Source: Pseudomonadota bacterium
GTDB taxonomy: Bacteria; Desulfobacterota; Desulfobulbia; Desulfobulbales; Desulfurivibrionaceae
Assembly (NCBI GenBank): GCA_018830485.1
Contig: JAHJRQ010000009.1
Coordinates: 1-52,454 of the forward strand
Length of the DNA stretch: 52,454 nucleotides
Reading direction: 5' to 3'
Positions 1-52,454 of the stretch are shown here, piece by piece. Both the position numbers and the translations under genes were made by a program. The notes below the pieces were generated by a model. The model was given only the letters and a program-made list of their open reading frames with translations. It was not told the DNA's origin and did not search any database. Position 1 is the stretch's first letter; the number at the start of each line of letters is the position of its first letter.

Positions 1-129
1 AATTTGAAAGATCCGGCGGTGGCTACTTCGATCCAGAAAGATTATACCGGCTTTGCCGTTACCAAACCGAGCGATTATGCCAGTCTGCTTGGCATTATCA
101 AAAAGGTCGACGCCAAGATGGCCAAATAA
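1..129 (+). CDS. C-terminal fragment of an unidentified protein
   Basis: Frame 1 is open from the first base to a TAA at 127-129 and gives the last 42 residues of a protein whose start lies outside the window. The fragment is lysine-rich and ends in DAKMAK. It resembles the tail of a periplasmic substrate-binding protein (a GFAV..P.DYASL..I pattern), but this is too short to name a family. It sits 42 bases upstream of a chemoreceptor on the same strand, so it could be a partner ligand-binding protein in one operon. That is inference from position only. Confidence 0.6.
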   Translation, partial: NLKDPAVATSIQKDYTGFAVTKPSDYASLLGIIKKVDAKMAK

Positions 130-171
130 TTCCGCAACGACACAAGCGCATATCCAGCAAGGGGATCGTGA

Positions 172-1788
172 ATGGCTTCGAAAAATAGAGGAATTGCCGC
201 CAGATTCATTCTCATCGTTTCAATCCTGGCGCAGGCCCTGATGGTGGTGCTGGCGGTGGTGGCTATCTTCACCGCCAGCAGTTCACAGAAAAAGCAGGCG
301 GACGGGTTCATCAACCGGCTGAAATCCGAGCAGGCGGAGCAGGAAAAGCTGCTGGCCGGTAAATTGAGGCAGAAAGGGGAATCCGTCGCCGCGCTCCTGG
401 CTCAAACCGGATCGGCCCTGATCATCGGCTATGATTTCGATTCCATGACCAGGCTTGCCGCCAACGCCAAGAACGACGAAGACGTTGTTTCCGTGGTCTT
501 TTACGGCCAGGACAAGAGCGTGCTTGCCGAGGCCAAGGGCCAGGAGCAAGCCAAGGAGACCCTGCGCAAGGAAATCCTCTTTGAGGGCAAGGGAATCGGA
601 TTTGTCGAGGTGGGCTTGAGTTTTGCCGGGGTGGAGAAAAATTCCGCGGAAGTCTCCCTCCGCATCGAGGAGCTGGTGCGGACCACCCAGGAGGAGTTGA
701 CCGCGGCTTCCTGGCGGTTGGGGCTGGTCATCGTTCTCGCCATCGGCTGCGTGGTGCTGGCCCTGTGCTTTGCGGTGTATTGGAGTTTGTCCCATTTTGT
801 CATCACTCCGGTCGGCAAGATCATTAATGGGTTGGAGGACTGCGCCGCTCAGGTGACTTCCGCCTCGGGTCAGCTTTCCTCCTCGGCGCATACCTTGGCG
901 GAAGGCGCCTCCGAGGAGGCGGCTTCCCTGGAAGAGACTTCCGCCTCCTTGGAAGAGGTTTCGACCATGGCCCGGCGCAATGCCGATAATGCCGCCGAGT
1001 GCAATTCGCTCATGCGCGAGGTGAATACGGTGATGGGCAAGGCCAATCAGTCCATGGCCGCGCAAACCGTGGCCATGGAAGAAATTTCCAAGGCCAGCGA
1101 GCAGACCTCGAAGATCATCAAAACCATTGACGAGATCGCCTTCCAGACCAACCTGCTGGCCTTGAACGCCGCGGTTGAGGCGGCCCGGGCCGGCGAGGCC
1201 GGGGCGGGCTTTGCCGTGGTCGCCGACGAGGTCCGCAATCTGGCGATGCGGGCGGCGGAAGCGGCTCGCAACACCGCGGTGCTCATCGAAGGCACGGTGA
1301 AGAAGGTGAAGGAGGGAGAGGAGTTGTTGGTGCAAACCAACGAGGATTTCTGCGAGGTTGCCGAGGTCGCGGCCAAGGTTGGCAGCCTGGTTGACGAAAT
1401 TGCCATTGCCTCCGGCGAGCAGACCTCGGGGCTTGATCAGGTCAACACGGCGATCACCGAAATCGACCGGGTCACCCAGCAGACCGCGGCCAGCTCGGAA
1501 GAGGCGGCCAGCGCCTCGGAGGAGCTGAGCGCCCAGGCCGAGTACATGAAAAATTATGTGGAAGATCTGGCGGTACTGGTCAGCGGCGGGGTCAAGAAAA
1601 GCAGCAGTGCGTTAAAACGGCCGCCGGAGGCAGGCAGGCGGAAGGTTTCCCGCCAGGGCGCAAGCAGGGCCTTGACGGCGCCGCCAAGGCAGAAGGTTGC
1701 CGCCAAGGCCCTGCCGCCAGCCTCGGCCGGCACAAAAAAGGCTGAAGAGGTGATTCCCTTTGAAGATGAAAAGTTCGAGGATTTTTGA
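172..1788 (+). CDS. methyl-accepting chemotaxis protein
   Basis: A transmembrane chemoreceptor of 538 residues. Residues about 10-33 form the first membrane helix. A small periplasmic sensor region (about 36-180) follows, with a second membrane helix at about 183-206. The rest is the long cytoplasmic coiled coil, with repeated SxEExAS-type methylation-helix patterns and the highly conserved signalling tip around [18 protein letters not shown], which binds CheA and CheW. The C-terminal tail after about residue 495 is basic and Ala/Pro-rich and ends in an acidic FEDEKFEDF segment, a pattern seen in deltaproteobacterial receptors and possibly a tether for adaptation enzymes. No clear HAMP domain is visible. 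AAGGGG lies a few bases upstream of the ATG. The ligand cannot be read from sequence. Confidence 0.95.
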
Positions 1789-1810
1789 TCCCTGCCCGTG
1801 AGAGCAAGAA

Positions 1811-1842
1811 AAAGCCCGCCTTGAAAGAGGCGGGCTTTTTTT
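1811..1842. terminator. bidirectional intrinsic terminator between mcp and ribF
   Basis: A perfect 10-bp stem, AAAGCCCGCC (1811-1820) with GGCGGGCTTT (1829-1838), has an 8-base loop and is followed by T residues. The A run on the other side lets it also work for the minus-strand ribF, whose stop codon at 1841-1843 abuts it. Confidence 0.9.
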
Positions 1843-2815
1843 ATCGGTTGTACTTCTCCTCGCAGGCGAGCAGGATATCCTGCCGGGCATCGGCAAGGAC
1901 CTTCCGTGCCTCTGTCACATCCTGGCCGATCTGGGCTGCCAGTTCTCCGGCGCCGGAAAATTTCTTTTCCCCGCGCAGGAAGCGGAGCAGGTTTATCTTG
2001 ATCGGTTTTCCGTAGATATCCTGATTGAAGTCAAAGATATGGGTTTCGGCGGAAAGTTTTTGCCCTTCAAAGGTCGGGTTGTAGCCGATGTTGAGTACGC
2101 CGCCGTAGCATTTGCCGTCGTAGATCACCTGGGTGACGTACACGCCCAAACGCGGGCAGAGATCTTCCTCGGCAATGGCGAGGTTGGCGGTGGGAAAGCC
2201 CAGCAGGGGGCCGCCGCGCTGCTTGCCCATTTTCACCTCGCCCCGGATCTGGTAATAGCGGCCCAGCAGCTTCTTGACATCGACCATCTTGCCCAGCCCC
2301 ACCAGCTCCCGGATTTTGGTGCTGCTGGCCAGCATCCCTTCCACATAGTAGGGCTCCACCACCGAGACCGTGAAGCCCTTGGCCTTGCCCTGTTCCTGCA
2401 GAAAGGGGATGTCGCCTTGGCGGCTCTTGCCGAAAGCGTAGTCGTACCCCACCACCAGATCCCGGACGCCGATGGCCTTGCGCAGGACCTGGTCCACAAA
2501 GGTCTCGGCCGGGGTGTTGGCAAATTCCCTGGTAAAGGGGAGGATGATCAGCGCATCGATATTGGCCAGGGCGATGAGCTCTTTTTTCTGTTCGGCGGTG
2601 GAGATCAGCTTCAGGCCGATGTCCGGACGGACCACCTTGAGCGGATGCGGTTCGAAGGTCACAACCACGCTGGTGCCCTTGTTTTGATAGGCGCGGCTCA
2701 CCACCTCGGAGAAAAGAATTTGATGGCCCAGATGGACGCCGTCAAAGTTGCCGATGGTGACGGCGGCCCTGGGGAAAGGGGCTGGTATGTCGCTGATGTT
2801 TGTGAATATATCCAT
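1841..2815 (-). CDS. ribF: bifunctional riboflavin kinase / FAD synthetase
   Basis: Converts riboflavin to FMN and then FAD in the cytoplasm. The N-terminal nucleotidyltransferase domain shows the family signature TIGNFDGVHLGHQ near residues 20-32 and a later SSTKIRELV motif. The C-terminal riboflavin-kinase domain has GPLLGFPTANL and the YGGVLNIGYNPTF stretch. I chose the ATG at 2815 (MDIFTNISDIP), giving 324 residues, close to the usual length of about 310. An upstream ATG at 2875 would add 20 unconserved residues. The chosen start has AGGA about 9 bases upstream. The gene is monocistronic and ends in the terminator shared with the chemoreceptor. Confidence 0.95.
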   Translation of the reverse strand: MDIFTNISDIPAPFPRAAVTIGNFDGVHLGHQILFSEVVSRAYQNKGTSVVVTFEPHPLKVVRPDIGLKLISTAEQKKELIALANIDALIILPFTREFANTPAETFVDQVLRKAIGVRDLVVGYDYAFGKSRQGDIPFLQEQGKAKGFTVSVVEPYYVEGMLASSTKIRELVGLGKMVDVKKLLGRYYQIRGEVKMGKQRGGPLLGFPTANLAIAEEDLCPRLGVYVTQVIYDGKCYGGVLNIGYNPTFEGQKLSAETHIFDFNQDIYGKPIKINLLRFLRGEKKFSGAGELAAQIGQDVTEARKVLADARQDILLACEEKYNR

Positions 2816-2920
2816 GGTGATGGGCGTCCTGATTGAGTGTGCGCATACAATAGGCGACAACCGGGAAAAGGTCAAGCCGCCGGACAGAGAGATTTTTTAT
2901 GGATGCTCTTGTAAATTTTC

Positions 2921-2950
2921 TTGACAAACACCACCCGGAAAAACTATTAT
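2921..2950 (+). promoter_or_regulatory. sigma-70 promoter for tRNA-Leu
   Basis: TTGACA at 2921-2926 and TATTAT at 2945-2950 are separated by 18 bases. The -10 box ends 15 bases before the mature tRNA 5' end. Confidence 0.8.
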
Positions 2951-2965
2951 CGCCTCTCACGATGT

Positions 2966-3052
2966 GCCGAAGTGGCGGAATTGGTAGACGCGCTAGGTTC
3001 AGGGTCTAGTGGGGGTTTCCTCGTGGAAGTTCGAGTCTTCTCTTCGGCACCA
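2966..3052 (+). tRNA. tRNA-Leu (anticodon CAG)
   Basis: An 87-base class II tRNA. The acceptor stem is GCCGAAG paired with CTTCGGC, followed by discriminator A and an encoded CCA. The D arm contains AATTGGTAGAC. The anticodon arm CTAGG-TTCAGGG-TCTAG places CAG at positions 34-36. A long variable arm and a T arm with GTTCGAGTC follow. It reads CUG, a leucine codon used heavily by the genes here. Confidence 0.96.
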
Positions 3053-3080
3053 TCTTGAAAATGTGTGCGGTGAAAAATCT

Positions 3081-3109
3081 GGTCATGCTTCGGCATGGCC
3101 TTTTTTTTT
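3081..3109 (+). terminator. intrinsic terminator after tRNA-Leu
   Basis: GGTCATGC-TTCG-GCATGGCC forms an 8-bp stem with one G-T pair, closed by a UUCG tetraloop, and is followed by nine T residues. Confidence 0.9.
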
Positions 3110-3186
3110 GCCCTGCGCAATGAGCTGACTCCCGGCCCGCCAGCGCCTGCCCTTTCGGGTTCTCCGCGTTCCCGCCGCTCTTTTTG

Positions 3187-3217
3187 TTGACCTGACATGG
3201 GTGATTCATGCTATAAT
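3187..3217 (+). promoter_or_regulatory. extended -10 promoter for the motAB operon
   Basis: A consensus TATAAT at 3212-3217 is preceded by TG one base upstream (TGCTATAAT), the extended -10 form. A weak TTGACC lies at 3187-3192 with a long 19-base spacer. Transcription would begin near 3224, about 37 bases before the chosen motA ATG. Confidence 0.7.
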
Positions 3218-3260
3218 ACCGGCATTTCCCCAAGGATATCTCAACGGAGCCGCACAGTAT

Positions 3261-4040
3261 ATGGATATAGCTACCCTTATCGGCCTGGTTATGGGCTTCG
3301 GTGCCGTGATCGGCGGCCAGATTCTTGAAGGCGGCCACGTCGAAGCCCTTCTTCAGCCCACGGCAGCCCTTATTGTTTTGGGAGGCACCTTGGGCGCAAC
3401 CTTTGTCTCCTTTCCCCTCTCGGATCTTGTGCGGGCCTTCAGCAGCGCGGCCACGGCCTTCTTTCCCCAGGAAGAAGACCCGGAGGATCTGATCGGCAAG
3501 CTGGTCGGTTTTGCCAGCACTGCCAGGAAGAACGGCCTCATAACCCTGGAGCAGGACGCGCAGCGGGTCAAGGACCGCTTTCTGGGGCAGGGGCTGGAAA
3601 TGGTTGTGGACGGCATGGACCCCGAGGAGGTCATGGCGGTCCTGCAGATCGAACTTACCAATTTCGAGGAGCGCCACAAGGTCAGCGCCGAGGTGTTCGA
3701 GGCTGCGGGCGGTTTTGCTCCCACCATCGGCATCATCGGCGCGGTTCTGGGCTTGATCCATGTCATGAACAATCTCTCCGACACCTCCAAGCTCGGAGCG
3801 GGTATTGCCGTGGCTTTCGTGGCCACGATCTACGGCCTGATGGTCGCCAACATCGTCTGCATTCCCATCAGCACCAAACTCAAGAAACGATTGAAGGAGC
3901 AGATCCTGCAGCGGGAAATAGTGATCGAAGGTTTGCTTGCCATCCAGAAAGGCGAAAATCCCCGGATGATCGAAAAGAGGTTGCGCGGGTTCACCCTGAC
4001 CAGCGGGGTGCTGATCTACAGCAGGGGCGGCGGTTCATGA
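3261..4040 (+). CDS. motA: flagellar motor stator protein MotA (MotC/PomA-like)
   Basis: The channel-forming stator subunit of the flagellar motor in the inner membrane, partner of the MotB encoded next. The 259-residue protein has two N-terminal membrane helices, a charged cytoplasmic loop (about 70-150) that contacts the rotor, and two C-terminal helices. The second pair includes GFAPTIGIIGAVLGLI, which carries the conserved proline and channel-lining residues. An in-frame ATG at 3201 lies upstream of the probable transcription start at 3224, so translation should begin at 3261 (MDIATLIG), where a GGAG lies upstream. The ion used (proton or sodium) cannot be decided by eye. Confidence 0.93.
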   Translation: MDIATLIGLVMGFGAVIGGQILEGGHVEALLQPTAALIVLGGTLGATFVSFPLSDLVRAFSSAATAFFPQEEDPEDLIGKLVGFASTARKNGLITLEQDAQRVKDRFLGQGLEMVVDGMDPEEVMAVLQIELTNFEERHKVSAEVFEAAGGFAPTIGIIGAVLGLIHVMNNLSDTSKLGAGIAVAFVATIYGLMVANIVCIPISTKLKKRLKEQILQREIVIEGLLAIQKGENPRMIEKRLRGFTLTSGVLIYSRGGGS

Positions 4041-4093
4041 GCTGTTGCCATTGAGTGGCTGCCGAATTTGGGTGGCCTTGGGGAGCGATTGTC

Positions 4094-4888
4094 ATGAGCA
4101 GACTGAAGAAGAAAAAAGCCCATGAAAAGGAGCCGAATCTGGAGCGGTGGCTTGTTTCCTACGCGGATTTCATCACCCTGCTTTTCGCCGTTTTTGTCAT
4201 GCTCTATGCCATGTCCATCGTGGATCAGAAAAAGATGGAAGAGGTGCAGGCCTCCATCCAATCCTCCTTTTCCGGGCCGCAAACGTTGACTCCGGCCCTC
4301 AAGGTTATCGGCAACAAGGATTTTGGCCTGATCCCCGAGGCAGTGGAGCCGCCGGTGCCGGTCCAGTCCCAGGATGAGGCCGCTGCCGCCGCCGAGGCCC
4401 AGGAGTTCAGCCAGATCAAGGATGACATCCAGAACAATCTCCAGGAGTATGGCGCCAAAAATGAGGTGCAGTTGACCGTCAACGAACGGGGGCTGGTGAT
4501 CAGCCTGAAAGAGGCCGGGTTTTTCCCTTCCGGCACAGCCAGGGTGCAGCCGGACGCCTTGCCCCTGCTGGACAAGATCGCCATCTCCATTTCCCGCCAT
4601 GCCAATACCCTCCGCATCGAGGGGCATACGGACAATGTGGCGATCAACTCCCCGGCCTTTCCCTCGAACTGGGAACTCTCCACGGCCCGCGCCAACAGCA
4701 TTGTCCATTATCTCATTGAGAAACACGGTTTCAAGGGCGCCAAGCTTTCGGTGACCGGGTATGCCGAATACCGGCCGATTGCCGATAACGCCAGCGAAGC
4801 AGGGCGGAAGCTCAACCGGCGGGTTGATATTGTCATGCTCTCCCGGAAGGGAGCGCAAGGCGAGGCGCTGAAATTCGACGGGGAATAA
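4094..4888 (+). CDS. motB: flagellar motor stator protein MotB (MotD-like)
   Basis: The ion-coupling, peptidoglycan-anchoring stator subunit. The 264 residues start with a basic cytoplasmic stretch. A single membrane helix follows, WLVSYADFITLLFAVFVMLY, in which Asp25 is the conserved ion-carrying residue. A linker then leads to a C-terminal OmpA-like peptidoglycan-binding domain with RIEGHTDN, NWELSTARA and LNRRVDI. The SYADFITLLFA wording is closest to the MotD type known from Pseudomonas. The ATG at 4094 has GGGGAG about 8 bases upstream. An earlier in-frame ATG at 4055 would add 13 residues with no support. It lies 53 bases after motA and 3 bases before the rhomboid gene, implying one operon. 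Confidence 0.94.
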   Translation: MSRLKKKKAHEKEPNLERWLVSYADFITLLFAVFVMLYAMSIVDQKKMEEVQASIQSSFSGPQTLTPALKVIGNKDFGLIPEAVEPPVPVQSQDEAAAAAEAQEFSQIKDDIQNNLQEYGAKNEVQLTVNERGLVISLKEAGFFPSGTARVQPDALPLLDKIAISISRHANTLRIEGHTDNVAINSPAFPSNWELSTARANSIVHYLIEKHGFKGAKLSVTGYAEYRPIADNASEAGRKLNRRVDIVMLSRKGAQGEALKFDGE

Positions 4889-4891
4889 CGG

Positions 4892-5845
4892 ATGCGCGGG
4901 CACTCCGGGAAGAGGGTCGTGCGGAAGCATGACCCCGGCTGCAAGCGGGTGCCGGCGGGGGTGACTCCGGAGGAGGAGTTGGCCAATCTGTGGTCCCTGG
5001 TGCTGCATGCCGCGGATATCGAGCATGGCCTGCGCCATGGCGAAACGGGTTGGCAGCTCCTGGTTTCGGAGGAAAACATCTCCGAGGCCAGGGAGGAATT
5101 GCTTCTTTTCTCGGAAGAAAACCGGAACTGGCCGCCGGAACGGACAGCACTGTCAGGGCGGGAGCCCTTTGTCGAAAACTCGCCGCCCGTGCTGCCCGTC
5201 ATGGGGGCGCTGGTCGTGTTTCATGCCGTCACCGGCGGCGGAGAGGGGCGCGGCCACTGGTTTGACCTCGGCGCCCTCGACAGGGCTCGGGTGCTGGACG
5301 ACGGCCAGTGGTGGCGTCTGCTCACCGCCCTGACCCTGCATGCGGACAGCGTGCACCTGCTGGGCAATATTTTTTTCGGCGGGGTGCTGGTTCACTCCCT
5401 GTGCCGGCATCTCGGCAGCGGTATTGCCTGGTTCTCGGTGCTGCTCGCCGGGGTTCTTGCAAATGCCATCAATGTACTCCTGCACGGCGAATCCTATCGT
5501 TCCGTTGGTTTTTCCACCGCGGTTTTCGGCATGGTCGGCATGTTGAGCGGCATGCGTTTGCGCAGGATCGGCGGTTGGCAGGAGATGGTGCTTGCCTTGG
5601 GCAGCGCGGCAAGCCTGCTGGCGCTCATGGGGGCCTCCGGAGAGAGAACCGATCTGGGCGCGCATTTCTGGGGGGTTGTGGTCGGCCTGCTGGTTGGGGT
5701 GCTCCTTGGCGCGCTCGGGTTTGCCGGAAAACGGGCTCTTGCTCCCCTTGCCCAATGGCTGCTTTTTTCCGGCAGCCTGGCGGCGGTGCTCGGCTGCTGG
5801 CTGTACGCCCTGTATCCTTGGGAAGGGTGGTGGTTTGTTCAATGA
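4892..5845 (+). CDS. rhomboid-family intramembrane serine protease
   Basis: Cleaves membrane proteins within the bilayer. The 317 residues have a soluble N-terminal region (about 1-95) followed by six or more membrane helices. Catalytic features are visible: the oxyanion-type HADSVHLLGN segment (His150, His155, Asn159), the nucleophile in GFSTA (Ser208) and the base in GAHFWG (His258). The gene begins 3 bases after motB with GGGGAA upstream, so it is co-transcribed with the stator genes. This is an unusual partner whose substrate is unknown. The N-terminal region, with several Glu/Leu stretches, has no domain I recognise. Confidence 0.88.
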   Translation: MRGHSGKRVVRKHDPGCKRVPAGVTPEEELANLWSLVLHAADIEHGLRHGETGWQLLVSEENISEAREELLLFSEENRNWPPERTALSGREPFVENSPPVLPVMGALVVFHAVTGGGEGRGHWFDLGALDRARVLDDGQWWRLLTALTLHADSVHLLGNIFFGGVLVHSLCRHLGSGIAWFSVLLAGVLANAINVLLHGESYRSVGFSTAVFGMVGMLSGMRLRRIGGWQEMVLALGSAASLLALMGASGERTDLGAHFWGVVVGLLVGVLLGALGFAGKRALAPLAQWLLFSGSLAAVLGCWLYALYPWEGWWFVQ

Positions 5846-5924
5846 TGCATTACGGGCATGGGGCAATCTCGTCCCGTCCGTATGAAAACCGGTGAAAATT
5901 TTTTCAAAAAAAGGAGTCGAATCT

Positions 5925-7040
5925 ATGGCTTGGGATGATCAGCAGCCGCCTTGGGGCAAGAAAAAAGGTCCGCAAACCCCGGAAGAGGTTATCGCCCTCT
6001 TGCTCACCAAGATCAAGGAGTTTTTCGACGGCGGCGAGAAGAGCGCCGCCGGCGGGACCGGCGGGGCGGGGCCGAATATCCCCGAGGGTGGTCTCTTTGC
6101 CCGCTTCGGCAAGGCCGGATTGCTCATCGGCATTTTTCTCCTGGCCAATATTGCCTACTCCGCCTTTTACACCATCGCTCCGGGCGAAAAGGGCGTGGTG
6201 CTGCGTTTCGGCAAATACGTCAAAACCACCTCCTCGGGCTTGAATTTCAAGTTGCCCTTTATGGACCAGGTCATCAAGGTGGATGTGGAAAACGTCCGCA
6301 AGGAGGAGTTCGGCTTCAGGACCAAAGTGGCCGGCCAGCGCAGCCAGTTTGAGAAGACCGGCTACGAGGCTGAATCGCTCATGCTCACCAGCGATCGCAA
6401 TGTCATCGATCTGGAGTGGGTCATCCAGTACAAGGTGCAGGATCCCATTTTCTTCGCCTTTAAGGTCAAGGATGTCAAACAGGCGGTCCGCGATATCTCC
6501 GAGGTGGTCCTGCGCCGCATCGTCGGCAACATGACCTTTGATTATGTGCTCAGCAATCGGGAAATTCTCGCCGCCGCCACCCAGCGCGAGGTCCAGGAGT
6601 CCCTGGATCGCTACCAGTCCGGGGTGAGGATCGTCACCGTCCAGTTGCAGGATGTGAACCCCCCGGATCATGTCAAGCCTGCCTTCAACGAGGTCAACGA
6701 GGCGGATCAGGATATGAAGCGGTTGGTGAACGAGGCGGAGGAGGCCTATAACCGGGAGGTGCCCAAGGCCCGGGGCGATGCGTTAAAGATGCTGGAAGAG
6801 GCGCAAGGCTATGCGGTGGAGCGGGTGAACCTGGCTAAGGGCGAGACCTCCCGTTTCCTGGCTATCCTCAAGGAATACAAGGGCGGGCAGGACGTCACCC
6901 GGAGACGGATGTATCTGGAAACCATGCAGGAGGTTCTGCCCAAGGTCAACGAGATATATGTGGTTGAAGGCGACAGGGGGGGAGTTCTGCCGTTTCTCGA
7001 TGTGAGGGGCGGAGCCAAGGCCGCGCCCAAGGCGCAATGA
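5925..7040 (+). CDS. hflK: HflK, subunit of the HflKC prohibitin-like complex
   Basis: Forms with HflC a membrane-anchored SPFH/prohibitin complex that surrounds and modulates the FtsH protease. The 371 residues have a glycine- and lysine-rich cytoplasmic head, one membrane helix at about 63-85, then the SPFH domain beginning APGEKGVVLRFGK. A long helical region rich in Glu/Ala (about 260-310) and a short C-terminal tail follow. The start is set at 5925 because AGGAG lies 9 bases upstream. The upstream in-frame ATG at 5892 would place that ribosome-binding site inside the gene. hflC follows after 61 bases in the same direction. Confidence 0.95.
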   Translation: MAWDDQQPPWGKKKGPQTPEEVIALLLTKIKEFFDGGEKSAAGGTGGAGPNIPEGGLFARFGKAGLLIGIFLLANIAYSAFYTIAPGEKGVVLRFGKYVKTTSSGLNFKLPFMDQVIKVDVENVRKEEFGFRTKVAGQRSQFEKTGYEAESLMLTSDRNVIDLEWVIQYKVQDPIFFAFKVKDVKQAVRDISEVVLRRIVGNMTFDYVLSNREILAAATQREVQESLDRYQSGVRIVTVQLQDVNPPDHVKPAFNEVNEADQDMKRLVNEAEEAYNREVPKARGDALKMLEEAQGYAVERVNLAKGETSRFLAILKEYKGGQDVTRRRMYLETMQEVLPKVNEIYVVEGDRGGVLPFLDVRGGAKAAPKAQ

Positions 7041-7101
7041 CACTACCGGGCATCTTCGTACAGGCTGCGGCGCGGATTAAGAATACAAACAGGAGAAGCC
7101 A

Positions 7102-8028
7102 GTGAATACTATGTTGCGTGGAGTTGTGATAGCGGCGGTGGTGGCGGCGGGAGTGGTGCTGGCCAATGCGTTTTTCGTTCTGCCCGAGGGCAAACAGGCG
7201 GTGATCACCCAGTTCGGCCGTCCGGTGGGCAAGCCCATCACCCAGGCCGGGCTGAAGTTCAAGACTCCTTTTATCCAGGAGGTGACGTATTTCGACAAGA
7301 TGATTCTTATCTGGGACGGGGATCCGAACCAGATTCCCACCAACGATAAAACCTTTGTCTACCTGGATATCACGGCGCGCTGGCGGATATCCAATGCCCT
7401 GGTCTTCCTGCAGGCGGTCAACAACGAAAACCGGGCCATGACCATCCTCGATGATATCATCGACGGCACGGTACGGGATCTGGTCAACAAGAACGATCTG
7501 GTGGAGATCATCCGCAGTTCGGATTGGAAGCCGGAGGAAATGGGTTTTGGTCCCGTGGGCCCGGATGAGCAGATCCGCTACGGCCGGGACAAGATCTCCA
7601 CCCTGATCCATGAAGCCGCCTCCAAGGTCACGCCCCAGTATGGCATCGAGCTGGTGGATGTGATGTTCAAGCGGGTCAACTATATCGACACGGTCCAGCA
7701 GCGGGTGTATGAGCGGATGATCTCCGAGCGCAAGCGCATCGCGGCGGAAAAACGCTCCACCGGCGAGGGGCAGAAATCCGAGATCCTCGGCAAGCTCGAG
7801 CGCGAATTGAGGGAGGTCAGCTCCGGGGCCGTCCGCGAGACCCAGGAGATCAAGGGCAAGGCCGATGGCGAAGCCGCCAGGATTTATGCGAATGCCTATA
7901 ACCAGGATCCCGAATTCTACGCCTTTTCCAAGACCCTGGACGCCTACCGGCATACCATGGGGGAAAACACCCGGCTGGTGATTGCTCCGGACTCGCCGTT
8001 TTACCGGTATCTGAAAACCGTCAAGTAG
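7102..8028 (+). CDS. hflC: HflC, subunit of the HflKC prohibitin-like complex
   Basis: Partner of HflK in the FtsH-regulating complex. It has 308 residues: an N-terminal membrane helix (about 4-25), then an SPFH domain starting LPEGKQAVITQFG. A helical segment contains ERKRIAAEKRSTGEGQ and KADGEAARIYA, typical of HflC, and the protein ends in a hydrophobic region. A GTG at 7102 is favoured because AGGAG sits 6 bases upstream; an ATG three codons later is possible. Its 3' end overlaps by 8 bases the end of the convergent zinc-ribbon gene, and no terminator separates them. Confidence 0.95.
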   Translation: MNTMLRGVVIAAVVAAGVVLANAFFVLPEGKQAVITQFGRPVGKPITQAGLKFKTPFIQEVTYFDKMILIWDGDPNQIPTNDKTFVYLDITARWRISNALVFLQAVNNENRAMTILDDIIDGTVRDLVNKNDLVEIIRSSDWKPEEMGFGPVGPDEQIRYGRDKISTLIHEAASKVTPQYGIELVDVMFKRVNYIDTVQQRVYERMISERKRIAAEKRSTGEGQKSEILGKLERELREVSSGAVRETQEIKGKADGEAARIYANAYNQDPEFYAFSKTLDAYRHTMGENTRLVIAPDSPFYRYLKTVK

Positions 8029-8701
8029 TCGGCGGCTCCAGGTCGAGGGGGGTGATCGGGTACGCGGGCCGGTGTTCCTCGGCGGAAAAGGGGAGCCTCC
8101 CCTTTGTGTTGAGCAGGGCCAGCAGTTCTTCAAGCTGGCCTTCGCTTCTCAGGTCTGATTTGCCCAGCAGGGTGAAGCGGCAGGGGCAGGAGGTCAACTG
8201 CCCCCCGCACCAGGGGCAGATTTCCACCGGGCACCCCAGGGTGTGGAGCTCTCCGTCCGCCACATGGCAAAACGGGCAGAGATCGCGGTGGAGATGGGCC
8301 GGGACATAAACCGGAAAGGACGCGAGGTCCGCATATTTTTTGAGAAAGGCCTCGCGGTTTTCAAGGTTGAAAAAAGTCAGGACCTCCTCCTCCCAGATGC
8401 CCTCCGCAAGAGATCCCAAAAAATCGGCCTGTTCGGTGGTGGCCAGGTAGAGGTAGTCGGCCTGGGCCGTGGTGGCGCAGATCAGGAAGGCGCCCTGTCT
8501 GCGGTCCAGCAATCGGAGAATGGTAATGGCGTCTTCCAGCCCCTCGGGCAGATAACTGTAAAAGGCGTGAAAGATGTTCAGGCCCACGCGGTCCGTGGCG
8601 TGTTTTTCCGCCAGGGCAACGGCCTTGGCCAGGTCGTCCGGGGGGACTCCGTATTGCATGAGCAGTTTGATGTCGGCGAGTCGCTGGGTCAGTGTGGGCA
8701 C
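8021..8701 (-). CDS. conserved hypothetical protein with C-terminal zinc-ribbon-like cysteines
   Basis: Function not recognised. The 226-residue soluble protein starts at a GTG (8701) with AAGGA upstream. The N-terminal two thirds are mixed helical without a clear motif. Residues about 140-175 carry CPFC, a lone Cys, CPWCGGQLTSC and a final Cys. This is a compact set of CxxC pairs that probably binds zinc and resembles the treble-clef ribbons found in small deltaproteobacterial regulatory or scaffold proteins. It converges on hflC with an 8-base overlap, so the two transcripts could interfere. Confidence 0.75.
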   Translation of the reverse strand: MPTLTQRLADIKLLMQYGVPPDDLAKAVALAEKHATDRVGLNIFHAFYSYLPEGLEDAITILRLLDRRQGAFLICATTAQADYLYLATTEQADFLGSLAEGIWEEEVLTFFNLENREAFLKKYADLASFPVYVPAHLHRDLCPFCHVADGELHTLGCPVEICPWCGGQLTSCPCRFTLLGKSDLRSEGQLEELLALLNTKGRLPFSAEEHRPAYPITPLDLEPPTT

Positions 8702-8732
8702 GGGTTTTCCTTTTGCTGAATTCTTGATGGAC

Positions 8733-8840
8733 TTGTAACAACTGCCCTTCGACAGGGCGAGCGGCTACTGCCTTAACGTATTGATATTCGTTCAAGCCTG
8801 TCGAAGCACCTGTTTGCAACAAATTCCAAGTTGTTACGAG
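8733..8840. repeat. intergenic inverted-repeat element
   Basis: The left end TTGTAACAACT plus CTTCGACAGG (8734-8755) is mirrored by CCTGTCGAAG (8798-8807) and AGTTGTTACGAG (8829-8840), making an imperfect palindrome of about 108 bases with no ORF. The right 41 bases recur near 32.8 kb (32 of 41 identical), so this belongs to a dispersed repeat family. Confidence 0.7.
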
Positions 8841-8855
8841 CCCACAATTTCTGCC

Positions 8856-9533
8856 TCAGGCAAGTGTTGTCTGGTGTTTGATCGCGGCCAGCCAACCCCT
8901 GGTTTCCGCACAGATGTCGTCGGCCTCGGTCAAAGCCGTGACCACGGCCAGCCGTCTGGCTCCCATGGCGACCAGCTCCGGGATATGTTCTTTTTTGATG
9001 CCGCCCATGACCGTGAAGGGCAGGGGGCAGCGGGCGCTGAACCTTGGGATGGCCCCAGGTCCGAGGAAGGCGGAGAGGCCGTCCTTGGTCCGGGTGGCGT
9101 AGAGCGGGCCGATGTTGAAGTAGGAAGCCCCGCGGTCTTCGGCGGTGGCCGCCTGCTCTTCCGTGTTGCAGGAGACGCCGATGATCAGGTCCGGGGCCAG
9201 GGCGCGGACCTCTGCTGCCGGGAGGTCGCTGTTGCCGAGATGCACCCCGTCGGCGCCGCTGATCAGGGCGATGTCCACCCGGTCATTGACGATGAACAGG
9301 GCGCCTGCCTCCAGGGTTTTCCGCCGGAAGATCTTGGCCTTTTCACAGAGGCGCAGACTGTCGGACTCTTTGTCGCGCAGCTGGACGATCTTTGCCCCGC
9401 CAGCCAGGACTGCATCGAGCCAGACGAGATCGCCGCGGCCCTTGGCCAGACGTTCGCAGGAGACCGGGTAGAGGGTGACCTCCTCGATGAATTTCTTGAG
9501 CCGCTGCTGGTACAACTCGGTTTTTTCGTGCAT
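8856..9533 (-). CDS. thiE: thiamine-phosphate synthase
   Basis: Joins the pyrimidine (HMP-PP) and thiazole phosphate moieties of thiamine. The TIM-barrel protein has 225 residues with the family landmarks GGAKIVQLRDKE, FIVNDRVDIAL, GADGVHLG, IIGVSCNT, NIGPLYATRTKDG and FTVMGGI. The start at 9533 has a strong AAGGAGAGG 7 bases upstream; ten extra residues from an upstream start are unlikely. I looked for a TPP riboswitch upstream and saw no THI-box pattern. It stands alone rather than in a thi operon. Confidence 0.94.
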   Translation of the reverse strand: MHEKTELYQQRLKKFIEEVTLYPVSCERLAKGRGDLVWLDAVLAGGAKIVQLRDKESDSLRLCEKAKIFRRKTLEAGALFIVNDRVDIALISGADGVHLGNSDLPAAEVRALAPDLIIGVSCNTEEQAATAEDRGASYFNIGPLYATRTKDGLSAFLGPGAIPRFSARCPLPFTVMGGIKKEHIPELVAMGARRLAVVTALTEADDICAETRGWLAAIKHQTTLA

Positions 9534-9579
9534 TGCCAAACCTCTCCTTGCGGGGCGGCGCATCCCAAGTTCTTACTTG

Positions 9580-9607
9580 TTGAAAAAAAGGTATTTAAGT
9601 ATATTAC
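9580..9607 (+). promoter_or_regulatory. likely promoter of the citrate synthase gene
   Basis: TTGAAA at 9580-9585 and TATTAC at 9602-9607 are separated by 16 bases in an AT-rich stretch between divergent thiE and the citrate synthase gene. Confidence 0.5.
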
Positions 9608-9694
9608 GCGATTTGAGAGAATCTTTCATTACGGTTTTTACGAAAACACAGGCAAGCCGCCGTTACAGGCGCGGGATAACGGCGAAGGGTGCGT

Positions 9695-10999
9695 ATGGGA
9701 AATGTCATTGTTGGTAAAGAAACAGCAGAGTTGAAGCTCGACGGCAAGGTCTACCAGCTGCCGATCATTGTCGGCAGTGAGGGGGAGAAGGCCATCGACA
9801 TCCGGGCCTTGCGCGCCCAGTCCGGTTACATCACCCTGGACAGCGGCTTCATGAATACCGGCTCCTGTTGCAGCAGCATCACCTTTCTTGACGGGGAGCA
9901 GGGGATTCTCAGCTATCGCGGTTACGGTATCGAGGATCTTGCCGAGAATTGCACCTTTGTCGAGGTCGCCTATCTCCTGGATCACGGCAGCCTGCCCACC
10001 CAGACGGAACTGAGCAAGTTCAGCCATATGCTCGGCAAATACGCCATGGTCCACGAGGATATGATCCGTTTCTTCGACGGCTACCCGCCCAACAGCCCGC
10101 CCATGGCCATTCTTTCCTCCATGGTCAATTCCCTGTGCAGCTTTTACCCGGAGATGCTGGACAATCCCCTGGAGAATGTCGACAAGATGGCGGCCCGTCT
10201 GCTCTCCAAGGTGCGGACTATCGCCGCCTTTTCCTATAAGAAATCCATGGGCCAGCCCCTGGTCTATCCGCGGCACGACCTGAGCTATTGCGCCAATTTT
10301 CTGAACATGATGTTCGACTCGCCGGTCAAGCCCTACGAGATCAACGATACCGTGGTCCGGGCCCTGAACAAGCTGCTGATCTTGCACGGCGATCATGAAC
10401 AGAACTGCTCCACCGCCACGGTGCGGGTGGCGGGCAGCGCCCGGGTCAACCTCTACGCCTCGATCTCCGCCGGCATCAACGCCCTGTGGGGACCCTTGCA
10501 CGGCGGGGCCAACCAGGCGGTGATGGAGATGCTCTCCCAGATCCACGAGGAGGGCGGGGACTATAAAAAATATATCGACAAGGCCAAGGACTCGGCCGAC
10601 CCGTTCCGGTTGGTCGGCTTCGGGCATCGGGTTTACAAGACCCACGATCCGCGCTCGCGGATCATCAAGAAGGCCTGCGACGATGTGCTGGCTGCCTTGA
10701 GTATCGCCGATCCGCTCCTGGATATCGCCAAGGAGCTGGAAGAGGTGGCGCTGAAGGATGAATATTTCGTGGAGCGCAATCTCTACCCTAATGTGGATTT
10801 TTACAGCGGCATCATCTACCGGGCCATCGGCATCCCCACCAATATGTTCACGGTGATGTTCGCCCTGGGCCGTCTGCCCGGCTGGATTGCCCACTGGAAG
10901 GAGATGTGGGACGATCCCGACTGGCGGATCAGCCGCCCAAGGCAGATCTATGTCGGACCCAAACGGCGGCCCTTTGTGCCCCTTGCGGAAAGAGAGTAG
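9695..10999 (+). CDS. gltA: citrate synthase (type II)
   Basis: Condenses acetyl-CoA and oxaloacetate to citrate at the entry of the TCA cycle. The 434 residues match the usual length of about 430 for the hexameric bacterial type. Visible landmarks are the ILSYRGYGIEDLAE segment, HGDHEQNCSTATVR, the catalytic-histidine regions GPLHGGANQAV and GFGHRVYKTHDPR, and the catalytic aspartate in NVDFYSG. The start at 9695 has GAAGGG 5 bases before the ATG; a GTG two codons earlier overlaps that site. It is monocistronic with a strong terminator. Confidence 0.96.
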   Translation: MGNVIVGKETAELKLDGKVYQLPIIVGSEGEKAIDIRALRAQSGYITLDSGFMNTGSCCSSITFLDGEQGILSYRGYGIEDLAENCTFVEVAYLLDHGSLPTQTELSKFSHMLGKYAMVHEDMIRFFDGYPPNSPPMAILSSMVNSLCSFYPEMLDNPLENVDKMAARLLSKVRTIAAFSYKKSMGQPLVYPRHDLSYCANFLNMMFDSPVKPYEINDTVVRALNKLLILHGDHEQNCSTATVRVAGSARVNLYASISAGINALWGPLHGGANQAVMEMLSQIHEEGGDYKKYIDKAKDSADPFRLVGFGHRVYKTHDPRSRIIKKACDDVLAALSIADPLLDIAKELEEVALKDEYFVERNLYPNVDFYSGIIYRAIGIPTNMFTVMFALGRLPGWIAHWKEMWDDPDWRISRPRQIYVGPKRRPFVPLAERE

Positions 11000-11029
11000 A
11001 TACGACAATCGGCAGTACAAAAAAACAGG

Positions 11030-11071
11030 AAAGAGCGGGGCGGCCACTGGTGGTTGTCCCGCTCTTTTTTT
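11030..11071 (+). terminator. intrinsic terminator after citrate synthase
   Basis: AAGAGCGGG (11031-11039) pairs with CCCGCTCTT (11058-11066), followed by a T run. Confidence 0.88.
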
Positions 11072-11131
11072 GTGTGGTGAGCAGGAACTGGAGCCATTTT
11101 AAGCCCCCAAAAAAATAAAACCGGAAAGTGC

Positions 11132-11159
11132 TCAAGTTTTGCGCGCAGGCTGTCGATAA
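11132..11159 (+). promoter_or_regulatory. candidate sigma-28 (FliA) promoter
   Basis: TCAAGTTT (11132-11139), a 12-base spacer and GTCGATAA (11152-11159) closely match the flagellar sigma-28 consensus (TAAAGTTT or TCAAGTTT, then GCCGATAA). It lies about 55 bases upstream of the SprA-related gene. Confidence 0.55.
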
Positions 11160-11213
11160 AGAATAAGGTAATTTTTTTTCTTAAGAGTAGGAGCAGCAGC
11201 AAAGAGGGAAAGT

Positions 11214-12215
11214 ATGCGGATCAACGCGCTTTTTTCTGGATTTTCTTCTGTCGCGGTCAGGGGTGGCGAAAATGCGCTTCCTGTGTCCGGCGCCACGACG
11301 GGAAGTGTACAGCAGGGCAATGGTGCGGCGGACGTTTTTATCCAGGGGCAACCCTGGAAGAACATGGCCTCTGTGAGTCCAGCCGCCGTGGCAGGGGGCA
11401 AGGCCTGCGCGTGTAAAACCTGCCCGGCCTGCGCGGCGCAGGCCTATGCCGAACAGGGGGTGGTGCAAAAAGATGTTCCCGCTCCCCCGGCGGTTGCTGC
11501 GGGAAAAGAAGAAAAGAGTGCCGAGCCTTCAAGCGCTAGCGAAGGGGCAAGCGTTGCCCCGGGAGCCAAGGGGCAGGAAGACGCGGCGCAGGAGTCCGCA
11601 GAGCCTGCAGGAAAACGGCCGGCAGCCGGCGTAAAAGGTCCGGACGGCGAGGCGCTCAGCCAGGCGGAACGGATGCAGGTTGCGGAACTTGAAATGATCG
11701 ACACCAAGGTCCGGGCGCATGAAATGGCGCATCTGGCTGCGGCCGGATCCTATGCCACCGGGGGTGCAAATTTCCAATATGTCAAAGGCCCGGACGGGAA
11801 GCGATATGCCGTGGGCGGAGAGGTCGGTATCGATACCGGCAAGGAATCCACTCCCGAGGCAACCATCAGCAAGATGCAGACGGTGCGCGCCGCGGCCCTG
11901 GCGCCGGCCGACCCCTCTCCCCAGGACCGGAAGGTGGCGGCCAGGGCCTCCCTGGTGATCACCGAGGCCAGCCGGGAGTTGCAGATGATCCGTCTGGAAC
12001 AGGCCAAGGGGAAAGCGGCGGGCAAGGAGATCCCCGAGGCAGGGTTGGAATGGGCGCCGCAGCCGGCAACAGGGGAAACGGGGACTGCGTCCGGCGATCA
12101 GCCCGGCAAGAACCCGGATTTTGGGAACGAGACGCCCCCAAAAGCATACAATCTCGCAGCCGCCATCATGGACGGACTTGTGCGGCCATCTTCCCGGTAC
12201 CATATCGCCGTCTGA
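11214..12215 (+). CDS. SprA-related putative metalloprotease
   Basis: The 333-residue protein belongs to the SprA-related catalytic family (DUF-type, HExxH metalloprotease-like). An Ala/Gly/Pro-rich low-complexity N-terminal half (1-145) includes a Cys cluster CACKTCPACAA near residue 65. The conserved domain follows at about 145-265, with LSQAERMQVAELEMIDTKVR, HEMAH (His169, Glu170, His173) and YAVGGEVGIDT. The C-terminal tail is again disordered. No signal peptide is evident. GAGGG precedes the ATG. The possible sigma-28 promoter would tie it to motility. Protease activity is predicted from the family and, as far as I know, little tested. Confidence 0.8.
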   Translation: MRINALFSGFSSVAVRGGENALPVSGATTGSVQQGNGAADVFIQGQPWKNMASVSPAAVAGGKACACKTCPACAAQAYAEQGVVQKDVPAPPAVAAGKEEKSAEPSSASEGASVAPGAKGQEDAAQESAEPAGKRPAAGVKGPDGEALSQAERMQVAELEMIDTKVRAHEMAHLAAAGSYATGGANFQYVKGPDGKRYAVGGEVGIDTGKESTPEATISKMQTVRAAALAPADPSPQDRKVAARASLVITEASRELQMIRLEQAKGKAAGKEIPEAGLEWAPQPATGETGTASGDQPGKNPDFGNETPPKAYNLAAAIMDGLVRPSSRYHIAV

Positions 12216-12233
12216 TTTCCGCAGCACTTGTTT

Positions 12234-12437
12234 TTAAATCACGCCGCACATGCGCTGGTAGTTTTCGCACTCCCGCTGACAGAGAAAGGGGCAGGGCTCC
12301 ATGTTGAACCATTTTTTTCGCGGGCACCAGTAACGGTTTTTGTAGGGTTCGTTGCACCCCTTGCCCGTGATCTTCTGCCGTTGTATGGCGCCGAAACAAA
12401 CCACATCGCCGAGAATCGAAAACCGAATGATTGCCAT
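12234..12437 (-). CDS. small cysteine-rich hypothetical protein (67 aa)
   Basis: Not recognised. Starting at the ATG at 12437, which has an ideal AGGAGG 7 bases upstream, it encodes 67 residues with eight cysteines. The C-terminal half holds GCNEPYKNRYWCPR and a dense CPFLCQRECENYQRMC cluster. The N-terminus, MAIIRFSILGDVVCFG, is moderately hydrophobic but short for a membrane helix. The cysteine spacing suggests a metal site (Fe-S or zinc). It is convergent with the SprA-related gene, whose stop is 18 bases away. Start and cysteine pattern argue that it is real. Confidence 0.6.
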   Translation of the reverse strand: MAIIRFSILGDVVCFGAIQRQKITGKGCNEPYKNRYWCPRKKWFNMEPCPFLCQRECENYQRMCGVI

Positions 12438-12675
12438 TCCGATGCCTCCTGCCTGTGCGGGCTGATTCCCCTCTGTTACTTTCTCTATCGGCAATGTCGC
12501 GGCTCCGGTAAAGGACTTATTGACTTCTGGCAAAGGCTGGTGTTAATAAATATCCTTTATCCGTGCGCCTGGGCGAGGTGTGTTGCCGCACCGTCGATTC
12601 TACTCTCCTGATTTGATTGCAGATCCCCCCAGCCGCAGGGTTACAGTCACGATTTTTTCAAGGGAGATTGCGTGC

Positions 12676-13980
12676 ATGCGTACTGATATCCTGCATAGCG
12701 GCGCCGGGGAGCTGACCTACGAGATCCGCAACATCGTCAATGTTGGCGAGAAGTTGCAGAAGCTGGGGACCAAGGTGTACTGGGAAAATATCGGCGATCC
12801 CATTGCCAAGGGCGAAGAGATCCCCCAATGGATGAAGCAGGTCGTTGCCGATCTGGTCATGGAAGACGCCACCTACGGCTATTGCCCCACCAGGGGCATG
12901 CTGGCGACCAGGGAATTTCTTGCCGCCAAGACCAACAAGCGCGGCGGGGCGCAGATCGGGCCCGATGACATCATCTTTTTTAACGGCCTGGGCGACGCGA
13001 TCAGCAAGGTTTTCGGCTTCCTGCGGCCAACCGCCCGGGTGGTGGTGCCCTCGCCCAGTTACACCACCCATTCCTCGGCGGAGGCGGCCCATGCCGGAGA
13101 CCGGCCGGTAACCTACTGGCTGAATCCCAACAATTACTGGTATCCGGATCTCGATGATCTGGAAAAACGGATCAAGTACAACCCGGCCGTGGCCGGCATC
13201 CTGATCATCAACCCGGACAACCCCACCGGCGCGGTGTATCCCGAGGAAATCCTGCGGGGCATGGTGGCGCTGGCCCGGAAATACGACCTGTTCGTGATCT
13301 GCGACGAGGTGTACCAGGCCATCATCTACAACGGCCAGAAAACCCTGCCCCTGGCCGAGGTGATCGGCGATGTGCCCGCCATCTGCATGCGTGGTATTTC
13401 CAAGGAAATGCCCTGGCCCGGCTCCCGCTGCGGCTGGATCGAGGTCTACAACGGCGACCGCGATCCCATGTTCGCCAAGTATGTGACCTCCATTCTGAAC
13501 GCCAAGATGGTGGAGGTCTGCTCCACCACCCTGCCGCAACGGGCGATTCCGGCCATCCTCAGCCATCCGCAGTATGTGCCCTATCTCCAGGAGAGGATCG
13601 ACCGCTACGAGAAGTTGTCCAACATCGCCTACGAGGCGCTCAAGGACATCGACGGCGTGCTGGTGAACCGCACCAACGGCGCGTTTTACATGAGCGTGGT
13701 GTTCAAGGAAGGGCGACTGAACAGCAAGCAGACCCTGTCCATCGGCAGCAAGGAGGTTCGCACCCAGGTGGAGAGTCTGGTGAACGGGCCGAATGTGGCC
13801 TATGACAAGCGGTTTGTCTATTACCTGCTGGGCGCCACCGGCGTATGCGTGGTGCCGCTTTCCTCCTTTGCCACCGAGTTGCAGGGCTTCCGCATCACCC
13901 TGCTTGAGCGCAACGAGGAACGGTTCACCGAGATTTTCAAGATTATTGCCGAAGGGATCACGCAGTACCTGAATTCATAG
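12676..13980 (+). CDS. PLP-dependent class I aminotransferase
   Basis: A fold-type I aminotransferase of 434 residues. It has the substrate/PLP region YGYCPTRGMLATREFLA, the NPDNPTGAVYP motif, CDEVYQAIIY and the PLP Schiff-base lysine in ISKEMPWPGSRCGW (Lys243). The insertions and the length beyond 400 residues place it near the alanine/aspartate-type aminotransferases of anaerobes. I cannot assign the amino donor. The ATG at 12676 has AGGGAG about 9 bases upstream; an earlier in-frame ATG at 12580 adds an unconserved stretch. It stands alone, followed by a strong terminator. Confidence 0.9.
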   Translation: MRTDILHSGAGELTYEIRNIVNVGEKLQKLGTKVYWENIGDPIAKGEEIPQWMKQVVADLVMEDATYGYCPTRGMLATREFLAAKTNKRGGAQIGPDDIIFFNGLGDAISKVFGFLRPTARVVVPSPSYTTHSSAEAAHAGDRPVTYWLNPNNYWYPDLDDLEKRIKYNPAVAGILIINPDNPTGAVYPEEILRGMVALARKYDLFVICDEVYQAIIYNGQKTLPLAEVIGDVPAICMRGISKEMPWPGSRCGWIEVYNGDRDPMFAKYVTSILNAKMVEVCSTTLPQRAIPAILSHPQYVPYLQERIDRYEKLSNIAYEALKDIDGVLVNRTNGAFYMSVVFKEGRLNSKQTLSIGSKEVRTQVESLVNGPNVAYDKRFVYYLLGATGVCVVPLSSFATELQGFRITLLERNEERFTEIFKIIAEGITQYLNS

Positions 13981-13993
13981 CCTTGCGGTTACT

Positions 13994-14040
13994 CCATAAA
14001 AAAATCCTCTTCCCTTTCCGGGAGGAGGATTTTTTTATGG
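13994..14040. terminator. long bidirectional terminator
   Basis: Arms 13994-14014 and 14020-14040 form a 21-bp stem with a single G-T pair and a 5-base loop. The arms contain seven A and seven T residues, so it can serve both the aminotransferase gene and the convergent lipoprotein gene. Confidence 0.92.
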
Positions 14041-14062
14041 AGTGGCGTTTATCCGCCGACGG

Positions 14063-14842
14063 TTACTGCTTTTTGGTGGAAAGCACGATCTGCTGCATCT
14101 CGAGTTTCAACTGCCGGTTTGTTATCTCGGAGAGACTGTACGAGGCAACGGTGTCTCCGATGAAGATATGGTACACCTGGATCGGGCCCGGAAGCAGCTT
14201 GTGCCTGCATTTCTGGACCACAACCCCGCCGTTGTTCCCCCGGTAGCGTTTCTCGATGACGAGGTTGGGGAACTGTTTTTTGGTCAGCAGCACGTCAAGG
14301 GGCGTTTTTCCCTGCGCTGTTCGCGTATCGTCAAGGCCGAGGACGGATTTTATTTTCTTGCCGATTGTTCCGGTGAGGCTGTCTTCCGGCACATAGAAAT
14401 GGCCTGTTAGCCCGCCCTTGTCTTTGTCCGCGGTCAGGGTGGCAAAGCGGGCGGTGAGTTGGGAATGCCCGTCCCGGCCAAGGATGGGTCCGTCTCCGTG
14501 GGTGGAGACCAGATGCCAGGGCCGTTGGTAGGTGAAGGTCAGGCCGGTATTGTAGTCCGTGAACACCTGCTTCTGCAACAGAGGCGGCGGCTGGGGCTGA
14601 GGCGGCGCCGGAGTCGGCGGTGTTTCCTTGGTTGCTTGCGCCGCGGTTTCCTTGGGGATGAGGGAAACACGTTTTCCCTTTGTCTCGGGAGGCGTTGCGG
14701 TGGCGGGTTTTTCCGGCTGGCTGCTTTTGCTCGCCGTCTCTTTGCCGGGCAGGGGAGCCGGATCCTTCACCGCCGGCAACGTACAGCCGCCGACAAGCAA
14801 GAGCAGGGTGAGCATGGCCGGAATTGCGTCAGTTTTTTTCAT
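14063..14842 (-). CDS. predicted lipoprotein of unknown function
   Basis: The 259-residue exported lipoprotein has a type II signal peptide, MKKTDAIPAMLTLLLLVGGC, with the lipobox cysteine at residue 20. Residues 21-90 are a Pro/Thr/Lys-rich flexible linker including a PPTPAPPQPQPPP run. A folded domain of about 165 residues follows, beginning YNTGLTFTYQRPWHLV, and I do not recognise its family. The linker suggests a domain held away from the membrane in the periplasm. GGAGA sits just upstream of the ATG. It converges on the aminotransferase gene across the shared terminator. Confidence 0.8.
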   Translation of the reverse strand: MKKTDAIPAMLTLLLLVGGCTLPAVKDPAPLPGKETASKSSQPEKPATATPPETKGKRVSLIPKETAAQATKETPPTPAPPQPQPPPLLQKQVFTDYNTGLTFTYQRPWHLVSTHGDGPILGRDGHSQLTARFATLTADKDKGGLTGHFYVPEDSLTGTIGKKIKSVLGLDDTRTAQGKTPLDVLLTKKQFPNLVIEKRYRGNNGGVVVQKCRHKLLPGPIQVYHIFIGDTVASYSLSEITNRQLKLEMQQIVLSTKKQ

Positions 14843-15118
14843 ACAGTCTCCAATAGCTTAATCGAGTGCAATACACGGCAAGGTGTACCGTTGGTCGCGG
14901 AAGCTGTCAATCGCAAAAAAAAGAAGGGGAGGTTTGGCGGCAGAAAAAGATTGCCCCCCCGGTCTTTTTTTTTTAACATCCACTGCCTCGGAGCATGCGC
15001 ACGATGTGCAGTGATCATCCATCCGGCGGATTGAGGAATCGCGGGGGAAAGATTCTCTTTTTTTTGTGATCGGCTTCTTGCCGCTTCCTCTCTCCGTCCG
15101 AAACCAAGCGAGAACATA

Positions 15119-16084
15119 ATGAGAATTCTATCCGGGATCCAGCCTTCTGGCCAGCTTCACATCGGCAACTACTTCGGCATGATGCGCTCCATGATCGCAA
15201 GCCAGGATGCAAGCGAGTTATATGCCTTTATCGTGGATCTCCACGCCCTCACCTCGGTGCAGGACCGGGAGCGGCTGTCCCGCGGCACCCTGGAGGCAGC
15301 CACGGATTTTCTTGCCCTGGGGCTTGATCCGGCGCGGTGTACCTTCTGGGTGCAGTCCGATGTGCCCGAGGTTACGGAGCTGGCCTGGGTTCTTTCCACC
15401 CTCACGCCCATGGGCTTGCTGGAGCGCTGTCACTCGTATAAAGACAAGGTTGCCAAGGGGATTGTTCCGAGTCACGGCCTGTTTGCCTATCCGGTGCTCA
15501 TGGCCGCCGATATCCTGCTCTTTCAGGCCCAGCGGGTGCCGGTGGGCAAGGATCAGAAGCAGCACCTGGAGGTGGCCCGCGATATCGCCATCAAGTTCAA
15601 CAACAGCTTCGGCGAGACCTTTGTCGTTCCCGAACCGATCATCGACGACAGCCTGGCCACCATCCCCGGGTTGGACGGCCAGAAGATGTCCAAATCCTAC
15701 GGTAACACCATCCCCATCTTCGCCACCGAGAAGGAGTTGAAGAAAAAGGTCATGGCCATTGTCACCGACGCCACCCCGGTGGAGGAGCCCAAGGATCCTG
15801 AGAAGTGCAACCTCTTCAGCCTGTTCAAGCTCTTCGCTCCACCGGACCGGCTGGCCGAGGTCCATGGCCTCTATGTGAACGGCGGGGCCATGTACGGCAA
15901 GATCAAGCTGGAGCTGCTGGAGTTGCTCTGGGAATACTTCCGAAAAGCGCGGGAGAAGCGGGCGCTGTTGCTGGCCGACCCCGGCCAGGTACGGGACATC
16001 CTGCACCGCGGCGCGATCAAGGCCAGGGAAAAAGCGATCGTCACCCTGGATCTGGTGCGGGATCGGGTCGGCTTGAAGTACTGA
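15119..16084 (+). CDS. trpS: tryptophanyl-tRNA synthetase
   Basis: Charges tRNA-Trp. The 321-residue class I synthetase has both ATP-binding signatures: SGQLHIGNYFG (HIGN at 14-17) and GQKMSKSYGN (KMSKS at 189-193). Other family landmarks are IVDLHALT, YPVLMAADILLF and PVGKDQKQHLE. The ATG at 15119 is preceded only by a weak AGCGAGA. The 276-base gap upstream holds poly-T and G-rich runs, and I see no convincing promoter or T-box in it. It converges on dinB with 13 bases between the stop codons. Confidence 0.95.
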   Translation: MRILSGIQPSGQLHIGNYFGMMRSMIASQDASELYAFIVDLHALTSVQDRERLSRGTLEAATDFLALGLDPARCTFWVQSDVPEVTELAWVLSTLTPMGLLERCHSYKDKVAKGIVPSHGLFAYPVLMAADILLFQAQRVPVGKDQKQHLEVARDIAIKFNNSFGETFVVPEPIIDDSLATIPGLDGQKMSKSYGNTIPIFATEKELKKKVMAIVTDATPVEEPKDPEKCNLFSLFKLFAPPDRLAEVHGLYVNGGAMYGKIKLELLELLWEYFRKAREKRALLLADPGQVRDILHRGAIKAREKAIVTLDLVRDRVGLKY

Positions 16085-16097
16085 GGCGTTCAGCCTT

Positions 16098-17318
16098 TTA
16101 CTCTTCCTGTGTGTTCTCCATTTTTTCCACCAGGGTTGCCGGAACAATGCTCCCGCAGCCATACCGGTCGCTGATGGTGTCGATCGCCTTGTAGAGACGG
16201 CAGTCCTTTTCCTTGCTCCGGCCATTGCCAAACAGGGTCATCTGGCCGACACTCCCCGCAGGGGCCAGGTTCGAAAGCGTTATCCCCAGCAGCCTAATGG
16301 GGCGCAGGGTGATCTCGGTTTTTTCCAGCAGCATCCGCCCCGTCTGGTACAGCGACCTGTCGTCCGCCACCGGTTCCGGCAGGGTGAGTGAGCGGGTCAC
16401 CTGCACGAAATCCCGGTATTTGACCTTGATGGCGACGGTCCTGCCAACCAGGCCATGGCTGCGCGCCCGCTTGCCCACCCTGATGCACAGGGCCAGCAAC
16501 TCCTGCTCGATCCTTTTCCTGTCGCGCACATCCTCCGCGAATGTCTCCTCGTTGCCGATGGACTTCGCCTCCTGCCGTGGTTCCACCGGGCGAAGATCAA
16601 TGCCCTGCGCCGATTCCTGCATCATAAGTCCGGCTTTGCCGAACTTGGCCGTGAGGATCGGTGTGGGTATGCGGTTCAGATCGCCGATGGTTCGTACCCC
16701 GATCAGGGCCAGGGCCTCCCGGGTGATTTTCCCCACCCCCCACAGACGGCTGATGGGCAAGGGGGCCAGGAATACTTCTTCCTGGCCTGGCGGCAAAATG
16801 GTCAGGCCGTCGGGTTTGTTGAGATCGGAGGCGATCTTGGCCACCAGTTTCGAGGTTCCAACCCCGGCCGAGACGGTGAGGCCGGTGGTGTCGCGGACCA
16901 GCGTTCTGATCTGTATGGCGATATCCTCGGCCGTACCCATCAGGCGCTGGCTGGCCGTGACATCCAGAAACGCCTCGTCCAGTGAGAGCGGCTCCACCTG
17001 CGGGGTGAAGCGGTGGAAGATTTCCATGATCCGGCGGGAAATTTCCTGGTATCGGGCCATGCGGACTGGGAGAAACACGCCCTGTGGGCAGAGCTTTCTG
17101 GCGGTGAGCATGGGCAGGGCGGAATGGACCCCGAATTTTCTCGCTTCGTAGGAGGCGGCGCACACCACGCCGCGGTTGCAGTCGCCGCCCACCACCACGG
17201 GTAGACCCCGGAGGGCGGGATTGTCGAGAATCTCGACCGAGGCATAAAAAGCATCCATGTCGAGATGGATGATGCTGCGGGTGTCTGACGGCATGGCTGC
17301 GGGGTTACTCCCTGGCAT
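16098..17318 (-). CDS. dinB: DNA polymerase IV (Y-family)
   Basis: An error-prone translesion polymerase. The 406 residues show the Y-family palm motifs HLDMDAFYASVE (metal ligand Asp20) and SLDEAFLDV (Asp114, Glu115), GVGTSKLVAKIASD, and the helix-hairpin-helix region LWGVGKITREAL. The little-finger domain follows, then a beta-clamp-binding QMTLFG near residue 378. About 20 residues extend beyond the clamp motif. The start is uncertain: the ATG at 17318 has no good ribosome-binding site, and the ATG at 17294 (MPSDTRS) has AGGGAG at a rather long distance. I saw no obvious LexA box upstream. Confidence 0.94.
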   Translation of the reverse strand: MPGSNPAAMPSDTRSIIHLDMDAFYASVEILDNPALRGLPVVVGGDCNRGVVCAASYEARKFGVHSALPMLTARKLCPQGVFLPVRMARYQEISRRIMEIFHRFTPQVEPLSLDEAFLDVTASQRLMGTAEDIAIQIRTLVRDTTGLTVSAGVGTSKLVAKIASDLNKPDGLTILPPGQEEVFLAPLPISRLWGVGKITREALALIGVRTIGDLNRIPTPILTAKFGKAGLMMQESAQGIDLRPVEPRQEAKSIGNEETFAEDVRDRKRIEQELLALCIRVGKRARSHGLVGRTVAIKVKYRDFVQVTRSLTLPEPVADDRSLYQTGRMLLEKTEITLRPIRLLGITLSNLAPAGSVGQMTLFGNGRSKEKDCRLYKAIDTISDRYGCGSIVPATLVEKMENTQEE

Positions 17319-17674
17319 GAACCGGGTGGGGTTATTTTATGCATGATATCCCCTTGGCGTGCAGATGCAAGGAAACGATTGCTCAGGGGCGGAACAAAGT
17401 GTCGTGATCATGGCGGCAAGCTCGGCCGGGTGTCATTAAGCCGACAGGGTAGAGGGGAAATTTTTTCCCTCTGCGCGTGGGGAGGAGCTGCTGCCGGACT
17501 CCTGTGCGCCTTGGGAATTCGTTTGTATTTATTAAATAATTTCAATGTTATACTGGATGTTTTTTGCGTCCGTCCTTGCGTGGCAAGGGTTTGAATAAGA
17601 ATGTTTCGATGGTCTGGCATGAAAATGGCATAGATTCTTTCTAAACAATCTTTTCAATGAAAGGAGCCGTTGCA
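17319..17674 (+). promoter_or_regulatory. dinB/diguanylate cyclase intergenic region with a promoter
   Basis: A 356-base divergent gap. It holds a short hairpin (AGAGGG with CCCTCT near 17451-17472) and an AT-rich stretch with TATACT at 17549-17554. The TATACT is preceded by TG at 17546-17547, an extended -10 promoter pointing to the cyclase gene with a leader of about 115 bases. I found no c-di-GMP riboswitch core in that leader. Confidence 0.5.
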
Positions 17675-18706
17675 ATGAATACCGCAATCTCTCTCTCCGA
17701 CAGGGAAAACATAGGGCCGGTGAATCTCGACCATCTGATGGTGGAGCTTGACCGTTACCGTCGTCAATCGGAGTGGTTAAAACAGGTCAACGAGCTGCAT
17801 GGCAGACTGGCCGGCGCCACCGACCTGCAGGGCATGATCGAGGCTTTTTCCGTGTGGCTGATGCCCCTGGTTGAGCACGATCTCATCGCCTACCGCAGCC
17901 TCGACCGGAGCCGGGTGCATATCATCTGCTCCTGCCACGGGCCGGATCGGCGTCTTGCCATGCAGACCGCCGAAGAGGTTTTTGAGAAGATCGATTGTCA
18001 GTTGGATGGCTCCTGCTGTGAATGGGGTCCGTTTTTCGTGCAGCAATGGCAGATGTCCTTCGGCGCTGACTCGGCTGCGGTCAACGAGGCGTGCCTGATG
18101 CTGCTGCGCCGGGGAACCTGCATTGAAACAGAGGAAGCCAAGATCCTTGGGGACGCGTTGGAGATTCTCGGCGAGCCCCTGCAGCGCGCCCTTATGTATG
18201 AGGATCTGTTTGCCCAGGCCAGAAGGGATATGCTCACCGGCCTTGACAACCGCAGGGTTTTTGAGGAACGCATCGGCTCCATGCTGGAAACCGCCCGTCG
18301 CCACAACCGGCCCATTACCGTGGCCAGCATGGATTTGGATCATTTCAAGCAGATTAATGATACCCTGGGGCATGCCGCAGGCGATAACGCCTTGCAGATG
18401 GTGGCCAAGACCCTGACCGGGATGGTGCGCAACAGCGACCTTCTGGTGCGCATGGGCGGCGATGAGTTTGTGCTGGTCTTGCCGGATACCGCCCTTGAGC
18501 CGGCCAGGTTGTTGGCCGAACGTCTGTGCAGCGCTGTTGACGGCCTTGAGCTCAATGCTGCGGACGGCAGCAGGCTGGGGGTGAGCATCGGCCTTGTCCA
18601 GTGGAACCCGGAAATGAGCAAGGACGAGTGGCTGCAGCGGGCCGATGAAGTACTCTACCAGGCGAAAAAGACCGGGCGTTGCCGGGTGTGCGTGGAGGAA
18701 GCGTAA
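17675..18706 (+). CDS. diguanylate cyclase with N-terminal GAF-like sensor
   Basis: Makes the second messenger c-di-GMP from two GTP. The 343 residues comprise a short helical lead (about 15-45), a GAF-like sensory domain (about 45-165) and a GGDEF domain (about 175-340). The GGDEF domain carries DMLTGLDNRR, MDLDHFKQIND, GHAAGDNAL and an intact active site GGDEF at 261-265. An RNSD sequence (252-255), five residues before it, is the RxxD inhibitory site, so product feedback is expected. No membrane helices are evident, so the enzyme should be cytoplasmic. AAAGGAG stands 8 bases before the ATG at 17675; an ATG at 17657 overlaps that site. Confidence 0.94.
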   Translation: MNTAISLSDRENIGPVNLDHLMVELDRYRRQSEWLKQVNELHGRLAGATDLQGMIEAFSVWLMPLVEHDLIAYRSLDRSRVHIICSCHGPDRRLAMQTAEEVFEKIDCQLDGSCCEWGPFFVQQWQMSFGADSAAVNEACLMLLRRGTCIETEEAKILGDALEILGEPLQRALMYEDLFAQARRDMLTGLDNRRVFEERIGSMLETARRHNRPITVASMDLDHFKQINDTLGHAAGDNALQMVAKTLTGMVRNSDLLVRMGGDEFVLVLPDTALEPARLLAERLCSAVDGLELNAADGSRLGVSIGLVQWNPEMSKDEWLQRADEVLYQAKKTGRCRVCVEEA

Positions 18707-18736
18707 CGGTCTGCTAGGCCCCTGCATAATAATTGT

Positions 18737-18799
18737 AAAAAAAGGCCATGCCTGATTGGCGCAGAGGGGAAATCTGCTACAATAAGGCATGGTCTTTTT
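18737..18799 (+). terminator. probable terminator after the diguanylate cyclase
   Basis: AAAAAGGCCATGCCT pairs with AGGCATGGTCTTTTT across a 31-base loop, followed by T residues. The long loop lowers confidence. Confidence 0.55.
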
Positions 18800-18845
18800 A
18801 TTGGCGTTATTCTATTTCTAAATCAAAAGTGTATTTTTCAAAAAT

Positions 18846-18869
18846 TCCCTCCCCCTTGGGGGGGAAGGG
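18846..18869. repeat. C-rich/G-rich palindromic repeat
   Basis: CCCTCCCCC followed by TT and a G run ending GAAGGG forms a hairpin. A further G-rich tract follows at 18872-18887. This resembles widely dispersed intergenic palindromes in proteobacteria. Confidence 0.5.
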
Positions 18870-18944
18870 TTAGGGAGAGGGGGGGAGTAGCCATGGAATC
18901 AGCAGGTTGCAACTTCATCCACCCTCAATCCCTCCCGTCAGTTT

Positions 18945-19043
18945 GTAGGTCAGGTAGAGCAAAGCGAAACCCGACAATTTTCAGTCGAGCTGTGGATGAT
19001 GTTGTCGTGTAAGCGTCGGGTTTCGTTCCTCTACCCGACCTAC
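18945..19043. repeat. 99-base inverted-repeat element (MITE/REP-like)
   Basis: The left arm (18945-18975, starting GTAGGTCAGGTAGAG, ending GAAACCCGAC) and right arm (19015-19043, complement starting GTAGGTCGGGTAGAG, ending GAAACCCGAC) are near-perfect inverted copies with a 2-base length difference. The 39 bases between them are noncoding. A GACTGGGTCTGTCCCC stretch follows at 19052, often seen near REP-associated transposases, but no transposase gene is present. Confidence 0.75.
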
Positions 19044-19361
19044 TTTTCTAAGACTGGGTCTGTCCCCTATTGTCTACTTTACTGACCGGCTACTTGCGGC
19101 CGTTGTTCCTTTCCGGTTTTTTTCCTTTTCCGCTCTTGACCTCCCCGGTCATCTCCATTAGGTTGTCATTGTAGGGAAACAATCTTTTCGTCCGCTTTTT
19201 TCCTTTCCCAGTTGTTAAGAAATTCTCCGTCGCTGATCCGTTCCGCCTTTTCGGTGCCCATAGCTGGTCTTTTCCTTCTGTCCTGTTTTCCTGTTTTTTC
19301 CCAGAAGGCCCGGCCTTCAAACAACGCAAACCGGCTTTGCCTTGCTTTTCAGGAGTAATTC
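19044..19361. other. pyrimidine-rich noncoding gap before the KamA-like gene
   Basis: About 318 bases dominated by C/T runs on the plus strand. A 79-codon lysine-rich frame on the minus strand starts at TTG without a ribosome-binding site, so I treat it as chance. AGGAG at 19350 belongs to the next gene. I see no clear promoter. Confidence 0.4.
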
Positions 19362-21146
19362 ATGGATACAACAATTTTTACGGCACAGTATTTGAGAAAA
19401 ACCAACCCGCAGGTTTTTAAGATTATAACCCGTGCCGAAGATATCGAAGAACTGCGCGGTCTGCTCATCGATTTCACTTTTAACGCGGAACAGACGGCCC
19501 TTGAGGAGGTCAGCCAGGAGGATGCCAATTTTGCCGCCCGCATCCGCGACTGCGGCATCGTCCTGCGCAGTATTCTCAAGCCGGTCTCGGAGCAGGGTGC
19601 CGGTTTCAGTATCCTGCAGGTGTTGTGGGATCTCGGTCATAATGTGCCGCGGCCGGAACTTTCCACGGCCTTTTACGCCGACCTGCTCCATCTGCTCCTG
19701 GGGGTCCAGGGCAAGGGCCCTCGCAAGGCCCTTGATGCCATCCATCTCTCCGCCATCAGCGCAACCGGCAGAAAGGCGGCGCTTATCCGCACCCGGCAGC
19801 TGGACAACCTTTGGGACGAAGTGGACCGGCGCATGGACGCTTTTCCCTCTGGCCTGGGTGAAGAGGCGGTGTTACGTCGAAGAAAGCGGCGGGAAAAAAT
19901 CCTGGCTGTGCTCGGTGGGAGCATCGAGGACTGGCACAATTGGCGCTGGCATATCCGGCATATTGTCCGTGATCTGGCCACTCTGGAAAAACTGGTCAAG
20001 CTCAGCCCCTCCCAGCGTAAGGCCATCAAGGCGGCCAAGGAGCACAGGCTGCCCTTCGGCATCACCCCCCATTACCTCTCCCTGATGGATGACGAAATCA
20101 ATCGGCGCGACGCAGCCATCCGGGCTCAGGTACTGCCTCCCATGAGTTACGTCAAGGAAATCGCCGCCATCGACGATACGTCCTGCCTGGACTTCATGGG
20201 CGAGGAAGATACCTCGCCCTGCGATCTCATCACCCGGCGCTACCCGGCCATCTGCATCCTCAAGCCTTACAACAGCTGCCCGCAGATCTGCGTTTACTGC
20301 CAGCGCAACTGGGAGATCGATGATGTCATGGCCAGCGGCGCCTTTGCCGGCATGGAACGGATCGAGACGGCCATCCACTGGCTCCACGACCACCCGGCCA
20401 TCCATGAGGTGCTCATCACCGGCGGCGACCCCCTGGCCATGGGCAACGAGACCCTGGCCGCCATCCTGGCCAAGGTGGCGGAGATCCCCACCGTGGAGAG
20501 GATCCGTATCGGCAGCCGGACCCTGGTCACTCTGCCCATGCGGATCAGTGAAGGGCTGGCCGGGTTGCTCGGCCAGTACCGGGAACCGGGCCGCCGGGAG
20601 GTGGCGGTGATGACCCACATCCAGCATCCCTACGAGATCACCCCGGAAACCGCGGCTGCGGTGAACCGCCTGCGCCTGCACGGCATTCCGGTCTACAACC
20701 AGTTGGTCTATACCTATTACGCTTCCAAACGCTTCGAGGCCGCGGCCCTGCGTCGCCATCTGCGGCTGATCGGCGTGGATCCTTATTATACCTTCAATAC
20801 CAAAGGCAAGGACGAAACTCTTGCCTACCGGGTGCCCATCGCCCGCCTTCTTCAGGAGCAACAGGAAGAAAGCCGCCTGCTGCCGGGTCTGGCCCGCACC
20901 GACGAGGCGGTGTTTAATGTGCCCCGCCAGGGCAAAAACTACCTCCGCGATCGGGGCTACAGGAACCTGCTCACTATTCTCCCCAACGGCAGCCGGATGT
21001 ATGAATTTCACTCTTGGGAGAGAAAGGTTTCGCAGGAGGCCACCACCTTTACCACCACCGACGTGCCCCTGCTCGACTACCTGGAACGGCTGCAAAAAGA
21101 CGGGGAAAGCGTTTCGGACTACGCGACCATCTGGTACTATTTCTGA
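19362..21146 (+). CDS. KamA-family radical SAM protein (lysine 2,3-aminomutase-like)
   Basis: The 594-residue protein is longer than classical lysine 2,3-aminomutase (about 420-470) because of a helical N-terminal region (1-210) I cannot assign. The radical SAM [4Fe-4S] site is Cys306, Cys310 and Cys313 in SCPQICVYCQRNW, a CxxxCxxC motif. EVLITGGDPLAMGNETL and the barrel strands HIQHPYEIT and VYNQLVY are typical of KamA. Near the C-terminus, VFNVPRQGKNY may replace the PLP-lysine loop PGGGGK of true aminomutases, so the reaction could differ. An ideal AGGAG lies 6 bases before the ATG. Confidence 0.88.
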   Translation: MDTTIFTAQYLRKTNPQVFKIITRAEDIEELRGLLIDFTFNAEQTALEEVSQEDANFAARIRDCGIVLRSILKPVSEQGAGFSILQVLWDLGHNVPRPELSTAFYADLLHLLLGVQGKGPRKALDAIHLSAISATGRKAALIRTRQLDNLWDEVDRRMDAFPSGLGEEAVLRRRKRREKILAVLGGSIEDWHNWRWHIRHIVRDLATLEKLVKLSPSQRKAIKAAKEHRLPFGITPHYLSLMDDEINRRDAAIRAQVLPPMSYVKEIAAIDDTSCLDFMGEEDTSPCDLITRRYPAICILKPYNSCPQICVYCQRNWEIDDVMASGAFAGMERIETAIHWLHDHPAIHEVLITGGDPLAMGNETLAAILAKVAEIPTVERIRIGSRTLVTLPMRISEGLAGLLGQYREPGRREVAVMTHIQHPYEITPETAAAVNRLRLHGIPVYNQLVYTYYASKRFEAAALRRHLRLIGVDPYYTFNTKGKDETLAYRVPIARLLQEQQEESRLLPGLARTDEAVFNVPRQGKNYLRDRGYRNLLTILPNGSRMYEFHSWERKVSQEATTFTTTDVPLLDYLERLQKDGESVSDYATIWYYF

Positions 21147-21312
21147 CGATGTTTCGCACCTCTTCGAAAAATACTTGCCCGGCGGCTCTCTTGTCTCCTG
21201 GATTTTCATCTTCGGCGCGGGAATCTCCAGAGCAGGCAGAACGCTTTTTTTAGGTTTTTTTCCCCAGTTTTGTATACTGCGATAAAAGGATCTTCAACAA
21301 GGGAGCACAACC

Positions 21313-22722
21313 ATGAAAATTACCTTCCACGGCGCGGCGAAAACCGTTACCGGCTCGCAGCACCTGCTTGAGGTCAACGGCAAGCGCATCCTCCTTGATT
21401 GCGGGTTGTTTCAGGGCAAGCGCAAGGAGGCCTTCGAGCTCAATCGCACCGGATTTTGCGCGGGCAAGAATTTGGATTGCCTGATCCTCTCCCATGCCCA
21501 TATCGACCATTCCGGCAATATCCCCTGTCTGGTTAAAAAAGGGTTCAGCGGAGACATCATCTGCACCTCAGCCACCCGCGACCTCTGCGCGGTGATGCTC
21601 ATGGATGCCGCGCATATCCAGGAGCAGGATGTGGAGTTTGCCAACAAGCTGCGCAAAAAGAATAAGCAGAAGGAGTTTGAGCCCCTCTACACCAAGGAGG
21701 ATGTGGTGGTCGCCATGGACCAGTTCGTCGGCATCAGCTATAACCGCAAGCGGGAGATTCTGCCCGGCGTGCATCTTACCCTGGTGGATGCCGGCCATAT
21801 GATGGGCAGCGCCAATGTGATTCTCGACATCCACGACCAGGAGAAGAATCGCGATCTCCGCCTTGTTTTCAGCGGGGATATCGGGCGGGCCGGAATCCCG
21901 ATCATCAATGATCCGGCCGTGCTGAGCGAGGGAGCGGATATCCTCATCATGGAGTCCACCTACGGCAACCGTCAGCATCCGCCGTACCCGGAGTCGGAAA
22001 AGGAATTGGAGCGGATTGTCAATGAGACCTACAAGCGGGGCGGGACGCTCTTGATTCCGGCCTTTGCCGTGGGTCGGACCCAGCAGCTGGTTTATGCCCT
22101 GCACCGGCTCTATTTGCAGCGCGATATCCCCAATCTCCCCATCTATGTGGACAGCCCGCTGGCCACCCGGGTAACGGATATATTCCGGCTGCATCCCGAG
22201 ACCTATGACAGCGAGATCCGGGAATTCTTATTGAAGGACAACCACAGCAATCCCTTTGGTTTTGATACCCTGCGGTATACCCAGAGCGTGGAGGATTCAA
22301 AGGAGCTGAATTTTCTGCGGGAGCCGGCCATCATCATCAGCGCCAGCGGCATGATGGAGGGGGGGCGCATCCTGCATCACCTGCGCAGCCGCATCGGCGA
22401 CAAGAAAAACACCATTCTGGTCACAGGCTGGCAGGCGCCCAATACCCTGGGCCGCAGGATTGTCGAAGGGCAGGAAACGGTCAAGATCTTTGGCGAGGAA
22501 TTTCCGCTCAGGGCCAAGGTGGAAACCCTGACCGGCTTCAGCGGCCATGCCGACCGGGATGGGTTGCTGGCTTGGGCCAAGGCCATGCAGAAGAAGCCAT
22601 CCCGAACCTTTGTGGTGCATGGCGAAGAGGAGGTGGCCGCCATTTTTGCCGAGAGCCTGCGCACGGAGCTCGGCTTTGCCCAGGTGGATATCCCCGAACC
22701 CCATCAGAGTTTCGAGGTGTGA
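21313..22722 (+). CDS. MBL-fold beta-CASP ribonuclease-like protein
   Basis: The 469-residue metallo-beta-lactamase-fold protein of the CPSF73-like/YsH1 class is predicted to process RNA in the cytoplasm. The zinc motif SHAHIDHSG gives His61, His63, Asp65 and His66. GHMMGSANV and FSGDIGR supply further metal ligands. The beta-CASP cap follows, with PAFAVGRTQQL and VDSPLA. The C-terminal part carries ISASGMMEGGRILHH and FSGHADRDGL, the conserved Asp/His region of the family. The ATG has GGGAG upstream. It lies 166 bases after the radical SAM gene; co-transcription is possible but not shown. Confidence 0.92.
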   Translation: MKITFHGAAKTVTGSQHLLEVNGKRILLDCGLFQGKRKEAFELNRTGFCAGKNLDCLILSHAHIDHSGNIPCLVKKGFSGDIICTSATRDLCAVMLMDAAHIQEQDVEFANKLRKKNKQKEFEPLYTKEDVVVAMDQFVGISYNRKREILPGVHLTLVDAGHMMGSANVILDIHDQEKNRDLRLVFSGDIGRAGIPIINDPAVLSEGADILIMESTYGNRQHPPYPESEKELERIVNETYKRGGTLLIPAFAVGRTQQLVYALHRLYLQRDIPNLPIYVDSPLATRVTDIFRLHPETYDSEIREFLLKDNHSNPFGFDTLRYTQSVEDSKELNFLREPAIIISASGMMEGGRILHHLRSRIGDKKNTILVTGWQAPNTLGRRIVEGQETVKIFGEEFPLRAKVETLTGFSGHADRDGLLAWAKAMQKKPSRTFVVHGEEEVAAIFAESLRTELGFAQVDIPEPHQSFEV

Positions 22723-22935
22723 CCCGGCTGGCTGTCCCGCTGCGCGGACAATTGCTCCGGTGAGGCGGAGACAATGGCGGGAATTTTTTTCAATTTTTTT
22801 TATTCTGCAATAACAGCAAGTTGTATGCTATTCCCCTGCTTCCTGCCGTGAAATTTTTTTTCTCCCCTGTTACCCTGTATGTTCCAAGACGGAAATAGCC
22901 CATTTTCAGGACAACTATGACCGGGAGGTAGTCAG

Positions 22936-25125
22936 GTGAATTCTTCAGGATTGTATCTTCAGCTTTTCAGTATCCATGGTTTGATCAGAGGAACCTCGCC
23001 GGAACTTGGGCGCGATGCGGATACGGGCGGCCAGGTGAAATATGTGCTGGAGCTGGCCCGGTCCCTGGCCGCCCATCCGGAGGTTGCCCAGGTGGATCTC
23101 GTAACCCGCCTGATTGCCGATAAGACTGTTTCCTCCGATTATTCCCGGCCCATCGAACCGCTCTCTGAAAAGGCGAGAATCGTCCGTATCCAGTGCGGCG
23201 GCCGGAAATACATCCGCAAGGAACTGCTCTGGTCCCATCTTGACGAGATGGTGGACAAGACCCTCAAGTTCATCAAGGCCTTCGGCCGGGTGCCCGATGT
23301 CTTCCACGGGCATTACGCCGATGGGGGCTATGTTGCCGGCGAATTGGCCCGGATCTTCGGCTCCCCCTTCATCTTCACCGGTCATTCCATGGGGGCCCAC
23401 AAGAAAAAGACCCTGCTTGAAGAAGGTTTGACCGGCGAGGAGATCAACCATCGCTACCACATCGACCACCGGATTCTGGTGGAAGATCGGATCATCAAGG
23501 ATGCGGAGCAGATTTTCGTCAGCACCAATCACGAAATCGACAAGCAGTATTCCCTGTACGCTAATTTCAAGGCGGGCCGGTATCAGGTGAATCCGCCGGG
23601 CATCGACGTGGAAACTTTCTACCCCCACTATGCCCCCCAGTTGGACGCGGATGCAGGGGATGAAATCACCAGGCAGGCCAGGGTGGTGCTGCTCCGCGAA
23701 CTCCACCGCTTCTGGGTTTCCCCGGAAAAGCCTTTTATCCTGGCCCTCTGCCGGCCGGACCAGCGCAAGAATATTGCCGGGCTGGTCACGGCCTACGGCG
23801 AGGACAAGGAACTGCAGGCCATTGCCAACCTGGCGATCTTTGCCGGTATCCGGAAAAACATCGCCGAGATGGAGGAGAACGAGCGCAATGTGCTCACCGA
23901 GATGCTGCTTCTCATGGACCGCTACGATCTTTACGGCAAGCTGGCCATTCCCAAAAAGCACGATTTTTCCATCGAGGTTCCCGAGTTGTACCGGCTCTGC
24001 GCCGACAGCTACGGGGTTTTTGTCAATTCCGCCCTGGTGGAGCCCTTCGGCCTGACCCTGATCGAGGCCGCCTCCTGCGGCCTGCCCATTGTCGCCACCC
24101 GGGATGGCGGGCCGACCGACATCATTGCCAACTGTGACAACGGGATTCTGATCGACCCCACCAACAGCCGGGAGATTGCCTCCGCCTGCAAAAGCATCCT
24201 GGTGGACAAGGATCTCTGGCAGCGGTATTCGCAAAACGGCATAAACCGGGTGCAGCGCCATTATTCCTGGCCTTCGCATTGCGAGCGCTCCCTTGCGGCC
24301 ATCGCAAAAGTACGAACCGAGATGCCGGCTGTCCCGCAATCGGAAGCGAGCGGCAGAAAAACCGCCATCGGCAAACGGCTCGCTGCGGTAAACCGCATGC
24401 TGATCAGCGACATCGACAATACCCTGATCGGCGAAGGCGAATCCCTGAAGGAGCTTCTTGCCCTGCTCAAGGCCAATGCCGGAAATATCTGCTGGGGCGT
24501 GGCCACGGGCCGCTGTCTGGCAAAAACCATGCATATCCTTGAGGAACATGCGGTGGATCGGCCGGATATCCTCATCTGTTCGGTGGGCACGGAAATCTAT
24601 TATGGCGCAACCCTTGCCCCGGACAAGGGCTGGCACCGCCATATCGCCTATCGCTGGCGGCCGGATGAGATCAGGGAAAGATTGAAGACCTTGGATTTTC
24701 TGGAAATACAGGAGCCGGAAAAGCAAAAACCTTTCAAGATCAGCTACTACCTGGAGGATGATCCGGAATTGCTTGCCATGGTGCACCAGACCCTCCAGAC
24801 CAAAAAAATCCGCTACCATCTCGTCTATTCCCACGGCCAGTTTCTCGATATCCTTCCCTACCGGGCTTCCAAGGGCAAGGCGATCCGCTATCTCAGCTAC
24901 AAATGGAATATCCCCCTGTCCGCTGTCATGGTCTGCGGTGATTCCGGCAACGACGCCTCCATGCTCCGGGGGGACACCAACGGCCTGGTGGTGGCCAATT
25001 ACAGCAAGGAGCTTGAACCGCTCCGGGGATTGCGGCGGATTTTTTTCAGCAAGAAGGAATATGCTGCCGGAATCATCGACGGGATGCTTCATTACGATTT
25101 TGTCGGAGGACAAAGCGATGGCTGA
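22936..25125 (+). CDS. sucrose-phosphate synthase with C-terminal sucrose-phosphatase (HAD) domain
   Basis: Makes sucrose-6F-phosphate from a nucleotide-glucose and fructose-6-phosphate, and probably removes the phosphate itself. Residues 1-450 form a GT4 glycosyltransferase: GRDADTGGQVKYVLELA at the N-terminus, FTGHSMGAHKK, and the EX7E nucleotide-sugar motif VEPFGLTLIEA (Glu369, Glu377). Residues 480-725 are a HAD phosphatase domain with an intact nucleophile motif, SDIDNT (Asp492, Asp494), and CGDSGNDASML. Many bacterial SPS proteins lack an active phosphatase part, so the intact motif matters. It starts at a GTG with GGGAGG about 8 bases upstream. Its end overlaps the sucrose synthase gene by 8 bases. 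Confidence 0.92.
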   Translation: MNSSGLYLQLFSIHGLIRGTSPELGRDADTGGQVKYVLELARSLAAHPEVAQVDLVTRLIADKTVSSDYSRPIEPLSEKARIVRIQCGGRKYIRKELLWSHLDEMVDKTLKFIKAFGRVPDVFHGHYADGGYVAGELARIFGSPFIFTGHSMGAHKKKTLLEEGLTGEEINHRYHIDHRILVEDRIIKDAEQIFVSTNHEIDKQYSLYANFKAGRYQVNPPGIDVETFYPHYAPQLDADAGDEITRQARVVLLRELHRFWVSPEKPFILALCRPDQRKNIAGLVTAYGEDKELQAIANLAIFAGIRKNIAEMEENERNVLTEMLLLMDRYDLYGKLAIPKKHDFSIEVPELYRLCADSYGVFVNSALVEPFGLTLIEAASCGLPIVATRDGGPTDIIANCDNGILIDPTNSREIASACKSILVDKDLWQRYSQNGINRVQRHYSWPSHCERSLAAIAKVRTEMPAVPQSEASGRKTAIGKRLAAVNRMLISDIDNTLIGEGESLKELLALLKANAGNICWGVATGRCLAKTMHILEEHAVDRPDILICSVGTEIYYGATLAPDKGWHRHIAYRWRPDEIRERLKTLDFLEIQEPEKQKPFKISYYLEDDPELLAMVHQTLQTKKIRYHLVYSHGQFLDILPYRASKGKAIRYLSYKWNIPLSAVMVCGDSGNDASMLRGDTNGLVVANYSKELEPLRGLRRIFFSKKEYAAGIIDGMLHYDFVGGQSDG

Positions 25126-27514
25126 TGCACTGAGCAATTTCATCGATGAACAGGAAGCGCCCTTTCTGCTGGAGTTCATTTTTTCCATTCCCGTACCGGA
25201 AACCTCCATCCTGCTCCGCAACGACATCCTGCTCGCCCTTGAGGCCTGGAGCACGGAGCAGGGCAAGGCGGAAACGCTCCCCGGTTCCTGGCGGTTTTTG
25301 CGCAAGGTTCAGGAGATTCTCTGTCTGCCGGAGGAGCGAATCGTGGTCTACCGTCACCGGAAAGCCAGTTGCAGGTTTTTTGTCATGAAAAAAGAGAGCG
25401 AGGCATTGTCGCTCCTGAACGTCCGGGAGTTTCTCTCCGTCAAGGAGCGGCTTGTCAATCCGGGGTTGCCGGCGCAGCAGAGAACCATGGGGTTGAATCT
25501 CGCGCCGTTTTACGATTACGGGCCGAGCCTCAAGGACCCTAATACCATCGGGCACGGCATTCGGCATCTCAACCGCTACCTTTCCGCCAACCTGGCCAGC
25601 CAGCCGGAAAAATGGCAAAAAGCCCTGTACGAATTCCTTAAGCTCCACCAACTGCACGGGGTGCAGCTCCTGCTGGACGGCGGTGTCATCCGCAACGTCG
25701 GGGAGCTGGAAACCGCCCTGGAATATGCGATGGACACGGTGGAGCGAACCAGCGGCCGCGACGACATGCTCCGGTTGAAAAACAAGCTGCGGCCCCTCGG
25801 ATTTTTGGACGGCTGGGGCAACAGCCCGGCCAGGATTCTGGAGACCATGAATCTGCTGCAGGATATTCTTGAGCAGCCCAACGAGGAAACCCTGGAGGAG
25901 TTTCTGGCCAGAATCCCCATGGTTTCCAAGGTGGCCCTGATCTCGCCGCACGGCTGGTTTGCCCAGGAAAACGTCCTCGGCCGTCCGGACACCGGCGGGC
26001 AGGTTGTCTATGTCCTTGACCAGGCCAAGGCCCTGGAGCGATTCCTTGCCGATGATCTGAGGCATGCCGGCCTGGATATCGATCCGATGATTCTCATTGT
26101 CACCAGGCTCATCCCGGACAACGATGGCACCACCTCAAACCAGCGGCTGGAAAAGGTGCACCTGACCAAGAATGTCCGGATTCTGCGGGTCCCCTTCAAG
26201 AAAGCAAACAACGAGGTGCTGGGCCACTGGCTTTCCCGCTTTACGGTGTGGCCGTACCTGGACCAGTTCGCCATCGATGTCGAAGCGGAGCTGCGCCGGG
26301 AATTCGGCGGCAGGCCCGATCTTCTCGTGGGCAACTATTCGGACGGCAATCTGGTGGCCACCCTGCTTTCCCGGAACATGGGGGTTACCCAGGGCAACAT
26401 CGCCCATGCCCTGGAAAAATCCAAGTACCTCTTCAGTGATCTCCATTGGGAAAATTTCGAGGCGGAATACCATTTTTCCGTGCAGTTCATGGCGGATCTC
26501 ATGGTCATGAATTGCGCGGACTTCATTATCTCCAGCACCTCCCAGGAGATCATCGGCACGGATCAGGTCATCGGCCAATATGAATCGTACCAGTTTTTCA
26601 CCATGCCCGGCCTGCTCAATGTGACCAGCGGCATCAACCTGTTTCATCCCCGCTTCAACGTCATTCCTCCCGGGGTTGATCCGGAAACCTTCTTTCCCCA
26701 TACCCAGCGGAAAAGAAGGGATAAGGACCTGAGCCGGGAGCTCGATTCCCTCCTGTTCAGCCGGGAGGATGCGGAGTGCCTCGGGCGTTTGTCCCGCCCG
26801 GATCTGCCGCCCATCTTCTCCATTGCCCGGCTGGACCGGATCAAGAACCTGACCGGCCTGGTGGAGGCCTACGGCAAGGACCTGGAGCTGCGGGCGCGGG
26901 CCAACCTCATTGTCATTGCCAGCGTTCTGGACCCGGAGCATTCCCGGGACGGAGAAGAGGCGGAGGAGGTCCGCAAGATGCACCGGCTGCTCGAACAGTA
27001 CGACCTCCATTCCAGCGTCCGCTGGATCGGCAAGCTGCTGGGCAAGGAAGCCACCGGTGAAGCCTACCGGCTCATGGCGGATCGCCGGGGGGTTTTTGTG
27101 CAGCCCGCCCTGTTCGAGGCCTTTGGCCTGACCATTCTGGAGGCCATGCACTCGGGCTTGCCGGTATTCGTCACCATGTTCGGCGGGCCGGTGGAGATCG
27201 TCGAACACGGCAAGTCGGGCTTTCTCGTCAACCCCACCAACCCCGAGGCAATGACCGCTTCCCTGGCTGATTTTTTTGTGGGCTGCGCGGAAAATCCCAA
27301 ATACTGGCAAACCATCGCCAAGGCCGGGTTAAAAAGAGCCCAGACCAATTTCACCTGGGAGCTCTATTGCCGCCAGTTGACCAGGCTTGCCAAGGTGCAT
27401 GGGTTTTGGCGGTATTCCCAGTCGGAACATGCCAAGGCGCGCATGCGGCAATGCTGGAATCATCTCTACCATCTCTACATCAAGGAGCGCTCAGCCGCGA
27501 TTGCCCAACCCTGA
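25118..27514 (+). CDS. sucrose synthase
   Basis: Reversibly cleaves sucrose with NDP to NDP-glucose and fructose. The 798 residues match the usual length of about 800. The N-terminal regulatory half (1-270) is followed by the GT4 core, beginning ISPHGWFAQENVLGRPDTGGQVVYVLDQ. Later landmarks are IVTRLIPD, GNYSDGN, the FTMPGLLNVTSGINLF segment, and the EX7E motif LFEAFGLTILEA (Glu667, Glu675). The start is the ATG at 25118, with CGGAGG 8 bases upstream and an 8-base overlap with the SPS gene. The open frame upstream of it is only a shadow of SPS. Tight overlap implies coupled translation of the two sucrose enzymes. Confidence 0.95.
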   Translation: MADALSNFIDEQEAPFLLEFIFSIPVPETSILLRNDILLALEAWSTEQGKAETLPGSWRFLRKVQEILCLPEERIVVYRHRKASCRFFVMKKESEALSLLNVREFLSVKERLVNPGLPAQQRTMGLNLAPFYDYGPSLKDPNTIGHGIRHLNRYLSANLASQPEKWQKALYEFLKLHQLHGVQLLLDGGVIRNVGELETALEYAMDTVERTSGRDDMLRLKNKLRPLGFLDGWGNSPARILETMNLLQDILEQPNEETLEEFLARIPMVSKVALISPHGWFAQENVLGRPDTGGQVVYVLDQAKALERFLADDLRHAGLDIDPMILIVTRLIPDNDGTTSNQRLEKVHLTKNVRILRVPFKKANNEVLGHWLSRFTVWPYLDQFAIDVEAELRREFGGRPDLLVGNYSDGNLVATLLSRNMGVTQGNIAHALEKSKYLFSDLHWENFEAEYHFSVQFMADLMVMNCADFIISSTSQEIIGTDQVIGQYESYQFFTMPGLLNVTSGINLFHPRFNVIPPGVDPETFFPHTQRKRRDKDLSRELDSLLFSREDAECLGRLSRPDLPPIFSIARLDRIKNLTGLVEAYGKDLELRARANLIVIASVLDPEHSRDGEEAEEVRKMHRLLEQYDLHSSVRWIGKLLGKEATGEAYRLMADRRGVFVQPALFEAFGLTILEAMHSGLPVFVTMFGGPVEIVEHGKSGFLVNPTNPEAMTASLADFFVGCAENPKYWQTIAKAGLKRAQTNFTWELYCRQLTRLAKVHGFWRYSQSEHAKARMRQCWNHLYHLYIKERSAAIAQP

Positions 27515-27601
27515 AGAAGGGAGGGGTGCAATGGGCGCCTGTAAACCCGTCCGGATGCTGCTTTGCTTCGGTGCAACCGGACCAACAATGGATACGGTGC
27601 T

Positions 27602-28579
27602 ATGGATTTACTCAACGAATATCTGGGGATTTTTGACTGGAAACTCCTTGCCCAGACCAGTTTCCGGCTGCTGTTCATCGTGGTTGCCGCCTGGTTTTTC
27701 CGCTCGCTTCTCGATAAGCTGCTGGGCAGGCTGAAAAACCGCCTCGATGAGCGGGCCCAGGCCGCCCATGAACCGCGGACCGAGTATACGAAACGGGTCG
27801 ACACCCTGATCCTCCTGGTCCGGCAGGGGGGGATCGTTGTCCTCTGGCTGGTTGTCGGCCTGGTGATTCTGAAGGAAGTTGGGGTGGAAATCGCTCCCAT
27901 CCTGGCAAGCGCCGGAATCGTCGGCCTGGCCGTGGGGTTCGGCGGCCAGAATCTGGTCCGGGATGTTATTTCCGGGTTTTTCATCATCCTGGAAGACCAG
28001 ATCCGGGTGGGCGACGTGGCGATCATCAACGGCACCGGCGGGTTGGTGGAAGAGATCAATTTCCGCACCATCATCCTGCGGGATCTCGGCGGGGTGGTGC
28101 ATATCTTTCCCAATGGCGCGGTCACCAGCCTCAGCAATCTCACCAAGGAATGGTCGGCCTATGTCTTCGAGATCGGGGTGGCCTACAAGGAAAACACCGA
28201 TGCGGTGGTCACGGTTCTGGCGGAGGTAGGCCGGGAGCTCAAACAGGATCCGGTGCTCGGCCCGATGATCCTGGAGGAGCCCGAGATTTTTGGGGTGGAC
28301 AAGCTGGGTAATTCGGCCGTGGTTATCAAGGGCAGGATCAAAACCGTGCCCATCCAGCAATGGGCGGTGGGCCGCGAGTTTCTGCGCCGGGTCAAGCAGG
28401 CTTTTGACGCCAGGGGCATCGAGATTCCCTTTCCGCATCAGACCGTTTACTTCGGCGAGGCAAGCAAGCCGTTTGCGGTGCATCTGCTTGAGCGCAAAAA
28501 GAGAGAGGAAAACAGCGGAGAAGTATCATCCTCTGAATCCGGGGATACCCGGAGAGATCCAGCCTGGGCAACAACGTAA
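27602..28579 (+). CDS. small-conductance mechanosensitive channel, MscS family
   Basis: The inner-membrane channel opens under membrane tension to release solutes. The 325 residues have three membrane helices within the first 130. The pore helix contains ASAGIVGLAVGFGGQNLVRDVISGFFIILEDQIRVGD-type sequence, with the Gly/Ala packing typical of TM3. The cytoplasmic beta and alpha/beta vestibule domains follow, ending at IPFPHQTVYF. A charged tail of about 35 residues extends beyond the usual end. The chosen ATG (27602) has a weak ribosome-binding site. It lies 87 bases after sucrose synthase on the same strand, so relief of sucrose-generated turgor is a plausible role. Confidence 0.92.
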   Translation: MDLLNEYLGIFDWKLLAQTSFRLLFIVVAAWFFRSLLDKLLGRLKNRLDERAQAAHEPRTEYTKRVDTLILLVRQGGIVVLWLVVGLVILKEVGVEIAPILASAGIVGLAVGFGGQNLVRDVISGFFIILEDQIRVGDVAIINGTGGLVEEINFRTIILRDLGGVVHIFPNGAVTSLSNLTKEWSAYVFEIGVAYKENTDAVVTVLAEVGRELKQDPVLGPMILEEPEIFGVDKLGNSAVVIKGRIKTVPIQQWAVGREFLRRVKQAFDARGIEIPFPHQTVYFGEASKPFAVHLLERKKREENSGEVSSSESGDTRRDPAWATT

Positions 28580-28597
28580 AAAAGGAGAGTGGTCACA

Positions 28598-29074
28598 ATG
28601 AAGGTGCGTACACTGTTTTTGCTGATTGTCCTGGTTGCAATTGCTGCTTTTGCCGCGCTCAACTGGAGCGCCTTCATGGCGCCGGCCACGCTTTCCTTGG
28701 GGGTCGCGAACATTCAGGCGCCGCTCGGCCTGGTCATGCTTGGGATGACGGCCTTTCTCGTGGTGCTGTTCTTGGTTTTCGTGGTGTATTTGCAGACTTC
28801 GCTGCTGTTCGACACGCGCCGGAACGCACGGGAATTGCAGGCCTGCCACGAGCTTGCCGACCAGGCCGAGGCTTCGCGGTTCACCGAACTGCGCGGGTTT
28901 CTGGAGGAGGCGTTGAAAAAACAGGCCGATGCGGACGACGAGGCGAGGGCGGCCATGATGGCAAGGCTCGATCAGCTCGACCGGGATCTGCGCTCCGCGA
29001 TAGAAGAGTCGGGAACCACGCTCAGCGCCTACATCGGTGAACTGGAAGACCGGCTCGAAAGAACCAAGGGATGA
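28598..29074 (+). CDS. LapA-domain-like membrane protein with coiled-coil tail
   Basis: The 158-residue protein has two membrane helices (about 5-25 and 38-62) joined by a short loop, like the LapA/YciS family involved in lipopolysaccharide assembly. A cytoplasmic helical tail (about 75-155), rich in Glu, Ala and Leu, is predicted to form a coiled coil. AGGAGAG is positioned 8 bases before the ATG. It starts 18 bases after the MscS gene, so the two are co-transcribed. The LapA assignment is based on topology and loop pattern, and function is otherwise unknown. Confidence 0.65.
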   Translation: MKVRTLFLLIVLVAIAAFAALNWSAFMAPATLSLGVANIQAPLGLVMLGMTAFLVVLFLVFVVYLQTSLLFDTRRNARELQACHELADQAEASRFTELRGFLEEALKKQADADDEARAAMMARLDQLDRDLRSAIEESGTTLSAYIGELEDRLERTKG

Positions 29075-29140
29075 TGTGGGGGAAATTTCCGGGAAAGTCT
29101 TTTTTTAGGAAAATCCGGGAGGGATCATCGTCGTTGTGGT

Positions 29141-30346
29141 TCAATGCCCACCCTTTGTTGGCTCCTTTTTGCCGGCAACAAAGACCCCCACCGTCATGAT
29201 GAGATTGGTGAAGATAATGATGGCGAAGGTCAGGTCCGTGAAGTATTCGCTGCCCCTGATGTCGGCTGATGCCGGCAAGGTCGCCAGAACCGCGGAAGCA
29301 AGCCCGCGGGGGAGCATGGACATCATCAGGCCCCGGTCGCTCTTTTTTTCCGGGTAGAGCGCAACCGTAACCCCGACGCTCATATACCTTACGACAACGA
29401 TGATAAGGAGCAGGGCGAGACTGCACAGCACGAAGTCCAGATCGATCCAGGAAAAGGAAACCATCATGCCGATGTAGACAAAAAAGAAGGTCCTGATGAA
29501 AAAAGTCATTTCCCCATGGAAGAATTTGATGGTGCTGTTCACAAGGGAAGTGTTCTTGATTTTCAGGAATTTGCTGAAGTCATGGCTGTTGCCGAGGATT
29601 ATCCCGAAAACGAGTATCGCCATGGCGCCGCTTCCCCCCAGGAAGCTGACCGCGCCGAAGGTTGTGAGCACCGCCGCCAGGGTGAACATGTATGAATATT
29701 TTCGCGCACTGAAGTGATTGAGCACCTTCAGCCAGAACAATCCCGCGACAAGGCCCAAAACAATGGCGATGGAAAATGAGCTGAAAATGGTGCGAAACGG
29801 GGTTTTGATCCCGATGTCGCCGAGGGTGATGATTTCTATCAGGGATATGGTGCAGATGACGGCAAGAACATCGCTGAGCGCCGATTCGATGGAAAGAATG
29901 GTCTTGGTTTCCTCCTTGATCCCCATCTTGTTGATGATGGGAATGACCACCGGGGCGCTGGTGCAACCGAGGATGGCGCCAAGGAGAAGGCTCAGCAGCA
30001 GATCCCAGCCCCGAACAAAATGGAGAAAGCAGGCCAGGGAAACGGTCGAAAGGGTAAAGGACAAGAGGACCAGGAGCGAGGCTGTGCCGAACTCCTTGAT
30101 CAGCTTGTCAATATCCATGTCCATCCCGCCCTCGAAGAGGATGATGATGAGGGCGAGGGTGCCGAAATATTCGGCGAAGGGTTCAAGGATCTGCGGTTCT
30201 ATAAGGCCGAGCACGGGGCCGAGAAAAATGCCGATGCAGAGAAGCAGGAGGACATCCGATATTTTGGTTTTCTCGAAAAAAACATTGCCGAAGAATCCCG
30301 CCATGATGATTATCCCGGCAATGAGAAAAACGAAAGCAACGTCCAT
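29141..30346 (-). CDS. CPA-family cation:proton antiporter
   Basis: The 401-residue inner-membrane antiporter has about 12 membrane helices and no cytoplasmic TrkA-N domain, so it is of the short Na+/H+ or K+/H+ exchanger type. Visible landmarks are LIIILFEGGMDMDIDKL in the early helices, GCTSAPVVIPIINK, and SIESALSDVLAVI, the acidic ion-binding region of the family. A conserved SMLPRGLASAVLA lies near the C-terminus. GAGG stands 7 bases before the ATG. It faces the sucrose/MscS genes convergently and heads away from the fructokinase gene with a 117-base gap. The ion is inferred from the family, not visible. Confidence 0.88.
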   Translation of the reverse strand: MDVAFVFLIAGIIIMAGFFGNVFFEKTKISDVLLLLCIGIFLGPVLGLIEPQILEPFAEYFGTLALIIILFEGGMDMDIDKLIKEFGTASLLVLLSFTLSTVSLACFLHFVRGWDLLLSLLLGAILGCTSAPVVIPIINKMGIKEETKTILSIESALSDVLAVICTISLIEIITLGDIGIKTPFRTIFSSFSIAIVLGLVAGLFWLKVLNHFSARKYSYMFTLAAVLTTFGAVSFLGGSGAMAILVFGIILGNSHDFSKFLKIKNTSLVNSTIKFFHGEMTFFIRTFFFVYIGMMVSFSWIDLDFVLCSLALLLIIVVVRYMSVGVTVALYPEKKSDRGLMMSMLPRGLASAVLATLPASADIRGSEYFTDLTFAIIIFTNLIMTVGVFVAGKKEPTKGGH

Positions 30347-30463
30347 CGGTGCGCCTCATCGTGTGGTTTGGCGAAAATGCCTGAATGAAAATCTTCCCCC
30401 AAGAGCCGTTTTTTCGGGGCTGCCTGATGCCGCTGTCTTTCCGCACTCCGAGTGCGGCAGAGG

Positions 30464-31390
30464 CTAGGCGATTTCTCGTTGGGCCAGGGCGATGGCTCCG
30501 CAGATGCCGGCGTCATCCCCAAGAAGCGGCGGCACGATGAAGCGGTCGATATCCTCTTGCAGCGGTGGGGAAACGAGGTAATCGTTCAGGGCGGTTCGCA
30601 CCCGCGCGCGGACCATCCGGAAAAACCGGTCCTGGCCAAGCTGCCCGCCCTTTCTGACGCTGCCGCCGATGATCACCCGTTGGGGGGATAATACGCACAC
30701 CAGATTGGCAACGGCGTAGGCAATGTACTGCGTCTCCCTGTCCCAGGCTTCATGCTCCGGCGGAATCGCTTCCGCCGCCATCTTCGCCCGCGCCAAAAGC
30801 GCCGGGCCGGAGCACAATCCTTCCCAGCAGTCGCCATGAAACGGGCACACCCCGGCAAAGGCATCGCCCGGAATGCGGGGCAGCCGCAGATGCCCCATTT
30901 CCGAATGGACAAGCCCGTGCAGGAGCTGCCCCCCCACCATAACCCCCCCGCCGATGCCCGTGCCGATCGTGATATAGATGAAATCGTGCAGGCCTTCGCC
31001 GTTGCCCCAGTAAAATTCGCCGAGGGCGGCGCCGTTCACATCCGTGTCGAAGGCCAGGGGAATATCCGGGAATACCCTGCGCACCGCGCCGAGAATGTCG
31101 GTGTTCCGCCAGCCGGATTTGGGAGTCGAGGTGATGTGTCCGTAGGTCGGGGAATCCCGGTGGAGGTCGATTGGCCCGAAGGATCCGATCCCAATGGCCT
31201 GGAGCTTCCCCCGCCGGCGTTGTTGCTCGCCAAGCCAGTCCGTGACTTGGGCAAGGACGAGTTCGGGACTATCTCCGGACGGAAACTCGATCCGGTCCAA
31301 ATCCTGCGGGCAGGTGCCCACCGCGCAGACGAATTTGGTGCCGCCGGCCTCGATTGCTCCCACCAGCGCGTTCTTGAGGCTCTTGTGCAT
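30464..31390 (-). CDS. ROK-family fructokinase
   Basis: Phosphorylates fructose to fructose-6-phosphate with ATP. The 308 residues show the ROK ATP motif GAIEAGGTKFVCAVG, the SFGPIDL and STPKSGW segments, and the sugar-binding FDTDVNGAALGE. TIGTGIGGGV and the ROK zinc site HSEMGHLRL with CPFHGDCWEGLCSGPA follow. The GSFGPIDL...YGHITSTPK pattern matches ROK fructokinases rather than glucokinases. The fructose released by the nearby sucrose synthase would be its natural substrate, feeding SPS. The neighbouring antiporter and MscS genes are on the same strand; the gap to MscS is 29 bases. Confidence 0.88.
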   Translation of the reverse strand: MHKSLKNALVGAIEAGGTKFVCAVGTCPQDLDRIEFPSGDSPELVLAQVTDWLGEQQRRRGKLQAIGIGSFGPIDLHRDSPTYGHITSTPKSGWRNTDILGAVRRVFPDIPLAFDTDVNGAALGEFYWGNGEGLHDFIYITIGTGIGGGVMVGGQLLHGLVHSEMGHLRLPRIPGDAFAGVCPFHGDCWEGLCSGPALLARAKMAAEAIPPEHEAWDRETQYIAYAVANLVCVLSPQRVIIGGSVRKGGQLGQDRFFRMVRARVRTALNDYLVSPPLQEDIDRFIVPPLLGDDAGICGAIALAQREIA

Positions 31391-31419
31391 GGACTCTCCC
31401 GTGATGGTGTCTCGACCCC

Positions 31420-32778
31420 TCAGCCGGGCAGGGTATTGCCGGCAGGGGGTGGCTCAGGCGCTTTCCCGGTCATGCCTTCTGTTGCGGGCGGCATGGTTCT
31501 GATGTGGACATCCCGCTGCGGAAAGGGGATTTCCATGCCCTCTTTCTGGAAGGTTTCCCAGATCTTCAAAAGAACATCGCTCTTTACATTCTTCACCCCG
31601 TTGGCCGGATCGTTGATCCAGACGCCCAGCTCCAGATCGACGGAGCTCTCGCCAAAGGCGACGAGCAGGCATCGGGGCGGCGGCTCCCGGATGATCCGCT
31701 CCGTCTGCCGGGCTGCCTCCTCGCAGAGGGCCATGGCCTTGCGCACGTCCGCGTTGTAGGAAATGCCCACCGGAATAATCAGGCAGACGGTGCTGTTGCT
31801 GAACGACCAGTTTTCCACCTGCTGGGTGATGAGATCCTCGTTGGGGATCAGGAATTCCTTGCCGTCCGGGGCAATGAGCGAGGTGTAGCGGGCGCCCAGG
31901 GAATTGACCCAGCCATAGGTCTCGCCCACGGTGATCACGTCGCCGGGCTTGATGGATTTGTCCAGCAGGAGGATGATGCCGCTGATCAGGTTGGAGAAGA
32001 TCTTCTGCAACCCGAAGCCGATGCCCACGCCCACCGCGCCGGTGAAGATGGTGAAGCCCGTGAGGTCGAGGCCGACGATCCGCAGCCCCACCAGGATGGC
32101 GGCGGTGATGAGGGTGATCTTGGAGAGCTTGATGAACAGCACCTGGATGGAAGGCGAGAGCGACGAGTTCTCCCGGATGCGTTTTTCCAGCGTGCTGGAA
32201 AGGAGGCGGGCTCCCCAGAGCAACAGCGCCAGGGTCAGGAGGCCGGTGAACACGGTGAGCAGCGAAATGCGCAGCCCGCCGAACGTGAGGGCGAAACGGT
32301 CGAGCAGCTTGACCGCCGGGCCCAGCATGCCAAGGATGTTGAGGGCGGCAAGGGTCCAGGCGATGAAGGCAATCAGTCTGATCCAGGCGGTGTTGTTAAA
32401 AAACAGGGAGGCGGTCCGGATAACAATCCAGGCAGCCAGCAGATGGACGACAATGGTGAGCAGATTGTGCGGCCATTCGGCTTCCACGGCGACCAACAGC
32501 GAAACCAGTTGCAGGAAAAGCCAGAGCAAAGGCGTGGCCAAGGGCAGCACGGCAACGAGTAATTGGCCGAAACGTTTTTGGGGCAGTTCGGGCGTGGAAA
32601 ATTTCCGGTTGATTCTGTTGCCGATCAGAAAGGCGATGAGCAGGGCCGCGATGATAAGCAGCGCCTGGGCAAGGTTGTCGTAGGTCAGGACATGCCGGAG
32701 CAGCCAGTCGTTGAGGAATACAAGTTTTTTTTCGCTTACCGAAGAAAGCCAGAGGCTTTTCATGAGTGATGTTTCCAT
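31420..32778 (-). CDS. mechanosensitive ion channel, MscS family (multi-helix type)
   Basis: The 452-residue channel is larger than the other MscS protein here, with about five or six membrane helices. The pore helix region is FTGAVGVGIGFGLQKIFSN, followed by LISGIILLLDKSIKPGDVI and the soluble vestibule ending FPQRDVHIRTM. A proline-rich tail closes the protein. The start is uncertain: the ATGs at 32778 and 32763 both lack a good ribosome-binding site, and a repeat element lies directly upstream. It lies 29 bases upstream of the fructokinase gene in the same direction, so it may head that operon. Confidence 0.88.
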   Translation of the reverse strand: METSLMKSLWLSSVSEKKLVFLNDWLLRHVLTYDNLAQALLIIAALLIAFLIGNRINRKFSTPELPQKRFGQLLVAVLPLATPLLWLFLQLVSLLVAVEAEWPHNLLTIVVHLLAAWIVIRTASLFFNNTAWIRLIAFIAWTLAALNILGMLGPAVKLLDRFALTFGGLRISLLTVFTGLLTLALLLWGARLLSSTLEKRIRENSSLSPSIQVLFIKLSKITLITAAILVGLRIVGLDLTGFTIFTGAVGVGIGFGLQKIFSNLISGIILLLDKSIKPGDVITVGETYGWVNSLGARYTSLIAPDGKEFLIPNEDLITQQVENWSFSNSTVCLIIPVGISYNADVRKAMALCEEAARQTERIIREPPPRCLLVAFGESSVDLELGVWINDPANGVKNVKSDVLLKIWETFQKEGMEIPFPQRDVHIRTMPPATEGMTGKAPEPPPAGNTLPG

Positions 32779-32787
32779 AAAAAAATT

Positions 32788-32828
32788 GTCGAAGCACCTT
32801 TTGGAAGCAACGTTAGAGTTGTTACGAG
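32788..32828. repeat. 41-base dispersed repeat copy
   Basis: Starts GTCGAAGCACCT and ends AGTTGTTACGAG, the same length as 8800-8840 with 32 of 41 bases identical. It spans the end of the upstream transporter gene: that gene's stop codon (32822-32824) lies inside the repeat. Confidence 0.65.
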
Positions 32829-34051
32829 TTTGCCGAGTATAGCAGCAAAACCAAAACGAGCAGAGAAAAAAGCGTAATCGGAATGCCCGCCCTGGCGTGT
32901 TCCTTAAAGCTGATTTCGATCTGAAATTTCCTGGCCTGCTCGATGACGATGAGATTGGCGATGCTGCCGATGATGACCAGGTTTCCGGCAAAGGTGCTGG
33001 ACAGGGCGAGAACGTACCACTGCTCCGGCACCCCTGGGTCGAGGAACTTCACCAGGAACATGGCGGCGGGCACATTGCTGACCAGATTGCTCAGCAGGGC
33101 GGAGATACCGGTGAGGGTAAAGAGGTTGGTGATGGTCAAGCCGTGTCCGTTCATGGCTTCCATGAGCAGCCGGGGGATCTCGCGGCTGGTTATGCCGTGG
33201 ACCACGATGAACAGGGAGCAGAACAGGGTGATCAGGTGCCAGTCCACCAGTTCCATGATCCGGCGGGAGTGCATTTTTCGGCTGCACAGCAGGATTCCGG
33301 CCACGGTGATGGCGGAAAGCTCCCTGGGGATGGGCGTGAAGAACAGCCCAACCAGGGCCAGCATGGCCAGAAGTCCCTTACCGCTTTGCCAGCGATCGAG
33401 CTCGGGCCATTCGGCTGTCTGCTCCATGGCCTGGGGAGCGGAGGCCATGGCAAAACGGCCCGTGTAGGCGCGGCAGAGAATACCGTAGGCGCCCGCCAGG
33501 GCGATGAGCGTTGGCGGTCCGCACCAGAGCAGGAAGCTGCCGAAGTGCAACCGGCCGACCTGGCCGATCAGCATGTTCTGGGGGTTGCCGATGATGGTGG
33601 CGGCGGAGCCGATGTTGCTCGCCGCGGCAAGGCCCAGGAGAAAGGGCAGGGGGTTGAGCCCCTTTTTGAGCAGGACGAGGCAGAGGACCGGGGTAAAGGC
33701 CAGGCAGACAATGTCGTTGGCCAGCAGGGCGGAAAGCAGGGCCGCCGTCAGCATGCTGGTGAGGAGAAAAAGCCGGGGGCGGTCCAGCAGGCTGGTGGTG
33801 CTGTTGATCACCCAGGTGTAGAAGCCCCCCAACCGGAGCTGGGCGGAAAGCACCATCAGCGAATAGAGCAGAATGATGGTGGGCAGGTCGATGGCAGCCA
33901 TGGCCTCGGAAAGCGGCACCGCGCCGCAGGCGATCATGGCGATTGCCCCCAAGAGGGCGATGCCGGTCCGGTCCAGCATCAGGCCGGGAATCCGGCCGAT
34001 GGCCACGCCGAGATAGGTTATGATAAAGATGGCAACGGCAAGGTCGGGCAT
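32822..34051 (-). CDS. ArsB/NhaD (ion transporter superfamily) permease
   Basis: The 409-residue membrane transporter has about 11 helices of the IT superfamily, resembling YbiR and NhaD/ArsB permeases. The repeated halves each carry the helix-break motif: LLANDIVCLAFTPV and SNIGSAATIIGNPQN in the first, and LLSNLVSNVPAAMFLV and FAGNLVIIGSIANLIV in the second. Substrate (sodium, arsenite or an organic anion) cannot be decided. AGGA precedes the ATG. The stop codon falls inside a dispersed repeat. A role in ion homeostasis fits the neighbouring antiporter and channels, but this is inference. Confidence 0.82.
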   Translation of the reverse strand: MPDLAVAIFIITYLGVAIGRIPGLMLDRTGIALLGAIAMIACGAVPLSEAMAAIDLPTIILLYSLMVLSAQLRLGGFYTWVINSTTSLLDRPRLFLLTSMLTAALLSALLANDIVCLAFTPVLCLVLLKKGLNPLPFLLGLAAASNIGSAATIIGNPQNMLIGQVGRLHFGSFLLWCGPPTLIALAGAYGILCRAYTGRFAMASAPQAMEQTAEWPELDRWQSGKGLLAMLALVGLFFTPIPRELSAITVAGILLCSRKMHSRRIMELVDWHLITLFCSLFIVVHGITSREIPRLLMEAMNGHGLTITNLFTLTGISALLSNLVSNVPAAMFLVKFLDPGVPEQWYVLALSSTFAGNLVIIGSIANLIVIEQARKFQIEISFKEHARAGIPITLFSLLVLVLLLYSANS

Positions 34052-34198
34052 GTGCTATCCTGAGAAAGGATTGGAACGGAGACAAGCTCTATATAGCCCC
34101 GAGGGGTTGGGTAAGGCAAAGGTTATGTGGGGTGGTCTGGGAAAAAGGTTTGTCCGGAAATAATAGCGATGATCTCTCTGCTGTTCTCTCTTTCTTCT

Positions 34199-34561
34199 TT
34201 TGCGTGCCCAAAAGAAGAAACAAGAAAAGGGCACCCCAGCCAGTCCTGGCCCTGCGGGCTTCCCTCACTTCTCGACGAGGGCGGGACGCAGAAAAACTCG
34301 GGCTTCGCCCTCAGACAGTTTCTGCGTTTTTTCCCGCCCCCGTCTGTGAGGCTCGGCAGGACAAATGGGGGATTTCCCATTGGCACGCAGCCGAGCACCG
34401 GAGAAACTGCCGAAAAGGGAGGTTGCACTGTTTGAGCGCAGCGAGTTTGCAACGTCCCGGCAGTTTTGAGGAGCACAGGGCATCCCGCCATAGGCGGGAC
34501 AAGAGACACAGGGTGCCCTTTCTTCGCCGCTTCGCTGCTGGTTCGTTTCTTTGGGCAAACA
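34199..34561. repeat. inverted-repeat-bounded noncoding element of about 360 bases
   Basis: The outer arms are GTGCCCAAAAGAAGAAAC (34204-34221) and GTTTCTTTGGGCAAAC (34546-34561). Inner arms AAAGGGCACCC (34226 on) and GGGTGCCCTTT (34511-34521) nest inside them. No reading frame in the element resembles a protein. It fills most of the 665-base gap between the transporter and clpB and looks like a non-autonomous mobile or REP-type element. Confidence 0.65.
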
Positions 34562-34624
34562 AAGAAATGAACATACCAATTCAATATCACTTTTAAACCC
34601 GTCAAAAGTTTGACGTAACCCCCC

Positions 34625-34653
34625 TTGACAGTGGCTGGTCCCGCACTTACGGT
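34625..34653 (+). promoter_or_regulatory. candidate promoter of clpB
   Basis: TTGACA at 34625-34630 and TACGGT at 34648-34653 are spaced by 17 bases, a sigma-70-type site with a weak -10. I looked for a sigma-32 site (CTTGAA with CCCCAT) and a CIRCE operator and found neither. Confidence 0.45.
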
Positions 34654-34716
34654 TAGTTGCAGTACAGAGCGGGAGCGCTTGGGTATTCATTTCCTTCTGC
34701 CTAAGGAGCAACGGAT

Positions 34717-37305
<2,589 letters not shown>

Positions 37306-37332
37306 AGATAGGTTACAGGTTAAAGGTGCAAG

Positions 37333-37376
37333 GCAAAAGGGTGGACGGGATTGTGGGTGATCCGGTCACCCTTTTG
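37333..37376 (+). terminator. terminator after clpB
   Basis: The outer stem CAAAAGGGTG (37333-37342) with CACCCTTTTG (37367-37376) competes with an inner hairpin GGGTGA-TCCGG-TCACCC (37355-37371) followed by TTTT. Either form can terminate. Confidence 0.65.
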
Positions 37377-37464
37377 TGGTATATGGGATGGTTTGTGGAG
37401 AAGGCCAAGATGGTTTTGGTTGATGATTCTGATCACAATCAACAAGGCAGGAAATAGATGTTGC

Positions 37465-37544
37465 CGTCATTCCGGCGGAGGCCGGAATCCAGTTTTTCAG
37501 GCAGCTTGGGGGCACTGGACCCCGGCCTCCGCCGGGGTGACGAC
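37465..37544. repeat. palindromic intergenic repeat, copy 1
   Basis: Begins CGTCATTCCGGCGGAGGCCG and ends CCGGGGTGACG with a variable centre. The ends are inverted copies of each other. A second copy lies at 38204-38284. This is the well-known GTCATTCC...GGGTGACG type of dispersed bacterial palindrome. Confidence 0.8.
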
Positions 37545-37583
37545 TTTTCGTGAGGGTGTCATCTTTTGCAATGGGTAGAAAAC

Positions 37584-38123
37584 ATGAAAAACCAAGAAAA
37601 CACACCCCGCCTCGTTGATCTGGTCGGCCAACGTGCGGCCAACATCTTTTCGGCCCGGGGCTACTGCTGCTCCGAAACGGTGATTGTCGTCATCAATCAG
37701 GGGTTTCGCGGCGATCTCAGTCCTGAGATGGCCGTGCGCCTGGGCTCCGGTTTTTGCCACGGCATGGGCGGCGCCGGCTGCACCTGCGGTTCGCTGGCCG
37801 GGGCCGAGGTCGCCATCAGCCTTTTTCTCGGGCCTCGGCAACCAGGCGGGATGAAGAGCAAGGAGTTTGAGAAGGTGGCCAAGGAGATGCACGACCGTTT
37901 CCGGGCCCGTTTCTCCGCCACCTGCTGCCGGGTGCTGCTCCGGCGGCGCAAGGAAAAAAACGGCGCCACCTGCAAGGAGCTGACCGTGGGCGGGGCCGAG
38001 ATTGCGGCGGAGTTGATTCTTGCGCAGCGGCCCGAGCTGGCACCCAAGGTTGATCTGGATTTTCTTGCCATCCGGGAATCAAAGCTGGGCGCCTTGGCCA
38101 AGAAGCTGCTGGGCAGGGAATAG
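37584..38123 (+). CDS. C_GCAxxG_C_C family protein (predicted redox protein)
   Basis: The 179-residue protein belongs to the small Cys-rich family named for its motif. Cys pairs are seen in GYCCSETV (about 28-31), then FCHGMGGAGCTCGSLAGA (the GCxxG core), then CCRVLL and a final ATCKEL. These cysteines are thought to hold a metal or act in redox transfer; the family function is not established. The chosen ATG has only a weak ribosome-binding site. It is flanked on both sides by copies of the same palindromic repeat. Confidence 0.85.
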   Translation: MKNQENTPRLVDLVGQRAANIFSARGYCCSETVIVVINQGFRGDLSPEMAVRLGSGFCHGMGGAGCTCGSLAGAEVAISLFLGPRQPGGMKSKEFEKVAKEMHDRFRARFSATCCRVLLRRRKEKNGATCKELTVGGAEIAAELILAQRPELAPKVDLDFLAIRESKLGALAKKLLGRE

Positions 38124-38203
38124 ATATGGTTTGTTTTTGTAAAAAGCTTTGCAGGGCAAGTTGTGATGATGTCCTTGCAAAAAGTCAAAAAAACGTGGCA
38201 TTC

Positions 38204-38284
38204 CGTCATTCCGGCGAAGGCCGGAATCCAGTATTTTTAGCTGGTTATGGAAAGGCTGGACACCGGTTTTCACCGGGGTGACGA
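38204..38284. repeat. palindromic intergenic repeat, copy 2
   Basis: Same end sequences as the copy at 37465-37544 (CGTCATTCCGGCGAAGGCCG ... CACCGGGGTGACG). It ends 17 bases before the dus start codon. Confidence 0.8.
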
Positions 38285-38301
38285 TTTCTTGCGTGCTCTC
38301 C

Positions 38302-39300
38302 ATGGATAAGATGCAATCCATCCGGCTGAAGGGGTTGAAAATTTCTCCCCCGCTCTTTCTGGCCCCCATGGCCGGACTCACCCATTCCGCCCTGCGGCGG
38401 CTCATTCTGGAGCAAGGCGGCATCGGCCTGTTGTCCACCGAGATGCTCTCCGCCAAGCGGCTGCCCATGGAAAACGCGGCCCTCTCCCCCTATCTGGTCC
38501 GTGCCCCCCAGGAAATCCCCCTGTCGTATCAACTGCTGGTCAGCCGGGTGGAGGAGGTGGCCCCTGCCATTGCCAAGCTCCATGCGTTGCAGGCTGAGGC
38601 CATTGACCTCAACCTGGGCTGCCCGGCGCCCACCGTCCGCCGCATGGGGGCGGGCAGCCGCCTGATGGAGGAGCCGGCCTCGGTGCGGGCCATTGTGGCT
38701 GAGGCCAGAAAACATACCGACCTGCCGCTTACCGCCAAGATCCGTTTGGGCGAGACCCTGGATGAGGACAAACTGCGCGATTTCTGCCGGATGCTGGAGG
38801 GAGAGGGGATTGATCTGCTGAGCGTGCATGCCCGGCTCCGGGGTGAGCCCTTCGTGCGCAAGCCGCGCTGGCCGTGGGTCGGCAAGGTGAAAGGCTGGGT
38901 GAATATCCCGGTTGTGGCCAACGGCGGGATTTTTTCGGTGGAGGACGCCAAAAACTGCCTGGCCCAATCAGGGGCGGACGGTCTTATGATCGGCCGGGGT
39001 GCTGCCATCAGCCCCTGGATCTTCGCCGAGCTGGCCCATGCCGTCTACGGAAAGGGCAAGGAGGTCGGGGAGGTGAGCAAACCGGCGCTGTATCTGCGCT
39101 TTATCGAGCTGCTTGAGGAAAGTTTTTTGCCGGAGCGGCGCTTGGGCCGTCTCAAGGAGTTCAGCCATTATTTTGCCAAGAATTACCCCTTTGGGCATCA
39201 TTTTGCTTCGGGTGTTCAATCCAGCGGTTCTGTTGATCAAGCCAGGGAAAGGGCTTGCGCTTTTTTTGCCAAGAGCGAGGCCCCTGCCGGGGATCACTGA
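38302..39300 (+). CDS. dus: tRNA-dihydrouridine synthase
   Basis: A flavoenzyme that reduces uridines in the tRNA D loop. The 332-residue FMN-binding TIM barrel shows LAPMAGLTHSALRRL, the catalytic-cysteine motif LNLGCPAPTVRRMGAGSRLM (Cys107), LTAKIRLG, VHAR and the phosphate-binding ANGGIFSVEDA and GADGLMIGRGA. A small helical domain follows. It is closest to the DusB type, but I do not assign the subgroup. The start is uncertain between the ATGs at 38302 and 38311; a GTG at 38278 lies inside the repeat and is unlikely. Confidence 0.93.
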   Translation: MDKMQSIRLKGLKISPPLFLAPMAGLTHSALRRLILEQGGIGLLSTEMLSAKRLPMENAALSPYLVRAPQEIPLSYQLLVSRVEEVAPAIAKLHALQAEAIDLNLGCPAPTVRRMGAGSRLMEEPASVRAIVAEARKHTDLPLTAKIRLGETLDEDKLRDFCRMLEGEGIDLLSVHARLRGEPFVRKPRWPWVGKVKGWVNIPVVANGGIFSVEDAKNCLAQSGADGLMIGRGAAISPWIFAELAHAVYGKGKEVGEVSKPALYLRFIELLEESFLPERRLGRLKEFSHYFAKNYPFGHHFASGVQSSGSVDQARERACAFFAKSEAPAGDH

Positions 39301-39631
39301 GCGCAGATCTGCTCGAAGCTCTGCTTCTTCATGTCGATGAGGCCGTCCGGCTGACTCGATTTATCCCTGCGCTTTCCATGCTGTTCGGGACAAATCCTCT
39401 TTTTTTGCTTTTTTCGTAACCCTTCCCGTCTGTTCTTATTTTTTTGTTATTTTTTGTCTGCCTAGGACACCATTTGTCCCAGGTGGGGTGGTATGCTCTG
39501 CGCATGGTAGGGGAAATTTCCTGCCCCGGAATACGGAAAAACTACGGGGAATCCCTTTGTTCCTTGCCGGAATCTGCGGGGTGCAATACTGTGAACCCTG
39601 ACAGGGATTTTGTGCTTAGAGAGGAGGGGGT
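39301..39631. other. noncoding gap at the edge of the defence island
   Basis: About 330 bases without a credible gene. Poly-T runs at 39399-39456 could end dus transcription but lack a strong stem. TTGCCG and TACTGT 17 bases apart (near 39565-39595) may be a weak promoter for the next, broken gene, which has a strong GAGGAGGG just before its ATG. Confidence 0.4.
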
Positions 39632-40206
39632 ATGAAAACCAGCCTGGCGCTTCTTGACGGGATGAAAATCCGGCGGACCGTGCACAACGGTGAGTGGTGG
39701 TTTGCTGTCGAGGATGTCTGCGGTGCGCTGATGGACAACCCGGATGCGGTGCCTCTTGGTGGAAACTGAAACAAGGTCTCAGGGCGGAGGGGTGTGAAGT
39801 CGTGACATTGTGTCACGCGTTGGGATTTCCTGCGATTGACGGAACAGAGCGGCATGTCGATTGTGTCACCATCGAGGGCATCTTCCGTATTGTTCAGTCC
39901 ATTTCCTCACCCAAGGCGGAAGTGTTCAAGCGCTGGCTGGCGGAGGCAGGCCGAGTACGGAAAAAACGGCAAGGGGGTAAGACTGATCTTGATTCTATTT
40001 TTTCCATGCTGGGTGAGGCTGCTACTGTAGAAATCGCCCGGAAGCGGGATGCGCAAGGGGTTGCAGAGGACGAGGAGGCGGCCCGCAAGGGCTGCGGCAT
40101 TGCCGGAGAGGCGCGGGAGAGGCTGGAACGGGAAGCAGGGGCGGGGGTGGTAACGGCGGGGAATTATCTGGCTGTGATTGAGGGGGGGGAACGGGTGAGG
40201 GAATGA
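39632..40206 (+). pseudogene. frameshifted Bro-N/phage-antirepressor-like gene
   Basis: The first frame (from the ATG at 39632) encodes LLDGMKIRRTVHNGEWWFAV, the start of a Bro-N domain, and hits a stop at about 39767. The rest continues in another frame from about 39755: SWWKLKQGLRAEGCEVVT, IEGIFRIVQSISSPKAEVFK, then a tail with ATVEIARKRDAQG and GEARERLEREAGAGVVTAG. Together they match the domain order of Bro-N/antirepressor proteins, so one frameshift near 39755 has broken the gene. A sequencing error is the alternative. Confidence 0.75.
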
Positions 40207-40258
40207 TTGGCCGGAATAAGCGCCGAAAATGACCGGGCAAACACGAACAGGGGGGGGA

Positions 40259-41440
40259 ATGACGAAAAAACCAAGAAAGTCAGGTAGTAACCCGGCAATC
40301 CATTACGAAACCGTCCTTGGGGACATCGCCAACGTCATTGATGCGGCCAAAGGTTCGGCGGCGCGTTCGATCAACAGCATCATGACGGCGGCATATTGGC
40401 TGGTCGGGCGGCGCATTGTGGAATACGAGCAAAAAGGTGAGAAGCGCGCAGTATACGGAGAGGAACTGCTCGAACGGTTATCCGTAGATCTCGGCAAACG
40501 CTATGGGCGCGGTTTTTCCAGGCAGAATCTCCAGCAGATGCGGCAACTCTATCTTCTCTATCTGCCGGAACAGATTTGCCAGACAGCGTCTGGCAAATCC
40601 GAACACTCTTCCAATACCATGATTTGCCCGACAGCGTCTGACATTTTGCAGACGCTGTCGGCAGAATTTCCCCTCTGGGATATTGCGCGCTGCTTCCCGC
40701 TTCCCTGGTCAGCCTATGTCCGGCTGTTTTCCGTCAAAAACGAGCTTGCCCGCAAGTTCTACGAAACCGAAGCCCTGCGCGGCGGTTGGTCGGTGCGGCA
40801 ACTTGACCGCCAGATCAATTCCCAGTTTTACGAGAGGACAGCCCTTTCCCGGAACAAGGCCGCCATGTTGAGCAAGGGGCAAAAGGCCCTGCCTGAAGAT
40901 CACGTTCACCCCGAGGAGGAAATCAAGAACCCATTTGTGCTTGAATTTCTCGGTCTCAAGGACGAATACTCCGAGAACGATTTGGAAGAGGCGCTGATCC
41001 GGCACCTGGAGACCTTCCTTCTGGAACTGGGTGGTGATTTCTGCTTTATCGGCAGGCAGAAGCGTTTGCGTATCGGTGACGAATGGTATCGGGTGGATTT
41101 GCTTTTCTTTCATCGTCGGTTGCGATGTCTGGTGGTCATCGACCTGAAGATCGGCGGATTCACCCACGCCGATGCCGGACAGATGCATCTCTATCTCAAC
41201 TATGCGCGGGAACACTGGGTTCAGAAAGGCGAAAACCCGCCGGTGGGGCTTATCCTCTGCGCGCGGAAAGACGATGCCGTCGCCCGGTACGCGCTGGAGG
41301 GACTCCCCAACAAGGTGATGGCGTCCGAGTATCGGACAGCGCTGCCCGATGAAAAGGAACTGGCCGCTGAAATCGAGCGGACTCGGATTTTGCTGGAGGA
41401 GAGAAAAAAATCACCCGCACGTCGACGAAAGTCGTTTTGA
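40259..41440 (+). CDS. DUF1016 (YhcG) PD-(D/E)XK nuclease
   Basis: The 393-residue protein has an N-terminal DUF1016-N domain (about 20-125), with RSINSIMTAAYWLVGRRIVE and RGFSRQNLQQMRQLY. A low-complexity linker follows, then a C-terminal PD-(D/E)XK nuclease domain (about 220-370) with VDLLFFHRRLRCLVVIDLKIG; the paired Asp and DLK residues form the metal site. Such proteins are tied to DNA processing and anti-phage or restriction islands; the exact role is open. The linker carries repeated GACAGCGTCTG motifs. The start at 40259 is preceded by a G-run acting as ribosome-binding site. It is flanked by antirepressor remnants. Confidence 0.9.
   Translation: MTKKPRKSGSNPAIHYETVLGDIANVIDAAKGSAARSINSIMTAAYWLVGRRIVEYEQKGEKRAVYGEELLERLSVDLGKRYGRGFSRQNLQQMRQLYLLYLPEQICQTASGKSEHSSNTMICPTASDILQTLSAEFPLWDIARCFPLPWSAYVRLFSVKNELARKFYETEALRGGWSVRQLDRQINSQFYERTALSRNKAAMLSKGQKALPEDHVHPEEEIKNPFVLEFLGLKDEYSENDLEEALIRHLETFLLELGGDFCFIGRQKRLRIGDEWYRVDLLFFHRRLRCLVVIDLKIGGFTHADAGQMHLYLNYAREHWVQKGENPPVGLILCARKDDAVARYALEGLPNKVMASEYRTALPDEKELAAEIERTRILLEERKKSPARRRKSF
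40573..40661. repeat. paired hairpins and direct repeat inside the DUF1016 gene
   Basis: GATTTGCCAGAC-AGC-GTCTGGCAAATC (40573-40599) is a perfect 12-bp palindrome. A 13-bp palindrome lies at 40628-40640/40649-40661. The 20 bases from 40573 recur at 40621 with one mismatch. The core GACAGCGTCTG thus occurs twice directly and once inverted, in the segment encoding the interdomain linker. Confidence 0.85.
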
Positions 41441-41498
41441 CAAAAGCCTCCGGAAAGAAAAAAGGCCATAATGGGGGCGAAAATGATGAAGGATAAAG

Positions 41499-41820
41499 AT
41501 GCAGTCCCCGGCCATGCGGATTTTCGCCCGGAAGCGTGATGCGCGTGGTTTTGCGGATAACAAGGTGGCGGCCCGCGAGGGCGGCGCCATTGCCGGGGAG
41601 GCGCGGGAGAGGCTGGAGCAGGAAACAGGGGAGGGAGTGGTTACGGCGGGGAATTATCTGGATGGGCCGGAGGGGCGGGAACGGTTGGAGGAGCAGAGGC
41701 AGGAAAGAGGAGAGGCGGCAGGATGATCATGGAGTTGATGATGGGAGTGTGGTTTGTAAGGGGAAGCAGATTGCCGATGAGGCGCGGGAGATGGCCAGGC
41801 GGAAAGGGGTGGTGATATGA
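41499..41820 (+). pseudogene. decayed copies of the antirepressor C-terminal tail
   Basis: From about 41520 the sequence encodes FARKRDARGFADNKVAAREG and GEARERLEQETGEGVVTAGN, a second copy of the tail at 40031-40180, similar in DNA as well as protein. A third, shorter echo (QIADEAREMARRKGVV) runs from about 41768 into the cas3 start, ending in a TGA that overlaps the cas3 ATG. No intact Bro-N domain precedes either. These look like truncated leftovers rather than genes, though 41499-41726 is an open frame with AAGGAT upstream. Confidence 0.6.
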
Positions 41821-44480
41821 ATTCTGCGCTTATGAACCATGAAATAGCAAACATTTGGGCTAAAACGGCAAGAGATGACAGTGCCTTTTGGCACCCCCTC
41901 ATCCTTCATCTCATGGATGTGGCGGCCAGTGCAGACGCAATCCTTACACGGGAGCCGGAATCTACTCGGGAAAGAATGGCTGAAGTCCTTGGATTGAGTT
42001 GGGAGGCTGCTCGCCCGTGGCTCCTGCTCGTAATTGCCTGCCACGACTTGGGCAAGGCCTGTCCCGGCTTTCAGTGCAAGTGGATCAATATGACAGGTTT
42101 GCCGTCGCCACGCAGTCCAAATACAGATATCAACCATGCCTTCGTGAGCCAAATTGCCTTGGCGGAGCTGTTGCAAGAAAGGGAGTGGTCGGAGGAACTG
42201 GCGGATCTCGCCGCTGATGCGGTGGGCTCTCACCACGGAGAACGGGCTTCATCTATTGTTCTTGCCAACCTCGCCGGAGATAGACGAGCACTGGGTGGTG
42301 TCGAGTGGCAAGAGGCCAGGCGGGATCTTGTGGCGTTACTGTTGAATGTTTTTGAGCCTGCGGAGATTCCCCGCAACCATAAAATGACTGGGCCACAGTT
42401 CATGTTGCTCGCCGGTCTGACGAGTTTTGCCGATTGGATCGGCTCCAACGAAGAGTGGTTTCCATTTGGCCACACTGTCGATTGCCAAAACCCGGCGGCG
42501 TGGTTTCAAAAGCGTCGGGTTTGTGCCGAACACGCCTTGGACGTCATCGGTTGGGCGCCTCGAACCCCGCTTTCTCCTGAGTCCAAAGGCTTCGAACAGG
42601 TTTTTGATTTTTCCCCTCGTTCCTTGCAACAGGCGGTCGCCGATGCCCTGGTCGATTTGCAGGAGCCGGCCATCCTGCTGGTGGAAGCCCCCATGGGCGA
42701 GGGCAAGACCGAGGCAGCTTTTTTCGCCCATCTGGAGTTGCAGCGGCGTTTCGGGCACCGTGGTCTATATGTCGCCCTGCCAACCAAGGCCACCGGCAAC
42801 GCCATGTTCAAACGCACCCTCAAGTTCTTGCACAGCCAAGGCGCGGAACGCAAGCTCGACTTACAACTCTTGCACGGCGCAACACTCCTCAATGACACCT
42901 TCCAGAACTTGCAGCTCACTGGTATCCACGATCCTGAAACTGGCGGCGAGATTCGCGCCGGTGAATGGTTTACCAGTAAGAAGCGGGCATTGCTCTCGGA
43001 ATACGGGGTGGGCACGGTGGATCAAGCTCTGCTTCCCATTCTGCCGGTTCGGCACAACTTTGTCCGGCTTTGGGGCCTGGCGAACCGGGTAGTTGTCTTT
43101 GACGAAATCCACGCCTACGATGCCTACACGGGCACGCTTCTGGAACACTTGCTGCGCTGGCTTCTCGCCCTGGGCTCTTCGGTGGTTCTGCTGTCCGCGA
43201 CCTTGCCACCGACCATTCGTCGCAAGCTGGCCGAAGTGGTCAACGCCGATTTACCGGAACAGGAAGAAGCCTATCCCCGTCTTTCCGTTTTTCGCTCCGG
43301 TGCTGTTGACCAGATCCATTTCCCAGCCGATCCCTCACGGCGTCTGACTTTGCGGCTCCAGGCGGTTTCTCCTGAATTGTCGGCAATTCGAGCCGCTCTG
43401 GAGGACGTGCTTGCTCAAGGCGGAATGGGACTGGCGTTGGTCAATACTGTTCAGCGGGCGCAAGACCTTTATCGTCTCTTCCCCGACGGCGAACCCCTGG
43501 AGCATGAAGGCCAGCGGATTGGCAAACGTCTTGCCGATGGGACGGAGGTGCATCTTTTTCACGCCCGATTTCCGGCTGACCAGAGGCAGAAACGGGAAGA
43601 CCATGCCTTGGCTGCCTTCGGCGAACATGGGGAGCGGACTGGCCGGAAAATCCTCATCGCCACCCAGGTGGCCGAGCAGAGTCTCGACCTGGATTTCGAC
43701 GTGATCGCCACCGATCTTGCCCCCATTGACCTGGTGCTGCAGCGGGCGGGGCGCTTGTGGCGACATAAGCGGGATACGTCGGAGCGTGGGGGAATCACCG
43801 AGCCGATTCTCATGGTGGCGGGACTAGCCGGTGACGAACCGCCTTCTTTTGGGAAGCCACTCTGGTGGGGTGCGGTATATCGAGAGGATCTGTTGTTGCG
43901 TACCTGGTGTCTGCTTCGGGAGCGACAAAGCCTGACGCTGCCGGATGAGATCGACACCATGGTGCAGGCGGTGTATGAGGAACAGGTGGATGTCCCGGAG
44001 TCTTTGAGGGAAAGAATGGATATGGCCATGATGGCCGAAGGGGAAGATTATGCACGCCGGGGGCAGGCGAACCAGGCGATTATCGGGCTACCCGACGATG
44101 CCTCGTGGAATGATCCGGCGAGATTTGTTCTGTACGACGAAGATTCACCGAGTGTTCATCGAACCCTCATGGCCCAAACCAGACTTGGTGAAGACTCGGT
44201 TGCCGCCATCCCGTTATGGCCGGGCGACGGATTCATCTCCGAGACCCAGCCTGGCTTTGAACTATCCAAACAATGGTTTCAGCGGGGTGTGAGTCTATCG
44301 CGCAAGGGCGTAGTCAGAAAGCTTCAAGCAAAAGGTGTGCCTGAAGGCTGGAAGAAATCGTCGCTTCTGCGGAACTGCTTCCCGCTGGATTTGGACGACG
44401 AGGGATGCTGGAAAACAGATGCAACTGTGCGGCTGGATGTCGATCTGGGTGTGGTGTTCGAAAACAAGGAGGAAGAATGA
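41817..44480 (+). CDS. cas3: CRISPR-associated helicase/nuclease Cas3 (type I-E)
   Basis: Degrades target DNA after recruitment by Cascade. The 887 residues have an N-terminal HD nuclease domain, with histidines in HLMDVA (His31), CHDLGKA (His76, Asp77) and the later GSHHGE. The SF2 helicase domain has Walker A EAPMGEGKT (K297), DEIH box VVFDEIHAYD (429-432), LLSATLPP and the C-terminal ATQVAEQSLDLDFD with QRAGRLWRH. A Cas3 C-terminal domain follows. All catalytic residues I can see are intact. The ATG overlaps the TGA of the preceding remnant, and the stop overlaps the cse1 ATG (ATGA). Confidence 0.96.
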   Translation: MNSALMNHEIANIWAKTARDDSAFWHPLILHLMDVAASADAILTREPESTRERMAEVLGLSWEAARPWLLLVIACHDLGKACPGFQCKWINMTGLPSPRSPNTDINHAFVSQIALAELLQEREWSEELADLAADAVGSHHGERASSIVLANLAGDRRALGGVEWQEARRDLVALLLNVFEPAEIPRNHKMTGPQFMLLAGLTSFADWIGSNEEWFPFGHTVDCQNPAAWFQKRRVCAEHALDVIGWAPRTPLSPESKGFEQVFDFSPRSLQQAVADALVDLQEPAILLVEAPMGEGKTEAAFFAHLELQRRFGHRGLYVALPTKATGNAMFKRTLKFLHSQGAERKLDLQLLHGATLLNDTFQNLQLTGIHDPETGGEIRAGEWFTSKKRALLSEYGVGTVDQALLPILPVRHNFVRLWGLANRVVVFDEIHAYDAYTGTLLEHLLRWLLALGSSVVLLSATLPPTIRRKLAEVVNADLPEQEEAYPRLSVFRSGAVDQIHFPADPSRRLTLRLQAVSPELSAIRAALEDVLAQGGMGLALVNTVQRAQDLYRLFPDGEPLEHEGQRIGKRLADGTEVHLFHARFPADQRQKREDHALAAFGEHGERTGRKILIATQVAEQSLDLDFDVIATDLAPIDLVLQRAGRLWRHKRDTSERGGITEPILMVAGLAGDEPPSFGKPLWWGAVYREDLLLRTWCLLRERQSLTLPDEIDTMVQAVYEEQVDVPESLRERMDMAMMAEGEDYARRGQANQAIIGLPDDASWNDPARFVLYDEDSPSVHRTLMAQTRLGEDSVAAIPLWPGDGFISETQPGFELSKQWFQRGVSLSRKGVVRKLQAKGVPEGWKKSSLLRNCFPLDLDDEGCWKTDATVRLDVDLGVVFENKEEE

Positions 44481-45997
44481 GCCGATACAATCTAATTGAC
44501 GAGAAGTGGATTCCGGTGCGGTTTCACGATGGTGCCCGCGACGAACTGGGCATCAGCGCCACCCTGCTGCGGGCCGGGGAGATTGCCGCCATTGAGGATT
44601 CCTCCCCGCTGGTGGTGGCCGCCCTGCACCGTTTTTTGCTGGCACTCCTTTATCGGGCGCTGGAAGGTCCGACCGACATCGACCAGGCCAAGACCCTGTT
44701 CAAGACCGGTCTGCCGGCTGAAAAGATCACCGCCTATCTGGAAAAGTGGTGGGATCGGTTCTGGTTGTTTGACGAGAAGTATCCGTTTGGGCAGATACCG
44801 ACATTCGATCCAAAAATCTGGAGATCCTGGACGGTTCTTGCGGCTGAACATAATGCTGATAACGCCAAGGTGCTTTTCGATCATGTCGATATCGAAGCGC
44901 CTGGTAGCATCATCGAGGGGGCAGCGGCGCGTTGGCTCCTTGCCACGCAGACTTTTTCGGTGAGCTGCGGAAAGAGCGAACTTGCCCATACCGGCACCGC
45001 GCCATCTGCAACCGCCGCAATGGTCTTACCCCTTGGGCGTGATCTTCAGGACACCCTCCTTTTTGCATTGGTTCCTCAGAACAGGACAATCTCTTGTCAA
45101 GATATTCCCCTCTGGGAGAGAGAACCGGAAACAGTTGGGCAATTAAAGGATGGTATCGAGCGCGGAACCAGTGGGCTTGCCGACCGTTACACGTGGCGAA
45201 TTCGTGCCGTCCGTTTTCACGCGGAGGAAACAGGCCAGATCGAGAAACTGGCCTTTGCCTCCGGCGTCGGAAATGCTTCGCTGGAACAACTCGACCCTAT
45301 GCTCGCCTACAGGATTGACGAGAAGAAGGGGAAGTTGCCCATCCAGTTCCGCGACCGGGGGCTGTGGCGGGAATTTGACTCACTCCTCCCTGATGATTCG
45401 AAGCTGGCCCCCCAGGTGATTGAACATGCAACGGCATTGACCCGTTTGCACAGAGAACGCTTCCCGAGATCGGTAATGGTTCTCGGACAAGCAAATAACA
45501 AGGCGAAAATAGAATTTTGGCGCATTGAGCGTTTTGCTATGCCGGAAGCTTTGGCGGGAGATCGCTATATCCGGACGGAGATTGGCCAGCTTCTCACCGA
45601 TGCGGAAGAGAGCCAAAAATCCCTGTGGGACGCATGTAGTTCATTCGCACGAGATCTGCTCAGTCGAGGAAGTCGGTCAACGGATAAGGATGACGTGAGG
45701 AAATTCGTCAAACAGATGCCGGTAATCCCTTGGTACTGGTCAACGTTGGAGGCACGCTTTCATGATGTCCTGGGGGAGTACTCCCTCGACCGGGATCCCG
45801 AGGATATTCGTTGCCAATGGCTGAAGTCCGTCCGGGATACGTTGACAGCGGCCTGGCGGCAACATAGTGCGGCGGTATTCATGGGCGATGCCTGGACAAT
45901 CCGTGCTCTGGTAAAGGCGGAAAGGTATATATCACGCAAGCAAAAGGAATTGAATGACGAGATCAAGAAACTCGAACCGCAGGAGGAAAACGCATGA
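44477..45997 (+). CDS. cse1: Cascade large subunit Cse1/CasA
   Basis: The large subunit of the type I-E Cascade complex, which reads the PAM and recruits Cas3. The 506 residues begin SRYNLIDEKWIPVRF, the hallmark start of Cse1, followed by the LVVAALHRFLLALLYRAL helix region and FWLFDEKYPFGQIP. The C-terminal half carries the four-helix bundle. AGGAGGAAGA immediately precedes the ATG at 44477, inside the end of cas3, and the ATGA overlap points to coupled translation. Confidence 0.95.
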   Translation: MSRYNLIDEKWIPVRFHDGARDELGISATLLRAGEIAAIEDSSPLVVAALHRFLLALLYRALEGPTDIDQAKTLFKTGLPAEKITAYLEKWWDRFWLFDEKYPFGQIPTFDPKIWRSWTVLAAEHNADNAKVLFDHVDIEAPGSIIEGAAARWLLATQTFSVSCGKSELAHTGTAPSATAAMVLPLGRDLQDTLLFALVPQNRTISCQDIPLWEREPETVGQLKDGIERGTSGLADRYTWRIRAVRFHAEETGQIEKLAFASGVGNASLEQLDPMLAYRIDEKKGKLPIQFRDRGLWREFDSLLPDDSKLAPQVIEHATALTRLHRERFPRSVMVLGQANNKAKIEFWRIERFAMPEALAGDRYIRTEIGQLLTDAEESQKSLWDACSSFARDLLSRGSRSTDKDDVRKFVKQMPVIPWYWSTLEARFHDVLGEYSLDRDPEDIRCQWLKSVRDTLTAAWRQHSAAVFMGDAWTIRALVKAERYISRKQKELNDEIKKLEPQEENA

Positions 45998-46455
45998 CCG
46001 GATTCATCGAATGGCTGGAAGGTCTGAACAAGAAAGACACCAAGGTAAGGGCGGTGCTGCGGCGGAGTCTGGCCTTTGATCCCGGCACTTTTACCGCAGC
46101 ATATCCTTATGTGGAACCATTCGTAAAGAATGAAGACAGTTCCTGGCGGCGAAAGATGCACTATCTGGTGGCCGGACTCTGGGCTGCGCACTGGCGGGAG
46201 GGACGTATCGGAGCGCCGCTGCCAATCGGAAAGGCTTCGGCCACATATCAGGTGGCAAGCGGCTCAACCAGTATCGAGCGCCGTTTCATCACGCTGCTGG
46301 ATGCCGATCCCGACCAGTTACCCCATCGTCTGCGCCAGATGTTGGCGCTACTTAAGGATCAAGCCATCGATTTCGATGATTTACTGAAGGGCTTGCTGTA
46401 TTGGAATGACGACAGAAAACGCACTCAAAATGCTTGGGCACGTGCTTTCTATTAA
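45994..46455 (+). CDS. cse2: Cascade small subunit Cse2/CasB
   Basis: The small Cascade subunit, present in two copies in the known E. coli complex, which stabilises the displaced DNA strand. The 153-residue helical protein has RAVLRRSLAFDPGTF and IERRFITLLDADPDQLPHRL, both typical of the family. Its ATG overlaps the cse1 stop (ATGA). A 58-base gap separates it from cas7e, the longest break among the Cascade genes. Confidence 0.93.
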   Translation: MTGFIEWLEGLNKKDTKVRAVLRRSLAFDPGTFTAAYPYVEPFVKNEDSSWRRKMHYLVAGLWAAHWREGRIGAPLPIGKASATYQVASGSTSIERRFITLLDADPDQLPHRLRQMLALLKDQAIDFDDLLKGLLYWNDDRKRTQNAWARAFY

Positions 46456-46513
46456 ATCCCTTGATCAAGAAATAGCGTGCGACCGGATACCAAACCGAAA
46501 AGGAGACCAGTGA

Positions 46514-47677
46514 ATGAAAACAATTATCGAGATCCATGCCTTACAGAACTTTGCTCCGTCTAACCTGAACCGCGACGACACCGGAGCTCCCAAGGATGCC
46601 ATGTTCGGGGGCACTCGCCGCGCCCGGGTGTCCAGTCAGTGTCTCAAGCGGGCGGTGCGCGAGCATTTCAAGGGGTTGGTGAAACAAAATCAGATGGATT
46701 CAGATGATGTCGCCTTCCGCACGAAGCGGGGCTTGGATGCGATCACCCAGGTATTGGTTGCAAAAGGTAAACCCATGGACGAGGCAGCCGCAAAGGCGCG
46801 TCTGGCTTTGGCAGCCGTGGAACTGACGGTGAAAGAGGACGGCAAGAGCGAATATCTTCTCTTCTTGGGGCAGCGGGAAATTTCCATGGTTGCCGATGTT
46901 ATCTATGACAAGTGGGATACCATCACCCCATCCGAGGCGCCAACCGAAGAGGGGAAAAAACCCGGCAAGGCCAAGAAGCAGGCGGCGCAAGGCACGGACC
47001 CGGAATTGCGGAAGGCTCTCGATAAGGTGTTTAACGGCGGTAAGGCCGTGGATGTGGCGCTCTTTGGCCGCATGCTGGCCGACATGCCCGAGAAAAACCA
47101 GCACGCCGCCTGCCAAGTGGCCCATGGCATTTCAACCCATGCCGTGGATCAGGAGTTCGATTTCTATACCGCCGTTGACGACCTTAAGCCCGAGGACACC
47201 GCTGGTGCCGACATGATGGGCACAGTGGAGTTCAACTCTGCCTGTTTCTATCGCTATGCCGTGGTGGATTGGGAGAAACTCGTGGAGAATCTCCAGAACG
47301 ATAAAGAGCTGGCGGCCAAGGGGCTGCGTGCCTTTCTGGAAGGATTCGTGGTGGCCGAGCCCACCGGTAAACAGAATACCTTCGCGGCCCATAATCCGCC
47401 GGAGTTCGTGGTCGTCTCCGTTCGCCACAACACCGCCCCCCGCAATCTGGCCAACGCCTTCGAGACAGCCATTCGCGTGCGGAAAGATGAGTCGCTGACC
47501 AGCAAGTCGGCAGAGGCATTTGCCCAAAAAGCCAAGGTGTTACAGGCGGCTTACGGTGGCAAGGGGGAATGTTTTGTCCTTAATCTCACCGAGGCCAAAG
47601 TGGATGGAATCGGCACGTCCGAAAAAACACTGGCGGATGTACTCGATAAGGCCCTTGAGGCTGCAAAGAAGGAGTGA
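46514..47677 (+). CDS. cas7e: Cascade backbone subunit Cas7e/CasC
   Basis: Forms the six-copy filament along the crRNA. The 387 residues begin IIEIHALQNFAPSNLNRDDTG and PKDAMFGGTRRARVSSQCLKR, the conserved RNA-binding start of Cas7e. VAHGISTHAVDQEFDFYTAVDD and FNSACFYRYAVVD are further landmarks. A Lys-rich segment (around 136-160, including GKKPGKAKKQ) makes it somewhat longer than the E. coli protein (about 363). AAGGAG sits about 8 bases before the ATG. Confidence 0.96.
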   Translation: MKTIIEIHALQNFAPSNLNRDDTGAPKDAMFGGTRRARVSSQCLKRAVREHFKGLVKQNQMDSDDVAFRTKRGLDAITQVLVAKGKPMDEAAAKARLALAAVELTVKEDGKSEYLLFLGQREISMVADVIYDKWDTITPSEAPTEEGKKPGKAKKQAAQGTDPELRKALDKVFNGGKAVDVALFGRMLADMPEKNQHAACQVAHGISTHAVDQEFDFYTAVDDLKPEDTAGADMMGTVEFNSACFYRYAVVDWEKLVENLQNDKELAAKGLRAFLEGFVVAEPTGKQNTFAAHNPPEFVVVSVRHNTAPRNLANAFETAIRVRKDESLTSKSAEAFAQKAKVLQAAYGGKGECFVLNLTEAKVDGIGTSEKTLADVLDKALEAAKKE

Positions 47678-47680
47678 GCC

Positions 47681-48376
47681 ATGCCTACGTTATTGCTTCG
47701 CCTGGTTGGCCCCATGCAGTCGTGGGGAACCACCAGCCGTTTTGACCAACGTGATACCGGCAAGGAGCCCAGTAAGTCCGGGGTCATCGGGCTCCTTGCC
47801 GCCGCCATGGGGATCGACCGGGAAAACTGGCCGGATCTGGAACCGCTCACCCGCCTCGCCCTGGGGGTTCGCCACGACCGGCCTGGGGTGCCCAAGCGGG
47901 ACTACCAAACCGCCGGTTGCGCCACTGGTGACACCATTATCAAGGCGGATGGAAAACCGTCCAAAGATGGGGTGGTCTCCCAGCGCTTTTACCTTGCCGA
48001 TGCGGCCTTTCTGGTCGGGCTGGAAGGCGATGACCGGGTATTTTTGGAAAAGGTCCATGCTGCCCTCCGCAATCCGGTTTGGCCCTTGGCTTTGGGGCGA
48101 AAATCCTATGTGCCATCCGAACAGGTATGGCTTGAAGATGGAGTTCAGGATGCGCCGTTGCGGGAGGTCTTAGCGCGATGGCCGTGGATCGCATCGCCCC
48201 GGAAATGGGAAGAGCCCCCGGAAAAGCTCTTGGTTTCCTTTGAAACCGAGGATGGTTCAGGGGTTCTTAAAGTTGATCAGCCGCTGTCCTCGTTTGCCGA
48301 ACGCCGTTTTGGGACGCGGTTCGTGCGCTCGGAGTGGATAGCTTTCCCTCAGGAGGTGGCCCATGTTCCTGCATAG
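47681..48376 (+). CDS. cas5e: Cascade subunit Cas5e/CasD
   Basis: Caps the 5' handle of the crRNA in Cascade. The 231-residue RAMP protein begins with LLLRLVGPMQSWGTTSRF and SGVIGLLAAAMGI, the Cas5e signature. It starts 3 bases after the cas7e stop with AAGGAG inside the cas7e end. Its 3' end overlaps cas6e by 14 bases. Confidence 0.95.
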   Translation: MPTLLLRLVGPMQSWGTTSRFDQRDTGKEPSKSGVIGLLAAAMGIDRENWPDLEPLTRLALGVRHDRPGVPKRDYQTAGCATGDTIIKADGKPSKDGVVSQRFYLADAAFLVGLEGDDRVFLEKVHAALRNPVWPLALGRKSYVPSEQVWLEDGVQDAPLREVLARWPWIASPRKWEEPPEKLLVSFETEDGSGVLKVDQPLSSFAERRFGTRFVRSEWIAFPQEVAHVPA

Positions 48377-49043
48377 GATACATCTCGATCCACGCTGCCG
48401 GGAGGCGCGGCGCGATCTTGCCGATCCATACCAGCTGCATTCGACTCTCTGCCGAGCCTTCAGCCCTCCGGACAGCAAATGTCCCGCCGGGGAATTACTG
48501 TGGCGGCTTGAACCGGAAACCGATCATTCCGGGCGCCCTCGAATCATTGTGCAAAGCCGGTCGCTTCCGAATTGGGATGGCATCGGCGTCAAGGGCTGGC
48601 TGGCCCAGGCAGACCCGGCTGTTGACCTGCGTGACCGGCTGCGGCTTGATGCAATCAAGGCCGGGCAGCGTTTCCGATTCCGCTTGCGCGCCAATCCCTG
48701 CGTGACTCGGAACGGAAAACGGTTGGGGTTGTTGCACAGAGAGGAGCAAGAGACTTGGCTGGCGCGAAAAGGTGAACGGCATGGGTTTGCGCTGCCGCAA
48801 TCGGCATCCGTTGATTTCTCCGGTCATTCAACGGCGAGGGCTGATGTCTGGATTTCACAAGAGATTATGCTTCGGGGGAAGCAGCATTCCGGAAATGGTA
48901 TTCGCATTTTTTCGATACTCTACGATGGTTTCCTGCGAGTCACCGAGCCGGAGGCATTTCGCATCACTTTGCAAGCCGGCATTGGACACGGCAAAGCCTT
49001 GGGACTTGGGCTTTTGTCGGTGGCGCCTGCTGTTTATGAGTGA
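48363..49043 (+). CDS. cas6e: crRNA endonuclease Cas6e/CasE
   Basis: Cuts the CRISPR transcript at the base of each repeat hairpin and stays bound to the 3' end. The 226 residues form a double ferredoxin-like protein. Tyr23 and His26 in DPYQLHSTL match the catalytic residues known from Thermus Cas6e, and a glycine-rich loop GIGHGKALGLGLL lies near the C-terminus. AGGAGG precedes the ATG within cas5e. It is followed not by cas1 but, after 41 bases, by a RhuM-Fic gene. Confidence 0.95.
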   Translation: MFLHRIHLDPRCREARRDLADPYQLHSTLCRAFSPPDSKCPAGELLWRLEPETDHSGRPRIIVQSRSLPNWDGIGVKGWLAQADPAVDLRDRLRLDAIKAGQRFRFRLRANPCVTRNGKRLGLLHREEQETWLARKGERHGFALPQSASVDFSGHSTARADVWISQEIMLRGKQHSGNGIRIFSILYDGFLRVTEPEAFRITLQAGIGHGKALGLGLLSVAPAVYE

Positions 49044-49084
49044 TTTTGGTCAATATTCTTGCAAATGCGGGAGGGTATACCGAC

Positions 49085-50061
49085 ATGAACCCCGATCTTG
49101 GAGAAATCATCCTCTATCAGTCCGAGGACGGCACAAACGCCCTTGATGTGCACCTGAAGGACGAGACGGTCTGGCTGACGCTCAATCAGATGGCTGAGCT
49201 TTTCGGGCGCGACAAGTCAGTAATTTCCCGTCATTTACTAAGCGTCTTTCGCGCAGGTGAGTTGATCAGGAATTCAGTTGTTGCAAAAAATGCAACAACT
49301 GCCGCCGATGGCAAGATATATCAGGTCGAGTATTTCAACCTCGACGCCGTTATCTCCGTGGGCTACCGGGTCAACTCCAAACGCGGCACCCAATTCCGCA
49401 TCTGGGCCACCGGAGTTTTGAAGGATCATCTGGTGCGGGGCTATACCCTCAACCAGCGGCGATTGGCCGAGAAGGGGGTTGACGAACTGAAGCAGGCCAT
49501 GGCCCTGCTGGCCACCACCTTGGAAAGCCACGATTTGGTCAGCGACGAAGGCCGGGCGGTCTTGGAGGTGGTCAGCCGCTATGCCCACACCTGGCGGCTT
49601 CTGCTTGAGTACGACGAGGAACGGTTGCTGGTGCCGGTGGCCCGGCATGGGGCAGGGACCGGGCTTCGGCTTGATGAAGTCCGCCGAGCCATCGCCGCCC
49701 TGAAAAAAGAGCTGGCGGCGCGGGGCGAGGCCAGCGACCTCTTCGGCCAGGAACGGGGCCATGGTCTTGCCGGTATCCTCGGCGCCATCGAGCAGAGTTT
49801 TGGCGGTCAGGACCTCTACCCGAGCGTCGAGGGAAAGGCGGCTCATCTCCTTTACTTCGTCATCAAGGATCACCCCTTCAGCGACGGCAACAAGCGGATC
49901 GGTTCCTTCCTTTTCGTGCTCTATTTGCGGCAGAACAGCCTTGCCGGTTTCGACAACCGGTCCCTAGTGGCCCTGGCCCTGCTTACCGCGGCCAGCGAAC
50001 CGGGCCACAAGGATTTATTGGTGCGGCTGATTGTGAATTTGATTGCCGAGGAAAAGGCGCC

Positions 50062-50065
<4 letters not shown>
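49085..50065 (+). CDS. RhuM-Fic fusion protein inserted in the cas operon
   Basis: The 326-residue protein has an N-terminal RhuM (virulence protein RhuM-like) region (about 10-135), with WLTLNQMAELFGRDKSVISRHL, a helix-turn-helix-like segment, and YFNLDAVISVGYRVNSKRGTQFR. A helical linker follows, then a C-terminal Fic/Doc domain with the active-site motif HPFSDGNKRIGS (His263 to Arg271). Fic enzymes transfer AMP or phosphate to proteins. The GNKR form, with lysine where GNGR is usual, leaves the donor unclear. I see no (S/T)xxxE(G/N) inhibitory helix and no separate antitoxin gene. GGGAGG lies about 10 bases upstream. Its stop overlaps the cas1 ATG (ATGA). Confidence 0.92.
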
Positions 50066-51280
<1,215 letters not shown>

Positions 51281-51347
51281 CAGGCTGAAAGTTGGTAGTT
51301 TTTTGTTCTTTGAAAATTAAACGGATTTTCAAAGGGATAGAGGAAGT
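51281..51347 (+). promoter_or_regulatory. CRISPR leader
   Basis: The 67 AT-rich bases between cas2 and the first repeat should hold the array promoter and the site where Cas1-Cas2 dock. A perfect 9-bp inverted repeat, TTTGAAAAT (51309-51317) with ATTTTCAAA (51325-51333), sits in its centre. TTGTTC and AT-rich runs could form a weak promoter, but I cannot fix the start site. Confidence 0.7.
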
Positions 51348-52454
51348 ATGTTCCCCACACCCGTGGGGATGAACCGGCGTTAAAACGCCTGCTGGAAGAG
51401 GCAGGGGAATGTTCCCCACACCCGTGGGGATGAACCGCATCAACAAGGATGGGCGTTGCCGGGTTGGAAATGTTCCCCACACCCGTGGGGATGAACCGCC
51501 GACCAGCATCAACGTGAACGCATCAAAGCTATGTTCCCCACACCCGTGGGGATGAACCGTACCTGTCAATGGCCCTTGTATTCACATTGCTATGTTCCCC
51601 ACACCCGTGGGGATGAACCGGACGCACTACGCGACCATGCGGCCAACGAATAATGTTCCCCACACCCGTGGGGATGAACCGACCCCATTTCAGATATGGC
51701 CATCACAGATGCGATGTTCCCCACACCCGTGGGGATGAACCGCGTGTTTGCTATTCTCGCAGGTTAGGGCTGCAATGTTCCCCACACCCGTGGGGATGAA
51801 CCGCTCTTTCATGGCGGCGTAGGATTGACCGAGGCATGTTCCCCACACCCGTGGGGATGAACCGGTGAATAGCTTTGTTTGTTTCCCAGAAAGGAGATGT
51901 TCCCCACACCCGTGGGGATGAACCGCACCATAAACGGTTTGTGGCTAGCATTGTGCGATGTTCCCCACACCCGTGGGGATGAACCGGCGTTATCAACATA
52001 AACAAAACTGTTGCCCTTATGTTCCCCACACCCGTGGGGATGAACCGTTGAATTATGGAGTTATGGATCCGGCAGCGTTATGTTCCCCACACCCGTGGGG
52101 ATGAACCGCTCTGGATAGGTCTTGCGGAACATTATGCCCCATGTTCCCCACACCCGTGGGGATGAACCGATAACCACAACCAGAATAACCGCCTTCCAAA
52201 GATGTTCCCCACACCCGTGGGGATGAACCGGCGTTTGGATGGGCCGTGGTGAGGTTCTTCATATGTTCCCCACACCCGTGGGGATGAACCGGAAATTCAA
52301 AAATCAGGGAATTGTGTGGTTGAATGTTCCCCACACCCGTGGGGATGAACCGTGTCTCTGAGGCCATTGTGGCACCGCGCAGAAATGTTCCCCACACCCG
52401 TGGGGATGAACCGGGGTATTAACTTCCTTGGGCACTCAACTCTCAATGTTCCCC
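51348..52454 (+). CRISPR. type I-E CRISPR array, 18 full repeats plus a cut one
   Basis: The 29-base repeat (ATGTTCCCCACACCC, then GTGGGGATGAACCG) starts at 51348 and recurs exactly every 61 bases (51409, 51470 and so on to 52385), with a 19th copy cut by the window end at 52446. All 18 full copies look identical. Each of the 18 spacers is 32 bases. The repeat has a CCCCAC-ACCC-GTGGGG hairpin; Cas6e cleavage after it would leave an ATGAACCG 5' handle, parallel to the E. coli I-E handle. Orientation matches the leader at 51281-51347. No spacer obviously matches another part of this window by eye. Confidence 0.98.

Follow-up and report, generated by a model that had tools for sequence, protein, structure and literature searches.

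A RhuM-Fic gene between the effector and adaptation modules of type I CRISPR loci descends with the adaptation module

We found that a gene fusing a RhuM-type N-terminal part to a Fic domain, sited between the effector and adaptation modules of type I CRISPR loci, descends with the adaptation module and not with the effectors. This points to a possible coupling of spacer capture to a protein that arrests growth or acts as a regulator.

The RhuM-Fic gene and its type I-E locus

The window, by which we mean the whole 52,454-nucleotide stretch of DNA that was analysed, carries a complete type I-E locus: cas3, cse1, cse2, cas7, cas5, cas6e, cas1 and cas2, each above a curated Pfam or NCBIfam cut-off, and an array.

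41817-44480, plus strand: cas3 (Pfam/NCBIfam, above curated cut-off)
44405-45997, plus strand: cse1 (Pfam/NCBIfam; start of the open reading frame given, an internal ATG may be the true start)
45994-46455, plus strand: cse2 (Pfam/NCBIfam)
46514-47677, plus strand: cas7e (Pfam/NCBIfam)
47681-48376, plus strand: cas5e (Pfam/NCBIfam)
48363-49043, plus strand: cas6e (Pfam/NCBIfam)
49085-50065, plus strand: RhuM-Fic gene between cas6e and cas1 (Pfam; ATG start, TGA stop at 50063-50065, 326 codons)
50062-50985, plus strand: cas1 (Cas1e; TIGR03638, 380 bits)
50966-51280, plus strand: cas2 (Cas2e; TIGR01873)
51348-52454, strand not assigned: CRISPR array (61-nt period, continuing past the window end)

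RhuM-Fic breaks the canonical cas6e-cas1-cas2 adjacency, and the locus is still type I-E. The open reading frame, the Pfam matches and the motif at residues 263-271 confirm what a sequence-only reading of the window had described, a 326-codon RhuM-Fic gene with an intact HPFSDGNKR between cas6e and cas1; that reading also saw no antitoxin gene, and the neighbours are indeed cas6e and cas1. A gap of 41 nt separates the end of cas6e (49043) from the gene. An upstream in-frame GTG at 49040 offers an alternative start (341 aa); we prefer ATG 49085 because the alignment of relatives begins there. A scan of 48300-51400 found no promoter-like site between cas6e and RhuM-Fic and two weak ones, inside cas1 and cas2 (2 vs 1.2 in shuffles). 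The PADLOC profile PDC-S23 spans residues 7-321 (5e-122). The gene is under purifying selection, with a dN/dS of 0.16 between the window copy and its nearest relative, L004, and of 0.05-0.31 across 15 RhuM-Fic pairs.

Two other parts of this genome hold related genes. Upstream of cas3, at 39632-41726, a broken Bro-N gene (tblastn pieces at 39632-40197) is followed by a DUF1016/YhcG nuclease (40229-41440, PADLOC PDC-S02) and then by a second, C-terminal Bro-N remnant (41523-41702); the two remnants contain a 169-nt direct repeat. Elsewhere, a second full RhuM-Fic (L139, G000:C9:211511-212473; 48% identity) lies between hsdS- and hsdM-like matches.

Domains, motif and predicted fold

The protein divides into an N-terminal part that probably binds DNA and a C-terminal Fic/Doc domain.

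49085-49474, plus strand: N-terminal part, residues 1-130 (probable winged-helix, KilA-N/BRO-like DNA-binding domain, with a Virulence_RhuM match at 64-130)
49697-49927, plus strand: Fic/Doc domain, residues 205-281 (Pfam PF02661, 43 bits, cut-off 24)
49871-49897, plus strand: Fic motif HPFSDGNKR, residues 263-271 (fits HxFx(D/E)GNxR)

Virulence_RhuM (PF13310) matched residues 64-130 with 78.5 bits against a cut-off of 33.7, covering model positions 1-70 of 252 only. Among 64 aligned relatives, H263, P264, F265, D267, G268, N269, K270 and R271 were identical in every row, and all 64 matched Fic (PF02661) at E up to 1. The motif was present in 123 of 124 distinct RhuM-Fic proteins, the single exception being truncated.

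We built an AlphaFold2 model (A1) from the 64 sequences, which was of moderate quality (pLDDT 75, pTM 0.47). In this model, residues 191-322 aligned by VIA-align with P1 Doc (3dd7) at Z 12.6 and rmsd 2.4 over 120 of 122 residues; three Doc entries scored Z 12.3-12.6 and the other Fic structures listed reached at most 7.5. The C-terminal domain is thus predicted to fold like P1 Doc. P1 Doc has kinase activity and modifies the translation machinery. A Foldseek search of the model against the PDB gave no match at E up to 0.001, and one PDB sequence matched the RhuM-Fic profile at E up to 0.01, the death-on-curing protein 9vzc (E 5e-5). In Fic classes II and III, (S/T)xxxE(G/N) is an intramolecular inhibitory motif; it does not define Doc. 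This inhibitory helix was not conserved here, occurring in 10 of 64 rows within residues 130-215 and in 1 of 64 at the C-terminus.

The N-terminal part is probably, on weak structural resemblance, a DNA binder of the KilA-N/BRO type: the model of residues 1-116 gave weak matches to a granulovirus Orf22 domain (4ye7, Z 6.9) and to the Mbp1 DNA-binding domain (1bm8, Z 5.1). Its comparison with Bro-N by hhalign was likewise weak, residues 20-111 aligning in register to 15-108 at E 0.0018 and a probability of 15%. A model of a Bro-N protein, itself poor (pLDDT 58), has the same strand-helix order, E-E-H-H-H-E-E-H-H, from residue 19 or 17. By sequence, an identity of the RhuM N-domain with Bro-N is suggestive only (probabilities of 1.7% and 15%; 3 of 64 members match Pfam Bro-N, at E 0.005 at best).

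Recurrence of the position across genomes

We scanned GTDB genomes for RhuM-Fic loci and took the best 80 of 280, which are the nearest relatives. In these 80, tblastn with cas queries found type I-E neighbours in L004, L010, L039 and L040. It also placed, to our surprise, a cas4-cas1-cas2 set of I-C type downstream of RhuM-Fic in many more loci. For example, Desulfofustis glycolicus DSM 9705 (L032) has the order cas3-cas5-cas8c-cas7-RhuMFic-cas4-cas1-cas2, in which Cas8c, Cas7, Cas4 and Cas1c exceed their NCBIfam cut-offs and the other genes are assigned by position and size. "I-C" here denotes the cas4-cas1-cas2 type, and the effectors are not always I-C (in L069 the Cas5 and Cas7 scores fall below the I-C cut-offs). 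One locus, L041:5-7984, is type I-F; there RhuM-Fic follows cas6f and is itself followed by array-like repeats.

We then took a census of 257 genomes of the window's order, Desulfobulbales. RhuM-Fic (E up to 1e-60) was present in 89 of them, in 91 copies; Cas1c above cut-off was found in 59 genomes and Cas1e in 24. Counting a copy as linked when its end lay at most 3.5 kb upstream of Cas1 on the same strand, RhuM-Fic preceded 27 of 62 Cas1c places and 5 of 24 Cas1e places, with 0.025 linked places expected under uniform placement in an assumed genome of 3.8 Mb. Cas1c places below the family cut-off were left out, save two truncated ones (G253, G028); those above cut-off alone give 26 of 60. 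Between RhuM-Fic and Cas1c lies cas4 and, at times, also a Bro-N gene. In all, 32 of the 91 copies in the order were cas-linked, and ten further copies adjoin cas remnants or cas genes truncated at the end of a contig, which brings the number to 42 of 91.

An even draw across the phylum found RhuM-Fic (E up to 1e-80) in 28 of 395 genomes. Twenty of these lie outside the order, and we inspected one copy per genome (20 of 22 copies). Three copies, at 67% identity, adjoin cas4-cas1, and at least two of them are also in our named set (L013, L019); the other 17, at 45-53% identity, had no cas match, and restriction-modification (R-M) homologues were near 6 of the 17. Homologues adjoining cas1 are therefore neither confined to the window's genome nor spread without regard to cas genes. 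A chance insertion of RhuM-Fic is rejected on the recurrence of its position.

One cas-linked clade and co-inheritance with adaptation genes

We placed 124 distinct RhuM-Fic proteins, the nearest relatives rather than all RhuM-Fic, on a quick IQ-TREE tree with SH-aLRT support and no bootstrap. Neighbours within 3.5 kb were labelled by script at low thresholds (45 bits for cas, 60 bits for R-M), giving 46 rows of I-C type, 7 of I-E, 24 R-M and 47 other. All 53 cas-linked rows fell inside one clade of 64 rows (SH-aLRT 99), and a cas label occurred in none of the 60 rows outside it. Its other members are 11 "other" rows, among which is the I-F locus; R-M rows are absent from it. The I-E label required 7 changes for 7 rows, 6 of them forced by starred branches, and RhuM-Fic has therefore reached the I-E junction repeatedly.

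Within the clade, a subclade of six rows (L048, L050, L150, L168, L171, L172) had no cas match nearby, L048 being on a short contig; two of the six come from Candidatus Electrothrix. Of the five frames that were checked, four lack an internal stop, and the Fic motif is retained in all five.

Next, we compared protein distances in 37 distinct loci of cas4 type, picked by hand with remnants and most contig-end loci omitted (n 25-37 per gene pair). With host phylogeny not a covariate, RhuM-Fic distances correlated with those of Cas1 (r 0.57, n 36), Cas2 (0.55, n 33) and Cas4 (0.33, n 37), at 0 of 1000 permutations each, and not with those of Cas7 (-0.03), Cas5 (-0.05), Cas3 (-0.01) or Cas8 (-0.06), at n 25-34 and 575-779 of 1000 permutations. 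Between cas genes of the I-C-type loci, r was 0.05 for Cas1 vs Cas7 and 0.88 for Cas7 vs Cas3. A set of 24 spaced representatives gave the same pattern more weakly (Cas1 0.28, Cas7 0.01), and Spearman correlations agreed; the duplicate locus L146, equal to L016, was removed for the 37-locus test and is still in the data behind the 24-representative test. The N-terminal part tracks Cas1 less closely than the other parts of the protein do (Spearman 0.23 vs 0.52 and 0.36), and in the mosaic pairs L147/L170 and L112/L177 the N-terminal part has diverged and the Fic part much less so.

The sequence-only reading had proposed that the gene is tied to adaptation and is not an accidental insertion. Both proposals are supported by the recurrent position (27 of 62 and 5 of 24 places), the single cas-linked clade and the distances that follow Cas1, Cas2 and Cas4.

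Overlap with the next gene

In the window, the stop codon of RhuM-Fic overlaps the start of cas1, as had been noted from the sequence.

50062-50065, plus strand: ATGA shared by the end of RhuM-Fic and the beginning of cas1 (cas1 ATG 50062-50064, TGA 50063-50065)

We checked six I-E copies, one of them a remnant (L131), and 28 I-C-type loci for conservation of this arrangement. The exact ATGA was kept in the window and in L124 and absent from the other four I-E copies: L127 and L131 have a 1-nt TAATG overlap with cas1, in L119 cas1 starts 46 nt downstream, and in L118 it lies about 246 nt downstream (stop at 4996, cas1 match from 5243). Of the I-C-type loci, a single one (L157) has exact ATGA; in 22 of 28, as an upper bound, the next open reading frame, usually cas4, has an ATG, GTG or TTG that overlaps or lies at most 25 nt away. 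Because the Bro-N genes of L117 and L252 also overlap the next gene, such overlap is not specific to RhuM-Fic.

The effector-adaptation junction as a gene-exchange site

The junction between effector and adaptation genes is a gene-exchange site. Among the 24 I-E junctions of the order, 19 hold an accessory gene or remnant: RhuM-Fic in 5 (once with a Bro-N gene and once with a SoFic-like gene), a RhuM-Fic remnant in 1, a Bro-N gene in 10, a truncated Bro-N in 1, a DUF1016 nuclease in 1 and a four-helix protein in 1. The remaining 5 have no recognised accessory gene. The 62 I-C places hold RhuM-Fic in 27 (9 of them with a Bro-N gene or piece too, so that Bro-N is not an obligate partner), RhuM-Fic remnants in 4, mixed remnants in 1, intact Bro-N in 7, Bro-N fragments in 2 and SoFic-like fragments in 3; 18 have no recognised accessory gene, several of these being truncated at contig ends. 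For each junction family other than RhuM-Fic, one member was named by Pfam or NCBIfam. Because a Bro-N protein without a Fic domain occupies the same place, the slot does not require a toxin.

One exchange is seen between the window and L130, a locus of the same genus in which Cas1 is 99% and the effectors are mostly 80-92% identical (cse1 62%) and the junction gene is Bro-N. DNA similarity ends at about 49025, near the end of cas6e, and returns at 50060, two bases before the cas1 ATG. In L124, from another genus, RhuM-Fic is kept at 78% identity, in line with the rest of the operon.

Other traces of rearrangement were seen around these loci. Cas1 is 99-100% identical between the window and L129, L130 and L132, and the cas3 and cas7 proteins of L129 and L132 are only 30-34% identical to those of the window: adaptation and effector modules are shuffled among I-E loci within one genus. 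RhuM-Fic-like gene pieces lie directly upstream of cas3, at the 5' end of the oriented locus, in L116, L121 and L126, a second accessory position. Five loci (L008, L019, L029, L260, L261) carry an extra cas4 fragment upstream of RhuM-Fic and another cas4 downstream, as if RhuM-Fic-cas4-cas1-cas2 had arrived as a cassette and left the older cas4 in pieces.

A palindrome inside the coding region

The part of the gene that encodes the predicted DNA-binding domain contains a perfect inverted repeat.

49275-49301, strand not assigned: perfect inverted repeat CAGTTGTTGCA-N5-TGCAACAACTG (residues 64-73; the end of a short helix and a strand in the model)

The region could be located in 113 of 124 RhuM-Fic genes, and its best inverted repeat had arms of at least 9 in 88 of 113 genes, compared with 4 of 672 control windows taken from these genes; arms averaged 10.8 vs 4.8 under synonymous resampling. 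The letters vary between genes and the symmetry is retained. With crude typing of 97 rows, arm types required at least 20 changes on the tree vs 34 in shuffles. In the window's genome, one exact copy of the core was found, inside RhuM-Fic, and none ahead of the cas operon; the remaining matches carry 3 mismatches (3 places vs 1 for a reversed control pattern).

We also found the core of the window's form, GTTGTTGCA-N5-TGCAACAAC, in 73 stretches of viral contigs, of which 59 are distinct with full flanks, vs 1 and 0 for two control palindromes. Eleven of these copies lie in open reading frames that are RhuM-like by motif search and a few more in frames that are so by eye; the rest lie in unrelated frames. 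In one tail-sheath family, about 10 extra residues are present at the site (11 of 40 rows shown, 80 aligned), which is suggestive, as one case, of this palindrome being an insertion. A second family palindrome, GCAATATGCA-N5-TGCATATTGC, occurred in 13 viral stretches, 2 of them in RhuM-like frames; the viral excess does not generalise to it because most of the others look like terminators of a few related phages. We consider two ideas for the palindrome, a putative binding site of the RhuM-Fic protein or a mobile palindrome.

Interpretation

We read RhuM-Fic as an accessory of the adaptation module and most likely, although we hold this tentatively, as a conditional growth-arrest switch whose catalysis, toxicity, target, trigger and inhibitor we infer. 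The protein is apparently made from one message with Cas1-Cas2 and is inherited with cas1-cas2 in I-E or cas4-cas1-cas2 in I-C loci. Its probable DNA-binding part might silence it, or might sense infection or DNA processing; the Doc-like domain would then modify a host protein, for example of the translation machinery, and the cell would be slowed during spacer capture or upon failure of immunity. Cas1/Cas2 or a DNA-bound state would presumably keep it inactive. A published hypothesis, in the accessible part of its text, links immunity to dormancy, with Cas proteins put forward as the inhibitors (PMC3506569), and an ordinary antitoxin would for that reason not be required. SoFic, a Fic system, conferred phage resistance according to the available text of another report (PMC11514479). 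Cas1 is not an indispensable antitoxin, because open RhuM-Fic frames persist next to a decayed cas1 or cas4, or where these are missing, and a general defence role is possible because other RhuM-Fic clades occupy type I R-M loci. A more elaborate form of the switch strikes us as quite improbable: a dedicated lineage that is a mobile, heritable component of the adaptation module (cas4-cas1-cas2 of I-C, cas1-cas2 of I-E) and that senses DNA and ties Doc-type dormancy to spacer acquisition, in which the palindrome, lying in the DNA-reading wing, could be the protein's own site, so that specificity and site would change together.

The sharing of the slot by several unrelated genes also fits another account, in which RhuM-Fic, Bro-N, SoFic and DUF1016 are genes of a selfish or generic anti-phage kind, lodged in defence operons that are expressed, the boundary being a harmless spot for recombination. 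Decay at this slot is frequent, type I R-M loci house relatives (24 of 124 rows, a loose label), and effector and adaptation modules are shuffled (Cas1 vs Cas7 r 0.05). Against such cargo stand the gathering of all cas-linked rows in one clade that lacks R-M rows, distances that follow the adaptation genes despite the effector genes on the other side of RhuM-Fic, and the common close spacing to the next gene; we think this account somewhat unlikely. Co-inheritance with Cas1 also fits a regulator of adaptation, whose DNA-binding domain would control cas transcription or mark the leader or prespacer and whose Fic domain would modify Cas1/Cas2 or itself; a Bro-N replacement, with the same kind of N-domain, would do the same job. 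Bro-N is the commonest alternative junction gene (alone in 10 of 24 I-E junctions, intact without a full RhuM-Fic in 7 of 62 I-C places) and shares a predicted strand-helix order and a weak in-register profile match with the RhuM N-terminal part, the gene-for-gene exchange is precise at cas6e|cas1, and the palindrome could be an operator. The conserved Fic catalytic motif, however, exceeds the needs of a pure repressor, the Bro-N model is poor (pLDDT 58), and the palindrome core has its single exact genomic copy within RhuM-Fic, with none before the cas operon; a regulator is, in our judgement, unlikely.

The sequence-only reading had suggested, as a speculative model, an addiction or abortive-infection arm that guards the locus. 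As an addiction guard, RhuM-Fic would be a toxin restrained by cas products so that loss of the locus is lethal, as in CreTA. A Doc-like fold, the lack of a separate adjacent antitoxin and the overlap with cas1 all agree with such a guard, and toxin-antitoxin guards of CRISPR exist, as far as the accessible text of two papers goes (PMC9458426, PMC8501985). How the gene is lost and kept speaks against it. Open RhuM-Fic frames with the full motif lie beside decayed cas1 or cas4 or no cas match (L010, L039, L051, L066, L149, L150, L168), RhuM-Fic remnants lie beside retained cas genes (L131, L233, L236, L237, L247), and in the close sister locus L130 Bro-N has replaced RhuM-Fic with cas kept. A search for a CreA-type ectopic repeat found nothing above shuffle level: ahead of the array, the best match anywhere in the window reached 18 of 27 bases, and from 38 kb to the array it reached 17, against 15-19 in shuffles. 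Strict addiction is therefore disfavoured, and we give the guard very little chance of being right.

Comparison with known systems

That spacer capture might be coupled with dormancy was put forward in 2012 (PMC3506569, accessible part). We describe a toxin-like gene that descends with cas1-cas2-cas4 and not with the effectors, and its presence in culture-collection strains, for example Desulfofustis glycolicus DSM 9705 (L032) and Desulfobulbus rhabdoformis DSM 8777 (L034), makes this idea testable. The effector-adaptation junction also stands out as a place of gene exchange, with an accessory gene or remnant in 19 of 24 I-E junctions of the order.

The presence of RhuM-Fic in type I cas loci is already known. 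In the available portion of their paper, Zhang, Doak and Ye described in 2013 a set of 10 Fic/DOC genes from cas loci of type I, some of which include Virulence_RhuM; 8 of the 10 carry a motif other than HPFxxGNG, and the genes were interpreted as a coupling of immunity and dormancy (PMC3936711). The likeness to our case is Fic with RhuM in type I cas loci; unlike here, the junction position, the cas-linked clade, co-inheritance with cas1 and exchange with Bro-N are not mentioned in that portion. Neither "RhuM" nor "Fic" occurs in the main text of the 2025 CRISPR classification. In the accessible literature that we consulted on RhuM or Fic with cas or CRISPR, which excludes systematic surveys of CRISPR neighbourhoods in subscription journals, we found no description of the clade, the junction or the co-inheritance.

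Several other systems share a part of this arrangement. In the type II-C loci of Bacteroides fragilis, RhuM open reading frames lie between cas1 and cas9, likewise at the border of effector and adaptation genes (2017, PMC5704556); that system is of another type, and the available part of the paper describes the genes as RhuM only and mentions no Fic. CreTA guards type I CRISPR and is likewise a toxin-like gene tied to it; its toxin, however, is an RNA that Cascade represses via an ectopic repeat, as given in the accessible parts of its descriptions (PMC9458426, PMC8501985), and no such repeat was found around RhuM-Fic. PADLOC PDC-S23 matches the whole of RhuM-Fic and differs in being a candidate family of single-gene phage defence, with an entry that draws no CRISPR link. 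The C-terminal model aligns over nearly all of P1 Doc (Z 12.6), which is a free toxin with the antitoxin Phd; the domain studied here is instead fused to an N-terminal part, stands beside cas genes and has the motif DGNKR. The RhuM-DOC genes of R-M loci, predicted in the available text to be the toxin of a layered defence (PMC3710099), have the identical domain fusion, and the window's genome itself holds such a copy near hsdM and hsdS homologues; they differ in that the rows labelled R-M fall outside the clade that holds the cas-linked genes.
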